Of a stretch of 64,000 nt of DNA, positions 1 through 64,000 are shown in pieces (the first letter of the stretch is position 1; each line of letters starts with the position of its first letter). The translations under genes and the position numbers were made by a program. The DNA lies in contig NZ_CP095855.1 of the NCBI RefSeq assembly GCF_023100805.1, forward strand, positions 6,551,001 to 6,615,000. The letters are read 5' to 3'. Origin of the DNA: Chitinophaga filiformis (GTDB lineage: Bacteria > Bacteroidota > Bacteroidia > Chitinophagales > Chitinophagaceae). The notes under the pieces are model-generated. The model saw only the letters and a program-made list of their open reading frames with translations. It was not told the DNA's origin and made no database searches.

Positions 1-213
1 AATGTATGTATTGCCATATTAGGCTTATTCATTGGTTCGCTTATGCTTTTCTATAGAAAACCTCCAGATGACAACAAGCTTATCAATAGAAAGATTGAAA
101 AGATGGAGTCAAGACTAAATTTGTTAGATACCAATATTATAATTGTGAGAAAGCAAATTCTAAATATCAATAACCAACAGCAAGATACGTCTAAGAAAAT
201 GAAAAGGGATTGA
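1..213 (+). CDS. Partial membrane-anchored coiled-coil protein, 5' end outside window
   Basis: The first reading frame is open from base 1 to a TGA at 211-213 and encodes about 70 residues. It begins inside a hydrophobic stretch (residues about 3-18, VCIAILGLFIGSLMLF) that would be a membrane anchor or the end of a signal anchor. A charged helical segment rich in K, E, N and Q follows, with a heptad-like pattern (residues about 28-60) suggesting a short coiled coil. The real start lies to the left. It is the only plus-strand gene of the island and converges on the three-gene cassette at 285-2115. The family is not recognised. It could be a small accessory protein of the mobile element; that is inference. 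Confidence 0.5.
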   Translation, partial: NVCIAILGLFIGSLMLFYRKPPDDNKLINRKIEKMESRLNLLDTNIIIVRKQILNINNQQQDTSKKMKRD

Positions 214-284
214 TCGGCAATTTTGGTTAGTCTGTATTAGATGAAATTGTAAAAAATTTCCTGATATTTTGATCTAAATATTAA

Positions 285-896
285 CTAATCACTTTGGGGA
301 TCAATTTCAAATTCTTCAATTGAAAACTTGGATATCTTTATCAGCTTCTGCCTTATTTCTGCTTGAATCAGCTTTCTTGTGTGAGATCTTTGACCAGGCT
401 TTTGTTCTACTTGGCTCCCATCCAAGTTTCTGAAGTCTACATCCAATTCAAAATGACAAATATTTGAAATTAAAGGGTCATGTTTGGCAGTTACAACAAA
501 ACGATAAGCATGTTCGCCATCCAGGTTAGGATATGGATAGGTATCAGAATACTGTATATCTCTTATTTTGAAAAGGAAGTACCCCCTATCGTGATTATAG
601 GTAAATTCAGCATCTTGAGGAGTATATCCATCCTCTCCTTCATTCCATTTTTGATAAAACTTGTGCTTGTCTTCGCAAATAAATTCAATAAAAATATCGT
701 CTACATCTGAATCTGGAATCTTATTCACAGAATATGTAAAAATTTCTTTATCGTTAATTGCTTCTGCAGCTAAATTTCCTTCAGAATCCTTTAATTCTGA
801 ATTAGGAGGTACCCATCTACAAAGCAGTTCTTCTTCATTGGGTTGTGGAATATATTTATGATTTGATCTAGGTACCAATCTAGATGGATAGGGCAT
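285..896 (-). CDS. Uncharacterised protein, third gene of an island cassette
   Basis: This encodes 203 residues from an ATG at 894-896. The start lies inside the 3' end of the upstream gene (17-bp overlap), so the two are probably translationally coupled. There is no signal peptide, membrane segment or catalytic motif that I can name. The protein is acidic and mixed alpha/beta in appearance, with a proline-rich start (IPQPNEEELLCRWVPP) and a basic C-terminal helix (residues about 168-190). It is the last gene of a minus-strand operon with 880-1500 and 1525-2115. Base composition is AT-rich like the rest of the island. The function is unknown. The strict gene coupling suggests the three products work together. 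Confidence 0.75.
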   Translation of the reverse strand: MPYPSRLVPRSNHKYIPQPNEEELLCRWVPPNSELKDSEGNLAAEAINDKEIFTYSVNKIPDSDVDDIFIEFICEDKHKFYQKWNEGEDGYTPQDAEFTYNHDRGYFLFKIRDIQYSDTYPYPNLDGEHAYRFVVTAKHDPLISNICHFELDVDFRNLDGSQVEQKPGQRSHTRKLIQAEIRQKLIKISKFSIEEFEIDPQSD

Positions 897-1500
897 TGTA
901 TTCTAATTCTTTTGTTTTTTTATCTATTGAATTCGTTCTCGTGGATGATTGCATCGTTAATTCCATTATTTTTTGTTTTAACAAAGCAAAAACATTCTTG
1001 GTTTCTCCAAATTGTTTTAGAACGACTTCATCGTTATGATATGTTGTTAAAACAGCTTCAACAAAATCATCTTCGGAATCTTTAGTATAAAAAACTTCAA
1101 GATGAGTTTCTATAAGTGGAACATTGTAAAATCTAAAGTAAATGCTGTGATCGTTAGTTAAGTTAACAATAATATTGCTTGGGCGTAGTGTCGATATAAA
1201 AGATAATGCGTTGTTGAAATAACTCCTAGCCTCTACTTCATAGCCTTCTATTAAGTGTTTCTTACGCAATAGATCAAGTTCAAACTTGTCCAATACATTG
1301 AAAAGCATTTTCGCCTCGATTGATGTTCTGAGAATCTCGCGAGAGGATGGTATAGGCCAATAATTAGGCAAATAAGTATGAGGCCCCCAGAGACCAACTG
1401 TACAGTCAATATCTCTATAATAAATTTTCCGACAATTAAATCTCATAGTAGTCGTACAAAGCGTAGAATGGGGCAGTAATACATAAGCATCATTAGACAT
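880..1500 (-). CDS. Uncharacterised protein, middle gene of an island cassette
   Basis: This is a 206-residue soluble protein with an ATG at 1498-1500. The central part reads as helix (residues about 58-95), then a beta-rich segment (ALSFISTLRPSNIIVNLTND, then alternating hydrophobic strands), then a final helix (FALLKQKIMEL). The plan of a helix, a proline-containing turn, strands with a 'dgsi-f-f' pattern and an acidic end is loosely like small proteins that accompany TIGR04255-type genes in other bacteria. That resemblance is from memory and unverified. It is 24 bp downstream of 1525-2115 and overlaps the next gene by 17 bp. The function is unknown. Confidence 0.75.
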   Translation of the reverse strand: MSNDAYVLLPHSTLCTTTMRFNCRKIYYRDIDCTVGLWGPHTYLPNYWPIPSSREILRTSIEAKMLFNVLDKFELDLLRKKHLIEGYEVEARSYFNNALSFISTLRPSNIIVNLTNDHSIYFRFYNVPLIETHLEVFYTKDSEDDFVEAVLTTYHNDEVVLKQFGETKNVFALLKQKIMELTMQSSTRTNSIDKKTKELEYNALSI

Positions 1501-1524
1501 AGTGTTTGGATTTAATATTGCACA

Positions 1525-2115
1525 CTATTTAAATAATTGATTAATAAATTCATTTGCGACAGTTGTGAAATCTTCATATGATTTCAAAATGTCAAAATCT
1601 ATCTCTGAGAAAGACTTATCGTTAAATTCAGTGTGAAAATTCAGAACAACTAAGCCAGAAGAAGATGTCTCTCCTCGTACTAATTTAACATAACAAGTTG
1701 TCAAACTGTTGACAGAAAATGTTAAATCTATCATATTTATTCTGCTATCTCTGAATTTGGTAGCACTTTCGTTGGATAACAAATCATCAAACTTATAATC
1801 ACTTATTTCAATATCAAAATTGATACCTATTCCTGTTGCTTTTATGAATGGTAGAGCTTTGCAGTATTTTGAAGCTAGGTCAAAAGCTTTGATATCTTCT
1901 CCTACAATTCCTAACCTCGTATTTTCTACTTGAATTGACGTTCCATCTTTTAGCACTACTCGACTATAAGAAGGGGTATAAACACTATTATTTCTATCTA
2001 ATTCATCAATATCCTTAATCATTTCTGCCTTTAAAAGGAAATAATCAGAAACAAGAGATGGATTATGGGAATTGGCTAAAACGACGATTGAGCGTTTGCT
2101 AGTATAAGATTCCAC
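1525..2115 (-). CDS. Uncharacterised protein, first gene of an island cassette (possibly TIGR04255-like)
   Basis: This encodes 196 residues. The only plausible start is GTG at 2113-2115, since the next in-frame Met is about 32 codons in. It is beta-rich: an N-terminal strand (RSIVVLANS), a central block (LKDGTSIQVENTRLGIVGED) followed by a hydrophobic strand with glycines (KATGIGINFDIEI), more strands, and a C-terminal helix (EDFTTVANEFINQLF). This order resembles TIGR04255-family proteins in outline, but I cannot confirm it. It heads the minus-strand cassette and lies 270 bp after the end of the VapE-like gene, from which it is separated by a hairpin terminator. The function is unknown. Confidence 0.72.
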   Translation of the reverse strand: MESYTSKRSIVVLANSHNPSLVSDYFLLKAEMIKDIDELDRNNSVYTPSYSRVVLKDGTSIQVENTRLGIVGEDIKAFDLASKYCKALPFIKATGIGINFDIEISDYKFDDLLSNESATKFRDSRINMIDLTFSVNSLTTCYVKLVRGETSSSGLVVLNFHTEFNDKSFSEIDFDILKSYEDFTTVANEFINQLFK

Positions 2116-2342
2116 TTACAGTAGAAATTTTAGAAAATTAAGGATGCAAAGTTATTGAATTGAGATCAAATCTAATCAATTAATTGAGATTTCCAAATAA
2201 ATGTATTAGTAAGAGAATGAATATATGGGGATCTACTTAATTTACACCCATACTTTCCTTTATTAAAAGTACCTAATACCACTGCTATTGCCATTCAGTA
2301 TTTTCTTGGCTCTTAAAGCTACTTATTTTATCAAATGAGTAA

Positions 2343-2379
2343 AGGAAGATTATCTCAGCTGTTTTGAGATAATCTTCCT
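2343..2379 (-). terminator. Hairpin terminator after the VapE-like gene
   Basis: A perfect 15-bp inverted repeat (2343-2357 and 2365-2379) with a 7-nt loop lies seven bases after the stop of the minus-strand VapE-like gene. The tract that follows on the minus strand is only moderately T-rich. It would separate transcription of the integrase/VapE block from the 285-2115 cassette. Confidence 0.7.
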
Positions 2380-2385
2380 GAAACT

Positions 2386-3693
2386 CTATGCTGTCAATAT
2401 CTGGATCGCAACTTTCTCTTTAAGTGCATAAACATAGACACCACCAGATTTAATTCTTGGGAACTCGTACTTCTTCATATACTTTCCAATCTTTTGTGTA
2501 AGGCTGTCATTCACCTGCAAGTTGGACTTTCCTGATAAAAACTGTGCAATCTCTGTAGCTGTCCACTTATGCTGAGGTGTTTCCTCTTCAATTTTTACAG
2601 GAACAAGCCACTTAAGAATAAGCTCCTCTATATAGCTTATAGCCTGGAACTGTTCGTTGCTTTCTGCTACTTCCTCAATCTCTTCTGCATTAAAGAAATG
2701 TGGAAATCCACTGTTCAGTAAATGCTTAGCTTGAGCATACACCATATCCATATTAATACTGTGGTTGAACTGAATTTCTGAAACATCAAAACAAAGAAAT
2801 CTTCTATTCCCTGTTGTATCATTTAAAAATTGCTTATTATTCACTGATCCCATAAAGGAAGCTCTTCTTGGCATACTTTCATCAAAATGTGCATATGCTC
2901 TTCTAACCTTAATCTCAGGAGCTGTAATAATTTCCTTTAGCTTCTCTGTGTTTGAGGATGTCAAATTATCCATCTCATCTAAATTAATGAGGAAACACTC
3001 CGCCATCCTGATTTTTGTATCCTTGTTATTTAGGTTTGGAATACCTGAATAGAAGTATCTTTTAAGAGGATCAGGAACTAACTTGTACATCCAACTTGTT
3101 TTTCCAATTCCTTGTTTTCCAGCGAAAACTATTGCAGTATGATTTACTTGTTTATCATCAGTGGCACATGCAACTACAGCTACAATCCATTTTTTGAACC
3201 ATTCTTGCCATTTCACATCATTGTTGGTTTTTACTGTTTCTGCCAATTGCTTAATATAGTCTGTTCTACCATCCCAGACTGGCAAGTTATTAAAGTAACT
3301 AGTAAATGGATTGTAAACAGGGGCAAAGTCAGAATAGATAATGGATTTTAAAGCATCCTTCGATATTCTGATTTTCCTCTTCATTAGCTCTCTGATAATA
3401 GAATTAAACTTCAAATCATCTAATAGTGAAAAGGGCACTTCTTCTTTCTTCTTAAATTCTAATCTTCCCAAAACTTGGTTTATTCTGAAATCATAATTAT
3501 TGCCCAAATATCTTTCAACTAAATCAATTGATGAAGGGCTATCATCCTCAACAGCCATTTGACTGACTGCATCCATCAGAAAATCTTTGTAATCTGATTC
3601 TTGAAGGTTACCCTCGTTACCCTCTGAAGCAATAGGGGTAAGGTGGGTAAGGTTTGTCTCTGTAACTACCTGTGGATTCTGCATCTCTGCCAT
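2386..3693 (-). CDS. VapE-family P-loop ATPase/helicase-like protein of a mobile element
   Basis: A 435-residue protein of the virulence-associated protein E type (VapE, PF05272-like), a superfamily-3-helicase-related NTPase found next to primases and integrases on phages and genomic islands. A Walker A motif is at residues 191-199 (GKQGIGKTS) and a Walker B-like strand at 235-240 (LINLDE). The arginine-rich segment KVRRAYAHFDESMPRRASF and the following NNKQFLNDTTGNRRFL are typical of this family (sensor and arginine-finger region). The first 50 residues are acidic and low in complexity. No primase domain is fused here. The start is the ATG at 3691-3693, preceded by a long A/T tract. It probably acts in replication or maintenance of the excised island. 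Confidence 0.88.
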   Translation of the reverse strand: MAEMQNPQVVTETNLTHLTPIASEGNEGNLQESDYKDFLMDAVSQMAVEDDSPSSIDLVERYLGNNYDFRINQVLGRLEFKKKEEVPFSLLDDLKFNSIIRELMKRKIRISKDALKSIIYSDFAPVYNPFTSYFNNLPVWDGRTDYIKQLAETVKTNNDVKWQEWFKKWIVAVVACATDDKQVNHTAIVFAGKQGIGKTSWMYKLVPDPLKRYFYSGIPNLNNKDTKIRMAECFLINLDEMDNLTSSNTEKLKEIITAPEIKVRRAYAHFDESMPRRASFMGSVNNKQFLNDTTGNRRFLCFDVSEIQFNHSINMDMVYAQAKHLLNSGFPHFFNAEEIEEVAESNEQFQAISYIEELILKWLVPVKIEEETPQHKWTATEIAQFLSGKSNLQVNDSLTQKIGKYMKKYEFPRIKSGGVYVYALKEKVAIQILTA

Positions 3694-3819
3694 TTTTTTT
3701 GTTTTTTGTTATTGTTTTTTTTTAACAATACAAAAGTGCAAATTATGTTAAGGTCCTTTGATCCTGAACAAGTCCTGTCAGGACTAATCAGACTACAGAA
3801 TCCAATATGGTGAAGGGTT

Positions 3820-4575
3820 TTATTTTTTATCTTTAAATTTACTAGTGTCTATTCTATCGTCTTTTAAGGCTCTTTTATCCTCTTTACTGGGAGTTAAAAG
3901 TGTGTCGATAGATGAAGCACTAAGAGGTTGCCCATCCTTCTCAATAAAATTATTTAACAGGAAATTCTTTACTTGATCTTTGGTGGCTTTTATTAGTGGT
4001 TCACCACCATTCTCTACATTGGAATAAAGGTCATAAAATAATGTAATCAATACCTTTGACTTACCCATCCATTGAAGTTTGTAGGAAGTCTGTTGAGCAG
4101 AAGAGAGATTTATATGCTGTTGTTGTGTGGCATCATCGTGAACAGCATATTTTTCTGTCAGTTCATTTTTAAGGGATTTCAATGAGCCTGCTACAAAAGT
4201 GTATTTGCTTATATGTTCCAATTCATCAGCATACAGTATAAGTGTATTCAAGGTCTTGTATAATGTCTTGAGATATAGTACTTGTTTTTTCTCATCGTCT
4301 ATTTCTAGCAATCTATTATCTATTCTATCCAATGAATTAAAAAGCTCCTCATTAATCTTGCCTTCCAGGTAGGTGGTAAAAGTTATTGTTACATTTTCAA
4401 TAACCAGATCGTCCTCATTACTGCCATGTACTTCAGCATATTCAATAGTCCCATTCGCATAATCTCTATTTGTAACCTTTCCATATTCTGTAGTAGTATG
4501 AAAGCTAAGTCTTTCCTTAGTTATTTTATTTCTTAAAATTAAATCCTTGAAATATTGCAATGGGTGCTGTTCCAT
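3820..4575 (-). CDS. Hypothetical island protein with RteC-like C-terminus
   Basis: This encodes 251 residues from an ATG at 4573-4575. The N-terminal half is charged and helical. The C-terminal third contains a pattern (YKLQWMGKSKVLITLFYDLY, then ATKDQVKNFLLNNFIEKDG) like the C-terminal domain of RteC and related proteins of Bacteroidetes mobile elements. There it looks like a DNA-binding-type helical unit. I infer a regulatory or accessory role in the element. It sits between the integrase block and the VapE-like gene on the same strand, a gene order commonly seen in Bacteroidetes integrative elements. There is no catalytic motif, signal peptide or membrane segment. Confidence 0.65.
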   Translation of the reverse strand: MEQHPLQYFKDLILRNKITKERLSFHTTTEYGKVTNRDYANGTIEYAEVHGSNEDDLVIENVTITFTTYLEGKINEELFNSLDRIDNRLLEIDDEKKQVLYLKTLYKTLNTLILYADELEHISKYTFVAGSLKSLKNELTEKYAVHDDATQQQHINLSSAQQTSYKLQWMGKSKVLITLFYDLYSNVENGGEPLIKATKDQVKNFLLNNFIEKDGQPLSASSIDTLLTPSKEDKRALKDDRIDTSKFKDKK

Positions 4576-4639
4576 AAAATAAAATAGGTGCAGGATTGTT
4601 TATTTACCTGCACCTAAAGTAATAAAAGTTTGATTTGCA

Positions 4640-4822
4640 TTACAATTTGCAAAACAAACAAAATATTGCCAGTACCATAGTACCTATTAGCATAATAACC
4701 ATTGGATTATCTCTCAAGTCTACTCTATGATAAGGCAAAACCTTATCTGCTGTTATACTTCCCAATATCCAACTTATAGCCAATAGTATTATAGCACTGA
4801 AAATCAGACTAATACTATTCAT
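4640..4822 (-). CDS. Small two-helix membrane protein
   Basis: A 60-residue product if translation begins at the ATG at 4820-4822; a longer version would need a TTG at 4850-4852. It has two hydrophobic segments (residues about 3-23 and 41-58) separated by a short polar loop with a basic patch (ADKVLPYHRVDLRDNP), so a hairpin inner-membrane protein is predicted. It lies 37 bp after the integrase stop and upstream of the 251-residue protein, on the same strand, so it probably belongs to the element's operon. The family is not recognised. Its small size and AT-rich composition leave some doubt that it is a gene. Confidence 0.55.
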   Translation of the reverse strand: MNSISLIFSAIILLAISWILGSITADKVLPYHRVDLRDNPMVIMLIGTMVLAIFCLFCKL

Positions 4823-4858
4823 TTTATTAATTAAGTAATTGAAAATGAGCAATAAGAA

Positions 4859-6064
4859 CTAATTGCCCTGTTTATTGATGGTTGGCAGGACTACAGCAGG
4901 TCTTGTAACACTTACATAATTCCTGATGGTTGTATCTACTGTAGAATGGCCCATTAAATAAGCCACATCTGTTAAAACCATCCCTTGTTGTACAGCCCTT
5001 GTACCAAAAGAATGCCTTGCAGCATATAAATCCCTGTCTGCAATACCAAGAGCAAGCATAACTGGCTTAATAACCCTCTTTTTTAGCATTCTGTCATCAA
5101 TTGATAGCCCTTTGGGGGAAAGGAATACTAAACTATCAGGTTCTCTGTCATGTAAAAGAGGAGTTAGTAGTGCTAAAAGTTCCTCTGTTAATGGGAGGTA
5201 TCTTATATTACCTGTTTTGGTGCCTTTACTTATTCTGGCAGCATGGTGGGTACCTTTGGTAGTTCTGGCTAAAGTGTCTGAGATCTCTATCTGTCCAGCC
5301 TCAAAATCTATATGCTTTACCTTTAGGCCTATAGCTTCAGCATTTCTGACACCAGTAAGGAAGATGAATTTTAAAAAGGGATAGTAAAGGGAATGCCTAT
5401 ATGGAGAGAACTTATGACAATAGGTATCTTTTCTGATTGCTTCCAGAAAATTATTGATCTCCTCCTCAGTTAGTGGCTCCCTTCTCTTATTCTTGCTTTT
5501 CCTCTTTTCTCTTCTTTTGGTAACATGCAATAGAGGATTTATTGTAATTACCCCTGTATCCTGTAACCAGGAGAAAAAACTACTCAGGAAATTCAGTCTT
5601 CTGTTATAAGTTATTACAGACCACTTCTCCCCTATCATTTTAGCAGCTATATCCTCCAATGGAACATTCACATACCTTCCCAACATCCTACTGACACCTA
5701 AATAATCAACTGACAGGTCAATATTGATATTTCTGATATTCTTAGTCCAGTCATTGAACTTGCTAACTAATTGATCCAGGTAAATTACTGTAGATTCTGG
5801 GATTTCTATTTGTAGAGGAGTGGAAATAACTGGTTTTACAGGCTCTGGCTTATATTTCACTAAAGTGGTATCAAAGCACCCCTTCATAATGTCCAGCTTA
5901 ATTTCAGCTACCTTAAGTGTAGCATGGTGCATATTCTCTGGTAAATAGGAATAAGGCATATTTAATGTACACCTGATTCCTTCATGCCTCCATCTGAGCC
6001 TTATTCTACCTCTATGATTACCTATTGAGATTTCTCCCTTGAGAGGCTTCTTATTGTACCCCAT
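4859..6064 (-). CDS. Tyrosine recombinase (integrase) of the tRNA-His island
   Basis: A 401-residue site-specific recombinase if started at the ATG at 6062-6064; an in-frame TTG four codons upstream is also possible. The N-terminal 60 residues form an arm-type DNA-binding domain (basic, HRGRIRLRWRHEGIRC), followed by a core-binding SAM-like domain (about 105-200) and the catalytic domain. Visible catalytic boxes are TGVRNAEAIGL (first Arg), YAARHSFGT (box II, Tyr replacing the usual first His, as in many Bacteroidetes integrases), LMGHSTVDTT and the nucleophile Tyr about 383 in RNYVSVTR. It is transcribed away from the tRNA-His gene, whose 3' end lies 167 bp away. It most likely catalyses integration and excision at that tRNA. 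Confidence 0.93.
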   Translation of the reverse strand: MGYNKKPLKGEISIGNHRGRIRLRWRHEGIRCTLNMPYSYLPENMHHATLKVAEIKLDIMKGCFDTTLVKYKPEPVKPVISTPLQIEIPESTVIYLDQLVSKFNDWTKNIRNINIDLSVDYLGVSRMLGRYVNVPLEDIAAKMIGEKWSVITYNRRLNFLSSFFSWLQDTGVITINPLLHVTKRREKRKSKNKRREPLTEEEINNFLEAIRKDTYCHKFSPYRHSLYYPFLKFIFLTGVRNAEAIGLKVKHIDFEAGQIEISDTLARTTKGTHHAARISKGTKTGNIRYLPLTEELLALLTPLLHDREPDSLVFLSPKGLSIDDRMLKKRVIKPVMLALGIADRDLYAARHSFGTRAVQQGMVLTDVAYLMGHSTVDTTIRNYVSVTRPAVVLPTINKQGN

Positions 6065-6197
6065 TATGTACCCCAAATTGAAGTTATAGGGTCACTTTTG
6101 GGGCATTTTCTAATTTCAGAGGATTGGACTTAATAAAACTACCCTTTGTATCATTTTAGCTAAACCTATGTCCATTCGACATTTCAGGGCACAAAAA

Positions 6198-6219
6198 AAG
6201 GCAGCATTTCTGCTGCCTT
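6198..6219 (-). terminator. Rho-independent terminator of tRNA-His
   Basis: A perfect 9-bp stem (6198-6206 with 6211-6219, 4-nt loop) lies just downstream of the tRNA-His 3' end on the minus strand. It is followed on that strand by seven T residues. It is an ordinary strong intrinsic terminator and would also block read-through towards the island. Confidence 0.85.
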
Positions 6220-6230
6220 TCTGCTTTTTG

Positions 6231-6262
6231 GGTGATCGAAGGGTTTCGAACCCTCGACCCTC
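6231..6262. other. Presumed attachment site: 3' end of tRNA-His
   Basis: The T arm and 3' acceptor of tRNA-His are the usual target for tyrosine integrases located beside a tRNA. The island side begins immediately left of 6231. I find no second copy of the tRNA 3' end in 1-6200, so the opposite attachment site must lie outside the window. The exact core is not determinable here. Confidence 0.4.
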
Positions 6263-6304
6263 AGAACCACAATCTGATGCTCTAACCAACTGAGCTACGA
6301 CCAC
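6231..6304 (-). tRNA. tRNA-His (GTG)
   Basis: On the minus strand the sequence folds into a full cloverleaf. It has a 7-bp acceptor stem (GTGGTCG with CGATCAC, one G-U), a D arm AGCTCAGTTGGTTAGAGC, and an anticodon loop TTGTGGT giving anticodon GTG (His). The T arm contains GGTTCGAAAC. The base just 5' (6305 on the plus strand, G on the tRNA strand) can pair with the C73 discriminator, the G-1:C73 signature of tRNA-His. The 3' end faces the integrase at 4859-6064. Confidence 0.95.
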
Positions 6305-6399
6305 CGTTTGTTTTGATTGGGATGCAAAGATAACAAAATGCGTTTTAAATTTCCAAATTTTTTCGCCTTTCTTTGCTTACTTTTTTTAATCATCGCTTT

Positions 6400-6960
6400 A
6401 TGTCATTATATATCATCCCTTTTTTAGGAGCACTTACAGGTTGGCTGACCAACAAAATAACTATCCTTTTCGCGCTCCGCTCCTTGTCCCGGCGTCAGCA
6501 ACAACTGGCAGATCAAACAGGTGAATTTGTAGCTACAAAACTCTTCTCTTTTGACGAGGTCCGGCAGCAACTTGCCGACCCGGAAAAAATCAAAAGTATG
6601 ATCCCGGTAGTGGAAGTGCATATGGATACTTTCCTTCGGGAAAAACTGCCGGAAGCGATGCCTGTTTTCAAAATGTTTATTGGCGACAGCACCATCCAGC
6701 AGGTAAAGACGGTACTGGTTGCAGAACTGGATAATATGTTCCCTGAAATCATCGATCAATACCTCCGGCAAACAGAAAAAGAACTGGATGTCCGCGCTAT
6801 CGTCAGCCGGAAGATCAGCGCCCTTTCAGTCGATCAGCTGAAAAAGCTGATCACAGTTTCACTGCGCCGCGAACTGCGTTTAGCAGAAATGGGCGGAGCA
6901 GCCATCGGTTTTTTCATCGGATTACTACAGCTGTGGATTGCCCTACACCACAATAACTGA
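6400..6960 (+). CDS. DUF445 family membrane-associated protein
   Basis: This encodes 186 residues from ATG 6400; an upstream in-frame TTG at 6373 is unlikely. The start, IPFLGALTGWLTNKITILFAL, is the characteristic N-terminal membrane segment of DUF445 proteins. A helical cytoplasmic region follows, and a C-terminal hydrophobic segment (GGAAIGFFIGLLQLWIAL, residues about 163-181) matches the 'GaxiGfxiGllq' end of the family. The product is short compared with the ~400-residue DUF445 proteins of Firmicutes, as is common in Bacteroidetes. The function of the family is not established; a role at the cell envelope is assumed. It is the first chromosomal gene right of the tRNA-His site. Confidence 0.8.
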   Translation: MSLYIIPFLGALTGWLTNKITILFALRSLSRRQQQLADQTGEFVATKLFSFDEVRQQLADPEKIKSMIPVVEVHMDTFLREKLPEAMPVFKMFIGDSTIQQVKTVLVAELDNMFPEIIDQYLRQTEKELDVRAIVSRKISALSVDQLKKLITVSLRRELRLAEMGGAAIGFFIGLLQLWIALHHNN

Positions 6961-7000
6961 CCATTCATCACAAATGGCAATACTTTACATATGAGATAGA

Positions 7001-7008
7001 TATTTTTG
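7001..7008 (+). promoter_or_regulatory. Bacteroidetes-type -7 promoter word (TATTTTTG)
   Basis: The octamer fits the TAnnTTTG -7 consensus of Bacteroidetes sigma-ABfr promoters and lies 42 bp before the ATG of the receptor gene at 7050. I see no clear TTG -33 element at the expected spacing, so this rests on the -7 word only. Confidence 0.35.
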
Positions 7009-7049
7009 TCCTGGTCTCAACAATTAGGTCTCTTTAATATCCATCATGC

Positions 7050-9530
7050 ATGCTTAAACGTCTACTCCTGGCAGCGTTTATGTGCTATGGCAGTATTGCT
7101 ATGGCTCAAACCGGTAATAGTTCCGCTAAATTCGTCGGCAAAGCTCTGGACGCCGTTACCGGCAAACCCGTGGAATATGCGTCTGTCGTATTACTTAATT
7201 CGCAGGATTCTTCCGTAGTGACAGGTATGTACACGCAAGCCGATGGCGATTTCTCCTTCAATACCGTTTCCGCAGGTACCTATGTGCTCCGCATCACCTT
7301 CATGGGTTATGATAAGCTCGTAAAAGCCGTGAAGATCATTCCGAACAAACCGGTGCAGTTTGCGGGTACACTCCGTCTGCAACCCGCCGGTAAAACGCTG
7401 GCCACCGTGGAGATCAAGTCGGAGAAACCAGCCTTTTCCATGCAGATAGACCGCCAGGTATTTGACGCCGGCAGTATTGTTACCGCGGAAGGCGGTTCCG
7501 GTACAGATGTCATGAAAAACATCCCGAGCGTAGACGTGGATATTGACGATAATATCACCCTCCGGGGTAAAAGCGTGACCATTTATGTAGACGGCAAGCC
7601 CTCCCCTTTCGGAGACGCTAAAACCGCCCTCCAGATGATCCCGGCTTCTACAATTGATCGTGTAGAGGTGATCAATAACCCCTCCGCCAAGTTCGAGGCC
7701 CAGGGCGGTGGCGGTATTATCAATATCGTACTGAAAAAAGATAAGGCGATCGGATATAATGTGATGCTCAATGCCGGTGTAGCCACCCGCGGACAGCTCA
7801 ACGGGAATGTCAACGCCAGCCTCCGCATCCGGAAATTTAACTTCTTCACCAATTATAATGGCTGGTACGGTAGCCAGACAGGCTATGGTTACAGCAACCG
7901 TCAGAATCTCGTAACTGATACCGCCGGTACCGCCTTCTTTACCCAGGACAGCCGGAACAAGAACAGCAATTCCGGCAATGGCGGCCGTATCGGGCTTGAC
8001 TATTATTTGAACGATTATAATACCATCACTATTTCTGAGGGATTAAACCTCAATAAGGGCAATAGTACGGACGATATCATGCTGGACTACCTGGACGCCC
8101 ACAGAAAGGCGCTCCAGACCGGCGAACGGCATAACAGCAGCGATTACCGTAATCCGAATAACAATACCAGCCTGAACTTCCGCCATACCACCGACAAACA
8201 GAACGAGGAATGGACCGCCTATATCAGTTATAGCAACAATAAAGGCCGGAACAACAGTAACTATAGCACCCAGTATCAAAATGCGGATGGTACGCCCGGA
8301 AATGCCCAGTTACAACGAAATTTAGGTATCTCCCAGAACAAGTTCTGGAATATCCAGACGGATTATACCACGCCGGTAGGTAAGAAAGGAAAGTTCGAAA
8401 CCGGGGCGAAGGTGACCCTGCAGAGCAACGACAATGATTATGACGCCCGCCTGTTCAACTTCAGCACCCAGCAATATGAGAAAAGCCTTGACCTCTCCAA
8501 CACCTACTATTACAAGCAGGACGTTTACGGGGGATATATGAACTTTTCCAATGCTATCGGCAACCTCGGGTACCAGGTAGGCGCCAGGATTGAGCAGGCC
8601 GACCTGCGGGGCTTCTCCTATACCAAAGATACCTCGGTGAATAACCGTTTCCTGAATGTATTTCCCAGCGTATTCCTGAAGTATAACCTGCCGCACAATG
8701 AGAACCAGAGCCTGATATTCAACTATTCCACGAGAATAGACAGGCCCGGCTTTGACCAGCTGCTGCCATATATCAACAACTCTGATCCGCAGAATATCCG
8801 GGCAGGGAACCCGGATCTGAAGCCGTCCCTGACCCATAAATTCGAGGCGAATTATTCCAGGTATTTCCCCGGGTCCAAAGACTACCTGAATACAGGCGTA
8901 TATTATTCCCAGGCAAACGACGATATAGACCGTATCAGCATCCTGGACACCGCTACCGGTGTTACCACTACCCGGCCCATGAACCTGGCTACCGATAAGG
9001 ACTGGGGCGCTAATTTCACCTATAACCTGCATATCATCAAGGGTTGGAATGTGACTACCAACCTGAATATGGAGTATAGCAAACTGACCGGTCCGAGTAT
9101 TAACAATGAGTATGTTACCTATGGGGTGACTGTCAATTCCAATGTACGCCTGCCGGCAAAGATCAACCTGCAGGTAAACGGGCATTACCGCTCACCCAGG
9201 GTACAGCCGCAGGGTACTTTTAAGGCCATGAATGGGATAGATCTGGGTATCCGTAAAGAGATGCTGAAGAACAATGCCCTGGCTATTGCCCTGAATATTT
9301 CGGATGTGCTGAATACGCAGGATTACAGCTCACATTATGAAACTGCGGCCTTTATCCAGGATTATACCCGTAAAAGGACCACCCGTTTCCTCCGCCTGAA
9401 CATACGCTACCGTTTCGGGAAAATGGATCCGGATATGTTTAAGAAGAAAAAGAAACAGGAGGTGCCTGAAGAAGATGTGTATGATAAAGAAAAAGATAAG
9501 GATAAAAAGCCCGCGGACAGCACTTTATGA
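7050..9530 (+). CDS. Outer-membrane beta-barrel receptor (OMP_b-brl_3 / TonB-dependent receptor type)
   Basis: An 826-residue outer-membrane protein. Residues 1-19 are a signal peptide (MLKRLLLAAFMCYGSIAMAQ, cleaved after AMA). Residues about 28-110 form a carboxypeptidase-regulatory-like beta domain (GKALDAVTGKPVEYASVVL). A plug domain covers about 130-230 with the motif IPASTIDRVEVINNPSAKFE and GGIINIVLKKD. The remainder is a large beta-barrel of the OMP_b-brl_3 (PF14905) type. The protein ends in an unusual lysine/aspartate-rich tail (FKKKKKQEVPEEDVYDKEKD) rather than the aromatic residue normal for a barrel terminus. The substrate is unknown, and there is no SusD partner nearby. Its last six bases overlap the convergent pcm gene. 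Confidence 0.88.
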   Translation: MLKRLLLAAFMCYGSIAMAQTGNSSAKFVGKALDAVTGKPVEYASVVLLNSQDSSVVTGMYTQADGDFSFNTVSAGTYVLRITFMGYDKLVKAVKIIPNKPVQFAGTLRLQPAGKTLATVEIKSEKPAFSMQIDRQVFDAGSIVTAEGGSGTDVMKNIPSVDVDIDDNITLRGKSVTIYVDGKPSPFGDAKTALQMIPASTIDRVEVINNPSAKFEAQGGGGIINIVLKKDKAIGYNVMLNAGVATRGQLNGNVNASLRIRKFNFFTNYNGWYGSQTGYGYSNRQNLVTDTAGTAFFTQDSRNKNSNSGNGGRIGLDYYLNDYNTITISEGLNLNKGNSTDDIMLDYLDAHRKALQTGERHNSSDYRNPNNNTSLNFRHTTDKQNEEWTAYISYSNNKGRNNSNYSTQYQNADGTPGNAQLQRNLGISQNKFWNIQTDYTTPVGKKGKFETGAKVTLQSNDNDYDARLFNFSTQQYEKSLDLSNTYYYKQDVYGGYMNFSNAIGNLGYQVGARIEQADLRGFSYTKDTSVNNRFLNVFPSVFLKYNLPHNENQSLIFNYSTRIDRPGFDQLLPYINNSDPQNIRAGNPDLKPSLTHKFEANYSRYFPGSKDYLNTGVYYSQANDDIDRISILDTATGVTTTRPMNLATDKDWGANFTYNLHIIKGWNVTTNLNMEYSKLTGPSINNEYVTYGVTVNSNVRLPAKINLQVNGHYRSPRVQPQGTFKAMNGIDLGIRKEMLKNNALAIALNISDVLNTQDYSSHYETAAFIQDYTRKRTTRFLRLNIRYRFGKMDPDMFKKKKKQEVPEEDVYDKEKDKDKKPADSTL

Positions 9531-10181
9531 TTTCTTGCCGGCCAGCATGGGCACGAAAGAAAAGTTATCAAACATTTCCTGGTCATATTCGGTATCGCTG
9601 ATCTTTGTAATGCGCAGCATCCGCTGCACCTCCTGACCGCCTACCGGGATGACCATTTTTCCGCCCACTTTCAGCTGCTGCAGCAGTTTTTCGGGGATCT
9701 GCGGGGCTGCCGCTGTCACCAGGATCTTATCAAAGGGCGCATAAGTGGGAAGTCCCTCATAACCATCGCCATAGAAGAAACGGATGGTAGGATATCTTGA
9801 CTTGAAAGGAAATTGCTTTACCAGGTCAAACAGCTTTTTCTGCCGTTCTATGGTAAATACATTGGCTTTCAGCTCTGCCAGTACACAAGCCTGGTAAGCG
9901 CTGCCGGTACCGATTTCCAGTACTTTCTCAAAGGGCTTGATTTCCAGCAACTGTGACTGATATGCCACAGTATAGGGCTGTGAAATGGTCTGACCTTCCC
10001 CGATGGGGAAAGCCCTGTCCTCGTAGGCAATGCCTTCAAAAGCTGTATCCAGGAAATAATGCCGTGGGATGTTGTTGATAGCCGTTAATACATTTTCGTC
10101 TGTAATGCCTTTCTGCCGGATACTATCTACCAGTTGCCTGCGTAATCCTTTTTGCTTGTAAGAATCTTCGTACCGCCTCAT
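9525..10181 (-). CDS. pcm: Protein-L-isoaspartate O-methyltransferase
   Basis: This enzyme (EC 2.1.1.77) transfers a methyl group from S-adenosylmethionine to isoaspartyl residues in damaged proteins. A 218-residue product starts at ATG 10179-10181; a TTG nine codons upstream is less likely. Visible signatures are the family segment IGEGQTISQPYTVAYQSQLL, the SAM-binding motif I VLEIGTGSAYQA, FFYGDGYEGLP and the motif FDKILVTAAAPQIPEKLLQQL. Its length matches the family (about 210-220 residues). It is cytosolic. It converges on the receptor gene with a six-base overlap of coding ends. Confidence 0.95.
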   Translation of the reverse strand: MRRYEDSYKQKGLRRQLVDSIRQKGITDENVLTAINNIPRHYFLDTAFEGIAYEDRAFPIGEGQTISQPYTVAYQSQLLEIKPFEKVLEIGTGSAYQACVLAELKANVFTIERQKKLFDLVKQFPFKSRYPTIRFFYGDGYEGLPTYAPFDKILVTAAAPQIPEKLLQQLKVGGKMVIPVGGQEVQRMLRITKISDTEYDQEMFDNFSFVPMLAGKKS

Positions 10182-10380
10182 ACCCGCAAAATTAACCAAT
10201 ACCCCCAATTTTCAATTGGGTGTGGAATACTTCTATTTATCAACATTACTGGTTTGTTTGTCCAAAATAACTTGGTTTGATAATTGCTGAGTTCTTTCCC
10301 GGCTATTCATTTTCTCCGGATTTTAGCTTTAATTTACACACTTGTTTTTTCTCAATAAGAAAACAAATCGAAATCGTTCT

Positions 10381-12105
10381 ATGGATAATATCATTGAAAG
10401 TAAGGTATCACAGTGGCTCAGTGGACAATTCGACACGGATACCGTGGCCACGATCAAGAAATTGCAACAGGAAAACCCCGACGAATTAGCTGATGCTTTT
10501 TATCGCAGCCTGGAATTTGGAACAGGCGGTCTGCGCGGGGTAATGGGTGTAGGCACCAACCGTATGAATAAATATACGGTAGGTATGGCTACCCAGGGAT
10601 TTGCCAACTACCTGAAGCAGGCCTTCAGCGGCGAGATCAAGCTGGCCATCGCACACGACAGCCGCAACAACAGCCGTTATTTCGCAGAAGTTGCTGCTAA
10701 TGTACTGGCTGCCAATGGTATTAAGGTATATCTTTTTGAAAGCCTCCGCCCCACCCCTGAACTGTCATTCACCATCCGTCACCTGGGTTGCCAGGGTGGT
10801 ATCGTGCTGACAGCCTCCCACAACCCTAAAGAATATAACGGTTACAAGGCCTACTGGAACGACGGCGCCCAGCTGGTACCGCCTCACGATAAGAACGTCA
10901 TCCGTGAAGTAGAGAAGATCGCTTCCATTGACGAGGTAAAATGGTCCGGCGGAGAAGCCAATATTACCAGTATTGGTAAGGATGTGGACGAAGCCTACCT
11001 GCAGGAACTGAAAAACCTCAGTATCCAGCCGGAAATCATCAAAGAACAACACGACCTGAAAATAGTTTACACGCCTATCCACGGTACAGGTATCACCCTG
11101 GTGCCTGAGATCCTGAAACGTTATGGGTTTACCAACGTGCATGTGGTGGAAGAACAGGCTACCCCGGATGGTAATTTCCCTACCGTGGTATATCCTAACC
11201 CGGAGGAATCCGAAGCGATGAGCATCGGTCTGAAGAAAGCCAAAGAACTGGATGCTGCCATCCTGCTGGGCACTGACCCTGACTCTGACCGTGTAGGTAT
11301 TGCTGTTAAAGACATCAAAGGCGAATGGACACTCCTCAATGGTAACCAGACCGCTGTACTGCTCTTTAACTATATCATCGAAGGCCGCAGGCGTAAGGGT
11401 CTGGCCGGCGATACTGATTACGTATGTAAAACAGTCGTTACCTCTGACCTCATCGATGTATTCGCTGCCAGCAATAACGTAAAATGCTACAATGTACTGA
11501 CCGGCTTCAAATGGATCGCTGATCTGATCAGACGTAAGGAAGGTCAGGAGAAATTCATCTGCGGTGGTGAAGAATCTTACGGTTATATGATCGGCGATAA
11601 TGTACGTGATAAAGACGCTATCGCTTCTGTTGCACTGATCTGTGAAATGGCGGCTTATGCACGTAGCCAGGGCAGATCACTGTATGAACAGCTGATCGAC
11701 ATCTACGTGAAATACGGTTATTATAAAGAGAACCTGATCTCCATCACCAAAAAAGGTATGAAAGGTGCAGAGGAAATTGCCGATATGATGCGTGGTTATC
11801 GCGAGAATCCGCCAAGCACTATCAATGGTTCTCCGGTAGTTACATTGTACGACTACGAACTGCAGCAGGTGAAAAACCTGAAAACAGGTGAAGTAAAACC
11901 GATCGATCTGCCAAGATCTAACGTACTGCAGTTTGTATTGGAAGATGGCAGCAAGATCTCCGCCCGTCCTTCTGGTACCGAGCCTAAGATCAAATTCTAC
12001 TTCAGCGTAAATCAGAAACTTGAGAATGCGGCCGGCTTCGATGCGGCTACTCAGGCGCTCGATCAACGCGTACAAAATATTATTAAGGATATGAAGCTGA
12101 AATAA
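10381..12105 (+). CDS. Phosphosugar mutase (phosphoglucomutase/phosphomannomutase family)
   Basis: A 574-residue alpha-D-phosphohexomutase that interconverts the 1- and 6-phosphates of glucose or mannose. The start is ATG 10381 (MDNIIESKV); an in-frame TTG at 10342 lies further up. Family landmarks in order: GTGGLRGVMG near residue 40, the active-site serine loop LTASHNPKEYNGYKAY (about 139-154), the metal-binding loop GTDPDSDRVG (about 297-306), the sugar-binding loop CGGEESYGYMIGD (about 395-407) and the phosphate-binding loop RPSGTEPKIKFY (about 533-544). The length fits the 'long' PgcA-type group. It feeds cell-wall and exopolysaccharide nucleotide-sugar synthesis. An intrinsic terminator follows. 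Confidence 0.95.
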   Translation: MDNIIESKVSQWLSGQFDTDTVATIKKLQQENPDELADAFYRSLEFGTGGLRGVMGVGTNRMNKYTVGMATQGFANYLKQAFSGEIKLAIAHDSRNNSRYFAEVAANVLAANGIKVYLFESLRPTPELSFTIRHLGCQGGIVLTASHNPKEYNGYKAYWNDGAQLVPPHDKNVIREVEKIASIDEVKWSGGEANITSIGKDVDEAYLQELKNLSIQPEIIKEQHDLKIVYTPIHGTGITLVPEILKRYGFTNVHVVEEQATPDGNFPTVVYPNPEESEAMSIGLKKAKELDAAILLGTDPDSDRVGIAVKDIKGEWTLLNGNQTAVLLFNYIIEGRRRKGLAGDTDYVCKTVVTSDLIDVFAASNNVKCYNVLTGFKWIADLIRRKEGQEKFICGGEESYGYMIGDNVRDKDAIASVALICEMAAYARSQGRSLYEQLIDIYVKYGYYKENLISITKKGMKGAEEIADMMRGYRENPPSTINGSPVVTLYDYELQQVKNLKTGEVKPIDLPRSNVLQFVLEDGSKISARPSGTEPKIKFYFSVNQKLENAAGFDAATQALDQRVQNIIKDMKLK

Positions 12106-12128
12106 ACTTCATTATTCTATTACCTTTG

Positions 12129-12167
12129 TCCCGGTACTGATACATCTGTATGGTACCGGGATTTTTT
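12129..12167 (+). terminator. Intrinsic terminator of the phosphosugar mutase gene
   Basis: A perfect 9-bp stem (12129-12137 with 12153-12161) closes a 15-nt loop and is followed by six T residues. It lies 24 bp after the mutase stop and ends eight bases before the next start codon. Confidence 0.9.
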
Positions 12168-12174
12168 ATACCTT

Positions 12175-13161
12175 ATGAAAACCGCAGCTGTGCCACATGT
12201 TAAAGGAATACCACTGTTTATTCTGGTAGTACTGATGTACTGTCCGGTACTGGCAAGGCAGCAATATCCCACTTCAGAAAGAGATACCCTTATTGATACG
12301 CGGGCTCCCACTCACATCAACCGCTCCAATATCTGGCTGATGGCTGGCGTCACCACTGGTCTCTATGGTGGAGCACTGGCTGTTCTCAATAATACCTGGT
12401 ACAACCAGTACCCGCGATCGCGTTTCCATACTTTCAACGATACGCCGGAATGGTTGCAGATGGATAAGGCAGGTCACTTTTACAGTGCCTATACGGAAGG
12501 GAAGATCAGCAGGGAGATGTGGCGTTGCACGGGCCTGCCGGAAAAACAGCAGATCTGGATCGGCGGACTAAGCGGATTTGTATATCAGTCTGTTATCGAA
12601 ATACTGGATGCCTATTCCACTGAATGGGGCTTCTCCTGGAGCGACATGGCCGCCAATGCCGGCGGATCAGCATTGATGATCGGCCAGGAACTGGTATGGC
12701 GTGAGCAAAGGATACAGCTCAAGTTCTCGGCTTATCCTAAAAGGTACCAGGACCCTTACCTGAAAACGCGTACTGATCAGTTGTTTGGAGATAACCTGGC
12801 AGAAAGGACGCTGAAAGACTATAATGCACAGACCTATTGGATATCAGTGAACCTGCATGCGTTCATGCCCCATAGCCGCCTGCCCGCCTGGCTCAATATA
12901 GCTGCAGGATATGGCGCCAACGGTATGCTCAAAGGGGATAATAATATATGGACGGATGGCAATGGTATAGCACACGACTATTCGGCCATTCCCCGTTACA
13001 GACAGTTCTATTTATCGCCCGACATAGATTTCACCCGGATACCTACACGCAGAAGAGGTGTTAAAGTATTATTCCAGGTGCTGAATATGTTCAAATTTCC
13101 CGCTCCGGCGCTGGAACTGACCTCCAGGGGAGTGTTCCGGGGACATCTGTTACATTTCTGA
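12175..13161 (+). CDS. DUF2279 family envelope protein
   Basis: This encodes 328 residues from ATG 12175. An N-terminal hydrophobic segment (residues about 12-26, FILVVLMYCPVLA) is a signal peptide or anchor. Residues about 45-170 carry the DUF2279 pattern: WYNQYPRSRFHTFNDTPEWL, then MDKAGHFYSAY, then GGLSGFVYQSVIEILDAYSTEWGFS and SDMAANAGGSAL. The family is predicted to be periplasmic or outer-membrane-linked, with no known activity. The C-terminal half has beta-strand character. It starts right after the mutase terminator, so it likely has its own promoter. It converges on the phosphoribosyltransferase gene, four bases apart. Confidence 0.82.
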   Translation: MKTAAVPHVKGIPLFILVVLMYCPVLARQQYPTSERDTLIDTRAPTHINRSNIWLMAGVTTGLYGGALAVLNNTWYNQYPRSRFHTFNDTPEWLQMDKAGHFYSAYTEGKISREMWRCTGLPEKQQIWIGGLSGFVYQSVIEILDAYSTEWGFSWSDMAANAGGSALMIGQELVWREQRIQLKFSAYPKRYQDPYLKTRTDQLFGDNLAERTLKDYNAQTYWISVNLHAFMPHSRLPAWLNIAAGYGANGMLKGDNNIWTDGNGIAHDYSAIPRYRQFYLSPDIDFTRIPTRRRGVKVLFQVLNMFKFPAPALELTSRGVFRGHLLHF

Positions 13162-13164
13162 GTT

Positions 13165-13662
13165 TTATACGAGGTATGCTGAGCGGATCTCATTCTCTTC
13201 CATATCTACCATCACCATATCCTGCATGGTAGTAGCCAGGGAATAGCCTACGAAATCCACCGACAAGGGGAAGGATTTATGTTTACGGTCCACCAGTACA
13301 GCGGTCTGTATTTTCTTGGGCAGGAACTGCAGGAAAGGTTTCAGGGCATACAACATGGTCCGGCCGGAATTAGCCACATCATCTACCAGCACGATCGTTC
13401 TTCCGTTGAAATCCATCTCTTCAGAAAGTATCACGGCTTCCGGGCGTTGTTTATCCAGGTTCAGTTGTAAGAGCCTGATACGCAGGGGCGAGATCTCCTG
13501 CAGTATTGCAGCGATCTTCTCTGCCAGTATCATTCCCCTGTCCCAGATGCCTGCCAGGATAATTTCCTGTTCATCGCTGTTATGCTCATAAATCTCGTAA
13601 GCAATACGCTTGATCTTCTTCTCTATCACATCCTGGGTCAGGATCACGTTCTTAGTTTCCAT
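13165..13662 (-). CDS. Phosphoribosyltransferase-domain protein (PyrR-like)
   Basis: A 165-residue type I PRTase-fold protein. The PRPP-binding signature is present as IVLVDDVANSGRT (residues about 90-102). The N-terminal part (EIILAGIWDRGMILAEKIAA) matches the PRTase fold, and VDFVGYSLATT supplies the C-terminal pyrophosphate/base loop. The length and order resemble PyrR, the uracil phosphoribosyltransferase/pyrimidine regulator, but no pyr genes are adjacent and no PyrR-binding RNA is visible. The substrate is therefore not assigned. The start is ATG 13660-13662. It diverges from the Fe-S protein gene at 13781. Confidence 0.85.
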   Translation of the reverse strand: METKNVILTQDVIEKKIKRIAYEIYEHNSDEQEIILAGIWDRGMILAEKIAAILQEISPLRIRLLQLNLDKQRPEAVILSEEMDFNGRTIVLVDDVANSGRTMLYALKPFLQFLPKKIQTAVLVDRKHKSFPLSVDFVGYSLATTMQDMVMVDMEENEIRSAYLV

Positions 13663-13780
13663 GTTGGTCGTTTAGCGGGGTAAAATTAGGAAAAAGAGTC
13701 CATAGTCGGCAGCGCATAGTCTATGGCGGATGATCTATTTTTCCTTACATTGCTATAAATTAGGAAGTCAAATCTGACGT

Positions 13781-15103
13781 ATGCATATAATTCAGGAGCT
13801 ATTATTTGTAATTGCCTTCGGCCTTGCTGTATACCTGTTTTCCAGGAAGGCCAGGCAGATCAGGCAGAACATTCTGCTTGGCAGGGATGTAAATCTGAAT
13901 GACGAACCTGGCCAGCGCTGGCGGAACGTATTATTGCTTGCATTCGGGCAGAAAAAAATGTTCCGCAATCCCCTTGTTGCCGTACTGCACTTCTTCGTAT
14001 ATGCAGGTTTTATCATTATCAATATTGAGATCCTGGAAATCATCCTGGATGGCATACTGGGCAAACATCGCCTGTTCGCACCTTTGCTTGGGGGGCTTTA
14101 TCCTGTGTTGATCGGCTGTTTTGAGGTACTGGCCGCCCTGGTACTGATCGGCTGCGCCATCTTCCTGGTACGCAGGAACATTGTGAAGGTAAAACGTCTC
14201 AATCAGCGTGAGCTGGATGGCTGGCCCCGTTCTGACGCCAACTACATCCTGATCACGGAAATAGTGCTGATGCTCCTGTTCCTGACCATGAACACGGCCG
14301 ATCAGGCCCTGCAACAACATGGACATGAACATTATATGAACACCGGCGCCTTCTGGGTAACGGGTCCTTTTGTTTCCTTATTCAGCGGATTATCTGACGG
14401 CACCTTGGTAGCCATCGAACGTACCTGCTGGTGGCTGCATATATTGGGTATCCTGGCATTCCTGAACTACCTCCCCTACTCCAAGCACCTGCATATTATA
14501 CTGGCATTCCCGAACGCCTATTATGCCGATCTGCGGCCTAAGGGTAAAATGGAAAATATGCCTGCCGTACAGAAGGAAGTACAGCTGATGCTGCAGCCTG
14601 AACTGGCCACCACCGAGGCGACCAATGGCGATATTCCTAAATTTGGCGCCAAGGATGTACCCGACCTTACCTGGAAGAACTTACTGGATGCTTATAGCTG
14701 TACGGAATGCGGTCGCTGTACGGCAGCTTGTCCGGCCAATATCACCGGCAAGAAGCTGTCGCCCCGTAAGATCATGATGGACACCCGCGACCGTGCCGAA
14801 GCCATTGGTGCACAGATAGCTAAAACGGGTTCCTTTACGGAAGATGGTAAAACCCTGCTCCGCGATTATATCACGGAAGAAGAGCTCCGCGCCTGCACGT
14901 CCTGCAACGCCTGTGTACAGGAGTGCCCTGTGAGCATCAATCCGCTGCATATCATCCTGCAACTGCGCCGCCACCTGGTGATGGAAGAATCCAGTGCGCC
15001 GCAAGAATGGAATATGATGTTCAGCAATATAGAAAACAACATGGCCCCCTGGAAAATGAGTCCGGACGACAGGGACAAATGGGCGGTAGAAATGAATGGA
15101 TAA
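13781..15103 (+). CDS. Membrane Fe-S electron-transfer protein (HdrC/NarI-like fusion)
   Basis: A 440-residue integral membrane oxidoreductase subunit. The N-terminal ~270 residues contain about six hydrophobic segments (near 1-22, 65-90, 102-128, 155-175, 190-205 and 220-240) with the layout of a NarI-like b-type cytochrome domain. The C-terminal part carries two ferredoxin-like clusters, CTECGRCTAACP near residue 306 and CTSCNACVQECP near 372. This is the HdrC/GlpC-type arrangement. It is 25 bp upstream of the CCG-domain partner. Together they probably move electrons between the quinone pool and a soluble dehydrogenase or electron-transfer flavoprotein; the partner is not in this window. 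Confidence 0.88.
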   Translation: MHIIQELLFVIAFGLAVYLFSRKARQIRQNILLGRDVNLNDEPGQRWRNVLLLAFGQKKMFRNPLVAVLHFFVYAGFIIINIEILEIILDGILGKHRLFAPLLGGLYPVLIGCFEVLAALVLIGCAIFLVRRNIVKVKRLNQRELDGWPRSDANYILITEIVLMLLFLTMNTADQALQQHGHEHYMNTGAFWVTGPFVSLFSGLSDGTLVAIERTCWWLHILGILAFLNYLPYSKHLHIILAFPNAYYADLRPKGKMENMPAVQKEVQLMLQPELATTEATNGDIPKFGAKDVPDLTWKNLLDAYSCTECGRCTAACPANITGKKLSPRKIMMDTRDRAEAIGAQIAKTGSFTEDGKTLLRDYITEEELRACTSCNACVQECPVSINPLHIILQLRRHLVMEESSAPQEWNMMFSNIENNMAPWKMSPDDRDKWAVEMNG

Positions 15104-15128
15104 TAGCGTTAAGTTAAACTGACATACC

Positions 15129-15908
15129 ATGCAAATAAAAACGATGGCCGAATACGCCGCCAGTGGCGAAACACCTGAAATCCTCTTTTGGGTGGGATGT
15201 GCCGGCAGTTTTGATCAACGTGCGCAGAAAATCACCAAAGCCTTTGCCACTATCCTCGATAAAGTAGGCGTTCGCTTCGCAATACTCGGTAAAGAAGAAA
15301 GCTGTACCGGCGATCCTGCCCGCAGGGCCGGCAATGAATTCATCTTCCAGATGATGGCGCAGAACAATATAGCCGTCCTGAATGGCTATGAGGTAAAAAA
15401 GATCGTTACCGCCTGCCCTCACTGCTTCAATACACTCCGTAACGAATATCCTGAACTGGGCGGGCACTATGATGTGATCCACCACACTACATTCCTCCAA
15501 CAGCTGATCGACGAAGGCAAGATCAGGATGAAAGAGGCCGGCAGCTTCAAGGGGCGTAAGATCACTTACCATGACTCCTGCTACCTGGGTCGTGCCAACA
15601 ACATCTATGAGGCGCCCCGCAAAGTGCTGGAAGCCCTGGATGCAGAATTGGTAGAAATGAAGCGCTGCCGTAGCAAAGGCCTGTGCTGTGGTGCAGGTGG
15701 CGCGCAGATGTTCAAGGAAGAGGAAAAAGGCACCACACGTGTCAATTTTGAGCGTGGAAAAGAAGCGGTGGAAACAGGCGCAGCCGTCATTGCATCCAAT
15801 TGTCCCTTCTGTATGACCATGCTGACAGATGGTGTGAAGGAACAGGGGAAGGAAGACAGTGTACAGGTGCTGGATATTGCAGAACTGATAGCTCAGCAGA
15901 TAGCGTGA
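15129..15908 (+). CDS. CCG-domain Fe-S oxidoreductase (HdrB/GlpC/LutA-like)
   Basis: This is 259 residues with two cysteine-rich (CCG) domains, the hallmark of heterodisulfide-reductase subunit B-like proteins. The first domain has WVGCAGSFDQR and a cysteine cluster ending TACPHCFNTL. The second has YHDSCYLGRAN, CCGAGGAQMF and ASNCPFCMTM. Such domains bind a non-cubane [4Fe-4S] cluster. It is soluble and 25 bp downstream of the membrane Fe-S subunit, so the two form one complex. Its stop overlaps the GTG start of the next gene by four bases, implying coupled translation. The substrate is unknown; lactate, glycerol-3-phosphate or an acyl-CoA route through EtfAB are the known options in the family. 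Confidence 0.9.
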   Translation: MQIKTMAEYAASGETPEILFWVGCAGSFDQRAQKITKAFATILDKVGVRFAILGKEESCTGDPARRAGNEFIFQMMAQNNIAVLNGYEVKKIVTACPHCFNTLRNEYPELGGHYDVIHHTTFLQQLIDEGKIRMKEAGSFKGRKITYHDSCYLGRANNIYEAPRKVLEALDAELVEMKRCRSKGLCCGAGGAQMFKEEEKGTTRVNFERGKEAVETGAAVIASNCPFCMTMLTDGVKEQGKEDSVQVLDIAELIAQQIA

Positions 15909-16327
15909 AACGGCTCCTTACCCTCCTGATGCTCCTCTTTTGCTGCACAGCTACAGCCCAGGAGGTGGCCTTGTACAACAAAGACGGGAAAGCCATTGCA
16001 TACATTGACACCGTGGATAAAGACCGGACCATCTACCTATATAGCGGTGAGCCGGTCGCTATCATCTCTGAAACGGATGTCTATGGCTTTAACGGGAAAC
16101 ACCTGGGCTGGTATGAAAAAGGGATTGTGAGGGATCATGATGGCAAGAGAATAGGTAATACTAAAAAAGCTGCTACGGGGTACACCCAGTATGAGCCTTA
16201 CAAAAGCTATAAACGGCAGAAGCCGTATATAAGTCATCAGAGTTATCCGCCTTATAAGCCTTACTTTTCCAATTCGTGGTCGGAGGGTTCCTTTGAGGGA
16301 TTTTTATTACAGGGAGTTGAAAAATAA
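15905..16327 (+). CDS. Exported 4-fold beta-flower protein
   Basis: A 140-residue protein starting at GTG 15905, which overlaps the TGA of the Fe-S gene (GTGA, 4-bp overlap). The signal peptide is about residues 1-20 (VKRLLTLLMLLFCCTATAQ). The mature part repeats a short unit four times, roughly LYNKDGKAIAYID, IYLYSGEPVAII, VYGFNGKHLGWYE and VRDHDGKRIGN. This is the pattern of the 4-fold beta-flower fold known from Bacteroidetes structures of unknown function. A tyrosine/proline-rich tail (TQYEPYKSYKRQKPYISHQS) follows. It is probably periplasmic. Coupling to an electron-transfer gene pair is the only functional clue. Confidence 0.8.
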   Translation: MKRLLTLLMLLFCCTATAQEVALYNKDGKAIAYIDTVDKDRTIYLYSGEPVAIISETDVYGFNGKHLGWYEKGIVRDHDGKRIGNTKKAATGYTQYEPYKSYKRQKPYISHQSYPPYKPYFSNSWSEGSFEGFLLQGVEK

Positions 16328-16403
16328 TGTCCGCCATCAGGCCTTGTCAGGCGCTCCTGACACCAAAATGACCGTCGTCAGTAGTCTGTACTCAATTTTT
16401 TGG

Positions 16404-16411
16404 TAATTTTG
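16404..16411 (+). promoter_or_regulatory. Bacteroidetes-type -7 promoter word (TAATTTTG)
   Basis: This matches TAnnTTTG exactly and lies five bases before ATG 16416. If used, the transcript would start at or just inside the start codon, so either the message is almost leaderless or the match is chance. Confidence 0.25.
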
Positions 16412-16415
16412 CATC

Positions 16416-16922
16416 ATGAAACAGGAAATTCAACAATTATTACCGGCTGACTTTCACCCGTCTTCCCGTGTATGGATATATCAGAGCAACCGTCCTTTCA
16501 GCGAAAAGGAAAAACTGGAAATAAACGAACAATTGCATCAATTTACGGCTCAATGGCAGGCTCATGGCGCTCCTGTAAAGGGATGGGGCCAGTTGCTTTT
16601 TGACCAGGTGATCGTATTGATAGCAGATGAATCCAATGTGGCAGTGAGCGGTTGCAGTACCGACAGCTCCGTGCGGATCATTAAGAGCATCGAGCGCCAG
16701 TACAGCGTGAACCTTTTTGACAGGCTGTTGCTGGGTTTCCTGGTAAAAGACAAGTTACAGCTATTGCCAATGCAACAGGTGCCTTACGCACTGGAGAAAG
16801 GGTTTATAGATGAGAATACGCTTTATTTGAATAATACGGTGTTGACGAAGGGTGAAATGGAGGCGAATTGGCTATTGCCGTTGAAGGAGAGCTGGTTGGC
16901 GAAGAAGTTTTCGATAGCGTAG
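16416..16922 (+). CDS. Conserved Bacteroidetes protein of unknown function
   Basis: This 168-residue soluble protein has homologs across Bacteroidetes (from memory, sometimes mislabelled as ABC transporter ATPase). It has no Walker motifs, so that label is not supported. The conserved-looking core is VIVLIADESNVAVSGCSTD followed by SSVRIIKSIERQY. A Cys-Ser-Thr-Asp patch and a following helix suggest a ligand-binding or redox site, which is inference. It has no signal peptide or membrane segment. The gene stands alone between the beta-flower gene and a strong hairpin. Confidence 0.8.
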   Translation: MKQEIQQLLPADFHPSSRVWIYQSNRPFSEKEKLEINEQLHQFTAQWQAHGAPVKGWGQLLFDQVIVLIADESNVAVSGCSTDSSVRIIKSIERQYSVNLFDRLLLGFLVKDKLQLLPMQQVPYALEKGFIDENTLYLNNTVLTKGEMEANWLLPLKESWLAKKFSIA

Positions 16923-16956
16923 TTAAAAATAATTATCCTAAGAGATTTATCATAAA

Positions 16957-16997
16957 GAATCCCCTGAAGTGTTATTTCGTTAACATTCAGGGGATTC
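16957..16997. terminator. Strong hairpin between convergent genes
   Basis: A perfect 12-bp stem (16957-16968 with 16986-16997) continues, after a one-base bulge, into a further 5-bp stem around a short loop. On the plus strand it is followed by AAATTTTAT, a weak T tract. It lies 35 bp after the stop of 16416-16922 and serves as its likely terminator. Confidence 0.7.
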
Positions 16998-17061
16998 AAA
17001 TTTTATAGTGTTTGTGAACCTTTAATTGAATACATCAGACATACGCCATAGACATATTTGT

Positions 17062-17340
17062 TCAACAGGGAAGCGTATTCTTGGTATCTAAAACCTGAAT
17101 TGAAAAAATCTTTCTTCTCGTTTCTTCATCAGTTGTTTCCCAAAGTATATCAAATAAAAAATCTATCGCGTCTGAAAGCGACATCCTATCAATCCAATCA
17201 GCTTTGACCTGTACTATGTAAGACGTCGATGAATCGCCCGGAAACGCCTCTTCTAAACACATGTCAGTTAACGGTTTACCTTTTTCGGAACATTGTTTCG
17301 AAAAAGGTTGCAAAAGTTCTTTTAGTTGTTTTCTATCCAT
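17062..17340 (-). CDS. Small hypothetical protein
   Basis: This encodes 92 residues from ATG 17338-17340. It looks like a soluble alpha/beta protein: a basic N-terminal helix (MDRKQLKELLQPFSKQC), a strand region (SSTSYIVQVKADWID) and a helix LSDAIDFLFDILWETT. It resembles no family that I can name, though the size and amphipathic pattern suit a small partner or immunity-type protein. The surroundings are AT-rich and include a gene remnant and a tRNA, so it may be part of a small acquired patch. Moderate doubt remains that it is expressed. Confidence 0.55.
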   Translation of the reverse strand: MDRKQLKELLQPFSKQCSEKGKPLTDMCLEEAFPGDSSTSYIVQVKADWIDRMSLSDAIDFLFDILWETTDEETRRKIFSIQVLDTKNTLPC

Positions 17341-17440
17341 GTTATGAGGCCATTTTCGATCTTAAAAAAGGCAAACCTAGTAACATAGACCAATACACTT
17401 AGTTAATATCGAGTTAATAAAACCTGACATTTTTTATAGT

Positions 17441-17632
17441 CGCCAATTAGCAACTATTATTAAAGTTTGGCTCCCTCCGGCACCACCAAACCAAATTCCT
17501 GTAGGAGGACGCTATGTTGAGAAGCTTAATGCGCTTGATGTAACGAAATTGGCACCCAAAAAAAAAGCACTTGCCAATAGGTTATTGGAACAAGTTAAAG
17601 ACTCCCTTCCCAGATTAAGAGATAGGAATTGA
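17441..17632 (+). pseudogene. 3' remnant of an unidentified gene
   Basis: An open frame without a start codon runs to TGA at 17630-17632. Its codons read as credible protein: a proline-rich start (KVWLPPAPPNQIPVGGRYVE) followed by a basic helix (APKKKALANRLLEQVKDSL). No ATG, GTG or TTG with a plausible ribosome site precedes it, and an in-frame stop lies just upstream. I take it as the C-terminal end of a lost gene, abutting the first tRNA-Gly gene (12 bp away). The family is not recognised. Confidence 0.4.
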
Positions 17633-17643
17633 TTTTAAAATAA

Positions 17644-17717
17644 GCGGGAATAGCTCAGTTGGCAGAGCATTAGTTTCCCAAACTAAAGGTTCGCGGGTCC
17701 GAGTCCCGTTTCCCGCT
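17644..17717 (+). tRNA. tRNA-Gly (CCC), copy 1, six-base variable arm
   Basis: Cloverleaf with acceptor GCGGGAA/TTCCCGC, D arm AGCTCAGTTGGCAGAGC, anticodon loop TTCCCAA (anticodon CCC, Gly) and T loop TCCGAGT. It differs from the copy at 19741-19813 by one D-loop base (C for T) and by an extra T in the variable arm (AGGTTC instead of AGGTC). It is therefore 74 nt instead of 73. It probably still folds, but this copy may be less efficient or a duplicated relic. Confidence 0.9.
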
Positions 17718-17735
17718 CTGAGGACATCTTTAAGC

Positions 17736-18101
17736 ATGACTTTTATAGACACTATCGAAATCGTATGCCCTTCCTGTGAAAAGAAAGCGCTCTTTTTCTG
17801 CGAACGCCGGAATGTAAAATATCACCGCTCAACGGAAGGAGAAGTCCGTTGCAGGCATTGTGGTTATATTAATGCGTCTTTTAGCTTTACAAATGAACAT
17901 TATTACTATCAGGTTTCGGTTGGCGACCGGAAAGTATATGCCAAATCATTAGAGAACCTCATGTTTATCCGGAATTATTTCTTCGAAAGACGGCGCTTAA
18001 ATGATGATCCGGACTACGACTTCCCAAAGACGTTCTATCAATATAGAGATGAAATTGTCAGAAAGATTGATAAGATTGTACAAGAAGAACAAAAGAAGTA
18101 A
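17736..18101 (+). CDS. Zinc-ribbon hypothetical protein
   Basis: A 121-residue soluble protein starting 18 bp after the first tRNA-Gly. Two CxxC pairs, CPSCEKK (residues about 11-14) and CRHCGY (about 38-41), form a probable zinc ribbon in the first 45 residues. The second half is a charged helical region rich in R, D and Y (RNYFFERRRLNDDPDYDFP) ending in a basic helix. The family is not recognised. The ribbon could bind nucleic acid or simply stabilise the fold. Close linkage to a tRNA gene and a gene remnant suggests local insertion or rearrangement. Confidence 0.65.
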   Translation: MTFIDTIEIVCPSCEKKALFFCERRNVKYHRSTEGEVRCRHCGYINASFSFTNEHYYYQVSVGDRKVYAKSLENLMFIRNYFFERRRLNDDPDYDFPKTFYQYRDEIVRKIDKIVQEEQKK

Positions 18102-18189
18102 TCATCCTGCATCCCGCTCATATGAGATATTCAAAGTAACAGACACAATTGCATGATGTTTTTCGCAGCATCACTATTTTCTTAGCACC

Positions 18190-18852
18190 TCATCCAAGCC
18201 CGGGTGAAAAGGAGGACGAGGACGACAAAGTCCTGTCCGCCCAATATGCCATCCCCACAAGCAACCACATCACCTGGGCCGACCATGCCAGCGCAGTTAC
18301 ACTACCAGGGGCAGGACTGAACAAATTAGACACCTGGACCAGTAGCAGTAACGCCATCAGGACCCAAAACACGCCCTTCCTGGGCCTGGCCGTTCTTAAA
18401 TAGATCACAATCCCGCTTATAAACATACACCCTTCTATCACATTCGTAAGCACCGGGTTTGCCCATACTTCCAGCCCCACTTTGGGAGAAGCCCAGGGGA
18501 AAACAGGCAAGTCATGAAAATGCACTATTAAATCCAGCACCCAGTGGCTCAGCACCGCCAATGCCACAATCACGCTATCCCGCATATTCTTCTTAATAAG
18601 AAAGTAAATACCACCAAACGCCACGCTCCACACCATCGCCATCAGCAAACTATGGCTGACAGGATAATCAGTAAATTCCAACATACGCTCGCCACCCAGC
18701 TCAGGGTGTATCACCACATGTTCAACATTAAAAAGTAAAAGTGTAGGCCACAGGAGGTCCAGGAACTGAACTGCTATAAATAAAGTACCGAGAGAAACAG
18801 AAGGCGCCACTTTCTTAGCGGCCAACCCTAATCCAAAATGTCCGATAAACAT
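18190..18852 (-). CDS. DUF457/YdjM-like inner-membrane protein
   Basis: This encodes 220 residues from ATG 18850-18852. A longer TTG-initiated version begins at 18909, but MFIGHFGLGLAAKKV is the usual start of this family. About five or six membrane helices are visible. The histidines GHFG (residues 4-5), the YPVSHSLLMAMVW segment and SHWVLDLIVHFHDLP match the conserved histidine/aspartate pattern of the DUF457 'metal-dependent hydrolase' membrane family. Activity is unproven in that family. It lies 60 bp downstream of the Crp/Fnr regulator on the same strand, suggesting an operon. Confidence 0.75.
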   Translation of the reverse strand: MFIGHFGLGLAAKKVAPSVSLGTLFIAVQFLDLLWPTLLLFNVEHVVIHPELGGERMLEFTDYPVSHSLLMAMVWSVAFGGIYFLIKKNMRDSVIVALAVLSHWVLDLIVHFHDLPVFPWASPKVGLEVWANPVLTNVIEGCMFISGIVIYLRTARPRKGVFWVLMALLLLVQVSNLFSPAPGSVTALAWSAQVMWLLVGMAYWADRTLSSSSSFSPGLG

Positions 18853-18912
18853 ATACAAGTGTTTTACGGATGTAAAGATGGCCCGTAAAACAGCTTGCCG
18901 ACTTGACAAAAA

Positions 18913-19479
18913 TCAAGAATTCATTTTCCGCCTGATCCTGCTCAGGGTCTCCGGCGTCATCCCCATCATGGAGGCGAGGTATTGGAGGGGCACTTCATTA
19001 AATAGAGATGGATTATAGTTGAATAACCATCTATAACGTTCTTCTGCTTTCATAGATAATAAAGAGAACACCCTTTGCTCCATAAAAATAAAACACCTGG
19101 CAATAAACAGCTTCTCCAGGTTATGCCACTCCGGTATCACCGTTCCGATACGCACATAATCTTCCCCGCTCATGGTATATAATTCTGTATCCGACAGCGC
19201 TTGTATATAAAACTTCGCCGGCGTCCTGAACACCAATCCTGCCAGGTCGGTTACAAACCCTCCTGCTCCCGAGATCCATTGGGTAGTTTCAGTAAGGCCA
19301 TCATTTACAAACACCCGCATCAGCCCTGAACGCTGAAAGCTCAACGCCGTACAGGTATTACCTGGCTTCAGGTAATAATCTCCCTTCGCCAGGAAAGAAG
19401 GTTTAAAGAATGTGGCTACAAGCTCCGCATCAGATGCAGAAAACCCTAAAAAAGATGTAATCAGTTGTTCCAGTTCCAT
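18913..19479 (-). CDS. Crp/Fnr-family transcriptional regulator
   Basis: This encodes 188 residues from ATG 19477-19479. An N-terminal cyclic-nucleotide-binding-type beta roll (residues about 25-115, with KGDYYLKPGNTCTALSFQRSGLMRVF) is joined by a long dimer helix to a C-terminal winged helix with the recognition segment PLQYLASMMGMTPETLSRIRR. The conserved Arg/Ser of cAMP-binding CRP are not obvious, so the ligand is unknown, as for most Bacteroidetes members of this group. It likely controls the membrane protein just downstream (18190-18852) and itself. Confidence 0.88.
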   Translation of the reverse strand: MELEQLITSFLGFSASDAELVATFFKPSFLAKGDYYLKPGNTCTALSFQRSGLMRVFVNDGLTETTQWISGAGGFVTDLAGLVFRTPAKFYIQALSDTELYTMSGEDYVRIGTVIPEWHNLEKLFIARCFIFMEQRVFSLLSMKAEERYRWLFNYNPSLFNEVPLQYLASMMGMTPETLSRIRRKMNS

Positions 19480-19740
19480 TATCAGGGGAAGATACAAAAA
19501 GGGCTGTCATGAGACAACCCTTTCTTCCTTTTTTGAACAACGCTGGGCTGCGTCTTCTTGCGGCAACACATTAACCTTAAAAACTGCGCAACCTGCCCGC
19601 CGGCCAAAGTACCATCAACACTTCAAACGCGTCATATACCTCCGGTTATTTAATAGTCTCCGCTATCAGTTTGGATCAAATCCTATAAATGCGTATATTT
19701 AATTTTACGATCATTTCGTGAATGATTTTTAACCAAAAAA

Positions 19741-19813
19741 GCGGGAATAGCTCAGTTGGTAGAGCATTAGTTTCCCAAACTAAAGGTCGCGGGTCCGAGT
19801 CCCGTTTCCCGCT
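19741..19813 (+). tRNA. tRNA-Gly (CCC), copy 2
   Basis: A standard 73-nt cloverleaf: acceptor GCGGGAA/TTCCCGC, D arm AGCTCAGTTGGTAGAGC, anticodon CCC, variable arm AGGTC, T stem GCGGG/CCCGT and T loop TCCGAGT. An intrinsic terminator follows directly. It is nearly identical to the copy at 17644-17717. Confidence 0.95.
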
Positions 19814-19816
19814 CAA

Positions 19817-19862
19817 AAAAAACCTCCTCGATGTTGTTATTCAACATTTCGGAGGTTTTTTA
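19817..19862 (+). terminator. Intrinsic terminator of tRNA-Gly copy 2
   Basis: The stem AAAACCTCC...GGAGGTTTT encloses an inner hairpin (TGTTG...CAACA) and ends in a run of six T. It lies four bases after the tRNA. The preceding A run makes it usable from both directions. Confidence 0.85.
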
Positions 19863-19939
19863 ATGTTGATCCAATTCCAATTAATGAGCCAATGTCCCCC
19901 CTACCCAATTTGGGTATCAAAATAGCCTCCACTCCTGGT

Positions 19940-20428
19940 CTAAATCGCCTTATTCGTTCTATATATCTTCCTGAATTGTAACACAGACCCCACTATAAGC
20001 ATGATCAAAAGCAAAAGAAGTGTTTTCGCAATCAAAGGATCCTGAGGTCCATGAGCCAGCGGATGACCTACAGGAATACGGTTAAAAGTTTCATTGACAG
20101 TTGGGATCATCGATAAGAAAAAGCTGAAAGACAGGAAGAAAGTCTCTATATAACGGGAACGATTATTTCCCGGCTTCTTAGCATAAAGAAGATATGCCAC
20201 TGATACCAATATTACCACTAGTAATGCAAGGATATGCCCCGGATTAACACCCTTAACGCTCGACAATCCTAATGCGGTCAATGAAGTGACCAGTGTAAAA
20301 TAGAAATAGATCTTTCCCGGAAGTTTGCCCAGATCTATTTTGCCGGCTTTGATGAAAGCTATAACTGCAGCAACTATCGCTATAATACCTATAACGGTAT
20401 GAAAAATCCCCAAGATTGATAATCCCAT
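19940..20428 (-). CDS. Four-helix inner-membrane protein, member of the local AraC regulon
   Basis: A 162-residue product from ATG 20426-20428; an in-frame TTG at 20504-20506 is upstream. Four hydrophobic helices are visible (residues about 5-27, 40-57, 66-82 and 130-148). A polar loop contains NRIPVGHPLAHGPQDPL, with two histidines between helices three and four. The family is not certain, but it looks like small DUF2306-type or similar integral membrane proteins. It is set apart from the next upstream gene and has its own copy of the shared 43-bp sequence about 63 bp before the start, suggesting co-regulation with 20563-24200. Confidence 0.7.
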   Translation of the reverse strand: MGLSILGIFHTVIGIIAIVAAVIAFIKAGKIDLGKLPGKIYFYFTLVTSLTALGLSSVKGVNPGHILALLVVILVSVAYLLYAKKPGNNRSRYIETFFLSFSFFLSMIPTVNETFNRIPVGHPLAHGPQDPLIAKTLLLLLIMLIVGSVLQFRKIYRTNKAI

Positions 20429-20490
20429 GATCTTGATTTTTAGATGTTCATTTAATATTGCAAATATTGTAACAAAAGAAAGAATGCACT

Positions 20491-20533
20491 TTGTGAACCA
20501 GGTCAATTATTTGGCAATATGGCTCAGCAAACA
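20491..20533 (-). promoter_or_regulatory. Putative AraC operator, copy A
   Basis: This 43-bp sequence matches 24484-24526 at nearly every position over its central 33 bp, and 23224-23266 at about three quarters of positions without gaps. The ends form an inverted repeat, TGAACCA...TGGCTCA. It lies 63 bp upstream of the membrane-protein start at 20428. Confidence 0.6.
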
Positions 20534-20562
20534 TTTGGTGTCAGCTTTAGAACGGTATTTTC

Positions 20563-21579
20563 CTAGAACGATACCAGCGATAAGCCAACACTCACATAAG
20601 GGGCGCTTTTATTACTACCAATGATAGATGCGTTATTATAGTTTTCGCCCTCTTTAAATAGTTTAGCAGACAGAAAGCTGTTAAGACCACCATCTAAAGT
20701 CAGCATAATCTTCTTTGCAAACAGCAATTCAAACGCCGCCCCACTTTTTAGCTCAATCGTATTATAGCTTACCTTTCCATCCAGGAAAGCATTGTGCCGG
20801 TCATAGAAAACAGTATATGAACGCTGATTAGAGCCGACTGACACCCAGGCGTTCTTAGCGACCTCTTTTTTCAGGTTAATACCTGTGGGAAGATCTACGA
20901 TCAGTTCAAGCCCCGATGGAATGAATTTGTGATAATAGTTCACAATAGGCTCGACAGGTATTGGCGAAGATGGATCTACCAAGGCTAATAACCCAACGGA
21001 GAATGTAGTGTTTTCGGTCTTCTTCAATGGCAAATTGATACTACCATTTAAATTTAAACGCCGAAAACTATTTACTCCATCTGTAATTCCCCTGACAACT
21101 AATGAATAAACAACCGGGCGACTAAATATCCTGCCTGACCTGGCATAATTTAAGGCGAGATCGAATGTGCTTTTATCTGAAGTCAGAGAATTCAATTGTG
21201 CCTCTGGCAACTTATTGCTAATGTCTTTTAGCATTGTGGATGTATAGGTATAATAGATACCGGCCGACAAGGAGTTGCCTTTCCATTTAACAGCAGGTGT
21301 GTTGAAAAAAGTACTTATGCGTCCTGTTTTTATTTTTCCGCTAGCAAAATCACGATCATCGAGTTTTGCATCAAAATCACTATAGCCAAAACCACTGTAC
21401 GATATACCGAATTTCCTTAAACCAGGATAACGAATGGCAAGTTCTTTTATACCCGCACTGATGGTATCAGTTCCGGGATGTAAAGAAGACATGCTGATCA
21501 TGTTCTGTGCCTGCATAGCACAAGACAACAACAGGAAACATAGCAGGAAAACTTGAATTTTTGCTCTATTTATAATCAT
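20563..21579 (-). CDS. Exported beta-barrel protein (DUF6268-like)
   Basis: A 338-residue envelope protein. Its signal peptide spans about residues 1-24 (KIQVFLLCFLLLSCAMQAQ). The mature part alternates beta strands throughout (for example ISYSGFGYSDFDAKL, SLSAGIYYTYTSTML, FDLALNYARSGRIF). It ends SAPYVSVGLSLVSF, a typical outer-membrane barrel end with terminal Phe. I assign it tentatively to the DUF6268 barrel family. It is the third gene of the minus-strand operon hydrolase-msrB-barrel, 17 bp after msrB. A ligand or channel function is not known. Confidence 0.75.
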   Translation of the reverse strand: MIINRAKIQVFLLCFLLLSCAMQAQNMISMSSLHPGTDTISAGIKELAIRYPGLRKFGISYSGFGYSDFDAKLDDRDFASGKIKTGRISTFFNTPAVKWKGNSLSAGIYYTYTSTMLKDISNKLPEAQLNSLTSDKSTFDLALNYARSGRIFSRPVVYSLVVRGITDGVNSFRRLNLNGSINLPLKKTENTTFSVGLLALVDPSSPIPVEPIVNYYHKFIPSGLELIVDLPTGINLKKEVAKNAWVSVGSNQRSYTVFYDRHNAFLDGKVSYNTIELKSGAAFELLFAKKIMLTLDGGLNSFLSAKLFKEGENYNNASIIGSNKSAPYVSVGLSLVSF

Positions 21580-21596
21580 ATGTAATTGGTAAAGGG

Positions 21597-22121
21597 TTAT
21601 TTATCTGAAGGCATACTGTCTGGTTCAAAATCAAGGCTAATGGAATTCATGCAGTATCTTTTGTAAGTGGGCGGCGGACCATCATCAAAAATGTGCCCCA
21701 GATGGGCATCGCAGCGTCCACAAAGCACCTCTGTACGATCCATTCCATGGGAATGATCTTCTGAATATCTTACACTGGTCTTTCTTAACGGTTCATAGAA
21801 GCTCGGCCAGCCACAACTGCTGGCAAACTTGGCATCCGACCTGAAAAGCATGTTCCCGCAAGCTGCACAGTAATAAGTTCCTCTCGTTTTGCTTTTCCAG
21901 TATACGCCGGTGAATGGCCGCTCGGTGTCCTTCTCCCTGGCGACTGCATAGAGGTCGGCCGATAACGCTTTCTTCCATTCGGCATTGGAAACAGTCAGCT
22001 TTGTAGTGTCTGTGGTTGAATAGTAGGGATTGTTTTCATGCCCCTTTGCAGACCGCTGATTCTGGGCATAAGCACCTACAGATACCATCGCCAGTAAATA
22101 ACTAAAAATAATTTTCCTCAT
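21597..22121 (-). CDS. msrB: Exported peptide-methionine (R)-S-oxide reductase MsrB
   Basis: This 174-residue enzyme reduces the R epimer of methionine sulfoxide in proteins. A signal peptide (residues 1-19, MRKIIFSYLLAMVSVGAYAQ) puts it in the periplasm. Zinc is held by CAACG and CGRCD pairs, and the resolving/catalytic region ends in KRYCMNSISLDF with the catalytic Cys. Conserved substrate-pocket segments are CGWPSFYEPL, RTEVLC and HLGHIFDDGP. The form has no fused MsrA. It sits between a lipoprotein hydrolase and a barrel protein, suggesting an envelope-stress operon driven from the AraC-type site at 23224-23266. Confidence 0.95.
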   Translation of the reverse strand: MRKIIFSYLLAMVSVGAYAQNQRSAKGHENNPYYSTTDTTKLTVSNAEWKKALSADLYAVAREKDTERPFTGVYWKSKTRGTYYCAACGNMLFRSDAKFASSCGWPSFYEPLRKTSVRYSEDHSHGMDRTEVLCGRCDAHLGHIFDDGPPPTYKRYCMNSISLDFEPDSMPSDK

Positions 22122-22191
22122 TGTGACTGAATTATGATTCCCGTTTATCTTTAAATATTCTTCCGGATTCTTCTTTATAAAAAGAAAAGGA

Positions 22192-23016
22192 TTACTTTTT
22201 TACAATGGTGTTAAGTATCTGCACCAATTCACCAGGTTTAGCCAGAAAAGGGCTATGTCCTGATTTAATCTCATAAGTATTTGAAATATGCGCTTCAGCG
22301 ACCATCTGCTGCTGAAATGGAAAGCTGATCGCTTTGTCTTCAGTTGTATAGATGTAGTATTTATTAGCGATGGTACCATAAATCTCACTACTATAATTCA
22401 GCGGGGTTCCGGCAGCGCCAACAGGTTCCGGGCGAAGCTTTTCTACCAATAGTTTTATATCCTGGTCCGATCCGTCTTTACAGAATACTTCACGCATATT
22501 CACCTCAGGATTGGCAATGGTTACCGTACTGCCGTCAGCAGAGAATTCCAATACGCCGGGAATAGATGTTCCCTTATCCTTTGCTGAATAATCGAATACA
22601 CTGCTACCGCTTTGAGGGATAAACCCGGCAACATATACCAACTTGGCTATCTTTTGAGGCACTTTACAGGCTGCCTGTGTAACAATGGCACCACCCAGGC
22701 TATGCCCCACCAGGACAACGGGACCATTCAAACCATTGATAACATCGGTCACCTGCTTAACATATCCATCAAAGGTTATTTCAGAAACGGGTGTTTGATC
22801 ATTCCCATGACCAGCTAATTCCACTAAAACCACTTTATTCCCTTCAGCTTCTAAAGATGCTTTTACCTTATCCCATACAAAAGATGCCTGCCAGGCGCCA
22901 TGCACTAAAACAAAAGTTGAATGATGCTCATTCTCCGCTGCATCATTATCCTTTGAACAGGAAGTTAAGGACAGTATCAATAGTAATAAAAGCCCTATGT
23001 TTTTTACGGATTTCAT
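22192..23016 (-). CDS. Alpha/beta-hydrolase lipoprotein
   Basis: This encodes 274 residues from ATG 23014-23016 (MKSVKNIGLL); the longer TTG-started frame is rejected because the lipobox begins here. The lipoprotein signal is LLLILSLTSCSKDND, with lipidated Cys near residue 19. The alpha/beta-hydrolase core has FVLVHGAWQASFVWDKV (oxyanion region), the nucleophile elbow VGHSLGGAIV and a C-terminal catalytic His in KSGHSPFLAKPGEL. It is similar in plan to small salicylate-esterase-like (MES/HNL) hydrolases. It is the first gene of the operon with msrB. The leader is about 200 nt from the putative operator. The substrate is unknown. Confidence 0.88.
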   Translation of the reverse strand: MKSVKNIGLLLLLILSLTSCSKDNDAAENEHHSTFVLVHGAWQASFVWDKVKASLEAEGNKVVLVELAGHGNDQTPVSEITFDGYVKQVTDVINGLNGPVVLVGHSLGGAIVTQAACKVPQKIAKLVYVAGFIPQSGSSVFDYSAKDKGTSIPGVLEFSADGSTVTIANPEVNMREVFCKDGSDQDIKLLVEKLRPEPVGAAGTPLNYSSEIYGTIANKYYIYTTEDKAISFPFQQQMVAEAHISNTYEIKSGHSPFLAKPGELVQILNTIVKK

Positions 23017-23223
23017 ATTTATACAGATATTTGTTTGATTTATTGTCAGAGGAAGATGATGCAGGAAGGAATTGACCTGTAAGACGGCTTCAGGGCAGTT
23101 CCCCATACGTCCACTTTTTGTGTAACAACAACCGCTGTAACAGAACAAGGAAACTCAGTTTATGCATCTATTGTTATATCACCTTCGACAAGGCAAAGTT
23201 GCAGTACAAAGAAGAGATGGGGT

Positions 23224-23266
23224 TTGTGAATAAGTTCAATTTTTATGGAATCTGGTTCAACAAACA
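23224..23266 (-). promoter_or_regulatory. Putative AraC operator, copy B
   Basis: This 43-bp sequence aligns without gaps to copies A and C (about 34 of 43 positions identical to A). It ends in TGGTTCA, the inverted partner of TGAACCA. It lies about 208 bp upstream of the hydrolase start and between that operon and the AraC gene stop. Confidence 0.55.
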
Positions 23267-23342
23267 GATATAAAGCGTCCGTATGGCATTGGGGTTAATA
23301 TATAGCATAAGATCAAGAGAAAGTAAAACGCAATGATCCCTG

Positions 23343-24200
23343 CTATCTTTTCTTATTCGTCTTATTTAGTAAACGGAAATCCGAAGGAGGTGTCTCGTAT
23401 TTATCGTGAAAACTTTTTGTAAAATTGGCCAGGTCATTAAATCCACAGTCAAAAGCAATATCTGTGATACGTGCATCGGAAGCTAACAGCAGTTCTGCAG
23501 CCCTTTCCAGCCTTTTGTTCTTAATATAGCTGGCGGGAGAATCATTGTATATTTTTTTAAACTCCCTTTTAAATGAAGAAACGCTTAAATTAGTCTTTTG
23601 CGCTAATTCGTCGATATTGGCCTGGGAAAACAAGTTAGCTTCTATTACTTGTTTGAACGTATAGGTTGCTGGTGAAAAAAGCTGGGACAGTATAACCTGT
23701 ATGATTTCGGCATCCTGTGTCTGTGATAACAAAAGAATGATCTCCTTTAGTTTTAAAACTAAAATCTCATCATTTACCAAAGAAGGATTTTCAAAATAGA
23801 ATAGCAGGCCCTCTATATATTTTTGAATCAAAAAATCGTTGTTGATTTTCCCGCTTGACTGGTTGGAGACTTTGTCCCTTTTTTGAAATATTGACGGCAG
23901 TTCTCTCTCGTAAATTTTCTTTAGTATATCCGGATGGAAAGTGACGATTACAATCTCGCCATCGCTGTTATTTGAATCGGCTATCTGTCTGCCCGAGTTC
24001 AGGCAGTTTAGCAATAATGCGTGATTGGTGGGAATATTGACAGGCTCATTATCAAATTGAAATTTTGTCTCGCCTTTCAGCATATACAATAAACAAGCCT
24101 GCTCTGCCACAGGGAAAGCAAATTCAAAAGGCGGTTTAATATCCACTTTTTGAAGGAATGTTTTCCCGAACAACTCAAATTTTTTATAGTCAGTAACCAT
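23343..24200 (-). CDS. AraC-family transcriptional regulator
   Basis: This encodes 285 residues from ATG 24198-24200. The N-terminal half is a cupin-like sensor (residues about 25-100, with GETKFQFDNEPVNIPTNHALLLN). The C-terminal ~100 residues hold two helix-turn-helix motifs: IDELAQKTNLSVSSFKREFK and ITDIAFDCGFNDLANFTKSF, ending in the conserved SPASYI/TPPSDFR segments. It is transcribed in the same direction as the hydrolase-msrB operon and the 19940 membrane gene. Near-identical sequences lie upstream of all three units, so I infer that it is their regulator and controls itself. The inducer is unknown. Confidence 0.92.
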   Translation of the reverse strand: MVTDYKKFELFGKTFLQKVDIKPPFEFAFPVAEQACLLYMLKGETKFQFDNEPVNIPTNHALLLNCLNSGRQIADSNNSDGEIVIVTFHPDILKKIYERELPSIFQKRDKVSNQSSGKINNDFLIQKYIEGLLFYFENPSLVNDEILVLKLKEIILLLSQTQDAEIIQVILSQLFSPATYTFKQVIEANLFSQANIDELAQKTNLSVSSFKREFKKIYNDSPASYIKNKRLERAAELLLASDARITDIAFDCGFNDLANFTKSFHDKYETPPSDFRLLNKTNKKR

Positions 24201-24483
24201 TTAAGCTATTTTATTTATGCTATTGCACCGTTACAAGGTTTTCTCCTTGTAGTTCACCGTCTGCCAACACCTGTCATGGATCAGCCGAATACATAATACT
24301 AGAGCCAATGCCGGGTCCAATATAAGCAAAACCCGTGAACGAGACATGTCGTCATATAGCCTCATTTTTTAACCTCATTGTTATGAAACCAGACAAGCTT
24401 CACAACAGATTGGCAAATGCAACACATTAGCGATTGATTATCGATCTGACAATGTAAAATTAAATATCGGGAATAAAAATGTT

Positions 24484-24526
24484 TGGTGAATCGGGTCAAT
24501 TATTTGGCAATTTGGTTCAACTGGCA
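24484..24526 (-). promoter_or_regulatory. Putative AraC operator, copy C
   Basis: This lies about 284 bp upstream of the AraC start codon. Between GTGAA and the final TCA it differs from copy A at only about five of 33 positions. Its spacing from the gene implies a long 5' leader, or that it regulates from a distance. Confidence 0.55.
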
Positions 24527-25122
24527 ATGCAACACCGCTACCACAGCGAATTTAATGAGCGGTCAATATACGATCACCCTACCTACCACCCATGTTTAAC
24601 CATGCTTTCATCATAAGCGTTTGCCTACCAGTTCTGTCACAGTCCATACCCCGGGGCTACACGAAACTTTATTGCAAGACCAACACTTTCAATCCAATCC
24701 TTCTGCTGGAAAATCAGCACTCCCGAAATACTTGCCCGAAGAGTTCCAACTGATTGGTAATTCCGCTTAGTAGCACAGGCCTTGCCATACCCGCCTCAGT
24801 AACGAAATACCTGTTTATTTGAACGCGCTGACAGCGCGGATTTTTCGAAAAGATACGGGTAAACACTAACGGGATTGACCAACACGTTTACCTGCTTTTT
24901 TCTGATTACATCACAAAGCTAAGTAGAAAAATGATGCAGAAAATACGCATTTTTTGCACGCCTAAAACATCACAACAGATTGTTTTACAATATTTTAAAT
25001 CAAAAAAATACTAAAACATCCAATGTGACCAATCTGGTTTTTCTCCGGATACTATGTATTTCACTTTCGCTATGTGCTTTACAGCAAAACAAGGGGCCAT
25101 TGATTCGTTTGAGGTTCGTTTG

Positions 25123-25209
25123 AAACGGCTTTGAGATGGCTTTAGCTTACGTTCATCTTACGTTCAAGACGTAAGATGAACGTAAGCTAAAGCCATCTCA
25201 AAGCCGTTT
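25123..25209. repeat. Perfect 41-bp-arm palindrome with 5-nt loop
   Basis: Arm 1 is 25123-25163, the loop 25164-25168 and arm 2 25169-25209, with no mismatch across 41 bp. Each arm contains the word TTACGTTCA twice, so the structure also has internal repeats. No T tract follows, so it is not a usual terminator. It lies 102 bp after the stop of the minus-strand MFS gene, within the gene-free region. Confidence 0.9.
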
Positions 25210-25311
25210 GTAAGCCGTTCCAAAGCTATATCATATCCTGGGGACCGGGTAAACCAAAACCAGGATTTATCCGGCAGAGGTTTAGTAGAGAACCTTGTAC
25301 AAAGATTTCCT

Positions 25312-26523
25312 TTACGCTATCACCAGTTTGGCTGCACGTCTTCTCACGCGAACAGCGCACCAGATCACAGCTCCCAATACCGCCGACATCACCAGGTAAC
25401 GGAGCACCATATCCTGCTGTGTTTCTATTTTACCCGTCCGGGAAAGTGTAAAGCTGGAAATGGATGTCATTACATACACCAGTCCGCCCAGCAAGCCGCT
25501 TGCCATACCCGCATTCTGCGGGAAATACAACATACCCTGTGTAAAGAAGAGATTATACAGGAAACCGGAGCAGATATGAATAAAGAAAGCAAACAACATG
25601 AGGCACCATAACTGCTGATAACCGTAACCGATCAGGAACAGTACCGCGATCAGTGCAAACTGCACGATACCAGCAGTAGCCGCTTTCCTGTTAAAATCCA
25701 GTGCAATAAGACGCTTGCCAATGATCCCTCCTATCATCCAGGAAAAACCCAATATCAGGGTACAATACCCGATCACAACCGCGTTGAAATGAAAACTGTT
25801 CTCGATCACAAAAGGCCCGGCCATGTTGAATACCATCACAACGGAATAAGCCATGCCCAATGTAATGATCCCCAGCAGGAACTTCGTGTTCCCCAGCATC
25901 ATCACATAGTTATCCTTTATCCTGCCCAGATCCACCCGCTTACGTTCTGCGATCGTTTCACCGCTAAAGATCAACTCAAACACCAGCATGAGGAATGCAT
26001 ATATCGCCAGGAAGTAAAAGTTCGACTGCCAGTTGAAATACTTTTGCAGATATCCTCCCAGGAACGGCGCTACTATCGGGCCGAGCGACCAGATAATGGT
26101 GAAGAAACTAAGGAAATGCTTCAGCTTATTACCTGAATACAGGTCCACAAAGAATGCCCGTTTGGAAACGACAACAAACGATACCGCTATCCCCTGTATG
26201 ATCCTCAGAAAACAGATCAGCTCAACATTTTTTGTGATACCGATCAGCAAGGAAGATACTATCAGCACGCCCAGACCATACATGGCAGGTTTGAACCGGC
26301 CAATGCTGTCCAGCAGGCTGCCGACAAACAACTGGGAGACGCCATAACTAAGAAAAAAACATGTAAGTGTAAGCTGTATATTATGTTCCGCTACGCCAAG
26401 GCTGTTGGCCATTGTGGGGAACGATGGTAAATAAATGTCTGTAACAAAGCCCGACAAGGGAATTGAAATGAAAGCAAGTATTGTCGCTATCTTCTTTCTT
26501 CTATCTGATGCGCTTCTTAACAT
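25312..26523 (-). CDS. Bcr/CflA-type MFS drug efflux transporter
   Basis: A 403-residue major facilitator with about 12 membrane helices. The first helix segment (FISIPLSGFVTDIYLPSFPTMANSL) matches the Bcr/CflA drug:proton antiporter subfamily, and SLLDSIGRFKP fills the place of the conserved loop 2-3 motif. RIIQGIAVSFVVVSKRAFFVDL corresponds to the motif C/D2 region. It is predicted to export small molecules from the cytoplasm. It follows the AraC regulator at 26614-27540 on the same strand with a 90-bp gap, so the regulator probably controls it. The substrate is unknown. Confidence 0.9.
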   Translation of the reverse strand: MLRSASDRRKKIATILAFISIPLSGFVTDIYLPSFPTMANSLGVAEHNIQLTLTCFFLSYGVSQLFVGSLLDSIGRFKPAMYGLGVLIVSSLLIGITKNVELICFLRIIQGIAVSFVVVSKRAFFVDLYSGNKLKHFLSFFTIIWSLGPIVAPFLGGYLQKYFNWQSNFYFLAIYAFLMLVFELIFSGETIAERKRVDLGRIKDNYVMMLGNTKFLLGIITLGMAYSVVMVFNMAGPFVIENSFHFNAVVIGYCTLILGFSWMIGGIIGKRLIALDFNRKAATAGIVQFALIAVLFLIGYGYQQLWCLMLFAFFIHICSGFLYNLFFTQGMLYFPQNAGMASGLLGGLVYVMTSISSFTLSRTGKIETQQDMVLRYLVMSAVLGAVIWCAVRVRRRAAKLVIA

Positions 26524-26613
26524 AACCTAGTATACCTTTTATGAATGGCATAACAAAGGTATATCAGGTGCCCGGATACTTTGTTTTGTAATTCAAAGGA
26601 ATAATTGTCAAAA

Positions 26614-27540
26614 TCAAAGAATCGCTTTTACCTTCGACTGGCGGAACTGCAAAGGGGTGGTGCCCATTGCTTTCTTGAAGAAATGATTAAAATGAGCGGG
26701 ATCCTCGAAACCCAGGCAATAGCCCACCTCCGAGATATCCCATTGGGTGTTCTGCAGCAGCGTTTTCGCCTCTTCCAGCACGCGGCTCTTGATAATAGCG
26801 GTGGTGGTATTGCCGGTAGTGCTTTTGACGACAGCATTCAAATGATTGACATGCACATTCAGTGCCCGGGCAAAATCAGCTGCCGTCTTCATTGTGAGCG
26901 GATGAGCCGGAGAGTCCAGGGGGAATTGCTGATGCAACAGCTCATCAAAACTCCGGAGCAAACGGGAAGATGCCGGTAATTCACTGGTATAGTTACCATT
27001 TGGCTGATCTACCAGCAGGGAGTGCATCAGCAAACACAGCAGGTTCCTGATTGCTTCATATTTAAATGGATAGTCGCTATGCGCCATCTCCATCATCTGC
27101 TCAAAATAAAGTGTTATCAGCCCCAGCTGCTTATCGTCCAGGAATATAACAGGCTCACTCCAGGCCTTGAAGAGCGATGATCGCTTAAAGATGTCAAACT
27201 GGTAATATTCGTTGAAGAATTCCTGGTTAAACAGGCAGTAATAACCGTCCTGATCATCAGATAAACTGGTCCATGCATAAGGCACAGAGGGACAGGGCAA
27301 CAATAAGGCAGGCCTGTCTATAATGATGGAGTTACCGCCATAAAACAGCTCTCCCGTTCCCAATATCAGCGTGATCTTATAAAAATCCCGCCTGTTATAA
27401 GGCGATTTGAAATTGCAGTACTTCCGGGTATTTACATTGAAATGAGACTTACCACTTTGCAGATCATTATTACTCAATGGAAAGTTGATATGTGATCTTT
27501 CCCGGTAAAAGTCGCTCAATGTCTCCAATTGCTGGCTCAT
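26614..27540 (-). CDS. AraC-family regulator next to an efflux pump
   Basis: This encodes 308 residues from ATG 27538-27540 (MSQQLETLSDFYRERSH); the upstream extension lacks coding character. An N-terminal AraC cupin-like domain (residues about 30-130) contains ITLILGTGELFYGGNSIIIDRPALL. The C-terminal double helix-turn-helix reads AADFARALNVHVNHLNAVVK and ISEVGYCLGFEDPAHFNHFF, ending TPLQFRQSK. This is the type that controls an adjacent MFS pump or oxidoreductase in Bacteroidetes. It is divergent from the hydroxylase-sulfotransferase operon starting at 27872, which it could also regulate. Confidence 0.92.
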   Translation of the reverse strand: MSQQLETLSDFYRERSHINFPLSNNDLQSGKSHFNVNTRKYCNFKSPYNRRDFYKITLILGTGELFYGGNSIIIDRPALLLPCPSVPYAWTSLSDDQDGYYCLFNQEFFNEYYQFDIFKRSSLFKAWSEPVIFLDDKQLGLITLYFEQMMEMAHSDYPFKYEAIRNLLCLLMHSLLVDQPNGNYTSELPASSRLLRSFDELLHQQFPLDSPAHPLTMKTAADFARALNVHVNHLNAVVKSTTGNTTTAIIKSRVLEEAKTLLQNTQWDISEVGYCLGFEDPAHFNHFFKKAMGTTPLQFRQSKVKAIL

Positions 27541-27871
27541 GGATGCAAAGTTATAGAAAATATAGGAATGAGATGATCCGCTCTTAGCAGCTAGTGGCGC
27601 GGAGTTTACACTCCCGTGACGTATCGGCCGGTGACAGCATGCCGCAACTGTCAATTGTCATACAAGCACTTTGCCTCATCTACTGTGTTATCGTTGACGA
27701 AAAAAGCCTCATGCACAGGTCGCCTGTTTTTCGAATGAAATGTTTCAACAGCCTGTTCATCCCGGTGCCTGTTTAAAACAACCTGATTTAACACATTCCG
27801 AAATTTATTAATAAAAACCGCTTTGCAAAATCAATTATTGCCCTATCTTAGCTTTACCTTACGCATTTTCA

Positions 27872-28546
27872 ATGAATTATATCAGATTCTCCGATACCTA
27901 CAACGAAGCCTTACTTGTTGCAGAACTTCAGCAGGTACTGCAACAGGATTGGTCCCTCCATTTCAACGCGAAAGATTTTAACGGCGACTGGCGCAGTATT
28001 TCCCTTCGTTCCGCCACCGGCAGGAACGATGATATCTATGCCCAGGCGAACGTCACCTATAAAAACACGCCGGCCCTGGAAATGATGCCCTATATAAAAC
28101 AGATACTCGACACCTGGCACTGTGAAAAGGAAGCCGTGCGCCTGCTCTCCCTCGCACCCGGCAGCGAGATTAAACCTCATAAGGATATGGGCTGCGGCTA
28201 CAGCGACGGCAATTTCAGGATTCATATTCCCATCATCACAAATCCGGAAGTATACTTTACCATAGAAGACGAAACGCTGCATCTGCAGGCAGGTGAATGC
28301 TGGTACATGGACTTCAGTAAGACGCACAGCATCGTCAACCATGGTCATACCGCCAGAGTTCACCTCATCATGGACTGTATACGCAATGAGTGGACCGACC
28401 AGCTATTTGCGGCGCATGGCTTCGACATTACAAGGAAAGAACCGGCATACGATGCCGCAACAAAAGCCAGGATGATCGAAGAGCTGGAAAAGATCGACAC
28501 CGAAGCTGCAAGAAATATTATTGCCAGCCTAAAAGCAGAAAGCTGA
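27872..28546 (+). CDS. Aspartyl/asparaginyl beta-hydroxylase-like 2-oxoglutarate dioxygenase
   Basis: A 224-residue Fe(II)/2-oxoglutarate oxygenase of the Asp/Asn beta-hydroxylase family (PF05118). The double-stranded beta-helix core shows a metal His at 103 (IKPHKDMG), a second His at 152 or 157 (KTHSIVNHGH) and a 2OG-binding Arg near 162 (TARVHLIM). FRIHIPII and the GECWYMDF strand complete the fold. The C-terminal ~55 residues form a helical extension. It is cytosolic, with no signal peptide. The stop overlaps the sulfotransferase start (TGATG), and an APS kinase follows, so hydroxylation and sulfation probably act in one pathway. The target is unknown; free amino acid, peptide or lipid-linked residue are options. 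Confidence 0.88.
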   Translation: MNYIRFSDTYNEALLVAELQQVLQQDWSLHFNAKDFNGDWRSISLRSATGRNDDIYAQANVTYKNTPALEMMPYIKQILDTWHCEKEAVRLLSLAPGSEIKPHKDMGCGYSDGNFRIHIPIITNPEVYFTIEDETLHLQAGECWYMDFSKTHSIVNHGHTARVHLIMDCIRNEWTDQLFAAHGFDITRKEPAYDAATKARMIEELEKIDTEAARNIIASLKAES

Positions 28547-29508
28547 TGCAGACATCCGCCATTACAAACTGGATACCTTATAAACTCAATTACACCCCAC
28601 AGGGATGGATGGTGAAATGGCTGGACCTGGGCGACAAGCGGATGGTCCTTCCGTTCTTTGACGAAACGATCCAGGTATGCCGCATCCGGCAAAAGCAGCG
28701 CTCTTCGCTGGAAAGCCTGTCCACCATGAATTTCGCTGCTGAAGTGAGTGAAGGTTTGCCGGCACTGGCGCCTGCTGCTTTCGTCTTCCATGTATCCCGT
28801 TGTGGCTCTACGTTGCTCTCTCAGGCATTTTCAGCGCCGGACGAAAACATCGTTGTAGCCGAAGCGCCGCTGCTGGATGAGATTTTAAGAGCGGCGGAAC
28901 ATCAGCCGGATCTTCCCGCGTCAACACGTGAGGCCTGGTTCAGGGCTGCTGTCAGGCTGATGGGGCAACAACGCAATTTTAAAGAACAGCACTATATCAT
29001 AAAACTGGACAGCTGGCATATTCATTTTTATGAGCTGCTGCGGCAATGGTATCCGCATACACCCTTTTTCTTCCTCTACCGTAAACCGGACGAGGTGATC
29101 GCCTCGCACGATAAACGCAGGGGCATTCATGCAGTTCCCGGTATGGTCTCTCCTGACCTGCTCAAAACGGACGCGCCAGCACATTTTGGAGGCGATTTTA
29201 ACCGTTATACGGCCCAGGTACTACAACAGTTCTATTTGAAACTACAAGGCATCCTTGCGCTTAATAACGCGCATAACAGCTTTTTTGATTATGCAGATGG
29301 CGTACAGGAAATGATAAGGACCTTCAGCTCTTTTTCCGGCGTGCCTGTCAATGATGAGGAACAGGTACAAAACCGCCTGAAATATCACAGTAAAGCAGCA
29401 CAGGAAGTATTTAAACCAGAATCCTTCGATAACAGGGAGCGTTTCTTCTTCCGGGAGGCACATGACGCATACGGGCAATTGAGATCATTGCACACATCAT
29501 CTATCTGA
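28546..29508 (+). CDS. Sulfotransferase-family protein
   Basis: This encodes 320 residues from ATG 28546, sharing a base with the hydroxylase stop. The P-loop-like 5'-phosphosulfate-binding motif is FHVSRCGSTLLSQAF (residues about 81-95). The 3'-phosphate-binding region is FFFLYRKPDEVIASHDK (about 168-184). These are the two PAPS-binding landmarks of the sulfotransferase family. The N-terminal 75 residues are an extra beta-rich region. The enzyme is soluble. Its place between a 2OG hydroxylase and an APS kinase implies that it uses PAPS made by the next gene to sulfate a hydroxyl group, perhaps the one installed by the hydroxylase; that last step is inference. Confidence 0.85.
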   Translation: MQTSAITNWIPYKLNYTPQGWMVKWLDLGDKRMVLPFFDETIQVCRIRQKQRSSLESLSTMNFAAEVSEGLPALAPAAFVFHVSRCGSTLLSQAFSAPDENIVVAEAPLLDEILRAAEHQPDLPASTREAWFRAAVRLMGQQRNFKEQHYIIKLDSWHIHFYELLRQWYPHTPFFFLYRKPDEVIASHDKRRGIHAVPGMVSPDLLKTDAPAHFGGDFNRYTAQVLQQFYLKLQGILALNNAHNSFFDYADGVQEMIRTFSSFSGVPVNDEEQVQNRLKYHSKAAQEVFKPESFDNRERFFFREAHDAYGQLRSLHTSSI

Positions 29509-29517
29509 CAAATTTCA

Positions 29518-30039
29518 ATGGGACATATCATTCAATTCACGGGCTTATCGGGGGCAGGCAAAACAACGCTGTCAAACGCCCTGCAGGAATGGGGCCATCA
29601 ACACCAGGTAAAAATCAAACTGATAGACGGAGACGTTTACCGGCAAACGCTGTGTAAAGATCTCGGCTTCAGTAAGGCAGACCGGCTGGAAAATATTTCA
29701 CGCCTGGGTGCTTACGCGGCTTCAATAGCGGCGGATTATGATTACATCTTCATCGCGGCCATCAACCCTTATGAAGAAGGAAGGAACAATCTTAAAGCGA
29801 AGTACGGCGCTACGCTCATCTGGCTGAAATGCAGCCTGCAGACGCTGATAGCAAGAGACCCCAAGGGATTGTACAGGAAAGCCCTGCTGCCCGACTCACA
29901 TCCTGACAAAATCCATAACCTGACCGGCCTGAATGATACCTTTGAAGAGCCGCAACATCCGGATCTGATACTGGAAACAGACAGTGTAAGCGTAGAAGAG
30001 GCCCTTCAACAGACAGTCAGTTTTCTCAATCGACTGTAA
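29518..30039 (+). CDS. cysC: Adenylylsulfate (APS) kinase
   Basis: This 173-residue enzyme (EC 2.7.1.25) phosphorylates APS to PAPS, the sulfuryl donor for sulfotransferases. Visible motifs are the P-loop GLSGAGKTT (residues 9-17), IDGD (36-39), the family stretch GFSKADRLENISRL (about 50-63) and ARDPKGLYRKAL (about 112-123). The length matches stand-alone CysC. It is nine bp downstream of the sulfotransferase. No ATP sulfurylase (CysD/CysN or Sat) is in the window, so APS must come from elsewhere. The C-terminal end overlaps the convergent gene 30026-30967 by 14 bp. Confidence 0.93.
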   Translation: MGHIIQFTGLSGAGKTTLSNALQEWGHQHQVKIKLIDGDVYRQTLCKDLGFSKADRLENISRLGAYAASIAADYDYIFIAAINPYEEGRNNLKAKYGATLIWLKCSLQTLIARDPKGLYRKALLPDSHPDKIHNLTGLNDTFEEPQHPDLILETDSVSVEEALQQTVSFLNRL

Positions 30040-30967
30040 CACCTGCCGGGCCCTGGAACTGGTAACCTTTCCCCCATTTATACACATAACGCTTAGCCAG
30101 CGTGAACTTACCTTTTTTATTGTTTTTCGCATATGGCTTTATCTCATCAGGCAGGTCTTCAAGATCATCTGCATGATAGGTGCCTTTGATCGTTACAATG
30201 ATATCGCGGAAGAAACGCTTGTTACTAAGCGGGGCATTGTAGGTGCAGGTCCAGGCAGACATATTCTCGTCAACATTTGTACGTTCCACCCAATTGGCAG
30301 ATAAGACTTCCTTATAAGTACCATCTGCCCCTGCTATCAGGTACAGGTTACCATAAAACGGGCCGCCGGCCCCGCCATTCGAACTTTTGAGCATGAAGGC
30401 ATATTGATCATGCCCGATGAGCAGTAACTCAGGTGTCGGGCATTGGGAAAACGCCCCATATGCACCAGCGGCCGGCTGGAAGTACTTTAATGTCCAGACG
30501 CTGTCAACCAGGGTAAATTTGGCAAAGCCGATGGTACCTCCGGTAAAGCGGGATATCTGCGCGCCATCCAGGTCAAATTCGGAATGATTGAAGGTGAGCA
30601 TTTTATATTGCGTGCCGGAGGAATCTTTGTAACTGTATACTTTCAGTAAACGGGTAGCTGTACCCTCTGCATAAGGGAAATCATAACTGCTGCCCTCATT
30701 CTCGTCTATATAAGATTTCGGCTTGCAGGTTTTACATTCCCAGTTGATCAGCTGATTTTTATAGTTACCGGACGACAGGTCATAGTATTTACCAGGAAAC
30801 AATAGCCTTAATACCTTGAGGCCATCAAATGTTCCCTTTACCTGGAGTGTACGGGTGGGCAGTAAAATAGTATCGCTGAGGTTCTTCTTCTGGAGGTCTC
30901 CTTCCTGTGCGGTGCAGTTGGTGATGATTCCCAGGCTCAAAAGCAGGCCGAAAAAAACATGTTTCAT
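30026..30967 (-). CDS. Exported hypothetical protein (probable lipoprotein)
   Basis: A 313-residue envelope protein. Its N-terminal signal (residues 1-20, KHVFFGLLLSLGIITNCTAQ) has a lipobox-like ITNC, so it may be lipidated at Cys 18 or cleaved after TAQ. The mature protein is beta-rich with many aromatics. A possible metal or disulfide pair is WECKTCKPK (near residue 77). There is no recognised domain. Its end overlaps the APS kinase gene on the other strand. It is 48 bp downstream of the lipoprotein gene 31016-31495. Confidence 0.7.
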   Translation of the reverse strand: MKHVFFGLLLSLGIITNCTAQEGDLQKKNLSDTILLPTRTLQVKGTFDGLKVLRLLFPGKYYDLSSGNYKNQLINWECKTCKPKSYIDENEGSSYDFPYAEGTATRLLKVYSYKDSSGTQYKMLTFNHSEFDLDGAQISRFTGGTIGFAKFTLVDSVWTLKYFQPAAGAYGAFSQCPTPELLLIGHDQYAFMLKSSNGGAGGPFYGNLYLIAGADGTYKEVLSANWVERTNVDENMSAWTCTYNAPLSNKRFFRDIIVTIKGTYHADDLEDLPDEIKPYAKNNKKGKFTLAKRYVYKWGKGYQFQGPAGVTVD

Positions 30968-31015
30968 AGTGGCCGTAAAGTTACGCAGATTTGCCTGATA
31001 ATCCTATCAGCGGCC

Positions 31016-31495
31016 TTACATCATGGGGACAGGTCTTCTTCTTATATAGATGTTCGGCCCCACTTTTCTAAAGCTGTAAAAGTTCCTGTAGTGCAGGTCC
31101 TGCGCATACGACTTAGGATTCGCGGAGAAATCGTATATGACCTCTCTCACCCCCAACAGCACAGACATCTGTTTAAAGATGATCACACTGTCGCAAGGCA
31201 CCCTGTCACAGGGATCGTAGGGATATTGCTGTTTATAATATACCGAGGTCTCATATCCCAACGCTGACATAGCCGTCTTTAATTGCCGGCTCTTTAAAGT
31301 ATCATGCGGATATTCGTAGTTGCTGTTGTTGGCCAATACCAGCAGGCTGTCGCCCAGGGCCTGTATAGCCGGAAGATGCCTGTTGATATACCTGGTCAGG
31401 CGCTTGTCGTTATATTTTCTAAGCGGCACACAGGCACAGGATGAGATGAAAAGAATAATGCAAAGGCCAAAGCAGGAAAGGAGGATGCATTTCAT
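31016..31495 (-). CDS. Small hypothetical lipoprotein
   Basis: This encodes 159 residues from ATG 31493-31495. The type II signal LCIILFISSCACVPLRKYN places a lipidated Cys near residue 20, so it is anchored in the inner or outer membrane. The mature part is mixed with several tyrosines and a possible disulfide in PYDPCDRVPCDS. No family is recognised. It may share an operon with 30026-30967. Confidence 0.65.
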   Translation of the reverse strand: MKCILLSCFGLCIILFISSCACVPLRKYNDKRLTRYINRHLPAIQALGDSLLVLANNSNYEYPHDTLKSRQLKTAMSALGYETSVYYKQQYPYDPCDRVPCDSVIIFKQMSVLLGVREVIYDFSANPKSYAQDLHYRNFYSFRKVGPNIYIRRRPVPMM

Positions 31496-31657
31496 CGGGC
31501 ATAGTATTGTCCTTTTTAAAAATAAGAGAAAAGGCCCTTTTGGCCTAAAAAACCGGCTTTCTACTCTAAAAAACGCTCATTTTCTACTCATTATTGCTTT
31601 TTTCCCCCTATATTCATAAACTTATACGTAAGTTGTTTCTATTACAATTCCATCATT

Positions 31658-31774
31658 ATGAATGCTATGACCTTTTCTACCACAACGCAACAAAAACGCA
31701 TGAGCCGTAAAATATGGGCAGAAGTTATCCTGACTGTTATACTTGCAACAGCCGCCTTTTTGCTGACTATTTAA
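31658..31774 (+). CDS. Possible small single-pass membrane protein, 38 residues
   Basis: The ATG at 31658 opens a 38-codon frame ending TAA 31772-31774. A basic, polar N-terminus (TTTQQKRMSRKIW) precedes one hydrophobic helix (VILTVILATAAFLLTI) that reaches the C-terminus. Small proteins of this form are common but poorly studied in Chitinophaga-like genomes. It overlaps the stop of the convergent AraC gene by four bases. No homologue evidence is available. Confidence 0.4.
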   Translation: MNAMTFSTTTQQKRMSRKIWAEVILTVILATAAFLLTI

Positions 31775-32646
31775 GACAATTGCCGCAGGCCCTTCCTGAA
31801 CTCTTCAGGCGTCTGCCCCGTATACTTCTTGTAAAACTTCGTGAAGTAGGAATTATCTGCAAAATTCAGTTCGTAAGCGATCTCTGAAATAGTAGAATCC
31901 TGGTTGGTAAGCAATCTCTTTGCTTCCAGGAGAATGCGGTTGCGAATGACTTCTCCCGCCGACATGCCCAGTACACTGTTACAGAGAGCATTTAAATGAT
32001 TGGGCGTGACATATAGCCGCTCTGCATAATCTTTCGGCAGCTTTAAAGTACGGTAATTCTTCTCGATCAGTTTCTGGAAATTCTTTACCAGGGCATAGTT
32101 GTACGCGTTTGCATGAGGCGAGTCCTTATCAAAGCTCAGGCGTCCCACCAGGATGAACAGTTGTAACATCAATACCTGGATCATATCTACAGACATACGC
32201 TCCCGCTGTTCGCTCTCCCTGATCAATCCTTCAAAGACTGATGTGATAGGCTTATGCAACTCTTCCGGCAGATTGATCACTGCTTCATCCACATCGCCGC
32301 TGAAGAACGGGAACTGTTCCAGGTAATCCGGTTTCAGCAACAAAGCGTGCAAAAATGTGTGGGAGAAATTGAGGATATAACCGTCTACATGCCCTTCAAA
32401 CTGCCAGCTGTGTACCTGTCCGGGTATCATGAAATAGATCTGAAAAGGCTTTACGGGGAAGGATTTAAAGTCAATGGTATGCGTACCTGCTCCCTCGGTA
32501 AAAAGCATGACATGGTAAAAAGTATGTTTATGTGCATTGCGCAGGTTCTCATGCACCTGCAGGTAAGGTGCAAATCTGCTGATCTGAATATCATCTTCCT
32601 TCACGCCTGATATAGCACCTACATCATAAACCGGAATTTTAGCCAT
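31771..32646 (-). CDS. AraC-family transcriptional regulator
   Basis: This encodes 291 residues from ATG 32644-32646. The sensor half contains a cupin pattern (HKHTFYHVMLFTEGAGTHTI and PVKPFQIYFMIPGQVHSWQF, residues about 38-85) typical of AraC proteins binding small ligands. The DNA-binding half has KDYAERLYVTPNHLNALC and ISEIAYELNFADNSYFTKFY, then TPEEFRKG. The group is like Bacteroidetes regulators of oxidoreductase or transport genes. No obvious target is adjacent on the same strand; the nearest downstream genes are lipoproteins at 30-31.5 kb. Confidence 0.92.
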   Translation of the reverse strand: MAKIPVYDVGAISGVKEDDIQISRFAPYLQVHENLRNAHKHTFYHVMLFTEGAGTHTIDFKSFPVKPFQIYFMIPGQVHSWQFEGHVDGYILNFSHTFLHALLLKPDYLEQFPFFSGDVDEAVINLPEELHKPITSVFEGLIRESEQRERMSVDMIQVLMLQLFILVGRLSFDKDSPHANAYNYALVKNFQKLIEKNYRTLKLPKDYAERLYVTPNHLNALCNSVLGMSAGEVIRNRILLEAKRLLTNQDSTISEIAYELNFADNSYFTKFYKKYTGQTPEEFRKGLRQLS

Positions 32647-32922
32647 CCTTGTAAATCTTGGGGCTAAATTAACAAATTTCCCTCCGTCACAAACGTTCGG
32701 GGCATTGGGGATTCGTGATGTAGCGGGATTCGATGTTTTCCTGGCTAATACGGGGCCGCGCCGCGGCGGTCCTATTATGGTTTGTTAATGACGTATTGCT
32801 GTAACACCGCGTCCCCGGGGCTGCGCCCCGGGGCTACAAACACCGCGGCTCCTGAAGGAGCCGAATGCCGCGAATGATAATATACCGGGGCACTATATTG
32901 ATGCGATGGCGGAAATAAACTG
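32647..32922. other. Intergenic region with GC-rich palindromic words
   Basis: No gene is seen. It contains short inverted repeats such as CCCCGGGGCTGCGCCCCGGGG (near 32814-32834) and CGGCTCCTGAAGGAGCCG (near 32846-32863). These resemble words inside the 124-bp repeats at 33544-33900, so both stretches probably belong to one family of dispersed intergenic repeats. Confidence 0.5.
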
Positions 32923-33414
32923 CTATTCAAAAAATTCCAGTTCTCCTGACATATACAGGTAAGCCTCTGCCTTACGGCGGCGGGTCAGTCCGTCCAGTAC
33001 TTTTCCTCCGGATACGTTCCATTTCAGGAATTCCATCACAACACTGGGATCTTTGGGGTTAGCCTTTACTACCTTCAGCAGGGTGCTGTCTCCCAGTCCT
33101 TCAGCAATACCGTTGTTATTCATATCGGCGCCAACGTTATAGGCAAAAGATACAAGGGCGTCAAACTGCTGCTGTTTCAGTGCAATACCAGTTGTCAGCT
33201 TGTTTACTTTCGCTACAAATCCTTTCTTGATACTTGCAAACAGGGCATCGGCACGTTGTTGTGTGATGACGTCGCCTTTCTTTACCGGCTTCTCATCTTC
33301 ATAAACTGTATTACCCCAGCCGATTGTCCAAACGCCTTTGCTGTCCTGGTAAGCGGTAAGACGGCATTTCTCAAAATGCTTGATAAGCTTCTCTCCTTGT
33401 GTGCCTAATTCCAT
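32923..33414 (-). CDS. Phage-type lysozyme (glycoside hydrolase 24)
   Basis: A 163-residue muramidase of the T4/lambda-R21 type, cutting the N-acetylmuramic acid-GlcNAc bond of peptidoglycan. The active-site region is HFEKCRLTAYQDSKGVWTIG, with catalytic Glu 15 and the downstream Asp and Thr in GWGNT. QQQFDALVSFAYNVG and LDGLTRRRKAEAYLY are also family landmarks. It has no signal peptide, so export would need a holin or lysis. No phage structural genes, holin or integrase are nearby, so it appears to be an isolated chromosomal gene. Arrays of 124-bp repeats lie directly upstream. Confidence 0.92.
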   Translation of the reverse strand: MELGTQGEKLIKHFEKCRLTAYQDSKGVWTIGWGNTVYEDEKPVKKGDVITQQRADALFASIKKGFVAKVNKLTTGIALKQQQFDALVSFAYNVGADMNNNGIAEGLGDSTLLKVVKANPKDPSVVMEFLKWNVSGGKVLDGLTRRRKAEAYLYMSGELEFFE

Positions 33415-33543
33415 AGTGTATAGATTGAAATGTTGAGATTCTCAAACATTAAAGATATAATAAATATATTATATCTCAAGTCCGCCTGTGTAAAACGGGA
33501 AGAAGCTCGTTGACGATATACGGGCAAGTGAGAATCAGATGTA

Positions 33544-33900
33544 CCCGGGAATAGCGGTGTTTACAACAATGCGCCATTAACAAAACACAATAGGACTCCG
33601 TTAGGAGTCCCCGTGTTTGTAGCGCAGGTTTCACCCCCCGGAACGGCGTTCTAATCCCGGACGTCAACCCGGGAATAGCGGTGTTTACAACAATGCGCCA
33701 TTAACAAAACACAATAGGACTCCGTTAGGAGTCCCCGTGTTTGTAGCGCAGGTTTCACCCCCCGGAACGGCGTTCTAATCCCGGACGTCAACCCGGGAAT
33801 CGCGGTGTTTACAATAATGCGCCATTAACAAAACACAATAGGACTCCGTTAGGAGTCCCCGTGTTTGTAGCGCGGGGCGCAGCCCCGGGGATGTTTGTAG
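33544..33900. repeat. 124-bp tandem repeat, two full copies plus a partial third
   Basis: The word CCCGGGAAT(A/C)GCGG recurs at 33544, 33668 and 33792, giving a period of exactly 124 bp. Copies one and two are essentially identical. Copy three follows the unit to about 33871, then diverges into a GC-rich end (GCGGGGCGCAGCCCCGGGG). Each unit holds the hairpin GGACTCC-GTTA-GGAGTCC. Short open frames cross the array, but the array itself does not look coding. Confidence 0.9.
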
Positions 33901-33916
33901 CCCCGGGGGGGGCAAT

Positions 33917-35473
33917 TTATTTCGTTGCATCCAGCACCAGGATCCCCCAGAAGAAAAGATCTGGCGGCAGCGAATCCCAGTTGTTATAAGCATGCCCCGC
34001 GTCAGACTTGTAATGAAGTATATAAGTCCCCGCCGGCAATGTGATCACCTGGTCTACTTTCTGATTCTTGGCTGCTCCTCCGGCATGCGTAGCAGCCTGT
34101 CCCTGCATCTGCCACACGGTTTTACCACTGTGATCTGTGATCCATCCGTAATCACACCAGGAGCTGCCATCACCTGAACAGTTTTCTCCCACTCCATAGA
34201 TCCGTAACCTCGTTGGCCGCGACAAAGTAAATGGCCGGGAAAGTTCCCGGTTGATCCCAGCTTCTCCTATTCCGGCAACCAGTTTACCTGTGGGCAGGCC
34301 GGGGCCATTCACCGGATTGTTCTTTCTATACAGGCCGTATAAACTGCGAGCCTTCAGACTGTCACCGTTGAAAAGGGCCATGGTCGCCCCATCGATGAGC
34401 TCTTTATTGTACAGGTCATGCGGCGGCTGTTCGCCATTCAGGATGAAACAATGATAAAATAGTTGTGCTACCGGCGACATGAACAGGTCTCCATCACCCA
34501 GCTGAAAAGGCTGACTGAGTTTATCTGTATTGCAGGTAACAGCCAATGTCAGTCTCAGTGCCGGCACTTTAAGGAAAAGGGCTGATTCTCCCGGCGTCTG
34601 TCCATAGTGCCAGTAAAAGTCCATTCCCCGGTATTGCTGCACAAACCAACCAAATCCATAAGGCGTCAACACACCATTTCGCGTACGGTTGGGCGTAAAT
34701 ACCTGCTGTTGCAATGCCGGCGTAATAAACAGGTTGCTGTCAATAGCATCTGAATATTTCAGCAGATCGCCGGCGGTAGTGACCAGTCCTCCGAAAGCGC
34801 CAAACTCACCGGGATATTCCATGCGTACAACTTCTCCTGCAGCCGTCACATTGTAAGGCACTGCCAGACGGTTGAAGGCCGTATCGAAATAGGGTACCAT
34901 TTCCGGATGGCTTTTCCTGTATTCATAAAACTGGTGCAGAGATATGAATGGCGCTGAAGAAGTCATTTTCAGGGGAATGAGGATCTGCTCCATCAGCAGG
35001 CGATAAAACGGCATACCAGCTGCTTTCTCCATTACAGGCCCGAGCAGTCCGAAGCGGTAACCGTTATACCGGAATGCCATTCCTGGTGTTCCCTCAGAAG
35101 TATGGGTCAGCAAGTGCCTGACGGTGATATTGGGATTGCCCAGGTCCAGGCCATATTTGCTGATCGGGTCATCCAGGTTCAATTTTCCCTTCGCTACCAG
35201 TTGCATGATCAGTGTAGACGTGAAGGTCTTTGTTACCGAAGCAACACGGAAAGATGTCTGCGCGCTTACGGGTACCTGCTCCTTCAGATCCGCGAATCCA
35301 AATCCCTGTTTTAACAGGATATTCTTATCCTGTTTTATGGCTACGGCCATGCCGGGTATTTTCAACTGCGTCCGGATGGAATCCAGTCCTGCGGCAAAGC
35401 GCACTACGCGTATATCCTGGGCCGCTACAAGGTTCGTACAGGCGCTCAGGATAACTATATACCAGTATTTCAT
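33917..35473 (-). CDS. Serine hydrolase, beta-lactamase/class C penicillin-binding family
   Basis: This encodes 518 residues from ATG 35471-35473 (MKYWYIVILSACTNLVAAQ is the signal peptide). The beta-lactamase domain (residues about 25-340) contains the SxxK motif as FRVASVTKTFTS. The YxN-type position appears as RYNGYRFG, and a late GHYGxxPG-like box appears as WHYGQTPGESA, consistent with class C-like peptidases and esterases. The last ~100 residues (from about PTGKLVAGIGEAGINREL) are a beta-rich C-terminal domain of unknown role, with a motif SSWCDYGWITDHSGKTVW. It is periplasmic or exported. The substrate is not determined. Confidence 0.88.
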   Translation of the reverse strand: MKYWYIVILSACTNLVAAQDIRVVRFAAGLDSIRTQLKIPGMAVAIKQDKNILLKQGFGFADLKEQVPVSAQTSFRVASVTKTFTSTLIMQLVAKGKLNLDDPISKYGLDLGNPNITVRHLLTHTSEGTPGMAFRYNGYRFGLLGPVMEKAAGMPFYRLLMEQILIPLKMTSSAPFISLHQFYEYRKSHPEMVPYFDTAFNRLAVPYNVTAAGEVVRMEYPGEFGAFGGLVTTAGDLLKYSDAIDSNLFITPALQQQVFTPNRTRNGVLTPYGFGWFVQQYRGMDFYWHYGQTPGESALFLKVPALRLTLAVTCNTDKLSQPFQLGDGDLFMSPVAQLFYHCFILNGEQPPHDLYNKELIDGATMALFNGDSLKARSLYGLYRKNNPVNGPGLPTGKLVAGIGEAGINRELSRPFTLSRPTRLRIYGVGENCSGDGSSWCDYGWITDHSGKTVWQMQGQAATHAGGAAKNQKVDQVITLPAGTYILHYKSDAGHAYNNWDSLPPDLFFWGILVLDATK

Positions 35474-35849
35474 TGAATTGATATTAAGAAGGCAATTGAT
35501 CAATTGGTCTTGATGTCCCTCACTGACAATACAACACCTCTTTCTGAAAGAGCATACATATCAGCAATGAAGGTAGGCATTTTATACCGGGAATTTCCGG
35601 AACAACAAGCTGCTTAACTGGTTGATGATCCAGGCCGCTGTATGTATTACAACGTGCGTCAGATCAGTAAAATAATCCAACGCTATAAATTTTATTAGCC
35701 ATGATCCGTATCCGCAATAAGCATGAACAGTACATCCCTTGATGATATAATAGCTGTTCCAGATTTTCCCGTTTAGATAAAACAAATTCCGGATGCGAGT
35801 TGAGCCGCGCATTTACTATGATAATTTTGCTGAAATTTTAGTGAACAAC
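35474..35849. other. Intergenic region between divergent genes
   Basis: These 376 bp lie between the serine hydrolase and the TonB receptor, transcribed outwards in both directions. I find no gene, no cobalamin-type riboswitch and no obvious Fur box by eye. It must contain both promoters. Confidence 0.5.
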
Positions 35850-38192
35850 ATGACATATTCAGCCAGGATTGCGATTTTTGGATTCCTTTTTTGCCTTCTT
35901 TCATTCACTGTAGCAGCACAACAAACGATTATCAAAGGCGCAGTGCGGTCCGGGCAAGGTCCGCTCAGGTATGCCACCGTTCAGATCACAGGCACACCTG
36001 TTGCCGCTTACACAGATAAAGCAGGAACATATAGCATTGAAACAAATCAACAGGGTACATTGACATTGACGGTTACAATGCCAGGTTATACCTCCCAGTC
36101 CCGGATCATACAGGCAGGCGGAGAACAGACGGCCGACTGGCAACTGGTCCCTTCACTACGGGAGCTGGGCGAGGTGATAGTGTCCGCCAGTCGCAGACCG
36201 GAAACACTGGACAATATTCCTTTGTCGGTGACAGTATTAAACCATAAAACACTGGAAGACAATCTTGCCGTTACCACTGATATTACACAGATACTGGCCA
36301 ACGAAGTACCTGGCCTGGCGCCTTCCAGCCAGACAAACAGCAACGTGGGACAGTCTTTCCGCGGAAGATCGGTTCTTATCATGGTGGACGGTATTCCGCA
36401 GTCCACACCTTTGCGCAACGGTGAGGTAGACCTCCGTTCTATCGATCCGGGAGTACTTGAACGCATAGACGTGATAAAGGGAGCAACTGCTATCTATGGC
36501 AATGGCGCCACTGGTGGCCTGATCAACTATATCACGCTGACGCCGAAAGATGAAACGCCTGTTGCCGGACGGACCTCCATGAACCTCACCGGTTCTCTTG
36601 CGGGACTGAAAGGTAGCGTTGGCGGTCGCCTCGGACAGCTGTTACACGGCAAACTGGGTAAATTTGATTATGCCGTTAATGGCGTGTACGAGCGTACCGG
36701 AGAATGGAAAGACGCCAAGGGCAAACTGCTGGGACCTAATTACAGCCTGGGTGAAACAGACAGCTATAATGCATTCGTAAAACTGGGATTCACGCCGGCC
36801 CGCCTGCAGCGCATCCAGCTGATGTACAATTACTATAACAGTCAGCAGAACTCCAATTATACCCTGGTAAATGGCGATTACCTGAAAGGACAGGCAGCTA
36901 CAGGCGTATTAGGTAAACAGGCGGGTAAACCTACCGGCATCAATGGCAACCATAACCTGCAGCTCTCCTGGCGGGCCGATAGTCTCATTGGAGGAACCAG
37001 TCTGCAAACAGACGCCTACTACGAGTCCCGCGATGACGTGTTCTATGTTTCCTTCGGGCGCTTCGAGGGTGGCGACGGACAATCACATACATTATCAAAG
37101 AAAAAAGGCTTCCGTTTTATGTTCAGCTCACCGCTGGGGCGTACAGGAACGTTATCCTACGGTACAGACATCGTGAACGACATCACCTCGCAACCACTGG
37201 TAGATGGCCGCGTATGGGTGCCGGAAATGAATATGTTCAACGTAGCTCCTTTTGCAGAAACACAATGGACACTGCTGGATGATCTGATCCTGAAAGGCGG
37301 TATCCGTGTAGAAAAAGTAAAAATTGGCGTGGACGACTATACTACCTTAAGAATCACCAATGCCAGCGGCGCAACGGTTACACCTAGTTTCGACGTAAAA
37401 GGCGGCGATCTGAAATATACCTCTACCCTCTTCAATGCCGGCATCCGTTATAACCGTTTCCCCCTGTTCTCACCCTATGCCAGCTTCTCACAGGGGTTCT
37501 CTGTATCTGACATAGGACTGGCATTGCGTGATGCGAAAGTGAATGATATCAAAAGGATCAATACTGAGGCAGTACTTGTCAATAACTATGAACTGGGCTT
37601 TGTGAGCAAACTGCGTCAATTCCGTTTTGAACTGACAGGCTTCATCAGCACTTCCAAGCTCGGTTCGGAAATGGTGTATGATGCCGCTACAGACCTATTC
37701 AATGTGAGCAGGACGCCGGAGCGTGTCTATGGTTTTGAAGCATCCGCACAATATCATCCACTGGCAAACCTGGACCTGAGCGCATCCTTCAGCTATGTAG
37801 AAGGCAAGGCTGATACCGGCCGCACAGGCAACTACAATGTCTACCTCAACAACCGGCGTATATCAGCCCCCAAAATCGGCGGTAGTATCCAATACAGACC
37901 ACTGAGCACATTGGAAGTACAGCTGCATTATTCCGGTATCATGAAACGGGATCGTTTTGACAAGCTGTCGAGCGGCTTATACAAGGGTAATGAAGGTATT
38001 GTGAAAGCATACAACCTGTTTAACCTGAATGCCCGTTACCGCGCTACCCGTAGCACAGTACTGACGCTGGGCATCGAGAACCTCTTCAATGCAGATTATT
38101 TCCCTGCAAGATCGCAGTGGTTTATGATACCCGGTTTCTATTCCAAAGGTAAAGGGGCCGCGTTTAATATCGGGATAGCTGTAAGCTATTAA
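35850..38192 (+). CDS. TonB-dependent siderophore-type receptor
   Basis: This encodes 780 residues from ATG 35850 (signal peptide about 1-23, IAIFGFLFCLLSFTVAAQQ); the ATG 19 codons upstream precedes a non-signal sequence and is rejected. It has an N-terminal carboxypeptidase-regulatory domain (about 25-105). The plug domain (about 110-230) has ASRRPETLDNIPLSVTV, FRGRSVLIMVDGIPQ and ERIDVIKGATAIYGNGATGG. A 22-strand barrel ends FNIGIAVSY. The plug pattern fits the ferric-siderophore receptor subfamily (TIGR01783-like). No Fur box or siderophore genes are visible beside it. A diverged copy of its last 93 bp lies just after the stop. Confidence 0.9.
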   Translation: MTYSARIAIFGFLFCLLSFTVAAQQTIIKGAVRSGQGPLRYATVQITGTPVAAYTDKAGTYSIETNQQGTLTLTVTMPGYTSQSRIIQAGGEQTADWQLVPSLRELGEVIVSASRRPETLDNIPLSVTVLNHKTLEDNLAVTTDITQILANEVPGLAPSSQTNSNVGQSFRGRSVLIMVDGIPQSTPLRNGEVDLRSIDPGVLERIDVIKGATAIYGNGATGGLINYITLTPKDETPVAGRTSMNLTGSLAGLKGSVGGRLGQLLHGKLGKFDYAVNGVYERTGEWKDAKGKLLGPNYSLGETDSYNAFVKLGFTPARLQRIQLMYNYYNSQQNSNYTLVNGDYLKGQAATGVLGKQAGKPTGINGNHNLQLSWRADSLIGGTSLQTDAYYESRDDVFYVSFGRFEGGDGQSHTLSKKKGFRFMFSSPLGRTGTLSYGTDIVNDITSQPLVDGRVWVPEMNMFNVAPFAETQWTLLDDLILKGGIRVEKVKIGVDDYTTLRITNASGATVTPSFDVKGGDLKYTSTLFNAGIRYNRFPLFSPYASFSQGFSVSDIGLALRDAKVNDIKRINTEAVLVNNYELGFVSKLRQFRFELTGFISTSKLGSEMVYDAATDLFNVSRTPERVYGFEASAQYHPLANLDLSASFSYVEGKADTGRTGNYNVYLNNRRISAPKIGGSIQYRPLSTLEVQLHYSGIMKRDRFDKLSSGLYKGNEGIVKAYNLFNLNARYRATRSTVLTLGIENLFNADYFPARSQWFMIPGFYSKGKGAAFNIGIAVSY

Positions 38193-38210
38193 TTAATCAC
38201 TTCCATTAAG

Positions 38211-38302
38211 TGGCTTATGATACCCCGTTTCTACCCGAAAGGCAAGAGGGCCGCGTTTAATATCGGGATAGCCGTAAGCTACTAATTAACCATTTCCATT
38301 AA
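38211..38302 (+). repeat. Duplicated 3' tail of the TonB receptor gene
   Basis: 38118-38210 (the last 25 codons and following bases of the receptor gene) is repeated at 38211-38302 with roughly 85% identity. The copy still reads as WLMIPRFYPKGKRAAFNIGI and ends in VSY-stop, but it is downstream of the real stop and untranslated unless there is read-through. Confidence 0.85.
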
Positions 38303-38382
38303 CAGGACATAGCTTTTCATAAAACAGAAGTACCAGAAATAATGGAGACTCTCATGTTCTTAAACAATGGTAAGCCCCATCA

Positions 38383-38450
38383 TAGATCCGTGTATAAAAC
38401 AGTAGGTGTATCAGAAGTCTGATACACCTGCTGTTTTATACACGGATCTA
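38383..38450. terminator. 33-bp inverted repeat, bidirectional terminator
   Basis: Arms 38383-38415 and 38418-38450 pair with a single mismatch, a two-base loop and AT-rich bases inside the stem. The repeat sits between two convergent genes and ends 11 bp before the stop of the WG/Sel1 gene. It is far longer than needed for termination. Confidence 0.75.
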
Positions 38451-38460
38451 TCCGTTCTTC

Positions 38461-40896
38461 TCAGGGCAATTCCAATCCTGCATCCCGGGCCATCTGCTCA
38501 TGCTCCATTCCTTTTGCTTCATCTTTTACCTCGTCATTAAACAGATAGAGACGGCGTAGTTCCAGGTGCGCATCTACTGCCCCTAATTCAACGGCCTTCG
38601 TGTACCAGTGAATGGCTTTCCGTGCATCGGGTTCAACACCCCAGCCGCCCTGGTATAATCTTCCCAGGTTATAGGCACAGTTCTCGTCGTTATACTTAAC
38701 TCCGGCTTTATAAGCATCCATTGCATTTTTATAGTCGCCACTACGCTCGCACAGGACGCCTGCGTAGTTATGGCATTCGTAGCCCATCCTGCTGGCATAG
38801 GTAAAATGCTGCAGGGCTTTACTATCGTCCTGCTCCACGTGCTCCCCATTATAATAAAGCATCCCCAGGTTGTAGTGGGCATGGGGAATATGTTTGGCGG
38901 CCGACTGTTCATACAGTTCCACCGCTTTGCTAATGTCTGGTGTTGTGCCCACACCATTCAGATAACAATTGGCCAGCCCGTTTGCTGCATGAGGTGAACC
39001 GGCTGCTGTTCCGCGCTGGTACCACTCAAATGCAAGTGTGTCGTCAATGTAGCCGTCGGCAGTTTCGTAGAGATAACCCAGATCATTCATAGCGCCGCCA
39101 TCACCTTTTGCAGCCGCCAGCCTGTAATAGCGTATGGCCTCTTCATATTGCTGTTTTTCCAGGGCGTCAAAGCCCTTTTGATAAAGCATATCCGGTGGCA
39201 GGTCTTCACCAGCAAGTGTCGTGAGCAGTTGCAGTTCCTTGTTGTTGTACAGGTGGCGCATGTTTTGCGCCAGCCTTTCAGCAATACCAGCCGTGGACAA
39301 TTGCTGAACATTTCCCAAATGATCTATACAGAAAGCGGCATCTGTATTAAGCGCCAGGGTATCCCAGCCGCCCTCGTTGTTCCAGCAAACATTGGTGGTA
39401 ATCTTTTGATAGATAGCAGGTATCAGTGCTTTATCTGCCAGGTATAGCCCTTCTTTTTTAGCTTGTGTTATTATAAACGCCTTGTCGGCCAGGTAGGTGA
39501 TGCGGCTATATTCCGCTTCAAGGATCCAGCCTTTGGATGCAGCATACATGCCATATTTGCCATTATGCTTTACAATCACGACATCGTCATGTGCGGCAGA
39601 GATATCCTGGTAAATGAAGGGTAGCAGCGTACGACCATCTGTAGCCACCAGGCCGCTTCGCTGCATTTTCCCGTCATTATGAAATTGCGAGACAGCTAAA
39701 AGATGTGCATCGTTCAGGGTTCCTGCCCATGCCACCTTATCAATACTGTCATCACCTATCCTTGTAAACGCAGGTGTATAAAAATGCCTTGCACCGGAAG
39801 TATGATATGCAGACAGCAGTGGAATTTCCCCCGCATATACCAGTTCTATATCCGCCCTGAATGTGTAGGGGAGCTTTAACGTTAATGAGGTGTCGATCAC
39901 GCCATAATTACCCTTATTTGCCACCGCATATAGCTGTGGTACTTCTGAAATAAGCTGCAGATCGTCATAACCGGTTACAGGCTCAGGCATGCCCGGTTGT
40001 ACCAGGAATTGCTTTTTGCCCGTTTCGACTATCGCATAACCGTTGAAAGTATCGAACGCATCGTCGTATTTTAGTTCGGTAACAGGTTGACCGCTACGGT
40101 CCACATATCCGTACTTTCCATCACGCTTTACCACCGTAAAGGATTCCCCTTCCGGGAAGATAAACACTTCATCGTACAGCGCAGGAACAAGGATGTTGCC
40201 CTGGCTGTCTTTTAGTCCCATCAGGCCATTCTCCTTAAAGGGAATATCCTTCTCTTCGTCTTCGAAGTATCCTGAGCGGATCACATTCCAGCCATATCCG
40301 TATGCACTGTTACTGAAGAACTGGCGGAAGGATTTAAGCTGATAAGGGTTATCCAGCACGTCCGGACATTCATTCAGGAGACCAGGATCATTGGCGCTGA
40401 TGGCTGCCTGTATACAGGCATTCGTATCCTGTATAAGCGCCAATAACTCTTCTGCCTGTTCCTGGTGCGGGGCATCATCCATATTAAATACATCCCAGGC
40501 ATCGAGATGAAAGCTGTTAAACCGGACTTTGGTGTCCAGGAACCGGAAGATCTTTTCCTTTTGCTCCCGGAATTCTGCCGGATTGTCCGTCAGCTGGTCT
40601 GCATGCTGGTCAATGAATGAATAGAATGCCTTCAATGCTGCTATTCCGGGGGCAGCATCCGCATAGATACCGCCACTGTCTCCGTTATAGAGGGGCGGCG
40701 CCAGGAAAGGGGCTCCTGTAAACAATGGATGCAAAAAGAAGGGAAATTCATATCCCCATTCCATCATCATCAATGTTTCATCGTTGTTGTTACCGATAGC
40801 AGGTAAAATTGCGGACAGGATATTTCCTTCTTTGGGTTCAGCCGGGGTACGGTTTTCCGTATTGTTAAAATTGTACAGATAGATACGGTGCGACAT
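38461..40896 (-). CDS. WG-repeat and Sel1-repeat protein
   Basis: This encodes 811 residues from ATG 40894-40896, with no signal peptide. The N-terminal ~200 residues form a distinct domain (HRIYLYNFNNT, then EWGYEFPFFLHPLF), of a kind often fused to repeat proteins in Bacteroidetes. Residues about 205-560 carry WG-type beta repeats (for example KDSQGNILVPALYDEVFIF, KRDGKYGYVDRSGQPV, YGVIDTSLTLKLPYTF). Residues about 565-800 are Sel1/TPR-like helices (GDGGAMNDLGYLYE, HAHYNLGMLYYNGE, CAYNLGRLYQGGWGVEPDA). Both repeat types mediate protein contacts, so a cytoplasmic scaffold is likely. It lies downstream of the DUF421 pair on the same strand (95 bp gap). Confidence 0.88.
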   Translation of the reverse strand: MSHRIYLYNFNNTENRTPAEPKEGNILSAILPAIGNNNDETLMMMEWGYEFPFFLHPLFTGAPFLAPPLYNGDSGGIYADAAPGIAALKAFYSFIDQHADQLTDNPAEFREQKEKIFRFLDTKVRFNSFHLDAWDVFNMDDAPHQEQAEELLALIQDTNACIQAAISANDPGLLNECPDVLDNPYQLKSFRQFFSNSAYGYGWNVIRSGYFEDEEKDIPFKENGLMGLKDSQGNILVPALYDEVFIFPEGESFTVVKRDGKYGYVDRSGQPVTELKYDDAFDTFNGYAIVETGKKQFLVQPGMPEPVTGYDDLQLISEVPQLYAVANKGNYGVIDTSLTLKLPYTFRADIELVYAGEIPLLSAYHTSGARHFYTPAFTRIGDDSIDKVAWAGTLNDAHLLAVSQFHNDGKMQRSGLVATDGRTLLPFIYQDISAAHDDVVIVKHNGKYGMYAASKGWILEAEYSRITYLADKAFIITQAKKEGLYLADKALIPAIYQKITTNVCWNNEGGWDTLALNTDAAFCIDHLGNVQQLSTAGIAERLAQNMRHLYNNKELQLLTTLAGEDLPPDMLYQKGFDALEKQQYEEAIRYYRLAAAKGDGGAMNDLGYLYETADGYIDDTLAFEWYQRGTAAGSPHAANGLANCYLNGVGTTPDISKAVELYEQSAAKHIPHAHYNLGMLYYNGEHVEQDDSKALQHFTYASRMGYECHNYAGVLCERSGDYKNAMDAYKAGVKYNDENCAYNLGRLYQGGWGVEPDARKAIHWYTKAVELGAVDAHLELRRLYLFNDEVKDEAKGMEHEQMARDAGLELP

Positions 40897-40991
40897 AGTT
40901 TAAGTCCTTTCTGTTGGTATTCCTTCTTGATAATTTTGCTACTCAAAATTGTTCCGAAGGTAAAGGCTATGTTGCAGAAATACAAGTATCA

Positions 40992-41690
40992 TTAAACGGA
41001 GTCCGGATTAACAGGGTGCATAAATTCGCCATGGCCGCATTTGGGACACCTATCTGACTCATTCAATCCACTATCGTTCCCGCAATGAAGGCATACATTT
41101 TTATCGTTCACATACTTTACATGTTTCTTCACAAATTCCTCGTCTTCTTCCGGCAATACAGACAGTCCAGGCTTGGGGTTTTTGCTGTTAATAAGCGTAA
41201 ACGTTCCATTTGCCTCGAAGTACAACCTGCTAACCTGCCCCAGATGCTTTATACCTTCCGAGCGTAGCTGCGCAAATAAGCGTTCCCTGGAAATGCGGGT
41301 AGACGCCATCTCTTTTATATTCATTGTACCGTCGGCCACCAATACGCCCAGGTCCCCCTGGGACTTTCGCTCAAACCGCTCGCTTTTTGTAGCCAGCTTC
41401 GCTATCATCCTTTGTCCGAATATAACGATGATAGCCACAATAAGCGCCGGCAGCAATCCCCTGTCGGGCGCCTGGATAGGAATACCGATGGCTGCGGCCA
41501 GTGATGACATCGCCACCATTTCATTCCGGCTTAATTGCGAAGCCATTCTTTTCCCCATCATTCGCATGGAGAAGACCAGGAGTAAAAAAACGAAAAGTAC
41601 TCTCAATATGATCTCAACAAAAAACAGTGTCGGCACATTACCGAACAGGATGCGCATCCAGTCATCGATCCAGATTTCATACGACTTCAT
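40992..41690 (-). CDS. DUF421 (YetF-like) membrane protein with C-terminal zinc ribbon, copy 2
   Basis: A 232-residue protein with three N-terminal membrane helices (residues about 20-40, 60-77 and 80-97). The cytoplasmic YetF-type domain includes LGVLVADGTMNIKEMASTRISRE and LYFEANGTFTLINSKNPKPG. The last ~35 residues add a zinc ribbon with CLHCGND and CPKCGHGEFMHPV, which standard YetF proteins lack. It follows copy 1 (41702-42391) by 11 bp in the same operon. The two differ in sequence but share the whole plan. The function of the family is not known, though roles in membrane or spore envelope have been proposed in Bacillus. Confidence 0.88.
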   Translation of the reverse strand: MKSYEIWIDDWMRILFGNVPTLFFVEIILRVLFVFLLLVFSMRMMGKRMASQLSRNEMVAMSSLAAAIGIPIQAPDRGLLPALIVAIIVIFGQRMIAKLATKSERFERKSQGDLGVLVADGTMNIKEMASTRISRERLFAQLRSEGIKHLGQVSRLYFEANGTFTLINSKNPKPGLSVLPEEDEEFVKKHVKYVNDKNVCLHCGNDSGLNESDRCPKCGHGEFMHPVNPDSV

Positions 41691-41701
41691 AGCCTGAATT
41701 T

Positions 41702-42391
41702 TTATATCACTGCGCTATCCCATTTCTGAGCGCCGCAATTTTTACACTTTGTGTCTTTCTCCTTCACTTCTTCGGTAGCCCCACAATGCTGGCAGGCATA
41801 CACGTTTTCTGCCACCTTGTGTTGATAGTCATGTACGCCTTTATCAGCCGAAGGGAATAGTGAGAGCCCGGCTTTGGGTTTTGCTGCTTTGAAAATGCTG
41901 AACATTCCACATGCTTCCAGGTATATACGGTCTACTTCTCCCAGGTTATAGATCTTTTTCTGCCGTAATAAACTATACAATTGCGCCCGCGATACCCGCG
42001 TCTTACTCATCTCTTCCAACTGAAGCAGTCCTTCCTTCACAAGGATCGACATGTTGCCGAAGGTCAGTTCTTCTATCTTCTTATTTTTCACGCCCCACCA
42101 GCTTAAATCGCGATGGAAAAGGAAAACCAGGAATAAAATAAAAATCCCCAGGAGAATGCCTCTGTCAGGCGCCTGCATCGGCGGAGCTACAATAGCGCCA
42201 AGCATGATAGTGATGGAAAGATCTATAGTGGTCAGCTGCCCCGACATCCGTTTACCAAGCAATCTGATGATCAGCAGCAGGAAAAAGTAAATAATAATGG
42301 TTCTGCCAAATACTTCCAGCATGTATTCGGCGGGGGCTTCACCAAAGACAATGCGTTTCAGGTCTGTAATTTTAATGGTTGCCTTATCCAT
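41702..42391 (-). CDS. DUF421 (YetF-like) membrane protein with C-terminal zinc ribbon, copy 1
   Basis: This encodes 229 residues from ATG 42389-42391. It has three helices near the N-terminus (about 28-43, 55-72 and 78-95), the cytoplasmic YetF-type domain (MSILVKEGLLQLEEMSKTRV, then IYLEACGMFSIFKAAKPKAG) and a zinc ribbon CQHCGAT...CKNCGAQ (residues about 199-219). It is the first gene of the two-gene operon, with a long gene-free region upstream. Paralogues in tandem may form hetero-oligomers; that is inference. Confidence 0.88.
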   Translation of the reverse strand: MDKATIKITDLKRIVFGEAPAEYMLEVFGRTIIIYFFLLLIIRLLGKRMSGQLTTIDLSITIMLGAIVAPPMQAPDRGILLGIFILFLVFLFHRDLSWWGVKNKKIEELTFGNMSILVKEGLLQLEEMSKTRVSRAQLYSLLRQKKIYNLGEVDRIYLEACGMFSIFKAAKPKAGLSLFPSADKGVHDYQHKVAENVYACQHCGATEEVKEKDTKCKNCGAQKWDSAVI

Positions 42392-43292
42392 ACAACAGGT
42401 ATTTGCAATAAAAACTGCTCAAAAACCATGCATGCCCTAATAGCCGTGAACGCCTGTACAGGCTGAATCTTCCGGATCTGGATCTGTAAACGTGTGACTC
42501 ACTCAAAAGATTACGCTGAAGCAGTTCAAACCTGGGGCGAAGCATACACATCGTATGCCGTATATTGCCCGCGTCATCCACTACGCTTAGCCACCCAATC
42601 AGCGGATGATCGCCAGAATCCCCTGCGTTCTCTTCGCTGCCAGAGAATGGGAAAAATAACGGCAAATAAAGCGGCACCCCACAGTACCGGAATATTAACG
42701 GTGAGCAATAAATGCCGGAATTTGAAAAGCGCCGGTATCAGAAAGGTGGGATATAACATCAGTGAATTATAAAAGTCAGCAACTGCAATGCTGGCGAACA
42801 GGCAGTCCAGTATCTTTTATCATTACTGGCAAAGGCCGCTCTGTAAGGGCCCCGGACGAACGGGGATCTGGTTGTTGTGGAATGGAGATCATAGTCGTTG
42901 CAGGAGTTTAGCTTTGTCATATAGCCTTAAAAAGCATTCCAAACTTCTGGATGCGACATTTTGACGGTAGCATATACCTGGATTAATTGTAAGTCAAAGA
43001 CTTAACTACAAGTCCGATTTTCTTACCGGATTCTAACCTAAGTTTCGATCTTATTTTTATATCTTTAGAGTGAGTAATAATTCTGAATCCAAAATCTAAA
43101 TCGTAAATCCTAATTCTGACCCGGTTACTGTACTGTATTGTGATGACATAAGCGTATAAAACAACCCATTTTAATCTCCATAGATACACAGGGTGACAAA
43201 ACCGTATGCGAGCACGGGAGGGATTTCTATTGCCAAAATTTCAAAATATCTATCAACACAACAACAACCAAAATTTAAACTAAAATCAGCGT
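42392..43292. other. Gene-poor region upstream of the SusC gene
   Basis: About 900 bp without a convincing intact gene. On the minus strand at about 42574-42800 there is a hydrophobic reading frame (for example MLYPTFLIPALFKFRHLLL, then NIPVLWGAALFAVIF) that reads like a membrane-protein fragment but has no good start. It may be a decayed gene. The rest must contain the promoter of the SusCD locus; I see no unambiguous promoter pair. Confidence 0.4.
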
Positions 43293-46200
43293 ATGAAAAA
43301 AAGTCTACTCTTGTGGCTGTTTATAGCCATGAGCATGGCGCATGCCATGGCGCAGTCCCGGACCGTTTCGGGAAATGTCACCGATGCGAGGGACGGATCT
43401 CCGTTACCCGGTGCCACTGTCCGTATCAAAAGCTCTTCATTCGGCACTGTAACCGATGCCGCAGGTCGGTTCACCATCAAAGTATCATCTGATGCAGCTG
43501 TATTACAAGTCTCTTCCACCGGGTTCTTATTAAAGGAAGTACCGGTGGCCGGCAACAGCGAACTGAAAATTGCACTTTCCAGCGACGAAAAGGCCCTCAG
43601 CGAAGTGGTCGTTGTCGGATACGGTACGCAGGAACGTAGAAACGTAACAGGTTCCGTTGGTACTGTCAAAGGAGAATTACTCAAAAACCTCGCTTCACCA
43701 AGTTTTGACAGGCAACTGGCGGGTCAGATAACCGGTGTGCAGGTAGGCGTTTCTTCAGGTTCATTAGGCCAGCCAGCGCGTATCCGTATCAGAGGTGTAA
43801 ACTCTATCACCAACAGTTCAGACCCGCTGTACGTGGTGGATGGAGTACCTTACATCTCCGGCGATCAGGGTGGTTCTGCTTCCGTATCCTACAATCCGCT
43901 GGGAGACATCAACCCCGCCGATATTGAAAGTGTGGAAGTACTGAAAGATGGTTCTGCCACCGCTATTTACGGGTCCCGTGCATCCAATGGCGTTGTGCTT
44001 ATTACTACCAAAAAAGGAAAACATGGTAAGACCAACATTTCATATAATGCATGGCTGGCAGCAGCTACAGCGTCCAAACGTTTCGACCTTTTAGATGCGG
44101 ATCAGTTTATCAGCATCACAAATGAGAAACTGAAAAAAGCCGGTCTCGCAGAAGCCGCCAAACCTACGCCTGATCCAAATGGTAAGCCATATAACACAGA
44201 CTGGCAGGATATCATTCTGCGTACTGCTTTTCAACAGAACCACTCATTATCATTCAGCGGAGCAACCGATCAGACAAACTACTACTTCTCTCTTGGTTAT
44301 GCCAACATGGATGGTATCTCATTAGGTAATGATCAGAAACGGTACAGCGTACGTGCCAAACTGGAACAAAAAGTACTGGACAGGGTTACATTTGGGATTA
44401 ACATGGGTGTTTCCCATACAACTGATAACGGTTTGAACTCGGGTACAAATTCACTCTCAGGAAATGTTGGCGGTGCAATACGTCTCTTTCCCAACGTACC
44501 GGCACAATATGCCGACGGATCATATAACCTAAGTGCTGACAAACAACGTCTGGGTAAAGGCGCAAACACCCGTGAAATAGACGACAACTATACGAACCTG
44601 AAATATGTACTGGACCATAACGTATTCAGGAACCAGAGCCTGAATATAACCGGTAATACATTCGTAAATATGTCTATCCTGAAGGGTTTGGATGTACGCA
44701 GCCAGATCGGCATCAACAATATCAATGTGGAATACTACAGGTACTACGACCCTGTACATGGCGATGGTAAAGGCGACGTGGGTAGTACTGCACAATATTC
44801 CATGCCTCAGTTCAGATATAACTGGCAGAACACTATCAGTTTCAACAGAACACTGGGCGTACACAATATTGGCTTTGTAGCAGGCCTGGAGTATCAGAAA
44901 ACAAGAAGCCGTTATTTCTTTGCCAGCGCTACCAACCTCTCTGATGTATTCTTCGGTGGCGAAAACATCATCTCTGATGCATGGGGCAACAAGAACATCG
45001 GCGGTAGCGTAACGGAACGCGCCTTTGAATCTTATTTCGCACGCGCAAACTATGCATTTAATGATCGTTACCTGCTGACAGCCACCATCCGCCGGGATAA
45101 GATCTCCTCCCTGCCGTGGGGCAACCAGGGGGCCACATTGCCCGGTGCATCTATCGGCTGGCGCATCTCCAGGGAATCATTTTTCCAGAATGCCAACCTC
45201 AGTTTCATCAATGACCTGAAACTGCGTGGTGGATATGCAAAGGTAGGTAACGTAGAAATCGGTAACTATCCTTATGCAGGCGTGTTTAATGCAGTTACCT
45301 ATGGCGATCTGAATGCTATTCAGTACGGGCAGATCGGTAACCCTAACCTGTCGTTCGAGACCAGCAACAAGATCAACGCTGGTTTTGACCTCGCGCTGCT
45401 GGACAGCAGGGTACAGTTCTCCGCCGACTATTTCCAGAATAACGTGAATAACCTGATCCTGGCTGCACCCACTCCGCCTTCTCTCGGTGTACCTAAAAAC
45501 AGCATCAACGTGAACGTGGGAGAAATGAACAACAAAGGCTGGGAATTCAGTCTGAGCGGATTGGTGATCAACAGAGCCGATTTCCGCTGGAATGCAAACA
45601 TCAACCTCACGCTTGTTAAGAATAAAGTAACCAAACTGGCTAACAACAACGCAGACATCATCGACACCTACAACATCACCCGTGTAGGGCATTCTATCGG
45701 TACATTCTTTGGTTATCTTTCCAAAGGCGTAAATGCAGCGAACGGGAATCCGATGTGGGAGAAAGCAGATGGCAGCACGGTACAGGGCAACCTGGATGCA
45801 AGCGGCAATATGAAATTCTATACTTATGATCCGTCGAAACCGGCAGATCTTTCTAAACCAGCTGCGGCACTGGCTTTTGCTGACAAACGCATTCTCGGGG
45901 AAGCCAATCCTACCTGGTATGGTGGTTTCAACAACACCTTTGCCTATAAGAACTTTGATCTGAGCATTAACATGACCTTCTCTGGTGGTAACAAAGTATA
46001 TAACATTACCCGCCAGGAAAGCCTGACCAATATGAAATTCCAGAACGCGGGTAAAGAACTGTTAAACCGCTGGACAACGGAAGGACAGGTAACTGATGTA
46101 CCCCGTCTGTTCTATGGCAGCGGCGCCGGCAACTCCCTCAACCAGAATGGCAGCACCAATAGCCGTTTCCTGGAAAATGGCGCATTCCTCCGTGCACAGA

Positions 46201-46451
46201 ATATCGGACTGGGATATGCACTGCCTACAGCATTGTTACAGCGCCTGCGTTTAAGCAGCTTCAGGATATATGCACAGGTACAGAATGCTTTCGTGATCAC
46301 CGGCTACAGCGGTCTTGATCCCGAACTGAATGCATTTGCACAAGCCATTGGCTCAACTACGTATGCTACCACAAACAGGCAACCGGGACTTGATTACAAT
46401 ACCAATCCAGTACCACGTACCTATACATTTGGCATTAACCTCGGATTGTAA
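43293..46451 (+). CDS. SusC/RagA-family TonB-linked outer-membrane transporter
   Basis: A 1052-residue barrel of the SusC type. Signal peptide about 1-20 (LLLWLFIAMSMAHAMAQ). A carboxypeptidase-regulatory domain follows at about 23-100 (SGNVTDARDGSPLPGATV), then the TonB-box-like segment EVVVVGYGTQERRNVTGSV. The plug has the SusC signature RIRGVNSITNSSDPLYVVDG and IESVEVLKDGSATAIYGSRA. A ~22-strand barrel follows, ending RTYTFGINLGL. It imports a glycan or oligomer, delivered by the SusD lipoprotein encoded 11 bp downstream. No hybrid two-component sensor or FecR-type anti-sigma gene is adjacent. Confidence 0.95.
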   Translation: MKKSLLLWLFIAMSMAHAMAQSRTVSGNVTDARDGSPLPGATVRIKSSSFGTVTDAAGRFTIKVSSDAAVLQVSSTGFLLKEVPVAGNSELKIALSSDEKALSEVVVVGYGTQERRNVTGSVGTVKGELLKNLASPSFDRQLAGQITGVQVGVSSGSLGQPARIRIRGVNSITNSSDPLYVVDGVPYISGDQGGSASVSYNPLGDINPADIESVEVLKDGSATAIYGSRASNGVVLITTKKGKHGKTNISYNAWLAAATASKRFDLLDADQFISITNEKLKKAGLAEAAKPTPDPNGKPYNTDWQDIILRTAFQQNHSLSFSGATDQTNYYFSLGYANMDGISLGNDQKRYSVRAKLEQKVLDRVTFGINMGVSHTTDNGLNSGTNSLSGNVGGAIRLFPNVPAQYADGSYNLSADKQRLGKGANTREIDDNYTNLKYVLDHNVFRNQSLNITGNTFVNMSILKGLDVRSQIGINNINVEYYRYYDPVHGDGKGDVGSTAQYSMPQFRYNWQNTISFNRTLGVHNIGFVAGLEYQKTRSRYFFASATNLSDVFFGGENIISDAWGNKNIGGSVTERAFESYFARANYAFNDRYLLTATIRRDKISSLPWGNQGATLPGASIGWRISRESFFQNANLSFINDLKLRGGYAKVGNVEIGNYPYAGVFNAVTYGDLNAIQYGQIGNPNLSFETSNKINAGFDLALLDSRVQFSADYFQNNVNNLILAAPTPPSLGVPKNSINVNVGEMNNKGWEFSLSGLVINRADFRWNANINLTLVKNKVTKLANNNADIIDTYNITRVGHSIGTFFGYLSKGVNAANGNPMWEKADGSTVQGNLDASGNMKFYTYDPSKPADLSKPAAALAFADKRILGEANPTWYGGFNNTFAYKNFDLSINMTFSGGNKVYNITRQESLTNMKFQNAGKELLNRWTTEGQVTDVPRLFYGSGAGNSLNQNGSTNSRFLENGAFLRAQNIGLGYALPTALLQRLRLSSFRIYAQVQNAFVITGYSGLDPELNAFAQAIGSTTYATTNRQPGLDYNTNPVPRTYTFGINLGL

Positions 46452-46462
46452 AAAAAATTGCA

Positions 46463-48073
46463 ATGAAAAGAATCAGATATACATTTAACAGATCAGCTAT
46501 AATAGCTTTACTCGCTGCAGCGATGCTGGCAACATCGTCCTGCAGTAAATATACAGAACTGGAACCCATCAACTCACCATCTGAAAATTCTGCTTTCCAG
46601 AGCCCTTCCAGTATTGAGCTGGCCATGCAGGGTGTGTATGAAGCTGCTGCCGTAGGTAGCTACAACGGTGATAAAGCCAGTGCCCGTGGATATCCTTTTG
46701 GCGCCGCAGCCATTGAACAGGATGAAATGAGAGGAGAAGATATGCTGAATGTGGCATTGTTTTACGCCATCACCTACGAGGCTACATACACCACCAGCTC
46801 TGCCAACAATGTTAACATGTGGACAGGCTTGTATGCATTGATCAATCAGGCCAACGTGATGATCCGTGGTGTACAGGCTGCCGCTGCGAATGGCGTTATT
46901 CCCGCGGAAACTGCTGCCGCATATGAAGGAGAGGCGCGTTTCCTCCGTGCGCTGGCCCACCATGAGCTGTTGATCCATTTCAGCTTCCCTTATGCAGATA
47001 ATAACGGCAGCAAACCAGGTGTACCTTATCGTGAGAAAGCGATCACCAGCCAGGCAGATGTTAATGAAGGATTAACCATCGGAAGAGGTACTGTGGCAGA
47101 AGCCTATGCCAAACTGCTGGCCGACCTGGATTATGCAGAAACAAACCTGCCGGTTACACAGACCAAAGGACTGTCGAGGGCTACCAAGGGCGCTGCTATC
47201 GCTTTAAAGACCCGTATAAAACAACATATGGGCGACTGGGACGGAGTAATTGCCGAAGGCGCCAAGCTGGGTACTGATAAGCAACCTACAGGGCATTTTA
47301 CCAGCCCGATCGGTGCTTATACACTCACCGCCAGTCCGGAGACGCCTTTCACCAGCTTTAAGAACAATACTGAATCTGTATTTTCCATTGCCAATGGTCC
47401 TAATGCGAATGGTGGTACCAATGGTGCGCTGGCTGCCATGTTCGGACCTGCTGATAAAGGTGCGCGTGGTCTCGTGGCCACCAGTCCGATCCTGTACAAT
47501 GCTTCCTTTTGGGTGGAAGGTGATCTGCGTAGAAAACTGCTGCAGGTGAACCAGGTAGTTGGAGAAAAATATGTGTTCAATTACAAGTACAGGGACTATG
47601 TAAATAAAACCGACTATGCGCCTATTATCAGGTATGCGGAAGTGCTATTGAATGTAGCCGAAGCATATGCAAAGAAGGGGAATACAGCCCAGGCTTTATT
47701 GTTGCTGAATGATGTGCGCAACCGCTCTGTTCCTGCGGACAAACAATTCACAACAGCACCTGCAGACCTGATGCTGGCTATTCTGCAGGAACGCCGTATA
47801 GAATTTGCAGGCGAAGGCCGCCGCTGGCCGGACCTGCATCGTCTTGCGCTGGATCCGGCTTATGGTTCTAACGGTATTCCTGCCAAAATGAAAGCCGGAC
47901 AAATGAAGCTGGATGGATCAGATTATAATAACATTACTCCCCCGACATTTCCTGCAACGGGTGGTGTAAAGGCTTATTTGTATACTGAATACCAGTTCCT
48001 CTGGCCTATACCGGCAGACGAAGTAGCGGCCAACCCGCTGCTGCGCGAACAACAGAACGAAGGATATAAATAA
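46463..48073 (+). CDS. RagB/SusD-family outer-membrane lipoprotein
   Basis: This encodes 536 residues from ATG 46463. The lipoprotein signal IALLAAAMLATSSCSKYTEL gives a lipidated Cys near residue 27. The SusD TPR-like helical core is visible: ANVMIRGVQAAA, GEARFLRALAHHELLIHF (the conserved 'E-x-x-x-x-RA' helix) and PIIRYAEVLLNVAEAYAKKG. Near the end comes the conserved ILQERRIEFAGEGRRWPDLH. It binds the glycan at the cell surface and caps the SusC barrel. It is co-transcribed with SusC, and a strong terminator follows. Confidence 0.95.
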   Translation: MKRIRYTFNRSAIIALLAAAMLATSSCSKYTELEPINSPSENSAFQSPSSIELAMQGVYEAAAVGSYNGDKASARGYPFGAAAIEQDEMRGEDMLNVALFYAITYEATYTTSSANNVNMWTGLYALINQANVMIRGVQAAAANGVIPAETAAAYEGEARFLRALAHHELLIHFSFPYADNNGSKPGVPYREKAITSQADVNEGLTIGRGTVAEAYAKLLADLDYAETNLPVTQTKGLSRATKGAAIALKTRIKQHMGDWDGVIAEGAKLGTDKQPTGHFTSPIGAYTLTASPETPFTSFKNNTESVFSIANGPNANGGTNGALAAMFGPADKGARGLVATSPILYNASFWVEGDLRRKLLQVNQVVGEKYVFNYKYRDYVNKTDYAPIIRYAEVLLNVAEAYAKKGNTAQALLLLNDVRNRSVPADKQFTTAPADLMLAILQERRIEFAGEGRRWPDLHRLALDPAYGSNGIPAKMKAGQMKLDGSDYNNITPPTFPATGGVKAYLYTEYQFLWPIPADEVAANPLLREQQNEGYK

Positions 48074-48075
48074 TA

Positions 48076-48112
48076 AAAAAAGGGGCTGTATCGGATGATA
48101 TAGCCCCTTTTT
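48076..48112 (+). terminator. Intrinsic terminator of the SusCD operon
   Basis: A 13-bp stem (48078-48090 with 48099-48111, one G-U pair) with an 8-nt loop, flanked by A and T runs. It starts three bases after the SusD stop. Confidence 0.9.
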
Positions 48113-48283
48113 ATCGTAACTTCCAGTACCGGCCCTACCCTATCCATCCACGTTAATTTTCATCTGCCGGTGTAGCAGTTTATTGTCATTGAGCAATATC
48201 CTCCCTGACCCATCTCCACAAGATCAAAGCAACAGCTTACAGCGTTTATGAATCCGATTTGTCAGTTCACTCAAAATAAAACC

Positions 48284-51200
48284 ATGAAAAGAATACTCTT
48301 TTACTTATTGATGCTTTGTATCATTACAATTGATACATCTGCCCAGGTCCTCAGGATCTTCTATGTTGATTTCGGCCCTAATGATGTTACAAACGGCAAC
48401 ATCACCAGCAGTCCCGATGCAAACAGCAATTACTGGAACAATGTGACGAATACCAGTACAAGCGCCTCTCCGGTATACCTGTTAACAAACAGGAACGCCT
48501 CAAGCGGTGCGTTTATAAATATCACGGCCGGGTTTAGCTCGAACGGCATCAACAATGGCGGATTATTAGCCCCTAATGCGGCACTCTTAAAAGACTTCGC
48601 TATCAATACGGCTACGCAGGACTATTTTTATACAGAAAATACAGCCAGTTTTATAATAAAGGGGTTGGACGTGAGCAAAGGCTATATTTTCAGTTTCTTT
48701 GCCACCCGTAATGATCCGGAGGTACGCAAGACCAATTACACACTTACAGGTGCAACGACCTATAGCGCTACACTTCAAACATCCGGCCCGAACCTGGGAG
48801 GCTCGGGGTATAATGGCAATAATAGTACGATCCTTACTACGGGCACCATTGTGCCTGATACCAGGGGACAGATAGCCATTACTGTAAAAAGGGAGCTCGG
48901 AAGTTTCGGTTATATCGGCGTACTGAAAATAGAGGAAGTGAGGATGCCCGTGACCCCATTGAAAACTGTGTATGTTGATCTTGGCCCTAATGACGTTTCC
49001 AATGGTAACATCACGAGCAGTCCTGACATCAATGGCAATTACTGGAACAACCTGACCAATATCAATACCACAGCCCCTCAGGTAAACCTGGTGGATAAAA
49101 TAAATGCCAGTACCGGGGCATATGTCAAAATCACTTCCGGATTTCTTTCCAACGGTATTCAAAACGGGGGATTACTATCGCCGGATGCTGGCTTATTAGG
49201 TGATTTTGCTATTCCTACCGCGACACAGGATTTCTTTCACACCACTGCATCCTCCAGCCTTTCTATCAGGGGATTGGATAAAACGAAAGGTTATGTCTTT
49301 AGTTTCTTTGGCACCCGGAATGATCCGGAAAAACGGGTCACCACTTATTCACTGACGGGCGCCAGCTTCTATGACGGAAATCTGCAAACGTCAGGAACCG
49401 ACCTGGGCGGCCCGGGTTACCATGGCAATACAAAAACCATTCTGACCTCGGATATAGTGATGGCTGATGATAATGGTCATATCAACCTCACCGTGACCAG
49501 ATCTGAGGGCGCCTTTGGTTACCTGGGAGTAATGAAGATGATCCAGGTTAATCCGGTGGCATTTGAACCCGGCTGTACAGCAAAAGACAATAGTCGCATA
49601 GCCATTATGGGCTCTTCTGTACCTTCAGGCACCGGTGCTACAAACAATCAGGGCTATGCCCAGTTATATGCCCAGCTGCTGACCACCCGGGCCAATAGTG
49701 GTACGGGACAAACATGGAATGTGTCGAATATCTCAGTGCCCGGCAACAATACCATCAGCGTTATCAATCGCTGGGACAAAGACCTGTTGCCCCTCTGCAG
49801 CAAATATGTCATTTATGCGCTTTCATTGGGGAATGAGGGTATTACTACCGGTGGCCAGGCTACTTTCAACCAATTCAGGGATAATTTGAAACTGCTTATC
49901 AATAAAGCAAGGCAACAGGGTATCGAACCGATCATCACTAACTGCTATAGCCGGGAGGACTATACAGCAACAGAGTACAATTTTATTAAGCAGATGAATT
50001 TGCTGATCCATTCCTGGAACGTAGCCAGCGTCAATTTGTTGGGAGCGCTTGACAATGGAGCAGGAAAATGGGCTACCGGTTACAAAAGTGATGATCTGCA
50101 TCCCAATGATGCCGGTCACCTTGAGTTTGAGTACGCAATTGTTCCCTCGCTGTTTGATGCTATAAAAGCCGGGAAACCGCAACCTTACAAGATAGAAGGT
50201 ACATCCTTAAGCTTAAGCCCCGCCAGCGGTTATAAGCTGCAGATAAAACCAGAAGAAATCATTCACCCATTTACTTTTTCTTTTGACATACAAACTGCAT
50301 CAACAGCACAGGTGGCAGAGTTGAGTACAGTTGCAGGTCTGAATAAATTAGTGATCAATGCTTCGGGGAAATTGGATTATTCATCCGCTTCCTCAACCGG
50401 TATTACAGGGATCACTGTTCTTAACGACAACCAATGGCATAAAGTAACGCTGACACATTATTATGCTATGGGCAAAACCCTGTTATATATCGATAAGGTA
50501 TTGCAAGGCGCCATCAATGAAAAAATTGTTACGACCGCTTTCGACTTAAACGGAGTCAACGCGCCGGCAGCCAATTACAGGACATTGCTCTTCTATCGTT
50601 CCGGTATGAATGGGGAAGAAATAAATGCGATGGTCGATGGTGGCTTGCTGAAATCGAGCCTGGAAATTTATGCACCGCTCGATGGTGCCGGCATATTTAG
50701 TGCAGACCCCATCATAAACCTGGCACAGAGCACCAATAAGGTAAGGAAGCTGAATCTTATTGCGGGCACATATTACCTCCAGAACCGTTTCAGCAGGCTG
50801 TATATGGACGTCGATGATAACCAGATCACACAGGACGGCGCCAATATCCAGCAATGGGGCTTTATGGGTACCGGCAATCAGCAGTTTACGTTCACTCACC
50901 TGGGCAATGATGTCTATAAAATTATCTGTGTTAAATCCGGCAAATCGGTGGATGTATCCGGCGTTAGCACCGCGGACGGCGCCAATGTACTCCAATGGGG
51001 CTATGTCGGCGGCGCCAATCAACAATTTCTGATGATGCCTGTTGACAGCGATTATTATAAAATCGTCGCACAACACAGCGGCAAACTGATAGAGGTTTCC
51101 AATTTCAGTACTGTCAATGGAGGGAATGTGCAGCAATGGACGGATGGTAATCAAACCAGCGGGCAATGGCGGCTGGTCCGGCCTGGAGCCGCCATGTTGA

Positions 51201-51451
51201 CGACAACCACAAACACCATGAAGAAAGACGATGCGGCTGATATTTCAGTATACCCTAATCCTGCTGTGACGACGTTATATGTTAGTGGGCTCAGGAATTC
51301 CGTAAATATCAAAATTTATAGTAGTTCGGGCCAGTTGCAACTGTCGTCTTTTGGAACGTCTATTGCGGTTGACCGCCTGAGGGCTGGTGTGTATTTTGTG
51401 CATTTGAGATCAGCGGGAATGTATAAGGTATTGAAATTTGTTAAGCAATAG
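48284..51451 (+). CDS. Secreted SGNH/GDSL esterase with lectin-like domain and T9SS tag
   Basis: This encodes 1055 residues from ATG 48284 (MKRILFYLL), 12 codons after an upstream ATG that is less likely because the signal peptide (to about residue 21) begins here. Domain order: two similar ~140-residue modules (about 25-215 and 220-425), each starting YVDxGPNDV; an SGNH hydrolase (about 430-640) with MGSSVPSGTG in place of GDSL, YALSLGNEG and the catalytic DDLHPNDAGH; a LamG-like beta domain (about 660-820); a ricin-type trefoil with three Q-x-W motifs (IQQWGF, LQWGY, VQQW); and a C-terminal T9SS sorting domain (VYPNPAVTTLYVSG...AGVYFVHL). It is probably a surface or secreted deacetylase or esterase acting on the glycan taken up by the SusCD pair. 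Confidence 0.9.
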   Translation: MKRILFYLLMLCIITIDTSAQVLRIFYVDFGPNDVTNGNITSSPDANSNYWNNVTNTSTSASPVYLLTNRNASSGAFINITAGFSSNGINNGGLLAPNAALLKDFAINTATQDYFYTENTASFIIKGLDVSKGYIFSFFATRNDPEVRKTNYTLTGATTYSATLQTSGPNLGGSGYNGNNSTILTTGTIVPDTRGQIAITVKRELGSFGYIGVLKIEEVRMPVTPLKTVYVDLGPNDVSNGNITSSPDINGNYWNNLTNINTTAPQVNLVDKINASTGAYVKITSGFLSNGIQNGGLLSPDAGLLGDFAIPTATQDFFHTTASSSLSIRGLDKTKGYVFSFFGTRNDPEKRVTTYSLTGASFYDGNLQTSGTDLGGPGYHGNTKTILTSDIVMADDNGHINLTVTRSEGAFGYLGVMKMIQVNPVAFEPGCTAKDNSRIAIMGSSVPSGTGATNNQGYAQLYAQLLTTRANSGTGQTWNVSNISVPGNNTISVINRWDKDLLPLCSKYVIYALSLGNEGITTGGQATFNQFRDNLKLLINKARQQGIEPIITNCYSREDYTATEYNFIKQMNLLIHSWNVASVNLLGALDNGAGKWATGYKSDDLHPNDAGHLEFEYAIVPSLFDAIKAGKPQPYKIEGTSLSLSPASGYKLQIKPEEIIHPFTFSFDIQTASTAQVAELSTVAGLNKLVINASGKLDYSSASSTGITGITVLNDNQWHKVTLTHYYAMGKTLLYIDKVLQGAINEKIVTTAFDLNGVNAPAANYRTLLFYRSGMNGEEINAMVDGGLLKSSLEIYAPLDGAGIFSADPIINLAQSTNKVRKLNLIAGTYYLQNRFSRLYMDVDDNQITQDGANIQQWGFMGTGNQQFTFTHLGNDVYKIICVKSGKSVDVSGVSTADGANVLQWGYVGGANQQFLMMPVDSDYYKIVAQHSGKLIEVSNFSTVNGGNVQQWTDGNQTSGQWRLVRPGAAMLTTTTNTMKKDDAADISVYPNPAVTTLYVSGLRNSVNIKIYSSSGQLQLSSFGTSIAVDRLRAGVYFVHLRSAGMYKVLKFVKQ

Positions 51452-51558
51452 TGGTAGAGGCACAATTCTTTTATACGAGAGATTTCTCCTAAGTTCAAAC
51501 TATCTTGCAGTGCGAAAGCAATTAAGTTGACATACGTACAATGATCATTTCGAAGAGC

Positions 51559-52020
51559 ATGAAAACAATAAGGGTTTTTAAATATATTGACCATTTGGAC
51601 TGTTTCGTGGTTAATCCATCTTACAAATCAATTGCAGATTACCTTGGGTTGACGGAATGGAATGAGGTAGTCTGGATAGGACGTTTTTTTGCCCTGGACA
51701 ACGACTACGGTGAACACTGGTTTGACAACTGGGAATTACGTGATAAACTTGAGGTAAAGGCCGGAGAGGCAGGAATAACCTACGAAGAGCTACTGGTTAT
51801 TGACCCTGATCGCTTTAAAGACAACCGCGATGGCCCTGTTCACAGTGATGAGGAACGAAAATTATTTTGGACTGATGTCTTGCGGTCATTGGAATTAAGC
51901 CTGGATCTTCTTTTCCATCAAGCTAGAAAACAAAATAGGAAAAAAGAAGGCAAGGAAGAATATATTGAGGATCTGGAAACGCGAATTGCTGAAATTATAA
52001 GAGAAAGCGAATTGACATGA
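51559..52020 (+). CDS. Hypothetical soluble protein
   Basis: This encodes 153 residues from ATG 51559 (MKTIRVFKYIDHLDCFVVN); an ATG six codons upstream (51541) is possible. The first half is mixed alpha/beta with many acidic residues, the second half a long charged helix (RKLFWTDVLRSLELSLDLLF, then a basic linker and EDLETRIAEIIRES). No catalytic motif is seen. It lies alone between the esterase gene and the AraC gene, and a terminator follows. The function is unknown. Confidence 0.65.
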   Translation: MKTIRVFKYIDHLDCFVVNPSYKSIADYLGLTEWNEVVWIGRFFALDNDYGEHWFDNWELRDKLEVKAGEAGITYEELLVIDPDRFKDNRDGPVHSDEERKLFWTDVLRSLELSLDLLFHQARKQNRKKEGKEEYIEDLETRIAEIIRESELT

Positions 52021-52042
52021 TTTGTTAAAGAGAGCTCCTAAT

Positions 52043-52079
52043 AAAAAGGGAGTGTTTCAAATTGAACGCTCCCTTTTTG
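52043..52079 (+). terminator. Intrinsic terminator
   Basis: An A-rich GGGAG stem pairs with CTCCC (52043-52057 with about 52065-52079) with two wobble or mismatched positions and a TTTTT tail. It lies 23 bp after the stop of 51559-52020. Confidence 0.8.
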
Positions 52080-52152
52080 CTTCAGGTCCGGTAAACTTTA
52101 TTGACCAATATGGCAAATTCAAAGTTATCTTCGCGAAGTCAATCGGTAAAAA

Positions 52153-53016
52153 ATGTCAAAAAAGCGAAAATCCATTCCGGTAAATCCCATGGCAGACCAG
52201 TTTGGTTCAGGGATCGCCATCGAAAAATTTTCTGTTAAGGATTTTTACCTTATGGATATGGAGGAGGCCAAAAAGTCGCATCGTGAGGATGGGCATTCCT
52301 TCTTCCTGCTTGAAAAAGGGCGAGTTTCTCTTGAAATTGATTTTCAGAAGTATACGATGAAGCCCTTTTCTATTCTCTACCTCCATCCTGACCAGGTACA
52401 CCGCATCATCACCTTTGAAGATGTAAGCGTCAGTTGCTGGTCCATCAACAATGAAAACCTACACCCTGAATACCTGAAATTACTGGAAGAGATCACTCCG
52501 GCAAAACCGTTGGCATTGGAGAAAGAGACTTTTTCCCTTATTGCTGAAGCGGTATCACTTAACCTAAAACTTTTTGAACGAAAAAAAGATAAATTATATC
52601 ATTCGTTACTGAAAGACAGTTGCAATGCCCTGGTAGCCTTGGCTGCTTCTCAATATTTGGATCACGCTAAATCGACGAGCAAACCGACACGATTTGAAGT
52701 TGTCACCAAAGCTTTCAGGAAAGCACTGGAACATAACTACACGACAGCCAGGCGCCCTGCGGAATATGCACAAAAATTAAACATATCCGCACCTTACCTC
52801 AATGAGTGCGTAAGAAACATAACAGGTTATTCTGCTTCTCACCAGATACAGCAACGGATCATTTTAGAAGCAAAACGCCTACTCTCCCATTCCGATATAG
52901 CCGTAAAAGAAATTGCTGCACAATTAGGGTATGATGATTATCCCTACTTTTCACGATTCTTTACGAAAGCAACAGGGAAGACGCCTATAGCCTTTCGAAA
53001 CAAAAACCGCGATTAG
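52153..53016 (+). CDS. AraC-family transcriptional regulator
   Basis: This encodes 287 residues from ATG 52153. The N-terminal sensor (residues about 20-100) has HSFFLLEKGRVSLEIDFQKY and KPFSILYLHPDQVHRI, a typical AraC cupin. The DNA-binding end has AEYAQKLNISAPYLNECVRN and VKEIAAQLGYDDYPYFSRFF, then TPIAFRNK. It is 76 bp upstream of the FAD monooxygenase on the same strand, its likely target. A sequence near 52097 (GACCAATATGGCAAATTCA) is faintly like the operators at 20-24.5 kb, but the match is weak. Confidence 0.92.
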   Translation: MSKKRKSIPVNPMADQFGSGIAIEKFSVKDFYLMDMEEAKKSHREDGHSFFLLEKGRVSLEIDFQKYTMKPFSILYLHPDQVHRIITFEDVSVSCWSINNENLHPEYLKLLEEITPAKPLALEKETFSLIAEAVSLNLKLFERKKDKLYHSLLKDSCNALVALAASQYLDHAKSTSKPTRFEVVTKAFRKALEHNYTTARRPAEYAQKLNISAPYLNECVRNITGYSASHQIQQRIILEAKRLLSHSDIAVKEIAAQLGYDDYPYFSRFFTKATGKTPIAFRNKNRD

Positions 53017-53092
53017 TCCAATAACTACTTCGTATTACCATCATTTACCTTACCTATCCGCCATTACTTTGCACCAACTAAAAAGGTATAAG

Positions 53093-54202
53093 GTGAAATC
53101 ATTAACGAAAAAGAAAGTACTAATTTCAGGGGCAAGCATCGCCGGACTTTCAACAGCTTATTGGATGAACAGGTTGGGTTACAGCGTAACCGTAGTTGAA
53201 ATTGCCAATGCCCCCCGCATGGGTGGCACTGCAGTTGATATTCGTGGAAAAACAGTCGATGTTGTAAAGCGTATGGGGATTTTCCAGGAACTGCAATCAA
53301 ACGCATTACAGCTGAAAATGATCTCATTTAAAAATGCGGATAATGAGACGGTAAACTCGATTATGCTAAACACAGATGGCCCCAGTGATGAGATCGAAAT
53401 TGAACGATCCAAATTGGTGAGTATTCTGTTTGAGAACCTAAAAAACGATATCGCGTTTATTTTCAACAATAGCGTGACAGCCTTAAGTGAAACCCGGCAC
53501 GACATTAAAGCTACTTTTAAAGATGGCTCACAACAGGAGTTTGATCTTGTGTTTGGATGCGACGGCACACATTCAGGTATAAGAAAGATCTGGTTTGGCA
53601 ATGAATCGGAATACGCCCACTTTCTTGAAGCATACTTTTCCATCTCCATTGTTGACAAATTGCTGATAGAACAGAATACCATGCAATTTTACAATGTGCC
53701 TGGTAAGGCTTATATGCTCAATGCCTATAAAAACAAAACCGATATCATCTTCTGCTTTCTTTCAGAAAAAGAAATCCCCTACGATTACCGTGACACAGCG
53801 CAACAAAAGCAAATTATCCTGGAACAATTTTCCGGACAGGGATGGAGAACAGCTGAATTATTGGAAGAAGTGGCAGGTTCAAAGAATTTTTACTTCGATA
53901 AATTTTGCCAGGTAAAAATGCCGTCATGGACAAAAGGCAGGGTTGCCCTGGTGGGCGATGCGGCGTATTGCGCCTCGCCTGCTGCAGGAATGGGAGGTTC
54001 TTTGGCGATAGAAGGAGCAGCTGCATTGGCTGATGCTTTGCAAAAACATGAAGGGAATTTTGAACTAGCGTTCCAGGACTATAACAAAAACCTACGCCCG
54101 TTTATTGACGAAGTCCAGGCAGAAGCTGAATTTAATGTGAGAGAGAAATTTATTCCAAGGACCGAGGAAGCGATCCGGAAAAGGAACCTGGAAGGATTTT
54201 AA
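53093..54202 (+). CDS. FAD-dependent monooxygenase (PHBH/TetX-like fold)
   Basis: This encodes 369 residues from GTG 53093 (KSLTKKKVLISGASIAGLS); a TTG eight codons upstream is also in frame. The Rossmann FAD motif is ISGASIAGLSTAYWMNRLG (a GxSxAG variant of GxGxxG), with Glu at the end of strand two (VTVVE). The FAD/substrate motif FGCDGTHSGIRK and the flavin-ribityl motif RVALVGDAAYCASPAAGMGG (residues about 281-300) place it in group A flavin monooxygenases, a superfamily that includes TetX. It lacks any membrane segment. The substrate is unknown. It is preceded by an AraC regulator and lies about 1 kb from a TetA-like pump. Confidence 0.88.
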   Translation: MKSLTKKKVLISGASIAGLSTAYWMNRLGYSVTVVEIANAPRMGGTAVDIRGKTVDVVKRMGIFQELQSNALQLKMISFKNADNETVNSIMLNTDGPSDEIEIERSKLVSILFENLKNDIAFIFNNSVTALSETRHDIKATFKDGSQQEFDLVFGCDGTHSGIRKIWFGNESEYAHFLEAYFSISIVDKLLIEQNTMQFYNVPGKAYMLNAYKNKTDIIFCFLSEKEIPYDYRDTAQQKQIILEQFSGQGWRTAELLEEVAGSKNFYFDKFCQVKMPSWTKGRVALVGDAAYCASPAAGMGGSLAIEGAAALADALQKHEGNFELAFQDYNKNLRPFIDEVQAEAEFNVREKFIPRTEEAIRKRNLEGF

Positions 54203-54272
54203 TATTTAAAGGGAAAGGACCTTGTACCGGCTACCTGTCATAAGATAAAACATTCGTTCAATGTTTTAAAGT

Positions 54273-54306
54273 GATGCCAGATATGGAATAATCCATATCT
54301 GGCATC
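54273..54306. terminator. 15-bp hairpin after the monooxygenase gene
   Basis: A perfect inverted repeat (54273-54287 with 54292-54306) with a four-base loop lies 70 bp after the monooxygenase stop and 14 bp before the next start. No T run follows on the plus strand, so its termination strength is uncertain. Confidence 0.6.
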
Positions 54307-54320
54307 TATATTAAAAAAGT

Positions 54321-55040
54321 ATGCGAACCGGATTGATGTTTTCATTTATACTATTGTTCAGCTCCTGTTTCCGTGAGCCCCTGCCAATACACCATTTTAA
54401 CACCGGCGGATTCATGCTGGAAGATACCTGCCGTATTGCAAACGAATATATCCAATCATTTGAGGATGATGCATTTCCCATCTACTACATTGGCCAGATA
54501 AAGGACACTATCCGTATTGGCAGCCGGTATTGGCTGCGCCGGGAAAAGAGGTTCAAAGAATATCCTGAACATTGTATTTACAAGTATTCCAAATCTCATA
54601 TATCAGTGCAGGTAGATACATCATTTCCTGTATGCATGTCGCTGGAATATCTTAATGAGGAGAGATTAATAGACCGTTATTGTGATTCAAACCGTTACTA
54701 CCATGCTTCAACGGTCATTATACGTAACGTATCAGATACCGCTGTATCATTGGGGATTACCTTCAGTGTTTTCCAGATGCATAGAGAAATGCTGAACAGC
54801 AAGGGGCAATGGATAAAGGTGAGCGAGAAATTGTGCAAGGACTGGTTTTGCGCGACAGGGCAACCATGTATAAATCTATTACCGGGAGAGGTAATTGTGT
54901 CTAAAGTCACCCATTTTGCCGGGAAGTACGCTATACCCTGCCGGTTGTCCCTGGGGCGTTCTGATATACCCCAGGTCTACTCCAACATTTTTACAGAATA
55001 CATATCAGATGACTTACTACGCATAGTTGAAGCAGACTGA
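54321..55040 (+). CDS. Hypothetical lipoprotein
   Basis: This encodes 239 residues from ATG 54321. The lipobox FSFILLFSSCFRE puts a lipidated Cys near residue 16. The mature protein is beta-rich with a possible disulfide pair (CKDWFCATGQPC) and many aromatics. No domain is recognised. It lies between the FAD monooxygenase and the convergent MFS pump. Export to the periplasm or membrane is likely. Confidence 0.65.
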   Translation: MRTGLMFSFILLFSSCFREPLPIHHFNTGGFMLEDTCRIANEYIQSFEDDAFPIYYIGQIKDTIRIGSRYWLRREKRFKEYPEHCIYKYSKSHISVQVDTSFPVCMSLEYLNEERLIDRYCDSNRYYHASTVIIRNVSDTAVSLGITFSVFQMHREMLNSKGQWIKVSEKLCKDWFCATGQPCINLLPGEVIVSKVTHFAGKYAIPCRLSLGRSDIPQVYSNIFTEYISDDLLRIVEAD

Positions 55041-55175
55041 TTGAGGATATGCTCAAAAACGCGACAGAAGAATATCGCCGCCAATAGTCATTTGTCGGCC
55101 AAAACCAGGAAGAGGAAAGCCAATTGAGCACTCAATGATCAGCTTAGTCCCTATGCCACGGCAGTAAAAGAAGCT

Positions 55176-56369
55176 TTATGATCTATGCTTCATGTATACA
55201 ATAATTGCTGCCAGCATAATGACAGTCGCCGTTACGTACAACATACCCGGGCTATAAAAATAAATGGCGGCAGCGCAGAGCGGAACAAGCATATTGTTTA
55301 ATGCCTGCAGGCTTTGATTAACACCCTGCAATTTGCCCTGGTTGTTTTCTTCGACCAGTTGAGAGAGTTTTCCGTTATAGGTTGGATCAAATAAACCCTC
55401 CCCACAAATAATGCAGATGATAGCAATTGCAATAATGACTGCCGAATGTATGTAAATGCTTACGAGGATTGAGCTCAATCCGACTGTAACAGTAACTAAA
55501 CCCACTACTCCAATGCTCTTCTCATTGAAATGCTTTAATAACAGCGGCAACAAGACCGCCCGCACTACAATTTCACAAATGCCGACTAAAGTCAGGATGG
55601 CACCAATCCAGGCGGGCGTCCATTGGTAAACGTCTTTCAGGAAAACAGTTAAGTTAAACTGGAATATACTGAGGCTTATATAAAAGAGTATTCCTGTTAT
55701 CAGAAGCAACAATACTCCATTCAGGCTGAATACATCCCTGAAATGCGAAAATGTGTTAAAGCTGTTAAGCGATAAATGTTTTGTTCGCCTTTCAATGTTT
55801 AAAGATTCGGGCAATAGAAAGTAGGTTGCTAAAGCCGATAGCAGTATTAATCCGGCAGTAACAAAGAAAGGTAACCCAATGGAGATGCTCCCCAGCAATC
55901 CGCCCAGTGCCGGGCCGCCTATCTTTCCAATCCCCATTACAGCACCGATATATCCAAACCATTTAGCCCTTTCATCAGGTTGAGTGGTGTCAGCTATATA
56001 AGCGAACAGAATACTGATATTGCCTGCCGTAAGGCCGTCAATAATGCGCCCGAGAAAAAGCATCCATAAGGCCCCTCCTATCCCAAACAACACATAGCCG
56101 GCAACAGAGCCCAGCAGGCTTATAATAAGAATATATTTCCTTCCGTACCGATCACTCAATGCCCCAAAAGCAGGCGCCGCAAAGAAGGTACATGTAGCAA
56201 ATACGGACATCAGCAAACTCATTCCAACAACTACTTGCTGAGGCGGAAGATAATTCCCTACTAAAAAGGGTAAAAGCGGCAATACAATAGAAAGTCCGAT
56301 AGAATTCAATAACACGATCCCTATAATAATCCATAGCCTGTAATTTCTATATTTCATGTCCTGGCTCAT
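55176..56369 (-). CDS. TetA-like MFS efflux transporter
   Basis: A 397-residue 12-helix MFS protein of the DHA1 drug-antiporter type. The first helix (GIVLLNSIGLSIVLPLLPFLV) and the loop 2-3 signature PAFGALSDRYGRKYILI are characteristic of the TetA group. RIIDGLTAGNISILFAYIAD corresponds to motif C. It is predicted to export hydrophobic drugs in exchange for protons. It is divergent from the AraC gene 56451-57455 (81-bp shared promoter region), which probably regulates it. Resistance is not shown; many chromosomal relatives have other substrates. Confidence 0.9.
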   Translation of the reverse strand: MSQDMKYRNYRLWIIIGIVLLNSIGLSIVLPLLPFLVGNYLPPQQVVVGMSLLMSVFATCTFFAAPAFGALSDRYGRKYILIISLLGSVAGYVLFGIGGALWMLFLGRIIDGLTAGNISILFAYIADTTQPDERAKWFGYIGAVMGIGKIGGPALGGLLGSISIGLPFFVTAGLILLSALATYFLLPESLNIERRTKHLSLNSFNTFSHFRDVFSLNGVLLLLITGILFYISLSIFQFNLTVFLKDVYQWTPAWIGAILTLVGICEIVVRAVLLPLLLKHFNEKSIGVVGLVTVTVGLSSILVSIYIHSAVIIAIAIICIICGEGLFDPTYNGKLSQLVEENNQGKLQGVNQSLQALNNMLVPLCAAAIYFYSPGMLYVTATVIMLAAIIVYMKHRS

Positions 56370-56450
56370 TTATGATGCAAAATTGGACAGACACTTAGAG
56401 ATAAAATAGCTATCTTAGATCAATAAATATCTGCATAAGACCAAATTGCA

Positions 56451-57455
56451 ATGAAAAACGATATGTTAGCGTCTGTTCCCGGTATTTTAACAGCGCTTGC
56501 TGGTCTACTGGGTACAGAAATAAAGAACAGAAGGCTGGAAATTCCTCCAAAGTTTGGCAAGGGATATTGCAGGGGATTTGTTTTTAACAGGCATATCAGG
56601 ATGCTTGTTAGTAATTATGAGCTAAAAGAAGATATTGTTATTAAAAATCCACAAGTCAATATTCCCGGAAGAATGATATTCTTTAAGTTTCAAAATATCT
56701 TCCCGGCAACGGAACAATCCCCGACAGAAAAGCATCCGGTACAAACACCTTCTGTATTAATTGCAACCAGCCGTTTGAATACCGACGACTTTATATCAAT
56801 TCACAGCAATACTGCAACGATCAATATTGAGGTAGATGCAGATTATCTGAATGAACAATTTGATCTACCCGGAAAATCCCCGGTTTTACAAAGCCTGTTA
56901 CAGAACACACAACCCTTGTTATTTGAACAGCTTATCTATCCTTCTTTGCAGAAAATCGTGGATGACATAAGAACCGAATCCGTTAGTGAAACTTTTGAAC
57001 TTTTTTACCTGAGAATTAAGGCAGAGGATCTGGTTTGCCGCTTGTTAATGGAACTCGAAACACGTAGCGAAACACATCTTTATGCTTTAAACAACAGCGA
57101 TGTTGAAACCATTTATAAGGTAAAAGAACAGATCCTCAGCGATCTGCAAACGCCGCCTTCGATCAATCAGTTAGCTAAGTATGCAAGTATGAGCCCCACG
57201 AAGCTGAAACGCATATTTAAACAGGTTTTCGGCAACAGCATTTTCAGGTATTACCAGGAATTCCGGATGAAAGAAGCAGTCCGTTTATTGCAGGAAAACA
57301 GGCTATCTGTCTCTGAAGTTGGGTACGAACTAGGCTTCACTAACCTCAGTCATTTTTCGAAGGTCTTTGAAGAGCATGTTGGCATGAAACCTAAAAAGTA
57401 TTCAAGCAGTTACTCGTCTATGGCTCACAGTAAAAAGCGCAAAAAGGATGTTTGA
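56451..57455 (+). CDS. AraC-family transcriptional regulator, divergent from the MFS pump
   Basis: This encodes 334 residues from ATG 56451 (MKNDMLASVPG). The N-terminal ~200 residues are a sensor with beta and helical segments (RHIRMLVSNYELKEDIVIKN; then helix SLQKIVDDIRTE). The C-terminal double HTH reads INQLAKYASMSPTKLKRIFK and VSEVGYELGFTNLSHFSKVF, followed by KPKKYSSSY. It resembles PchR-type regulators in the N-terminal plan. It shares an 81-bp intergenic region with the TetA-like pump gene and likely controls it. Confidence 0.9.
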   Translation: MKNDMLASVPGILTALAGLLGTEIKNRRLEIPPKFGKGYCRGFVFNRHIRMLVSNYELKEDIVIKNPQVNIPGRMIFFKFQNIFPATEQSPTEKHPVQTPSVLIATSRLNTDDFISIHSNTATINIEVDADYLNEQFDLPGKSPVLQSLLQNTQPLLFEQLIYPSLQKIVDDIRTESVSETFELFYLRIKAEDLVCRLLMELETRSETHLYALNNSDVETIYKVKEQILSDLQTPPSINQLAKYASMSPTKLKRIFKQVFGNSIFRYYQEFRMKEAVRLLQENRLSVSEVGYELGFTNLSHFSKVFEEHVGMKPKKYSSSYSSMAHSKKRKKDV

Positions 57456-57634
57456 TGGCTGTTGCAGGGAATTTAAAACGGTCTGACCCTGTCCGTTATT
57501 TCAACAAGGAGAGAGAATTACAACAAAGTATAAATAATTTATAAAGCGTGATATTTACAATTCAGTACAAAATAGTAGATTGCGGCTAACTAAATCTGAT
57601 CCCTATCAATCTCCTATCCGTTTTTAAGTACTTT

Positions 57635-58546
57635 ATGCAGAAAAAGCAGAAATTGTTTATCCCTGAAGATTATACCGAGTTTTTTTACTGGGTGAAGGAA
57701 AGAACTGAAACATTCTGGAACAAAAGCAATTCTTCAGACGATACCGATGAATATTACTGTCCTGAATGGGCAGTAGGCGCGAAATGGATCGGAATGACCG
57801 ATGAACAGATCGATGCCACGGAAGCAAAGTACGGTATTACCTTTATGCCGGAGCATAGAGCATTCTTACGCATCCTGCATACCATAGACAGGAAAGTGAT
57901 AAACGAGTATGAAGAAGAAGGTGAAACCAACACTTATCAAAGCTCTTTCTTCTATAACTGGCTGGAAGATGAGGAGGAAATCGTATCCAGATTGGACTGG
58001 CCTTATCGTACAATATTTGAGGATGTATCACCAGCCAAGGGCGTATGGTTAAAGTCCTGGGGAACCAGACCGGCGTCAGTAGAAGACAGGGAACGCATCT
58101 TTGCCGATTGGTATGCTAAAGCGCCCAAATTACTACCACTTAGATCACACAGATTTCTTGTTAGCCAGGCTGATTTGGCCGACCGTCCGGTACTATCTGT
58201 TTATGGGTCTGATACCATCATTTACGGATGGGATCTGCGTTTGTATCTGCTGAAAGAAATCACAGATCATCTGGATCTCTATGTACCAGTATTTGATGAG
58301 GAAGATCAGTGTTATTATACTGAGTACAGAGATGAATTAACGCAGGTATTTGACCTTGCACGACAGCAATTACCGGGTAAAGATATTCCTTATTGGAAGG
58401 AATTGATACTGTATTGGAGCTCAGGATGGTCTAATTTTGGATTGACGCCTCCGGGCGATAATGGAGAAACGATCCGGCCTATCATGCCTACATATGTACC
58501 GGAAGACCAGGAGCCCACTCAGAAAACGTTCAGATCATTTGAATAA
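57635..58546 (+). CDS. Probable SMI1/KNR4 (SUKH) domain protein
   Basis: This encodes 303 residues from ATG 57635. The segment WIGMTDEQIDATEAKYGITF followed by MPEHRAFLRILHTIDR matches the start of the SUKH/SMI1-KNR4 fold, a family used widely as immunity proteins against secreted toxins. The remainder is rich in W, Y and acidic residues (YCPEWAVGAKW, WKELILYWSSGWSNFGL), with no signal peptide. No toxin or secretion gene lies next to it. The assignment is by pattern only. Confidence 0.65.
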   Translation: MQKKQKLFIPEDYTEFFYWVKERTETFWNKSNSSDDTDEYYCPEWAVGAKWIGMTDEQIDATEAKYGITFMPEHRAFLRILHTIDRKVINEYEEEGETNTYQSSFFYNWLEDEEEIVSRLDWPYRTIFEDVSPAKGVWLKSWGTRPASVEDRERIFADWYAKAPKLLPLRSHRFLVSQADLADRPVLSVYGSDTIIYGWDLRLYLLKEITDHLDLYVPVFDEEDQCYYTEYRDELTQVFDLARQQLPGKDIPYWKELILYWSSGWSNFGLTPPGDNGETIRPIMPTYVPEDQEPTQKTFRSFE

Positions 58547-58624
58547 AAAAACATTCCTTGATTTACATACAAGTTTCAGTGGTTTGCATACATGCACGCA
58601 ATCTGACCTACCGATCTTTGGATC

Positions 58625-59629
58625 ATGGAAATAAAACAAATAGCATTGGGCAGCCAGGGATTGGTTGTGCCAAAGATCGGCCTGGGCTGTATGGGCATGA
58701 CGGGCTTTGAAGAAGGACATATGTATGGGCCTGCGGATGAGCGGGAAGCCATCGCGACTATTCACCGTTCACTCGAGCTGGGCGGTAATTTTTTGGATAC
58801 TGCTGATCTGTACGGGCCGCTGAAAAATGAGCAGCTCATTGCGAAAGCCATCAGCGGCAAACGCGATCAGTATATCTTAGCCACCAAGTTTGGCTGGGAA
58901 ATCGACGACAACAATAAAGTAACCTGGGCCATCAATGGTAAAAGGGATTACGTCAAGAAATCTTTAGAGCGTTCGCTAAAGAACCTCAATACCGATTACA
59001 TTGATCTGTATTATCTGCACCGCCTGGACAAAAACACGCCAATCGAGGAAACGGTTGATGCCATGGCCGGGCTGGTTAAAGAAGGTAAAGTGGGTTACAT
59101 CGGTCTGTCAGAGGTATCTTCTGAAACGGTTAAGCGGGCGCATGCCGTGCATCCCATCACGGCAGTACAAAGCGAGTATTCTTTATTTGAACGAACGGTG
59201 GAAGAACGCGGGGTGTTAGCAACATTAAATGAACTGGGTGTAGGTTTTGTAGCCTACTCTCCCCTGGGCCGTGGCTTTTTATCCGGACAGATCAAAAGCA
59301 TCGACGACCTGCCGGAGAACGATTTCCGCAGAGCGATCCCCCGTTTCCAGGGTGAAATGTTCAATAAGAATATTGAATTGGTTAAGGCGATTGAAGCTAT
59401 GGCTGAGGCGAAGAACGTCACTTCTTCGCAGCTGGCTTTAGCCTGGATCATGAGCAAGGGGATCTTACCGATCCCGGGAACGAAACGCAGAAAGTACCTG
59501 GAACAAAACCTTGCGGCGACCACTATTGAGCTGACGGAGGCGGATCTTTCACAACTGGAAAGCATCGTGCCCTTGGGTACAGACACAGGCGCACCTTATG
59601 ACGAATTCAGTATGGGCTTAATTGATTAA
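58625..59629 (+). CDS. Aldo/keto reductase (AKR13-like)
   Basis: A 334-residue NADPH-dependent oxidoreductase with an (alpha/beta)8 barrel. Catalytic positions are visible: FLDTADLYGP (Asp and Tyr), LATKFGW (Lys) and YYLHRLD (His). The NADP-binding end is MSKGILPIPGTKRRKYLEQN. The start (QGLVVPKIGLGCMGM) is typical of AKR13/YhdN-like enzymes that reduce aldehydes or ketones. It lies directly before the AraC regulator 59638-60525 (eight bp gap), a frequent Bacteroidetes pairing for detoxification of aldehydes. The substrate is unknown. Confidence 0.95.
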   Translation: MEIKQIALGSQGLVVPKIGLGCMGMTGFEEGHMYGPADEREAIATIHRSLELGGNFLDTADLYGPLKNEQLIAKAISGKRDQYILATKFGWEIDDNNKVTWAINGKRDYVKKSLERSLKNLNTDYIDLYYLHRLDKNTPIEETVDAMAGLVKEGKVGYIGLSEVSSETVKRAHAVHPITAVQSEYSLFERTVEERGVLATLNELGVGFVAYSPLGRGFLSGQIKSIDDLPENDFRRAIPRFQGEMFNKNIELVKAIEAMAEAKNVTSSQLALAWIMSKGILPIPGTKRRKYLEQNLAATTIELTEADLSQLESIVPLGTDTGAPYDEFSMGLID

Positions 59630-59637
59630 TTTTGTTT

Positions 59638-60525
59638 ATGAACTCCATCAACTCCATATCAGCATTTCACCGGTTGCTGTCATTGCCGGAACCTCGCCAC
59701 CCGCTGGTGAGCGTGATCAATCTGGCGGAAAGTGTCTTCTTGGAAGACCCGATCTGGAAAGGTTTCGTTAACCGCTTTTATTGCGTGGCGCTCAAACGCG
59801 ATGCCAAAGGCAAGATCAGGTACGGACAGCAGCATTATGATTACGATAAAGGAGTATTGAGTTTTACCGCCCCCAACCAGGTGCAACAACTGGACCTGCA
59901 AAATATGGAATGCGGGTCCGGTTATCTCCTCATCTTCCACCCGGACTTCCTGTTACAGCATACGCTGGCGAACAGTATTCATCAATACGGTTTTTTCGAT
60001 TACGCGGTTAACGAAGCGCTGCACCTGTCGACCGAGGAAGAAGATGACCTGATCACGATCCTCCATAAAATTGATAAGGAGTGCCAGCATATCGATAAGC
60101 ATACCCAGGAGATCATTCTGACGCAGATCGAGAGCCTGTTAAAATACTCCAACCGTTTTTACGAGCGGCAGTTTTTGACCCGCAAGAATAATAATTCAGC
60201 ACTACTGACCAGGTTCGAGCAGTTGATCGATGACTACTTTAACAGCGACGTACAGGGGTTGCTCACGGTACAATATATTGCTGCGCAGATGAACCTGTCG
60301 CCGAACTACCTGAGTGACCTGCTTCGGGTTCATACCGGGCAGAACACACAGCAGCATATTCATGAAAAACTGATCGCGAAAGCCAAAGAAAAACTTTCTA
60401 CGACCAATCTTTCGGTCAGCGAGATCGCCTATGCCCTGGGCTTTGAGCATGCGCAATCGTTTAGCACACTTTTCAAAAAGAAGACGAATTTGTCGCCGCT
60501 GGAATTCCGTCAGGCTTTTAACTGA
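59638..60525 (+). CDS. AraC-family transcriptional regulator
   Basis: This encodes 295 residues from ATG 59638 (MNSINSISAFHRLL), two codons after an in-frame TTG. The sensor half is a cupin-like region (residues about 40-105). The C-terminal double HTH reads VQYIAAQMNLSPNYLSDLLR and VSEIAYALGFEHAQSFSTLF, ending SPLEFRQAF. It is co-transcribed with the aldo/keto reductase and probably autoregulates the pair. Confidence 0.92.
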   Translation: MNSINSISAFHRLLSLPEPRHPLVSVINLAESVFLEDPIWKGFVNRFYCVALKRDAKGKIRYGQQHYDYDKGVLSFTAPNQVQQLDLQNMECGSGYLLIFHPDFLLQHTLANSIHQYGFFDYAVNEALHLSTEEEDDLITILHKIDKECQHIDKHTQEIILTQIESLLKYSNRFYERQFLTRKNNNSALLTRFEQLIDDYFNSDVQGLLTVQYIAAQMNLSPNYLSDLLRVHTGQNTQQHIHEKLIAKAKEKLSTTNLSVSEIAYALGFEHAQSFSTLFKKKTNLSPLEFRQAFN

Positions 60526-60649
60526 TTACCGGGAACAAGCTTGAAATCCAACTATGCAAATGACGACATCGTAATGCAATGTAGCGTAAGGAAAAAGGCG
60601 GTTATGATTGGGCCCTTTTGTCTGCTGACAACCAGAGATAATTTACCTC

Positions 60650-61489
60650 CTAACGAGGAGATAAGCCAAGTCGCCTGAATACATCTGCAAGCGCAGATGC
60701 AATGACAGCATTTCCTTTATCTGATGGATGTAATCCGTCATATGTAAGGTTTACAGCATCCAGTGGGTAAGGATATTCGTCATTTTCAGGATTGAATGGT
60801 ATGCCTACAAATGCCGGGTAAGTATAATTAACATATTTACCATCTTTGGGATTTTTCAGACGTTTAAACTTTACCATGTTTTCCAGTTTAAGCAGTGGAT
60901 GATGATACAGGTCAACGACCGGAATCTTTTCATAGCGTCCGATGGTCAAAACCGCATTTGCAAATTCCTCCAGGCTTTGCCCGTTCTTCTTCTGGTAGGA
61001 ACCGAAGGCATTATTTTTAGCGTCTGCGATATAAATAAAATCGTTACGCTGCATGGGTGTGATCAATACGATCTTTGCCCCGGGATTCAGTTGGCGGATC
61101 TTACTGATAATGATCCGGAAGGAGCCATAAACTGTTGTATTCCCGCTGTCGTGCTGATAGTCATCTATCTTTCCTACCGGTCTGCCCTGCCACCAGTCAT
61201 TTGTACCAAGAAAAACAGTATATACATCCGCTTTAACCAGACCGAGATTATCAATGTTACCGGCAATTGCACCTGATGTCCATCCGTTATGACCCTGATT
61301 GATATATTTCAGATTGGGTAATATCTCATTCAGGCGGGTTAAATAGCCCTTAGATACCCTGTTACCGGTTTCATCCGGATGGTCGTTGAGATAGGTGATG
61401 GAATCGCCGATAGCTACCCAGGTTAATTCTTTCTCCCTGAATGAACACAGTAAAATTATGGCAAGTAATATTGGTAAATACTTTTTCAT
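60650..61489 (-). CDS. SGNH/GDSL hydrolase, exported
   Basis: This encodes 279 residues from ATG 61487-61489 (MKKYLPILLAIILLCS); the longer frame upstream adds a non-signal stretch. The signal peptide is followed by the SGNH blocks: WVAIGDSITYLN (Ser nucleophile), NQGHNGWTSG (block II Gly), YTVFLGTNDWW (block III Asn) and YDGLHPSDKGN (block V Asp/His). It is a small single-domain esterase, probably periplasmic. It differs from the larger T9SS enzyme at 48284 in lacking lectin-like and sorting domains. The substrate is unknown. Confidence 0.9.
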   Translation of the reverse strand: MKKYLPILLAIILLCSFREKELTWVAIGDSITYLNDHPDETGNRVSKGYLTRLNEILPNLKYINQGHNGWTSGAIAGNIDNLGLVKADVYTVFLGTNDWWQGRPVGKIDDYQHDSGNTTVYGSFRIIISKIRQLNPGAKIVLITPMQRNDFIYIADAKNNAFGSYQKKNGQSLEEFANAVLTIGRYEKIPVVDLYHHPLLKLENMVKFKRLKNPKDGKYVNYTYPAFVGIPFNPENDEYPYPLDAVNLTYDGLHPSDKGNAVIASALADVFRRLGLSPR

Positions 61490-61791
61490 ATGCCTTTTTA
61501 AAACTTCAAATATTTGAGCGTTGATGAAACGCTGGTAGAATATTGTAATCTTCAAGTGTTAATACTATTTTCGGCGCTTTTTGTCTTATACCGTATAAAC
61601 TGCAATGTTTATGTTAATTATCCCTGTGCTATCGTAAGCCGGTAAGTTAGCATTATTTTGCTGGCTTGCAACTGCCCACTAAAAATGAAAACCTGACGCT
61701 GTTTAAGTGCAGAAAATGGATCATTACAAGCTTTTACACCATGAATATAATAAGTAGAGAGGTAATTCCCATTTACTTTAAGCATTCAATT

Positions 61792-61826
61792 AAAAAGCCT
61801 TCAGAATACATCTAAAGGCTTTTATT
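61792..61826. terminator. Bidirectional hairpin terminator
   Basis: The stem AAAAGCCTT (61793-61801) pairs with AAGGCTTTT (61815-61823), with A and T runs on both sides. It separates the SGNH gene region from the transposase remnant. Confidence 0.75.
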
Positions 61827-61904
61827 TTGCGGAGAAAGAGGGATTAGCCCCCCGCACCTGTTACAGCCAAAATCATCTCATGCAGAGACTGCGCATCGAT
61901 CATT

Positions 61905-62100
61905 TCATCAAAATAAATATTCTTCAACCATTTTAAGCTGCTTTTTGCGCAGATTATGTGCTAATGCTAATAATCCAATCCCCATAAATTAAATCCTATA
62001 ATACTCAATTTATTGCTCTAACTTTAGCAGGGTTGCATTTGGCTTCTTCTGATTTAGTTTGAGCCTCTTTTTCTTCCTCATCTCCTGTTTTTCAGCAGTA
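61905..62100 (-). pseudogene. Transposase remnant (C-terminal end)
   Basis: On the minus strand, a frame from ATG 61983-61985 to TGA 61908-61910 gives MGIGLLALAHNLRKKQLKMV. This matches the conserved 'GL-alaHNLRK' C-terminus of DDE transposases of the IS1182/IS5 group. The sequence upstream (62000-62100) still has lysine-rich transposase character, such as RKKKRLKLNQKKP, but it is interrupted by stops. No terminal inverted repeats or target duplications are evident. It is a decayed insertion sequence. Confidence 0.6.
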
Positions 62101-62125
62101 TGAATATTTAATTAAAATTATATTT

Positions 62126-62434
62126 GTGAATATTTTTGTAGGTAATATAAGTGATAGAACAACCGAAGATGAGATATGGTCTTTATTTGACCCATTTGGA
62201 GTTGTATATAGTATTAATGTGGCTTATGATAAGTACAGTGGCCGTTCTAAGGGCTTTGCATTCGTTGAAATGCCAGACGATTCCAATGCAGTACAGGCAA
62301 TTAAGGAATTGAATAATTCGGTAGTTGCTGGCCAGACAATAGTAGTGTATGAGGCTCGTCCAAAACCTGAAAGACCGGAAAATAATCGTTTCTCCAGATC
62401 CGGCCCAAGACCTGGATTTAGACCCAGATACTAA
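62126..62434 (+). CDS. RNA-recognition-motif (RRM) protein
   Basis: A 102-residue single RRM protein starting at GTG 62126 (NIFVGNISDRTTEDEIWSLF). The RNP2 motif is IFVGNI and the RNP1 motif KGFAFVEM, in the usual beta-alpha-beta-beta-alpha-beta order (residues about 1-78). A proline/arginine-rich tail (KPERPENNRFSRSGPRPG) follows. It is like the small cold-shock-type Rbp proteins of cyanobacteria and Bacteroidetes, which bind RNA. The start is somewhat uncertain because a TTG precedes it. It lies between transposase and ATPase remnants. Confidence 0.92.
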   Translation: MNIFVGNISDRTTEDEIWSLFDPFGVVYSINVAYDKYSGRSKGFAFVEMPDDSNAVQAIKELNNSVVAGQTIVVYEARPKPERPENNRFSRSGPRPGFRPRY

Positions 62435-62537
62435 TAATTGGATGTTTTAAAACGTCGATTACCTTCATCTGTTAAGAGAGCAGGGAGCAAAGCCGCAGAA
62501 TACGTTAAGTAGTTTGTAGCTTTGCTTTTACGTTTGA

Positions 62538-62801
62538 ATTGGGAAAACCTTTCTGATCCGGAACTTTTACCAGAAGGAGCTGATTTTTGAGTTTTCAGGT
62601 AAGTTTTCCATTTCTGAATTCGTTATAGACAAAAAATATGCTGCTGCATTAGCGCAAAAAGAAAGAGTTTTTCGACAGAAAACTGAAACCCGTAAGACAT
62701 TATTTCTTACTCTCATAACTACATATGGAGCCAAGAAGAATGATAACTATGTTAATCTTATACAGAAAGAAATCACGATGGAAGCCTTATTCAACAATTA
62801 G
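62538..62801 (+). pseudogene. Internally deleted AAA-type ATPase (DUF234-like C-terminus)
   Basis: The frame after a TGA at 62535-62537 runs 87 codons to TAG 62799-62801. It begins IGKTFLIRNFYQKELIFEF, the Walker A region of the Bacteroidetes ATP-binding protein family (normally RRRVGKTFLIR...). It then jumps directly to FSISEFVIDKKYAAALAQK, TETRKTLFLTLITTYGAKK and ITMEALF, which is the C-terminal DUF234-type end of the same family. Several hundred middle residues are missing without loss of frame. Sequence upstream of the Walker region is decayed. It is a non-functional deletion remnant. Confidence 0.6.
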
Positions 62802-62898
62802 TTAGCTGGCACCCTAAGCGTAGAAACGATTAGACTTCGAACACTTATTGGATTGAAAACAAATAACTTAACAAATCCATGTTATACAATAAAAAAAA

Positions 62899-62932
62899 CA
62901 AAACCTGCACTATGAGCGGGTTTTGCTTTTTT
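62899..62932 (+). terminator. Intrinsic terminator
   Basis: The stem CAAAACCTGC (62899-62908) pairs with GCGGGTTTTG (62916-62925) with one G-U and is followed by a six-T tract. It lies about 100 bp after the ATPase remnant and probably once served that gene. Confidence 0.75.
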
Positions 62933-63121
62933 GCGGGCTACGGGGGACAACTTTCGAACCTATTTACAGAATATTTATCTGAGATTCACAACATTATTGG
63001 TAAAATGAAATAAAAATCTGTTGAAAGCCAGATATGGATCAAATTTCATTTACATCTTTAGGGGTAATTACCTTTGTGCCGCACGGTATTATGATGTATG
63101 CACATAAAACAGATGACCTCA

Positions 63122-63496
63122 TTACCTTTCTTTTTTAAACAGGAATTTTCGATGCGTAACTCCCCAGGCCGAAATAGCGTCAATTACCACGCTTAAAGTC
63201 TTACCGTGTTTCGTTAGTTCGTATTCCACAGTTATCGGCTTCGTAGACATTACAGTTCGGATCACTATTTCATTCTGCTCAAGTTCCTGTAACTCTTTAG
63301 AGAGCATTTTAGCAGCAATACCGTCTATCCCACGCAGCATATCCATAAAACGCACCTTACCATATAGCAGCAGCCATCCAATAATCTGAATTTTCCATTT
63401 CCCCGATAACAAGATCATGGTATCCTTTATCGCAATTAGTTGCTCTCTGCAATCAGGTGCTCGCAAGGCTGTTTTCTTTGCATTCATATGATTCAA
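63122..63496 (-). CDS. HxlR-family winged-helix transcriptional regulator
   Basis: A 124-residue regulator. The HxlR signature is clear: a cysteine near the N-terminus (residues about 17-18, PDCREQ), LSGKWKIQIIGWLL, VRFMDMLRGIDGIAAKMLSKEL (recognition helix) and VEYELTKHGKTL (wing). HxlR proteins often sense redox or electrophiles through the N-terminal Cys; that role here is inferred. It diverges from the DoxX-like gene at 63618, and two palindromes lie in the 121-bp gap. Confidence 0.93.
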   Translation of the reverse strand: MNHMNAKKTALRAPDCREQLIAIKDTMILLSGKWKIQIIGWLLLYGKVRFMDMLRGIDGIAAKMLSKELQELEQNEIVIRTVMSTKPITVEYELTKHGKTLSVVIDAISAWGVTHRKFLFKKER

Positions 63497-63524
63497 ATTA
63501 CTGTAATTACTTTATCAATAGCCA

Positions 63525-63550
63525 CTTGATTTCATCAAGGAAACTAGTTT
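63525..63550. promoter_or_regulatory. Possible HxlR operator (two adjacent palindromes)
   Basis: CTTGAT-TTC-ATCAAG (63525-63539) is immediately followed by the 10-bp perfect palindrome AAACTAGTTT (63541-63550). Both lie between the divergent HxlR and DoxX-like genes, 28 and 67 bp from the starts. Dyad symmetry at this place suits a dimeric winged-helix repressor. Confidence 0.45.
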
Positions 63551-63617
63551 CTAAAAGGTAACAGATAACAATTGTAAAGTTATGTCAAATTAATTTTATG
63601 CCGTAAATATTAGAATC

Positions 63618-63980
63618 ATGCAGAAAGAAAAAAGAATTTATTGGATAATTACTGTTATTGGAATGGCTTTGATTGTGCTTCCATCCTATTTTGCCCCGCA
63701 GGCCTACTTGATTGAAACCATACACAGACTTAGCTTCCCTGCTTATTTCAATCTTGAATTAGACATCTGTAAAATCGTTGGTGCGGTAATTATCCTCATC
63801 CCTGCCATACCCAGGATGTTTAAAGAATGGGCTTATGTCGCTTTCGGAATATTACTGCTTTCCGCCAGCCTGGCACATTGGCTAGCTGATGGTGTTGGAA
63901 AAGGCGTGGCACCGCTGATTCCGTTTGCAATGCTATGTGTATCCTATTATTATTTCAGAAAACTAAGCTATGCCAAATAA
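63618..63980 (+). CDS. DoxX-like membrane protein
   Basis: This encodes 120 residues from ATG 63618, with four predicted helices (residues about 8-24, 47-64, 70-90 and 97-113), the DoxX/DoxD-like plan. ELDICKIVGAVIILIPAIPR matches the conserved third-quarter segment of the DoxX-like family (PF13564). It is inner-membrane. The family is linked to thiosulfate:quinone metabolism or redox stress in some bacteria but is mostly uncharacterised. It is the probable target of the divergent HxlR regulator. Confidence 0.88.
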   Translation: MQKEKRIYWIITVIGMALIVLPSYFAPQAYLIETIHRLSFPAYFNLELDICKIVGAVIILIPAIPRMFKEWAYVAFGILLLSASLAHWLADGVGKGVAPLIPFAMLCVSYYYFRKLSYAK

Positions 63981-64000
63981 AACGCCTGCAGTAATCGTAG

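Follow-up and report, generated by a model that had tools for sequence, protein, structure and literature searches.

The genome of Chitinophaga filiformis carries three adjacent genes for a hydroxylase (HYD), a sulfotransferase (SUL) and an APS kinase (APK). With a probability of roughly 0.5, this operon is a tailoring cassette for the C-terminal asparagine of small phage-tail-Collar proteins encoded by the cell itself, a reading in which we infer every chemical step. Gene order, conservation, catalytic residues, the co-occurrence of HYD with Collar proteins and the association of HYD with a C-terminal Asn are established. In the proposed sequence of reactions, HYD would add a hydroxyl group to the C-terminal Asn of Collars ending in -(F/Y)P(S/A/T)RN, and SUL would move sulfate from PAPS onto the new hydroxyl. 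PAPS would be made by APK from APS, which would be delivered by a chromosomal ATP sulfurylase. The hydroxyl may instead, or in addition, receive a carbamoyl group in relatives, where a NodU-type carbamoyltransferase replaces or joins SUL beside HYD. The probable substrate in this strain is a single Collar ending in YPSRN, and this candidate takes the place of the sulfated peptide, amino acid or lipid that had been left as an open guess in a preliminary description.

We propose tentatively, at somewhat short of even odds, that Bacteroidota have a dedicated system acting on the C-terminal Asn of self-encoded, domesticated tail-fibre-like Collars, first by hydroxylation and then by sulfation or carbamoylation. 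If true, this would represent a novel type of protein modification in bacteria, located at the C-terminus, in which unrelated enzymes (sulfotransferase and carbamoyltransferase) cap the product of one hydroxylase. It would also give a first entry point to the Collar triples found in Bacteroidota and on plasmids of other phyla. Three genes of obscure purpose are in this way turned into a testable hypothesis with one residue, one protein and predicted mass shifts.

Organization of the operon

The window, i.e. the whole stretch of 64,000 nucleotides that was analysed (NZ_CP095855.1, positions 6,551,001 to 6,615,000), contains the following features, numbered from its first nucleotide.

25312..26523, minus strand: Bcr/CflA-type MFS transporter gene, a neighbour in close relatives; operon membership uncertain
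26614..27540, minus strand: divergent gene for an AraC-family regulator (HTH_18, 67.7 bits), candidate regulator of the operon
27872..28546, plus strand: HYD, PF05118-type Fe(II)/2-oxoglutarate hydroxylase, 224 aa, assigned by Pfam score and conserved catalytic residues
28546..29508, plus strand: SUL, divergent PAPS-dependent-type sulfotransferase, 320 aa, assigned by invariant loop residues and the Sulfotransfer_3 matches of its relatives
29518..30039, plus strand: APK, APS kinase of an NPY-type variant (predicted PAPS supply), 173 aa, assigned by PF01583, TIGR00455 and motifs

In the list of open reading frames, all three genes of the operon lie on the plus strand, HYD and SUL overlap by one base and SUL and APK are separated by nine bases, which bears out the earlier claim of a single operon; the divergent AraC gene beside it was likewise found at the position described. 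In L005, L006 and L009 this AraC gene is next to the operon, and it lies one gene off in L008 and two in L007, and an AraC homologue (40%) adjoins SUL in L065. Its role as regulator of the operon is plausible. All five sister loci include the MFS gene in the stretch that was fetched; elsewhere, the only MFS matches beside SUL are distant ones, in L048 and L049.

Assignment of the three enzymes

HYD is a member of PF05118 (82.6 bits, curated cut-off 22.6). Residues H103, D105, H152 and R162 are kept in 59 of 59 alignment rows and presumably represent the HxD...H iron triad (H103/D105/H152) and the 2-oxoglutarate-binding arginine (R162). The nearest solved relative is the L-proline cis-4-hydroxylase 4p7w (4p7w/4p7x; E 1.8e-20 with profile A2), the match spanning only residues 24-198 of the 292 of the chain; this enzyme uses free proline as substrate and, at 292 aa, is longer than HYD. 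AspH (PDB 5apa) matches HYD at E 0.95 only, and the lipid hydroxylases LpxO and OlsC, which also belong to PF05118, are weak matches. An AF2 model of HYD from six close sequences had a mean pLDDT of 43.

The assignment of SUL is less direct. The protein of the window scores 16.1 bits against Sulfotransfer_3, under the cut-off of 27, a PDB profile search gave no significant match, and the mean pLDDT of an AF2 model from six close sequences was 36. Sulfotransfer_3 is matched by 22 of 28 aligned SUL members at E <= 0.01, and of four relatives scanned singly, L047 and L045 score above the cut-off and the other two below. Furthermore, R85-C-G-S-T89, R179 and S187 are invariant in all 38 rows; we take RCGST to be the 5'-sulfate loop and R179/S187 to be the 3'-phosphate Arg/Ser. 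On sequence grounds, SUL is a sulfotransferase, as previously described, and a divergent one: the label is weak for the window protein alone and is rescued because its relatives match Sulfotransfer_3.

By curated cut-offs, APK is a member of the APS kinase family with predicted activity, scoring 124.1 bits against PF01583 (cut-off 21.1) and 141.7 bits against the equivalog TIGR00455 (cut-off 138.7), a margin of just 3 bits. It carries Walker A, DGD and KGLY motifs. An NPY motif is found in APK and in 27 of the other 30 rows, and SPY or SPF in three. CysN is encoded in the genome as well (495 bits).

Conservation of the gene neighbourhood

The order HYD-SUL-APK is kept in five of five close relatives. 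Among 38 SUL loci, HYD lies within the fetched stretch (about 9 kb on each side) of SUL in 32, APK in 27 and all three genes together in 22, in direct, divergent and convergent orders; the frequencies of HYD and APK near SUL show that the arrangement is not due to chance. Conservation of the trio as neighbours, on which the preliminary description had made its reading depend, is therefore found in Chitinophagaceae, where it had suggested the search, and the module also occurs outside this family. HYD and SUL distances are correlated (0.90 for 32 loci, 0.77 for 20 distant loci), and 0 of 2000 permutations reach either value. The two genes are fused in three cases (L045, L050, L057). These fusions strengthen the logic of hydroxylation followed by capping, as does carbamoyl transfer, another possible cap beside the originally envisaged sulfation. 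A donor supply belonging to the module, also part of the initial view, is frequent but more loosely attached, the SUL-APK distance correlation being only 0.42 for 13 distant loci. Elsewhere in the C. filiformis genome, at L078, a sulfotransferase gene adjoins an APS kinase gene. Viral contigs yielded two weak SUL loci and five HYD-like loci and were uninformative on the trio.

Genomes with HYD only account for 10 of the 31 HYD-positive genomes of the family. A carbamoyltransferase gene adjoins HYD in L129 and L134, as identified with Pfam, and, as identified with a model built from these two loci, also in L164, L170 and L171. The same model also detects the enzyme in two orthologous operons, those of C. 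filiformis DSM 527 (L007) and C. ginsengisoli (L008), where its gene lies immediately upstream of HYD.

Co-occurrence of HYD with Tail-Collar proteins

Phage Tail-Collar proteins (PF07484) are encoded in 52 of 53 genomes with a strong HYD match, the exception being G097, in which no Collar was found. Within the family, they occur in 30/31 HYD-positive versus 46/213 HYD-negative genomes (Fisher 1.3e-16), and within the phylum in 23/23 strong-HYD versus 80/372 other genomes (Fisher 5e-15); these simple tests ignore kinship and include no control for genome size, most HYD-negative genome sizes being unlisted. Two weak HYD matches in the phylum, G285 (8e-30) and G289 (7e-4), both in genomes without Collar, were set aside; with them, the count is 52 of 55. 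In 19 of the 53 genomes, a Collar gene lies within the stretch around HYD or SUL; G183, whose Collar sits at a contig end, brings this number to 20. On a gammaproteobacterial plasmid (L092), three Collars beside HYD/SUL all end in RN.

The C-terminal asparagine of Collar proteins

Of 168 alignment columns, the last Collar residue tracks HYD best, with a mutual information of 0.340 (next 0.151, median 0.060). Asn is the last residue of 106/125 Collars from HYD-positive versus 29/136 from HYD-negative genomes. These counts cover 50 of the 53 HYD-positive genomes (without G097; G183, whose Collar is cut; and G458, whose coordinates are unlisted) and 62 of the 64 fetched HYD-negative genomes (no ORF for a Collar was obtained from G137 and G327), with HYD-negative Collars picked from the listed best matches rather than randomly. 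Two Collar loci were sampled in each of seven HYD-positive genomes and one in every HYD-negative genome, which favours the per-genome Asn count of the former.

The pattern was first noticed mostly in loci beside HYD. Out of sample, for Collars away from HYD, an Asn-ending Collar was present in 30/30 HYD-positive versus 10/24 new HYD-negative genomes. Clusters of at least three Collars all ended in Asn in 20/30 HYD-positive versus 0/27 HYD-negative cases (0/26 once Collars without the usual tail are omitted). On a tree of 250 of the 261 Collars (130-260 aa), built without the last 8 residues, independent pairs (n = 17) were on average concordant in 10.1 and opposite in 1.3 cases, with a median p of 0.012 and a range of 0.002-0.23, so that some pairings are not significant. 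In genus g108, an -RN Collar is found in all 14 HYD-positive genomes with fetched Collars, whereas the two HYD-negative genomes sampled have one Collar each, with the ends RS and RP. The Asn end also occurs in 19 of 20 HYD-only genomes and is therefore tied to HYD rather than to SUL; no mark specific to SUL was found in the Collar tail.

The association has exceptions on both sides. Of the 62 HYD-negative genomes sampled, 15 have one or more -RN Collars and 24 have one or more Collars ending in Asn; the numbers are 15 and 23 of 56 when the six without a usual-tail Collar are excluded. Ruegeria, Pontibrevibacter, Deinococcus, Paenibacillus and Ensifer loci have one -RN Collar each in a fetched stretch without HYD. 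Conversely, the Collar of the HYD-positive G010 ends in -RD, and 19 of the 125 Collars from HYD-positive genomes do not end in Asn, including three of the four Collars of this genome. The fourth (G000:C1:6521423-6522019, 198 aa), which ends in YPSRN, is encoded upstream of the operon, at a distance of about 57 kb, and adjoins a binding-protein-like gene.

Alternative functions

Instead of modifying the Collar, HYD and SUL might make an amino-acid-like small molecule that is used or carried by the products of Collar, PBP6 and formyltransferase genes, the Asn being a docking feature. This is unlikely, although proline hydroxylase is the nearest solved relative of HYD, NodU-type carbamoyltransferases are known from small molecules, and PBP6 (binding-protein-like) and formyltransferase-like genes accompany many Collar loci. 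The latter genes also lie beside Collars in HYD-negative genomes (PBP6 in 11/20 loci, formyltransferase in 9/20), so they are independent of HYD and were rejected as parts of its module, and a separate metabolite would not predict that the last Collar residue is the top tracked feature. A lasso-type ribosomal peptide encoded near the Collar genes as the substrate of HYD and SUL is highly improbable: the B2 peptidase (PF13471) is found in 6 of 53 HYD-positive genomes against 52 of 53 for Collar, and lasso peptides were rejected as general substrate for this reason. Individual loci do fit such a role, since SUL-HYD adjoins a lasso-type B2 gene and an Asn-synthase-like gene in L065 (where B1 and the nucleotidyltransferase were named by eye), in L090 and L089 an Asn-synthase-like gene accompanies a SUL relative, and such a cluster also occurs in this genome, at L084. 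According to the available text of PMC8498205, the C-terminal Asp of the lasso peptide canucin A is hydroxylated by the 2-oxoglutarate hydroxylase CanE, and Firmicutes lasso clusters include a putative sulfotransferase gene.

A division of functions, with HYD modifying the Collar C-terminus, SUL acting on another residue or a metabolite and APK phosphorylating a different substrate, is rather unlikely. It would agree with the frequency of HYD-only genomes with the same Collar tail, the narrow TIGR00455 margin of APK and its NPY in place of SPY/SPF, but not with the HYD-SUL fusions, the tight co-divergence of the two proteins or the sulfotransferase and APS kinase neighbours at L078. Shared lineages or large genomes could also produce the co-occurrence of HYD with Asn-ending Collars, with the trio acting elsewhere, e.g. 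on an amino lipid. The Fisher tests leave room for this explanation, as do the lipid hydroxylases within PF05118; it is nevertheless improbable in view of the 19 of 53 genomes in which a Collar gene is physically close to HYD or SUL, the excess of concordant independent pairs and the contrast within g108.

Relation to known systems

Tailoring of the Collar C-terminus by the trio would have partial precedents. RaxST, encoded with RaxP/RaxQ, sulfates a tyrosine of RaxX, and NodH, encoded with NodPQ, sulfates a lipo-oligosaccharide; in both cases, the sulfotransferase is encoded with a PAPS supply as in the trio. We know of no hydroxylase partner in either system. Hydroxylation of protein Asn/Asp is represented by AspH, the Asp/Asn beta-hydroxylase of EGF-like domains from which PF05118 takes its name; it targets internal EGF-domain residues in the ER and not a C-terminus.

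CanE, which is likened to HYD by description alone, acts on a small lasso precursor, whereas the Collars considered here have about 170-200 aa and end in Asn; HYD, unlike CanE, adjoins a sulfotransferase or carbamoyltransferase gene (PMC8498205, available text). SavH of a biarylitide cluster is a predicted Asp/Asn beta-hydroxylase and resembles HYD in predicted enzyme class and in its ribosomal peptide context, but no link to Collars is seen in the available text, in which sulfotransferases are mentioned for 17 biarylitide clusters other than that of SavH (PMC13417212). Within the literature searched, which excludes most subscription journals and preprints, a tail collar was paired with a sulfotransferase only in a P. 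syringae genome paper (PMC2745422) and with a hydroxylase only in PMC11633204. An expression table of the latter lists a Collar triple regulated by light along with an Asp/Asn hydroxylase, the two being unlinked.

Organization and conservation of the operon

The three reading frames of the candidate operon are confirmed at the positions reported for them, and the overlap and the gap between them are exactly as stated in the preliminary description:

27872-28546, HYD, PF05118-type hydroxylase
28546-29508, SUL, divergent sulfotransferase, one-base overlap with HYD
29518-30039, APK, APS kinase, nine-base gap after SUL

HYD is a clear member of PF05118 (82.6 bits, Pfam); among solved structures, L-proline cis-4-hydroxylase is closest to it (8.7e-13 with the single sequence, 1.8e-20 with a 27-row profile). 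Its HxD...H residues and an Arg are invariant in 59/59 alignment rows. SUL alone scores under the cut-off of Sulfotransfer_3, a family that is matched by 22 of 28 aligned SUL members at E <= 0.01; 38/38 rows keep the RCGST loop residues and R179/S187 unchanged. The APS kinase assignment of APK comes from Pfam and, by a narrow margin, from NCBIfam. CysN is encoded in the same genome (495 bits), so that APS can be made. NPY or NPF is found in 28 of the 31 rows of the APK alignment and may be a signature of sulfotransferase-linked APS kinases; counting against this, L045 and L075, two of the three loci with SPY or SPF (the third is L077), also contain a sulfotransferase. L077 (G000:C1:7184385-7202825), from the same genome as the operon, encodes at 7501-11439 an APS kinase between an FAD/NAD-binding protein and PALP and ornithine-cyclodeaminase-like genes, a set resembling a diaminopropionate (SbnA/SbnB-like) cluster. 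At 7397-9453 of another locus of this genome (L078, G000:C1:4542761-4561213), a second sulfotransferase-APS kinase pair adjoins a glycolipid-binding-family gene.

SUL has relatives in 5 loci of the named genome collection, in 23 of 244 Chitinophagaceae genomes and in 12 of 395 Bacteroidota genomes, the last two counts including the genome studied here. Among the 38 SUL loci outside the window, the fetched stretch (about 9 kb on each side) contains HYD in 32, APK in 27 and all three genes in 22. The trio is thus kept as neighbours in relatives, in line with the joint module postulated in the preliminary description, and is a conserved module. Gene order and orientation vary freely (HYD-SUL-APK, APK-HYD-SUL, HYD-APK facing SUL, divergent HYD and SUL), and HYD-SUL fusions occur in three loci (L045, L050, L057). 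Distances within HYD and SUL are strongly correlated (0.90 over 32 loci and 0.77 over 20 distant loci, each with 0/2000 permutations), whereas the SUL-APK correlation is weak (0.42 over 13 distant loci, 120/2000 permutations), which makes APK the looser part of the module.

A separate search of the same 244 family genomes revealed HYD in 31; ten of these have HYD only, and the other 21 are among the 23 SUL genomes. Six SUL loci lack HYD in the fetched stretch. In four of these genomes (G163, G003, G410, G519), HYD is encoded elsewhere; the other two loci contain a SUL fragment (L076) and a distant sulfotransferase (L075). The latter, a distant SUL relative (23%), is accompanied by an Asn-synthase-like gene and an APS kinase; genes resembling CysD, CysN, HprK and a nucleotidyltransferase were recognized there by eye. 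Its genome (G136) has 18 matches to small phage Tail-Collar proteins (PF07484; Collars). Two tandem HYD-like genes are present in each of the viral contigs L095, L096 and L097.

Association of HYD with Collar proteins

Neighbourhood clustering placed Collars, frequently as runs of three, in 11 of the 38 SUL loci; in many of the 11 they are accompanied by PBP6, a binding-protein-like gene, and by a formyltransferase-like gene. At the genome level, Collars are encoded in 30/31 HYD-positive versus 46/213 HYD-negative family genomes (Fisher 1.3e-16) and in 23/23 strong-HYD versus 80/372 other phylum genomes (Fisher 5e-15); this genome and a few HYD-negative genomes belong to both samples, and kinship and genome size are controlled in part only. 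Together they comprise 53 distinct strong-HYD genomes, 52 of which encode a Collar, the exception being G097; counting two weak HYD matches in genomes lacking Collars (G285, G289), the total is 52/55. For 19 of the 53 genomes, the stretch fetched around HYD or SUL includes Collars; G183, where the Collar is at a contig end, brings the number to 20. In the remaining strong-HYD genomes the link is not one of physical proximity. Beyond Bacteroidota, HYD accompanies three Collars on a Pseudoalteromonas plasmid (L092), and a SUL relative accompanies three Collars on an Azospirillum plasmid.

In HYD-negative genomes, PBP6 lies beside Collars in 11 of 20 loci and the formyltransferase in 9 of 20. Collar, PBP6 and formyltransferase are therefore taken as an older core, to which HYD, SUL and APK are taken as an add-on. 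Collar triples also occur in plasmids of Proteobacteria, Deinococcus and Paenibacillus (L277, L279, L280, L281, L282). All of these have an N-acetyltransferase gene in the vicinity, and several are adjoined by very large or Ig-like genes. Light regulation is reported for a Collar triple of Acaryochloris that is listed near an acetyltransferase (PMC11633204); the expression tables of that paper contain both this triple and an unlinked hydroxylase. Within the accessible open-access literature, it was the one paper to mention tail collars together with a hydroxylase, and one other, a P. syringae genome paper (PMC2745422), mentions them together with a sulfotransferase.

The C-terminal asparagine of Collars

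A screen of alignment columns identified the last Collar column as the one differing most by HYD status, with Asn in 46 of 53 Collars mostly from loci beside HYD (four being this genome's own distant Collars and three from Pseudoalteromonas) versus 10 of 47 from 20 HYD-negative genomes. Since the residue had been found by screening, it was tested on new genomes. An Asn-ending Collar was present in 30/30 new HYD-positive genomes, with Collars fetched from elsewhere in the genome (63/75 Collars), and in 10/24 new HYD-negative ones. Over 219 pooled Collars, mutual information with HYD status is 0.340 for the last column, 0.151 for the next and 0.060 for the median of 168 columns.

With 18 further HYD-negative genomes, 50 HYD-positive and 62 HYD-negative genomes could be compared. 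At least one -RN Collar is encoded in 49/50 versus 15/62 and at least one Asn-ending Collar in 49/50 versus 24/62, per-genome counts that are biased because two loci were sampled in seven HYD-positive genomes but only one in each HYD-negative genome. Terminal Asn is found in 106/125 versus 29/136 Collars. The usual tail is absent from every Collar in six of the 62 HYD-negative genomes; when tail-less Collars are left out, the values are 49/50 versus 15/56 genomes for -RN and 106/125 versus 28/126 Collars for Asn. In a per-locus test, which is less biased by sampling, every Collar ends in Asn at 20/30 loci with at least three Collars from HYD-positive genomes versus 0/27 such loci from HYD-negative genomes, and five of the ten HYD-positive exceptions (G000, G410, G442, G575, G209) are from genomes that have another Collar locus ending in -RN. 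With the last 8 Collar residues removed before tree building, 17 independent pairs differing in HYD agree with Asn in an average of 10.1 cases and disagree in 1.3 (median p 0.012, range 0.002-0.23). Within one genus (g108), a -RN Collar is present in 14/14 HYD-positive genomes with fetched Collars; the Collars of the two HYD-negative genomes sampled end in RS and RP.

Asn is also found in 19 of 20 HYD-only genomes (G010 ends in Asp), which indicates that the residue goes with HYD and not with SUL; no mark specific to SUL was detected in the Collar tail. Asn tails also occur where the fetched stretch contains no HYD, in a single Collar from each of the Ruegeria, Pontibrevibacter, Deinococcus, Paenibacillus and Ensifer loci. 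The tail could thus be ancient and be exploited by HYD, or it could act as a docking signal.

In the genome studied here, a single Collar about 57 kb from the trio (L085) ends in YPSRN. The distance between a Collar and the trio in Chitinophaga sp. CF418 is about 49 kb, provided that the Collar's contig C5 is the contig of the trio locus L005, as the contig number suggests. Three further Collars of C. filiformis, ending in F, S and P, belong to L084 (G000:C1:3866000-3885500), where they and a formyltransferase-like gene face a lasso-peptide-type cluster with an Asn-synthase-like C gene (Pfam) and B2 (PF13471); a nucleotidyltransferase, a PqqD-like B1, an HprK-like kinase and two precursor-like ORFs (42 and 43 aa) were recognized there by eye only.

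Proposed hydroxylation and capping of the Collar C-terminus

HYD would read the free C-terminus of a Collar and hydroxylate its terminal Asn. This assignment draws on the resemblance of HYD to a free-amino-acid hydroxylase and on the precedent of CanE, which is reported to hydroxylate a C-terminal Asp (PMC8498205). APK would make PAPS, whose sulfate SUL would use to esterify the new hydroxy group. A lasso peptide as general substrate was rejected, as the B2 peptidase is encoded in only 6 of 53 HYD-positive genomes.

Other transferases are also encoded next to HYD. A NodU-type carbamoyltransferase adjoins it in L129 and L134 (Pfam) and, according to a model built from these two proteins, in L164, L170 and L171; no SUL was found in any of these genomes. 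In the orthologous operons of C. filiformis DSM 527 (L007) and C. ginsengisoli (L008), both of which also have SUL, the same model detects a carbamoyltransferase immediately upstream of HYD. Such different O-transferases next to a single hydroxylase would be consistent with a hydroxyl product common to them. In L045, L060, L131, L134, L138 and L140, a second 2OG oxygenase (PF13640, PKHD-type) is encoded in the vicinity of HYD, SUL or Collars; in L060 it adjoins SUL in a fetched stretch that lacks HYD.
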